Shown: positions 1 through 5,026 of the stretch, piece by piece
Layout of the letters: each line of letters opens with the position of its first letter
Position numbering within the stretch: the stretch's first letter is position 1
NCBI GenBank assembly: GCA_009840695.1
Contig: VXNG01000140.1
Coordinates: 1-5,026, forward strand
DNA: 5,026 bases
Origin: Acidimicrobiaceae bacterium
GTDB taxonomy: Bacteria > Actinomycetota > Acidimicrobiia > Acidimicrobiales > Aldehydirespiratoraceae
Direction of reading: 5' to 3'
Program-made: the position numbers and the translations under genes
Notes under the pieces: generated by a model
What the model saw: the letters and a program-made list of their open reading frames with translations, nothing else
Told to the model about the DNA's origin: nothing
Database searches by the model: none

Positions 1-754
1 CGAGGTCGACCTCGTCCCACGTGGCGAACCGGGCCTCGCCGGAGCGGGCCGCGGTAGCGGCGAGGAACCTCAGGCACGCCACCGTGGGCGGCCAAGCCCT
101 CGGCAGCGTGTCGAGCTTCTCGAGGGTCGGGCCGACCTGGTCGTGGGGCAGGCTGGCCAGGTGCTTGGCCGGGGTGGTGTGGCGGGGCAGCGCCACGGCC
201 AGCGCGGGGCCTGCGGGGTCGTCTGTGCGGTATCCGGCGGCGATACTCCAGCGCAACACCACCCCGAGGCGGGTCTTGAGCTTGCGGGCGGTCTCGGCTT
301 TGGTGTGCCAGATGGGCAGCAGCACCCGCACTAGGTCGGCCGTCGTGATCTCATCCACGGGAGTGGACCCCAGCGCGGGGTAGACGTACCGCCTCAGCGA
401 CGACCGCCAGTTCTCCTCGGAACGGCCGGTGTCCTTCCAGCCGGGCCGGTACGCCTCGATCACCTGCTCCGTGGCCTCCGCGAAGGTGGGGGCGCAGTCG
501 TTGGCCCGCCTCGACTTGGGGTCGATCCCGGCCCGGGCCAGCTTGCGGTACTGGTAGGCGATGTCGCGGGCCTCGGCCAGCGTCGTGTACGCCACCGCGC
601 CCATTCCGATGTCTCGGCGCCGCCCTCGGACGGTGCCCCGCCAGACCCACTGCCTGGACCCTCCGGGCGCCACCCGCAGGATCAGCCCGTGCAGGTCGTA
701 GTACTTTCCGGGCTTCTTTATGCCTCTGACGGAGGCGGCGGTGAGCTTGCCCAT
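1..754 (-). CDS. Tyrosine recombinase (P4-type phage/island integrase), C-terminus beyond left edge
   Basis: This is a site-specific DNA integrase of the tyrosine recombinase family; 251 residues are visible. Residues ~3-80 match the arm-type DNA-binding domain of P4-like integrases (DUF4102 type): KLTAASVRGIKKPGKYYDLHG, then LILRVAPGGSRQWVW, an RRRDIGMG turn, and LAEARDIAYQYRKLARAGIDP. Residues ~90-190 are the helical core-binding domain, beginning TFAEATEQVIEAY. The catalytic domain starts near 200 and shows the first active-site arginine, R237, in TAARSGEARFATWDEVDL. The H-x-x-R box and nucleophilic tyrosine would lie past base 1; family members are usually ~400 residues. The ATG at 752-754 was chosen because GAAGAGAGA lies just upstream and the protein then begins with the usual M-x-L-T pattern. 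An in-frame ATG at 776-778 has a poorer ribosome site. The gene marks a likely integrated element, but its boundary and target cannot be fixed here. Domain assignment is by eye and confident. Confidence 0.93.
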   Translation of the reverse strand, partial: MGKLTAASVRGIKKPGKYYDLHGLILRVAPGGSRQWVWRGTVRGRRRDIGMGAVAYTTLAEARDIAYQYRKLARAGIDPKSRRANDCAPTFAEATEQVIEAYRPGWKDTGRSEENWRSSLRRYVYPALGSTPVDEITTADLVRVLLPIWHTKAETARKLKTRLGVVLRWSIAAGYRTDDPAGPALAVALPRHTTPAKHLASLPHDQVGPTLEKLDTLPRAWPPTVACLRFLAATAARSGEARFATWDEVDL

Positions 755-1061
755 CGCATGTCTCTCTTCAATGCCCATAGCCACATCATGGCCTACGTTG
801 CGTAACTAAGTTGTTGCTACAACGTCTAAGATCTCCTGATTCGTCACTCCACCTAGTCGGGGAGCGTCCCCATTCTGTCCCTCAATTGCGGTGCCGCATA
901 CCCGTACATTCATCTTGCGAAGCGTGATGGTTGGTTTCACATGGGTAGGAGAGTCCTCCCGATGGATCTTCGGCAACCAAGACCTGACGATCAGTGGATC
1001 GCCGTCGCAGTAGCTCCAGCCCAGCCTGCGCCCCTGATCTCCAGGGATTCGAGCTGCTCCG
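755..1061. other. Intergenic stretch upstream of the integrase, no assured gene
   Basis: About 307 bases, visibly less GC-rich than the flanking genes. It holds several small inverted repeats: ACGTTG 795-800 with CAACGT 820-825; TTGGTT 931-936 with AACCAA 975-980; CGATC 988-992 with GATCG 997-1001. The first pair lies just upstream of the integrase start and could be a regulator or recombinase site. On the minus strand one frame is free of stops from inside CCM1 down to TAG at 806-808. Its best internal start is GTG 938-940 (44 codons; reads VKPTITLRKM at the N-terminus and ends EILDVVATT), but no well-spaced ribosome site precedes it. No tRNA gene or convincing tRNA 3' end is seen, although the minus strand contains a TCGAATCCC string near 1046-1054. 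Confidence 0.6.
1032..1046 (-). terminator. Possible weak stem-loop after CCM1
   Basis: CCCTG (1032-1036) and CAGGG (1042-1046) form a perfect 5-bp stem around a 5-base loop, about 16 bases after the CCM1 stop codon. There is no U-tract, so an intrinsic terminator is doubtful. Confidence 0.2.
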
Positions 1062-1583
1062 CTAGCCCGATGGGGTGACCGGCACCTCGTAGTGAGCCTC
1101 GAAGAGCGCCACCAGCCTCGTCAGCGTCACCGCGATCTCCTGCTGGTTCTCCTCCAGCTTGGCGAGCCTGGCGTCAACGGCGGCGAAGCGGGCGTCGACG
1201 TCTTCCTCGAATGCGGCGAACTCGGCGACGAGTGTCGCCAGCGTCACCGCGATCTGCTGCTGGTTCTCCTCCAGCTTGGTGAGTCGGGCGTCAACGGCGG
1301 CGAATCGGGTGTCGATGCTCTCTTCGAGCCTGGTGATCCGGTCGTTGGTCTCGGTGATCTGGTCGCCGGTCTCGTTGAAGAAGAACAGCACCAGGCCCGC
1401 CATGACAGCCACGACCAGGCTCGGGATGGCGTTGTCGCTGAATTTGTCCCATCCGGCTGCCAGGAAGCCCCGCCGCGGTGCGACCGGTGCCTCGTCGGTG
1501 GCTGGTGCCGTTGGTGGGGGGTCGGCTGTGTGGGCCATTCGAGCAGGTGGTTGAGCGGTGGCAGAGCCAGCGGGAGCGGACAC
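1062..1583 (-). CDS. CCM1: small membrane-anchored coiled-coil protein, copy 1 of 3
   Basis: The protein has 173 residues and unknown function. Residues 1-36 are rich in Pro and Ala (PPARMAHTADPPPTAP). R37-R38 precede a conserved GWDKFSDNAIPS and one membrane helix at ~52-69 (AIPSLVVAVMAGLVLFFF). Residues ~71-165 are predicted coiled coil with regularly spaced L/I/V/F. The basic N-terminal flank predicts N-inside, with the coiled coil outside the cytoplasm. Two nearly identical 25-residue segments (91-115 and 130-154, each containing RFAAVDARL then KLEENQQ) are 39 residues apart. GTG at 1581-1583 was chosen as start because AACGAGG stands 5 bases upstream in all comparable copies; a longer frame to 1640 exists. 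Across the three copies the leader changes length by two bases while the frame after GTG is kept with synonymous changes, so the leader is untranslated. It is divergent from the gene at 1710. No homologue of known function was recognised. Confidence 0.82.
   Translation of the reverse strand: MSAPAGSATAQPPARMAHTADPPPTAPATDEAPVAPRRGFLAAGWDKFSDNAIPSLVVAVMAGLVLFFFNETGDQITETNDRITRLEESIDTRFAAVDARLTKLEENQQQIAVTLATLVAEFAAFEEDVDARFAAVDARLAKLEENQQEIAVTLTRLVALFEAHYEVPVTPSG
1122..1313 (-). repeat. Internal duplication of coiled-coil module in CCM1
   Basis: The 75-base segments 1122-1196 and 1239-1313 differ at only 6 positions by direct comparison, with a period of 117 bases (39 codons). The segments encode residues 130-154 and 91-115. 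Conservation at DNA level suggests a fairly recent duplication or gene conversion within the coiled coil. Confidence 0.85.
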
Positions 1584-1588
1584 GGGAA

Positions 1589-1595
1589 CCTCGTT
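1589..1595 (-). promoter_or_regulatory. Ribosome binding site deciding the CCM1 start
   Basis: AACGAGG on the minus strand lies 5 bases before GTG 1581-1583. The same motif and GTG-TCC start occur in CCM2 and CCM3, fixing the start in preference to the upstream GTG at 1640 or the internal ATG (residue 16). Confidence 0.65.
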
Positions 1596-1623
1596 CGGGT
1601 CGGCGAGCGGTCGGCAGGGCCGA

Positions 1624-1643
1624 AGGCACACCGTTGACACCCG
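1624..1643 (-). promoter_or_regulatory. 20-bp leader element, copy 1
   Basis: On the plus strand it reads AGGCACACCGTTGACACCCG and is identical in all three CCM leaders (also 2701-2720 and 4827-4846). It lies 19-38 bases downstream of the -10 box, hence inside the 5' leader. It contains GGTGT twice, 9 bases apart (minus strand). CACCG and CGGTG around it can form a 5-bp stem. Operator, RNA element or processing site are all possible. Confidence 0.55.
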
Positions 1644-1661
1644 GTGGCAAGGTTAGATATC

Positions 1662-1667
1662 AGTATA
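1662..1667 (-). promoter_or_regulatory. Probable -10 box of CCM1
   Basis: TATACT on the minus strand, ~78 bases upstream of the GTG start. The corresponding positions of the other copies read TATATT and TATACT. No good -35 is present here, because the sequence upstream is replaced by tandem ATGTTGCAT repeats, unlike CCM2 and CCM3. Confidence 0.45.
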
Positions 1668-1668
1668 C

Positions 1669-1691
1669 ATGATGTTGCATCATGTTGCATG
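1669..1691. promoter_or_regulatory. Tandem ATGTTGCAT operator-like repeat between divergent genes
   Basis: ATGTTGCAT occurs at 1672-1680 and again at 1682-1690, a 10-base period of about one helical turn. The first is centred in a perfect inverted repeat, ATGATG-TTG-CATCAT (1669-1683); the second lies in CATG-TTG-CATG (1681-1691). It directly abuts the -10 box of CCM1 and lies ~19 bases before the start of the divergent gene. This position fits a repressor or activator site serving both, which is inference. Confidence 0.45.
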
Positions 1692-1709
1692 AACAGCTAG
1701 CGTCTAGTC

Positions 1710-2093
1710 ATGGAGGCGGTCACGTTGTCGGATCTCTGGCCCATCATCGTCGCTGTGCTGGGCCCGATGCTGCTGTGCGTCACGGCGCTAGCGAGGTACC
1801 AGCACCTCGACAGCACCAAGACCCGCAAGATGATCACAGACTCCGAGAAGGCGACTCTCAAGCTGATCACGGACTCCGACGAGAAGAACCGCGATCTGAT
1901 CGAGAAGTCCAGCCAGGAGAACCGCAGACTGATCGAGAAGACCCAAGACCTGCTGAGGGCGAGCCACGCGGAGCTCAGCGGCAGTCTGGCGGACGCACGC
2001 GAGCGTCTGGCCCGCATGGAGGGCTACCTGAGGATCCCACCCTCGCCCCACCAGGATGCCGGCGACGGAGACGGCAACGCCGAAGCGGCCTGA
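1710..2093 (+). CDS. Small single-pass membrane protein with hendecad coiled coil
   Basis: This is an unrecognised protein of 127 residues. A membrane helix spans ~9-28 (LWPIIVAVLGPMLLCVTALA) and is followed by R/K-rich sequence (ARYQHLDSTKTRK). The positive-inside rule therefore puts the N-terminus outside and the coiled coil in the cytoplasm. Residues 41-84 are four consecutive 11-residue units, each opening with M/L-I (MITDSEKATLK, LITDSDEKNRD, LIEKSSQENRR, LIEKTQDLLRA), a hendecad pattern typical of straight or slightly right-handed coiled coils. A short helical stretch (85-106) and an acidic low-complexity tail (DAGDGDGNAEAA) follow. ATG 1710 has no ribosome site. An in-frame TTG at 1725 has GGAGG (1712-1716) 8 bases ahead, so the true protein may be 122 residues. 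It is divergent from CCM1 and convergent with CCM2 (45-base gap), but not homologous to the CCM family. Confidence 0.78.
   Translation: MEAVTLSDLWPIIVAVLGPMLLCVTALARYQHLDSTKTRKMITDSEKATLKLITDSDEKNRDLIEKSSQENRRLIEKTQDLLRASHAELSGSLADARERLARMEGYLRIPPSPHQDAGDGDGNAEAA
1830..1961 (+). repeat. Four tandem 33-base (11-codon) repeats
   Basis: The units at 1830-1862, 1863-1895, 1896-1928 and 1929-1961 each begin with an ATG/CTG-ATC pair and share GACTCC or GAGAAG segments. They encode the four hendecads of the small membrane protein. The DNA is diverged but the phase is exact. Confidence 0.75.
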
Positions 2094-2138
2094 GCCGCCG
2101 ACCCAGTGCTTCGGTAACTCCCGGACCCCGACCCCTCG

Positions 2139-2660
2139 CTAGCCCGAAGCGATGGCCGGCGCCTCGAAGTGAGCTTCGACGAGCGCCACCAGCCTTGCCA
2201 GCGTCAGCGCGATCTGCCGCTGGTTCTCCTCCAGCCTGGTGAGCCTGGCTTCGACGGCCTCGAACCGGGCGTTGACTGCGTCGAACCGGTTGTTGACGTC
2301 CTCTTGGAATGCCGTGAATTCGCCGATGAGTGTCGCCAGCGTCACGGCGATCTTCTGCTGGTTCTCCTCCAGCTTGGTGAATCGGGCGTCGAAATCGGCT
2401 TCAAGCCTGTCGATCCGGTCCTCGAGCCTGGTGATCCGGTCGCCGGTCTCGTTGAAGAAGAACAGCACCAGGCCTGCGATGACGGCCACGACCAGGCTCG
2501 GGATGGCGTTGTCGCTGAACTTGGCCCACCCGGCTGCCAGGAAACCGCGCCGCGGCGCGACCCGGGCCTCGTCGGCGGCTGGTGCCGTTGGTGGGGGGTC
2601 GGGTGTGTGGGCCATTCGAGCAGGTTGTTGAGCGGTGGCAGAGTCAGTGAGAGCGGACAC
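2139..2660 (-). CDS. CCM2: small membrane-anchored coiled-coil protein, copy 2 of 3
   Basis: The protein has 173 residues and is a paralogue of CCM1 of unknown function. The first 80 residues align without gaps to CCM1, including PPPTAPAADEARVAPRRGF, the AKFSDNAIPS turn and the membrane helix at ~52-69. The coiled coil (~71-165) differs. The first LEENQQ begins at residue 97 rather than 104, and the two LEENQ boxes are 46 rather than 39 residues apart. The two changes cancel, so total length is the same. The C-terminus TLARLVALVEAHFEAPAIASG keeps the family tail. Start GTG 2658-2660 is supported by AACGAGG five bases upstream; longer frames reaching 2753 read through the leader. It is divergent from the MBL-fold gene (224 bases between starts) and convergent with the hendecad gene. 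Coiled-coil and topology statements come from residue pattern only. Confidence 0.82.
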   Translation of the reverse strand: MSALTDSATAQQPARMAHTPDPPPTAPAADEARVAPRRGFLAAGWAKFSDNAIPSLVVAVIAGLVLFFFNETGDRITRLEDRIDRLEADFDARFTKLEENQQKIAVTLATLIGEFTAFQEDVNNRFDAVNARFEAVEARLTRLEENQRQIALTLARLVALVEAHFEAPAIASG

Positions 2661-2665
2661 GGGAA

Positions 2666-2672
2666 CCTCGTT
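2666..2672 (-). promoter_or_regulatory. Ribosome binding site deciding the CCM2 start
   Basis: AACGAGG on the minus strand, 5 bases before GTG 2658-2660, in the same arrangement as CCM1. Confidence 0.65.
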
Positions 2673-2700
2673 CGGGTCGGCGAGCGGTCGGCAGGGCCGA

Positions 2701-2720
2701 AGGCACACCGTTGACACCCG
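2701..2720 (-). promoter_or_regulatory. 20-bp leader element, copy 2
   Basis: Identical to the elements at 1624-1643 and 4827-4846. The distance to the start codon is 40 bases, as in CCM1, against 38 in CCM3. Confidence 0.55.
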
Positions 2721-2738
2721 GTGGCAAGGCTGTGCATC

Positions 2739-2768
2739 AATATACACTAACAATCACTGAAGTGCCAA
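2739..2768 (-). promoter_or_regulatory. Probable promoter of CCM2
   Basis: TTGGCA (-35, 2763-2768) and TATATT (-10, 2739-2744) on the minus strand with an 18-base spacer. The spacer shares AGTGATTGTT with the CCM3 promoter. CAATCAC is repeated on the plus strand at 2751-2757 and 2766-2772. Called by eye against the housekeeping sigma consensus. Confidence 0.5.
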
Positions 2769-2780
2769 TCACGTCACAAT

Positions 2781-2812
2781 CTAGCGGGCCCCCGCTCGCG
2801 ATCTCCCGCTAG
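2781..2812. promoter_or_regulatory. Inverted repeat ahead of the MBL-fold gene
   Basis: CTAGCGGG (2781-2788) is perfectly complementary to CCCGCTAG (2805-2812). A second CCCGCT at 2791-2796 can pair with the same left arm instead, so two mutually exclusive hairpins are possible. It lies ~73 bases before the MBL-fold start. It could be an operator or an attenuator-like element; no U-tract follows. Confidence 0.4.
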
Positions 2813-2871
2813 CCGGACAGGTGGTTGGATAGGGTCGGGCGGTTGGCACCTGGTGACAGTCGACCGATCCG

Positions 2872-2876
2872 AAGGG
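2872..2876 (+). promoter_or_regulatory. Ribosome binding site deciding the MBL-fold start
   Basis: AAGGG lies 8 bases before ATG 2885, supporting this start over the in-frame TTG at 2825. Confidence 0.6.
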
Positions 2877-2884
2877 CGATCAAG

Positions 2885-4210
2885 ATGCAGCGCAGCGAGG
2901 CCGCGATCGAGTTCGTCAACCATGCCTCGTTCGTGCTCGAGTTCGCGGGGAGCAGGATCATCCAGGATCCCTGGCTGTACGGGGCGGCCTTCAACGACGG
3001 CTGGAGCCTGCTGTGCGACTACAACTTCGACCTGGAGAGGTTCGCCGAGATCGACTACATCTGGATATCGCACGAGCATCCCGACCACTTCTCGCCCGCA
3101 GTGCTGCGCAGCGTGCCCGAGGCGATCCGCCGCGACACCACCGTCCTGTTCCAGCAGACCAAGGACCGCAAGGTGATCGACTTCTGCGCGGAGATCGGGT
3201 ACCGGACCCGCGAGCTCCGGCACATGGAGCCGGTCAGACTGGACAACGGCGTCGAGGTGGTATGCGGCCAGGTTCCGCTGTACGACTCGTGGATCCTCTA
3301 CGACTGCGGCGGGTTCAAGATCATGAACATCAACGACTGCGCCGTAGACGGCAAGGCCGCGGCCAACATCAAGCGGGCAGTCGGGCCCGTCGACGTGCTG
3401 TTCACCCAGTTCAGCTACGCCGGCTGGAAGGGAGGCCCCGGCGACACAGCCATGAGACGGGCGGCCGCCGGCGCCAAGCTGGCGGCCATGCAGGCCCAGA
3501 TCCGTGCGCTGGAGCCGCGCTGGACCGTGCCGTTCGCCAGCTTCTCGTACTTCTCGCATCACGAGAACCAGCACAGCAACGACAGCATCAACCGGCCCAC
3601 CGACGCGGCAGCCGCCATCGAGGAGGCCGGCTCGGAGCCCGTCGTCATGTACCCCGGCGACACCTGGACGCCGAGCGACCCGTGGACCAACGACGCCGCC
3701 CTGGAGCGGTACCGGCCACACTACGACTTCGCCGCCAAGAGCCATCTGACCTCTGAGACCGTCGACGAGCCGGCCCTGCTCGAGGCCGGGCGGGCCTACG
3801 TATCCAGGATCCGCTCGCGCAACAGCGTCGCGCTGCTGAGGCTGATGCGGCGGGCTCCCCTGGCTGGACTGCTGCGGCCGGCCACCATCGTCGCCCACGA
3901 CCTGGACGCGACCTACCGCTTCTCGCTGGAGCACGGGCTGCGGCGCATCGACCCGGTGGCCAGCCCCGACGTCAAGATGCACTCGAGCAGCCTCGACTAC
4001 CTGCTGAGGCACGAATGGGGATTCGACACGCTCGCCGTCAACGGGCGCTTCGAGGCCGACCTGAGCGGGTTCGCCAAGTTGAAGAAGCTGTTCGCGGTCG
4101 GTTCGCTCAACAACGCCGGGCGCCGCCTGTCGGCCGGCCTGCTGCTCGACCGGGACATCCTGCGGATGGTCTGGACCGCGGCGCGGCGGCTGAGGCGCCT
4201 CGGCACCTGA
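2885..4210 (+). CDS. Metallo-beta-lactamase-fold hydrolase related to the CMAH catalytic half
   Basis: The enzyme has 441 residues and is probably cytoplasmic, with no signal peptide or membrane helix. The metal-binding box HEHPDH is at 63-68 (H63, H65, D67, H68). Other motifs in order are VNHASFVLE (11-19), DPWLYGAAFNDGW (28-40), KIMNINDC (145-152), TQFSYAGW (174-181), PFASFSYFSHHEN (216-228) and YPGDTW (256-261). This order matches CMP-N-acetylneuraminate hydroxylase (CMAH: DPWL-GPAF-GW, SH-H-DH, ILN-DC, PFAGYF-SH), but the Rieske iron-sulphur domain of CMAH is absent, so hydroxylation by that mechanism is unlikely. The more distant relation is to UlaG/NAPE-PLD-like hydrolases. Residues ~335-441 form an extra C-terminal region (SSSLDYLLRHEWGFDTLAVNGRF) seen in some bacterial relatives. 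The substrate is unknown, and no sugar-pathway neighbours are visible. The gene is divergent from CCM2 and convergent with CCM3. A longer TTG start at 2825 is possible. The fold is confident; the CMAH link comes from memory of motifs. Confidence 0.9.
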   Translation: MQRSEAAIEFVNHASFVLEFAGSRIIQDPWLYGAAFNDGWSLLCDYNFDLERFAEIDYIWISHEHPDHFSPAVLRSVPEAIRRDTTVLFQQTKDRKVIDFCAEIGYRTRELRHMEPVRLDNGVEVVCGQVPLYDSWILYDCGGFKIMNINDCAVDGKAAANIKRAVGPVDVLFTQFSYAGWKGGPGDTAMRRAAAGAKLAAMQAQIRALEPRWTVPFASFSYFSHHENQHSNDSINRPTDAAAAIEEAGSEPVVMYPGDTWTPSDPWTNDAALERYRPHYDFAAKSHLTSETVDEPALLEAGRAYVSRIRSRNSVALLRLMRRAPLAGLLRPATIVAHDLDATYRFSLEHGLRRIDPVASPDVKMHSSSLDYLLRHEWGFDTLAVNGRFEADLSGFAKLKKLFAVGSLNNAGRRLSAGLLLDRDILRMVWTAARRLRRLGT

Positions 4211-4299
4211 CGAGCCGTCATTGGTGACCTTCAGCTAGAGCGCGTCCTCGTTGCCAGCTGCTACCAGCGCGACCTCGCAACGCCTCTCCGCCTCCATAG

Positions 4300-4788
4300 C
4301 TAGCCGTGGCCCTCGTTTTGGGCTTCGAAGAGAGCGACCAGTCTCACCAGCGTCTCGGCGATCTCCTGCTGGTTCTCCTCCAGCTTGCTGAACCTGGCCT
4401 CGATTTCGGCTTCGATTCCAATGAACCGTATGTCGACGGCGGCGAACCTGGCGCCGATGTCAGCTTCGAGCCTGTCGAAGAGAGCGACCAGTGTCGTCTG
4501 CGTCAGAGCGATCTCCTGCTGGTTCTCGTCGAGCCTGGCGATCCGGTCCTCGATCCTGGTCATCCTGCCGCTGTTCTCGTTGAGGCTGAACAGCATCAGG
4601 CCCGCGAAGAGGCCCAAGACCAGGCTGGGGATGGCGTTGTCGCTGAACTTGGCCCATCCGGCGCCCCAGATGCTGCGACGCGGCACAGCCGGCGTCTTGT
4701 CGGAGGCTGGTGCGGTTGGTGGGGGGTCAGGTGATGGGGCCATACGAGCAGGCGGTTGAGCAGCAGCGGTGTCAGGGGGTGGGGACAC
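4300..4788 (-). CDS. CCM3: small membrane-anchored coiled-coil protein, copy 3 of 3
   Basis: The protein has 162 residues and is the most divergent paralogue. Residues 1-80 align without gaps to CCM1 and CCM2 (AQPPARMAPSPDPPPTAP, PRRSIWGAGWAKFSDNAIPS, helix ~52-69 reading SLVLGLFAGLMLFSL). The coiled coil starts sooner: the first LDENQQ is at residue 86, the second LEENQQ at 136 (50 apart), and the protein ends TLVRLVALFEAQNEGHG. Synonymous third-base changes relative to CCM1 (for example CGA/CGT and CCA/CCG near residue 15) show that it is translated from GTG 4786-4788. AACGAGG stands 4 bases upstream. The leader is 2 bases shorter than in the other copies, which would break any longer frame, so the open frame up to 4863 is not the protein start. 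The MBL-fold gene ends 89 bases away, facing it. Function is unknown. Confidence 0.82.
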   Translation of the reverse strand: MSPPPDTAAAQPPARMAPSPDPPPTAPASDKTPAVPRRSIWGAGWAKFSDNAIPSLVLGLFAGLMLFSLNENSGRMTRIEDRIARLDENQQEIALTQTTLVALFDRLEADIGARFAAVDIRFIGIEAEIEARFSKLEENQQEIAETLVRLVALFEAQNEGHG

Positions 4789-4792
4789 AGAG

Positions 4793-4799
4793 CCTCGTT
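4793..4799 (-). promoter_or_regulatory. Ribosome binding site deciding the CCM3 start
   Basis: AACGAGG on the minus strand, 4 bases before GTG 4786-4788. It is retained although the rest of this part of the leader has diverged from the other copies. Confidence 0.65.
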
Positions 4800-4826
4800 T
4801 CGAATAGGGGTCAGCCAGCAAAGCCG

Positions 4827-4846
4827 AGGCACACCGTTGACACCCG
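4827..4846 (-). promoter_or_regulatory. 20-bp leader element, copy 3
   Basis: A perfect match to the elements at 1624-1643 and 2701-2720, although flanking leader sequence is diverged. The adjacent stem base changes CACCG to CATCG, which still pairs with CGGTG through a G-U pair in RNA. Confidence 0.6.
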
Positions 4847-4864
4847 ATGGCGAGGTTACACACC

Positions 4865-4894
4865 AGTATACATCAACAATCACTAAAATGTAGA
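4865..4894 (-). promoter_or_regulatory. Probable promoter of CCM3
   Basis: TCTACA (-35, 4889-4894) and TATACT (-10, 4865-4870) on the minus strand with an 18-base spacer. The spacing is identical to CCM2 and AGTGATTGTT is shared in the spacer. Confidence 0.5.
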
Positions 4895-5026
4895 GTTATA
4901 GATGGGGACCACTGCCGCGCCGGCCACTAGAACTCATCCGGCCACTAGAACTCGTAAGGATCGAAGCAATAGACTCGGCGCGTATGGGGCTTCCCGCAGC
5001 ACAGGCGTGGACGGTGGCGTCGTATG
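4895..5026 (-). other. Right-edge stretch, possibly the 3' end of a minus-strand gene
   Basis: No gene can be assured in 132 bases. Three minus-strand frames are open to the edge. One ends at TAA 4896-4898 and reads GSPIRAESIASILTSSSGRM in its middle, faintly like the C-terminal tail of IS21-type transposases. Another ends at TAG 4945-4947 with RRVYCFDPYEF. The third ends in TGA within the tandem repeat. The frames cannot be separated without the neighbouring sequence. Confidence 0.3.
4920..4953. repeat. Tandem 18-bp direct repeat
   Basis: CCGGCCACTAGAACTC occurs at 4920-4935 and 4938-4953, separated by AT, and the second is followed by GT. The period of 18 keeps reading frame, giving SSSGRMSSSGR in one minus-strand frame. 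It is located ~50 bases upstream of the CCM3 promoter. Confidence 0.85.

Follow-up and report, generated by a model that had tools for sequence, protein, structure and literature searches.

Three paralogous genes and their upstream leaders

The window, i.e. the whole stretch of 5,026 nucleotides analysed here, hosts three related genes, CCM1 (1062..1583), CCM2 (2139..2660) and CCM3 (4300..4788), all on the minus strand. GTG start codons are found at 1583, 2660 and 4788, respectively, and the products measure 173, 173 and 162 aa. CCM1 features a Pro-rich tail, a membrane helix and a coiled coil. A sequence-only reading of this DNA had placed three same-strand copies at these positions, and the open reading frames, the starts and the strand agree. 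The gap-free N-terminal module of 80 residues which it described is equally found, along with the Pro-rich segment, RR, KFSDNAIPS and the membrane helix. Pairwise alignment of the ungapped first 80 residues gives 67/80 identities for CCM1-CCM2, 50/80 for CCM2-CCM3 and 47/80 for CCM1-CCM3; the coils, which had been called variable, are separated by indels. The likeness is not a matter of chance, because 173 homologous proteins were retrieved with one copy as query (E<=1e-3; the best 120 of the 173 were listed), and at least 882 clusters were matched by a profile of distant family members (E<=1e-6; 7,996 candidates scored). The notion of a dispersed, multicopy family of membrane-anchored coiled-coil proteins, in which the anchor is fairly constant and the stalk varies, is supported.

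The conserved unit is larger than the CDS. Ahead of each start codon it takes in some 85 nt, which span a structured 5' leader and a -10-like box, neither the leader nor the fixed promoter having been mentioned in the earlier reading. The leaders, on the minus strand, extend over 71 nt in CCM1 (1584..1654) and CCM2 (2661..2731), and over 69 nt in CCM3 (4789..4857), where the sequence is more divergent. They score 64.4, 64.1 and 40.6 bits, respectively, with R1, a covariance model trained on leaders which include the window type (the CCM1 leader is in the training set) and come from the same genomes later searched. Scores with R2, a model built without window-type leaders, are 40.8 bits (E 1.8e-5) for both CCM1 and CCM2, and 26.8 bits (E 0.01) for CCM3. 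The -10-like boxes, assigned by sequence and by a family promoter profile, are TATACT in CCM1 (1662..1667), TATATT in CCM2 (2739..2744) and TATACT in CCM3 (4865..4870), all on the minus strand.

CCM1 and CCM2 are near-identical from the leader through the coil, and their flanking DNA is unrelated, as would be the case if promoter, leader and CDS travelled together as a mobile cassette, perhaps with a phage-type integrase. A tyrosine integrase resides near window-type copies in five sources (the window, L059, L060, L065 and L097); the one near the CCM genes carries Arm-DNA-bind_3 and Phage_int_M domains. L059 and L060 resemble the same region in two genomes. Yet, the integrase cluster accounts for 5 of 76 sources, several other groups share syntenic neighbours, tRNA genes are absent from the six integrase loci scanned, and the conserved ends coincide with the ends of functional parts. 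Mobilization as a cassette is thus quite unlikely.

The leader as a predicted structured RNA

A sigma-70-like promoter is found in fixed register, with a TTG(A/C)CA-like element at -37 and TA...T at -14 to -9, and the leader holds a fixed position within the predicted 5'UTR, from the promoter to the start codon. Given the fixed promoter distance, the predicted transcription start is the first base of helix P1. In CCM1 (all coordinates on the minus strand) the 5' strand of P1 (1648..1654), assigned by fold, covariation and promoter register, corresponds to the predicted first bases of the mRNA. The 3' strand (1587..1593), assigned by fold and covariation, holds the Shine-Dalgarno (SD) sequence GAGG (1589-1592). 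P1 encloses a second covarying helix, the P2 hairpin (CACCG...CGGTG, 1629..1646), the loop of which carries a GGT that may pair with ACC at 1598..1600, the proposed 3' side of a tentative pseudoknot, P3. The minimum-energy fold of the CCM1 leader lacks P2, and pairs CGGGU with ACCCG instead; the stability of the CCM3 leader fold is not unusual (z -0.8).

Family leaders are 61-97 nt long. The hairpin is near-invariant, its loop starts with CCGGG(C/T), and GCCGCC is frequent just before the 3' strand of P1. The middle of the leader differs in length and sequence, and the P1 arms are separated by 44-77 nt without fixed phasing. In 64 leaders the SD arm ends 4-9 nt ahead of the start codon. The possibility that the leader is the coding N-terminus of the protein was considered, the frame being open in the window. 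It was rejected because leader lengths occur in all three mod-3 classes (17/26/21), and the helices covary.

Covariation was assessed on 40 leader rows, with 500 shuffles as control; shuffles ignore relatedness. Doubly changed P1/P2 pair cells were 38, against 12.0 +/- 4.3 in shuffled sets (0/500), and 91.3% of the P1/P2 cells were paired, against 86.8% (0/500); structures slid along the alignment gave 31-49% pairing. In the 26 leaders left when the window type is omitted, paired cells were 93.4% vs 89.9% and doubly changed cells 15 vs 5.4, both at 0/500. Three of five measures stand at 0/500 in both sets, and two are not clearly separated from shuffles; no clear excess was seen in pairs with double change (44/500 in the full set, 207/500 without the window type) or in pair types (164/500 and 292/500). 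Outer P1 is weak, unpaired rows being 20/40 at columns 1-105, 5/40 at 2-104 and 11/40 at 7-99, and RNAalifold alone recovered P2 and not P1. By three of the five measures, the leader qualifies as a structured, putatively cis-regulatory RNA, with helices covarying beyond column composition. P3 is tentative: its summed score exceeds controls, but helices of at least 4 pairs were 26 against 22.7 and 24.0, and in a naive Y-R test the candidate strand was absent in 8 of 64 parsed leaders, 3 of 67, CCM3 among them, being unparsed. At E<=1 no Rfam 15 family was matched by the window, nor by 12 loci at the gathering score; two isolated leaders, searched at E<=10, retrieved unrelated families at 10-12 bits and nothing else.

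P1 and P2 could alternatively be operator palindromes, i.e. DNA targets of a transcription factor. The inverted repeats adjoin the promoter, and the dyads of DNA operators covary too. The distance and the lack of phasing between the P1 arms, one of which is the SD, fit this hypothesis poorly, as do the many G-U intermediates, found in 16/40 rows at one P1 pair and in 7/40 at one P2 pair, and we hold it very improbable.

In line with an RNA structure, the SD is predicted to be buried. The mean predicted probability that the SD is unpaired is 0.11 in 62 distinct leaders, against 0.42 when the first 8 nt are removed and 0.29 when these 8 nt are permuted. Pairing of the 5' end with the SD occurs in the minimum-energy fold of 60/62 leaders; in 8/62, deletion of the first 8 nt does not raise SD accessibility.

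Leaders precede members of a single protein family

A regex scan had paired leader and family in 46/46 cases, with ORFs judged by eye, but this figure is biased because the loci were chosen for holding family proteins, and the R1 search of 51 genomes is fairer. At E<=2.4e-4, 65 matches were found in 18 genomes, 18 of them in stretches outside previously taken loci. All but one (64/65) finish at a start codon, and 61 of the 64 downstream proteins match a family profile at E<=1e-6, though profiles were built from members, some of which are among the 61. The remaining 4 of the 65 resemble broken or cut family copies. Left out of the count were five weaker rows (E 0.0135-0.0474), one of which precedes a family gene (L073), one carries promoter and P2 without a start codon (L165), and three look like chance. 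Four family members (L071, L095, L100 and L108) gave no R1 match at E<=1. With R2, searched over 20 sources, the best 15 matches are all family leaders, and include the three leaders of the window; the next matches have E 0.77 and 0.83.

In a wider R1 survey (E<=1e-3) matches were obtained in 11/397 genomes of the order, 5/395 of the class and 2/396 of the phylum; the stricter filters used lose weak matches. Two genomes alone lie outside the group defined by the 51 genomes. In G149 a protein with the family layout is encoded downstream of the leader (family profile E 3.3e-7, a weak and coil-biased match), in G310 an 11-codon frame. The pairing of leader and protein recurs in one branch of Acidimicrobiia, often in multiple copies per genome, leader-bearing paralogues ranging from 1 to 7 in the 18 genomes.

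The distribution bears on what might control the leader. A metabolite or ion riboswitch would have its ligand pocket in P2 and P3, and P1 would be stabilised or released once the ligand is bound. This would account for the compact arrangement of P1, P2 and P3 that terminates at the SD, for the near-invariant hairpin with its constant loop start, and for the frequent GCCGCC. Known metabolite riboswitches, however, usually serve several gene types, whereas confident leader matches are confined to one protein family, and the middle of the leader is variable; a riboswitch is therefore possible but doubtful. Autogenous control, or control in trans by a protein or an sRNA, implies a family-dedicated factor which, by contacting P2 or the leader, would control translation of all copies at once. 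Two facts speak in favour: in the genomes searched the leader occurs with this family alone, and single genomes contain several leader-bearing paralogues. Against it, an RNA-binding domain was not seen in 20 family members, and among 595 ORFs in 76 sources no partner gene is common to all, shared neighbours tracking shared regions. Such a factor may exist, and we deem it somewhat more plausible than a ligand, while short of an even chance.

A family of putative membrane-anchored stalks

Family proteins share a layout in which a Pro/Ala-rich N-tail is followed by a membrane helix and a long coiled coil. Hydropathy reaches at least 1.9 over a 17-residue window in 61/64 family proteins, and in 61/64 the strongest hydrophobic window begins at residue 40-95, the coil coming after. 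The protein of L151 has several hydrophobic stretches, unlike the single-helix layout. The N side of the membrane helix carries more positive charge than the C side in 53/61 proteins, which suggests N-in topology with the coil outside. Judged on these features, CCM proteins appear to be single-pass, N-in membrane proteins, and the stalk would be directed outward, in the extracytoplasmic space; the term surface, used in the earlier reading, fits by inference alone.

An AF2 model of an ATG-started, 158-aa form of CCM1 is one helix over residues 25-150. The coil is of variable length, is built of repeats of 11 and of 7 residues, and is self-similar at lags 11 and 18. The motif RhxxhE, a trimer motif of coiled coils as defined in PMC5940361, was counted 472 times in the 115 coils examined, compared with 10.2 in shuffled sequences; it is present in 113/115, though any coiled coil would show some enrichment. 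The stalk would probably be a parallel trimeric coiled coil. Weak matches of the coil region to solved structures (7zr2, a viral HR1 mimic, E 0.0003; 2yo3, a GCN4 fusion, E 0.0022) denote likeness at the coiled-coil level only. The 'putative inner membrane protein' of 2yo3 is presumably SadA.

The repeated copies had been read as a family diversifying at the surface or in a scaffold. Multiple copies, a constant anchor, and coils varying in length with self-similarity at the two lags fit this view, also in the form of a surface antigen. It is nonetheless unlikely, since dN/dS is below 1 in 22/22 compared pairs (range 0.20-0.86; window pairs 0.56-0.65), which denotes weak purifying selection, with the length of the stalk altered by indels.

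That no described family had been recognised holds true. CCM1, CCM2 and CCM3 all fall under the curated cut-offs of Pfam and NCBIfam; in 20 diverse members, compared with Pfam by E-values only, any single model matches at most 3/20; PHROGs gave weak coiled-coil matches only (best 7.7e-6), and none for CCM3. As far as these collections go, the family seems undescribed. Matches occur in 22/51 genomes, a tally which, the query being a coiled coil, takes in loose matches such as L116. In viral contigs, 139 pattern stretches found with A2 as query yielded 0 confirmed relatives, and the exact leader core is absent. Literature searches aimed at the RNA leader, the CCM family or the host, which covered mostly open-access journal papers, retrieved nothing on the subject.

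A putative translational switch

Conserved and covarying, at a fixed distance from the promoter and, in the genomes searched, strictly linked to one family, the leader is probably best explained as a family-wide switch on paralogous membrane-stalk genes, plausibly a translational off-switch. Each paralogue would be driven by its own predicted promoter, transcription starting at about the first leader base. The first ~7 nt of the mRNA would pair with the SD and enclose P2, and the P2 loop may pair with bases immediately ahead of the SD. With the SD buried in P1, translation would be off by default, or low, until P1 opens. P1 would open in response to one signal shared by the whole family, which might be a ligand, an sRNA, a protein or an altered 5' end of the mRNA. 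The product would be a single-pass, N-in membrane protein, and its stalk, which varies in length, would lie outside the cytoplasm, probably as a parallel trimer. Were the altered 5' end to be the signal, the leader would represent an RNA class in which the mRNA's own first nucleotides, by pairing with the SD, gate translation of one greatly expanded membrane-stalk family, and a shift of the 5' end by a few bases, through choice of start or trimming, would turn on all paralogues together; we rate this rather unlikely.

SAM-II and preQ1-II riboswitches are leaders which sequester the SD in a pseudoknot. The CCM leader resembles them, being a short 5'UTR fold in which the last helix buries the SD and a hairpin loop is proposed to pair near the SD. 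It differs in that the partner of the SD is the predicted 5' end of the mRNA, no Rfam family was found, and the leader is tied, in the genomes searched, to one membrane-protein family. As for the proteins, Bdr of Borrelia likewise exist as several paralogous copies, have coil repeats of 11 residues and carry a single membrane helix, and as a matter of description the CCM family can be set beside them. In Bdr, however, the anchor is C-terminal to the repeats, and genes reside on plasmids or prophages; CCM proteins have their anchor ahead of the coil, and a tblastn search with CCM2 gave no match in plasmid and phage records. To our knowledge, it is unusual for a structured leader to be confined so strictly to a single family of paralogous, non-ribosomal membrane proteins. 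As an object, the CCM leader is of the same kind as the candidate structured RNAs, phylogenetically narrow and found by comparison, described by Weinberg et al. 2010 (PMC2864571); the main text of that paper makes no mention of Acidimicrob, coiled, Shine-Dalgarno or membrane protein.

Both the RNA motif and the protein family, which numbers at least 882 clusters, are apparently undescribed, and they are strictly linked in the genomes searched. This association provides a direct handle on function, as what opens the leader would show when these bacteria deploy their stalks.

Predicted leader structure

The three minus-strand paralogues of the window, CCM1, CCM2 and CCM3, start with GTG codons at 1583, 2660 and 4788, respectively, each having a GAGG Shine-Dalgarno (SD) sequence just 5'. 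CCM1 and CCM2 are nearly identical in DNA across most of the ~70-nt leader preceding the coding sequence, and identity is at background level 5' of the -10 region and beyond the stop codon. For most divergent members of the family that were read, the upstream region has the same layout: the 5' strand of helix P1 (the first ~7 nt), the five-pair hairpin P2 enclosing CCGGG(C/T), a segment that varies, and finally the P1 strand that contains the SD. In 40 leaders, 91.3% of P1 and P2 cells are paired versus 86.8% after shuffling (0/500), and 38 are doubly changed versus 12.0 ± 4.3 (0/500); control structures shifted by 1-3 columns are 31-49% paired. Two other covariation measures, the number of pairs showing a double change (44/500) and that of pair types (164/500), fall within the shuffle range. 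A C-G pair of P1 is replaced by U-A in 8 of the 40 leaders and by U-G in 6, while in P2 a U-A pair is changed to C-G, and a G-C pair to A-U, in 13 leaders each. Unaided, RNAalifold predicts P2 and not P1, and P1 thus rests on the count made on the named structure and on single-sequence folds. In 60 of 62 distinct leaders, the minimum-energy fold has the 5' end paired to the SD. The mean unpaired probability of the SD is 0.11 in intact leaders, 0.42 upon removal of the first 8 nt and 0.29 upon their permutation, the intact value being the lower one in 54/62 and 53/62 leaders, respectively.

A tentative pseudoknot, P3, would join the P2 loop to bases preceding the SD strand of P1. Its summed score is 418, versus 376 ± 13 in swapped (0/500) and 378 ± 14 in shuffled (1/500) controls, and helices of at least 4 pairs are hardly commoner than in these (26 versus 22.7 and 24.0). 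A pyrimidine of the loop agrees with a partner purine (T-A 15, C-G 27, versus T-G 2, C-A 8; Fisher 1.2e-5) in a test uncorrected for relatedness and loosely parsed, with 12 further parsed leaders outside the table and 3 of 67, CCM3 among them, unparsed.

Ungapped profiling of 65 upstream regions, anchored on the first leader base, revealed two boxes, one resembling TTG(A/C)CA (-37 to -32) and the other TA...T (-14 to -9). Given this fixed register, transcription is predicted to start at or close to the 5'-terminal base of P1. Despite the open frame found in the window, the leader is not a conserved coding extension, because lengths (61-97 nt) occupy all three mod-3 classes (17, 26 and 21).

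The protein family and its surroundings

A single CCM copy used as query retrieved 173 proteins at E<=1e-3, and a profile from 20 distant members at least 882 at E<=1e-6, a lower bound since scoring covered only 7,996 candidates. The six named organisms among the matches listed are five Acidimicrobiaceae MAGs and one Gemmatimonadota MAG; the latter protein (P0023, OXI83_14430) is a close relative, denoting either transfer or a binning error. By loose matching, CCM1 as query has matches in 22 of the 51 family-group genomes. None of CCM1-3 reaches Pfam or NCBIfam cut-offs, and 20 diverse members gave scattered Pfam matches, a single model hitting at most 3 of the 20.

The gap-free 80-residue N-terminal module described by the sequence-only reading holds, as residues 1-80 of CCM1-3 align without gaps with 47-67 identities. 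Diverse members retain the N-terminal MTA.., a motif like RLRDQIAENPLL N-terminal to the membrane helix, and the C-terminal KLTALIAxLNAT..V..AL.GRLL. A few deviate, such as the L151 member, which has several hydrophobic stretches and nearly lacks the coil. An AlphaFold2 model of the 158-aa, ATG-started form of CCM1, run on 24 sequences, features a disordered N-tail and one helix (25-150 of 158; mean pLDDT 81). Hydrophobicity along the coil repeats has a period of 3.57 residues, and lags of 11 and 18 show self-similarity. CCM proteins look like N-in stalks whose coils would face outward, probably as trimers. The sequence-only reading had suggested that the family is diversifying; yet Nei-Gojobori dN/dS is 0.20-0.86 in all 22 pairs, picked by similarity in eight groups (window pairs 0.56-0.65), and the family is under purifying, but loose, selection.

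No neighbour gene is common to all family loci. In the window, a phage-type tyrosine integrase (2-784, minus strand; Arm-DNA-bind_3 and Phage_int_M domains) is cut by the window end. Integrases lie near window-type copies in five sources; those at L059, L065 and L097 have the same two domains, and L060 hosts a blast relative. A metallo-beta-lactamase-fold hydrolase (2825-4210, plus strand; Lactamase_B_3, 39.8 bits) separates CCM2 from CCM3, and relatives reside near CCM copies at L060, L061 and L063. Facing CCM1, a 127-aa ORF (1710-2093, plus strand) encodes, by eye, a hydrophobic helix and a charged coil; no match to R1, the full covariance model of the leader, lies near it. ORFs of L062 and L063 cluster with one overlapping this region in another frame, and its antisense frame is resembled by the tail of protein P0032. 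T2SSF genes adjoin one CCM group (L066 and L150 by Pfam; L080 and L085 cluster with these), and L066 carries several leader-bearing copies in tandem beside them. Large proteins recur at L059, L060, L062-L065 and L103; the one examined (L064:1233-4166) has an S-layer homology domain.

Specificity of the leader and a model for its function

R2, a model trained on 26 leaders with zero window-type sequences, recovers all three window leaders (E 1.8e-5, 1.8e-5 and 0.01). Over 20 sources, its best 15 matches are all family leaders, the next having E 0.77. R1 gave 70 rows over the 51 genomes, 65 of them at E<=2.4e-4, with 1-7 confident leaders in each of 18 genomes; 18 of the 65 lie in stretches new to the analysis. 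Each of the 65 is followed by a gene of the family or by what looks like its remnant; in 64, the end of the model coincides with a start codon. Of the 64 proteins that begin there, 61 contain a stretch resembling a membrane helix, and family profiles match 61 at E<=1e-6. Four hits deviate: L063, where the copy is frameshifted; L153, where the contig end cuts the copy off after 17 residues; L155, with a frame of 44 residues that runs into the contig end and is family-like in its first ~18 residues only; and L097, a coil remnant lacking a start. Frameshifted, truncated or reduced leader-bearing copies (L063, L097, L154, L169) suggest gene turnover within the family. The leader is not present in all members: protein-profile matches at L071, L095, L100 and L108 lack an R1 match at E<=1, and L104 has one at E 0.051 only. 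Sampled genomes of the order (397), class (395) and phylum (396) added G149 and G310 only; the protein behind the G149 leader has the same layout and weak family-profile similarity.

The simplest reading is that translation is probably off by default, with the SD covered by the transcript's first bases. That the leader is linked exclusively to one protein family mildly favours a dedicated factor or 5'-end control over a general metabolite switch. Under default-off translation, all copies would be opened by a single signal that acts on their common leader, be it a ligand, a dedicated factor or an altered 5' end itself.
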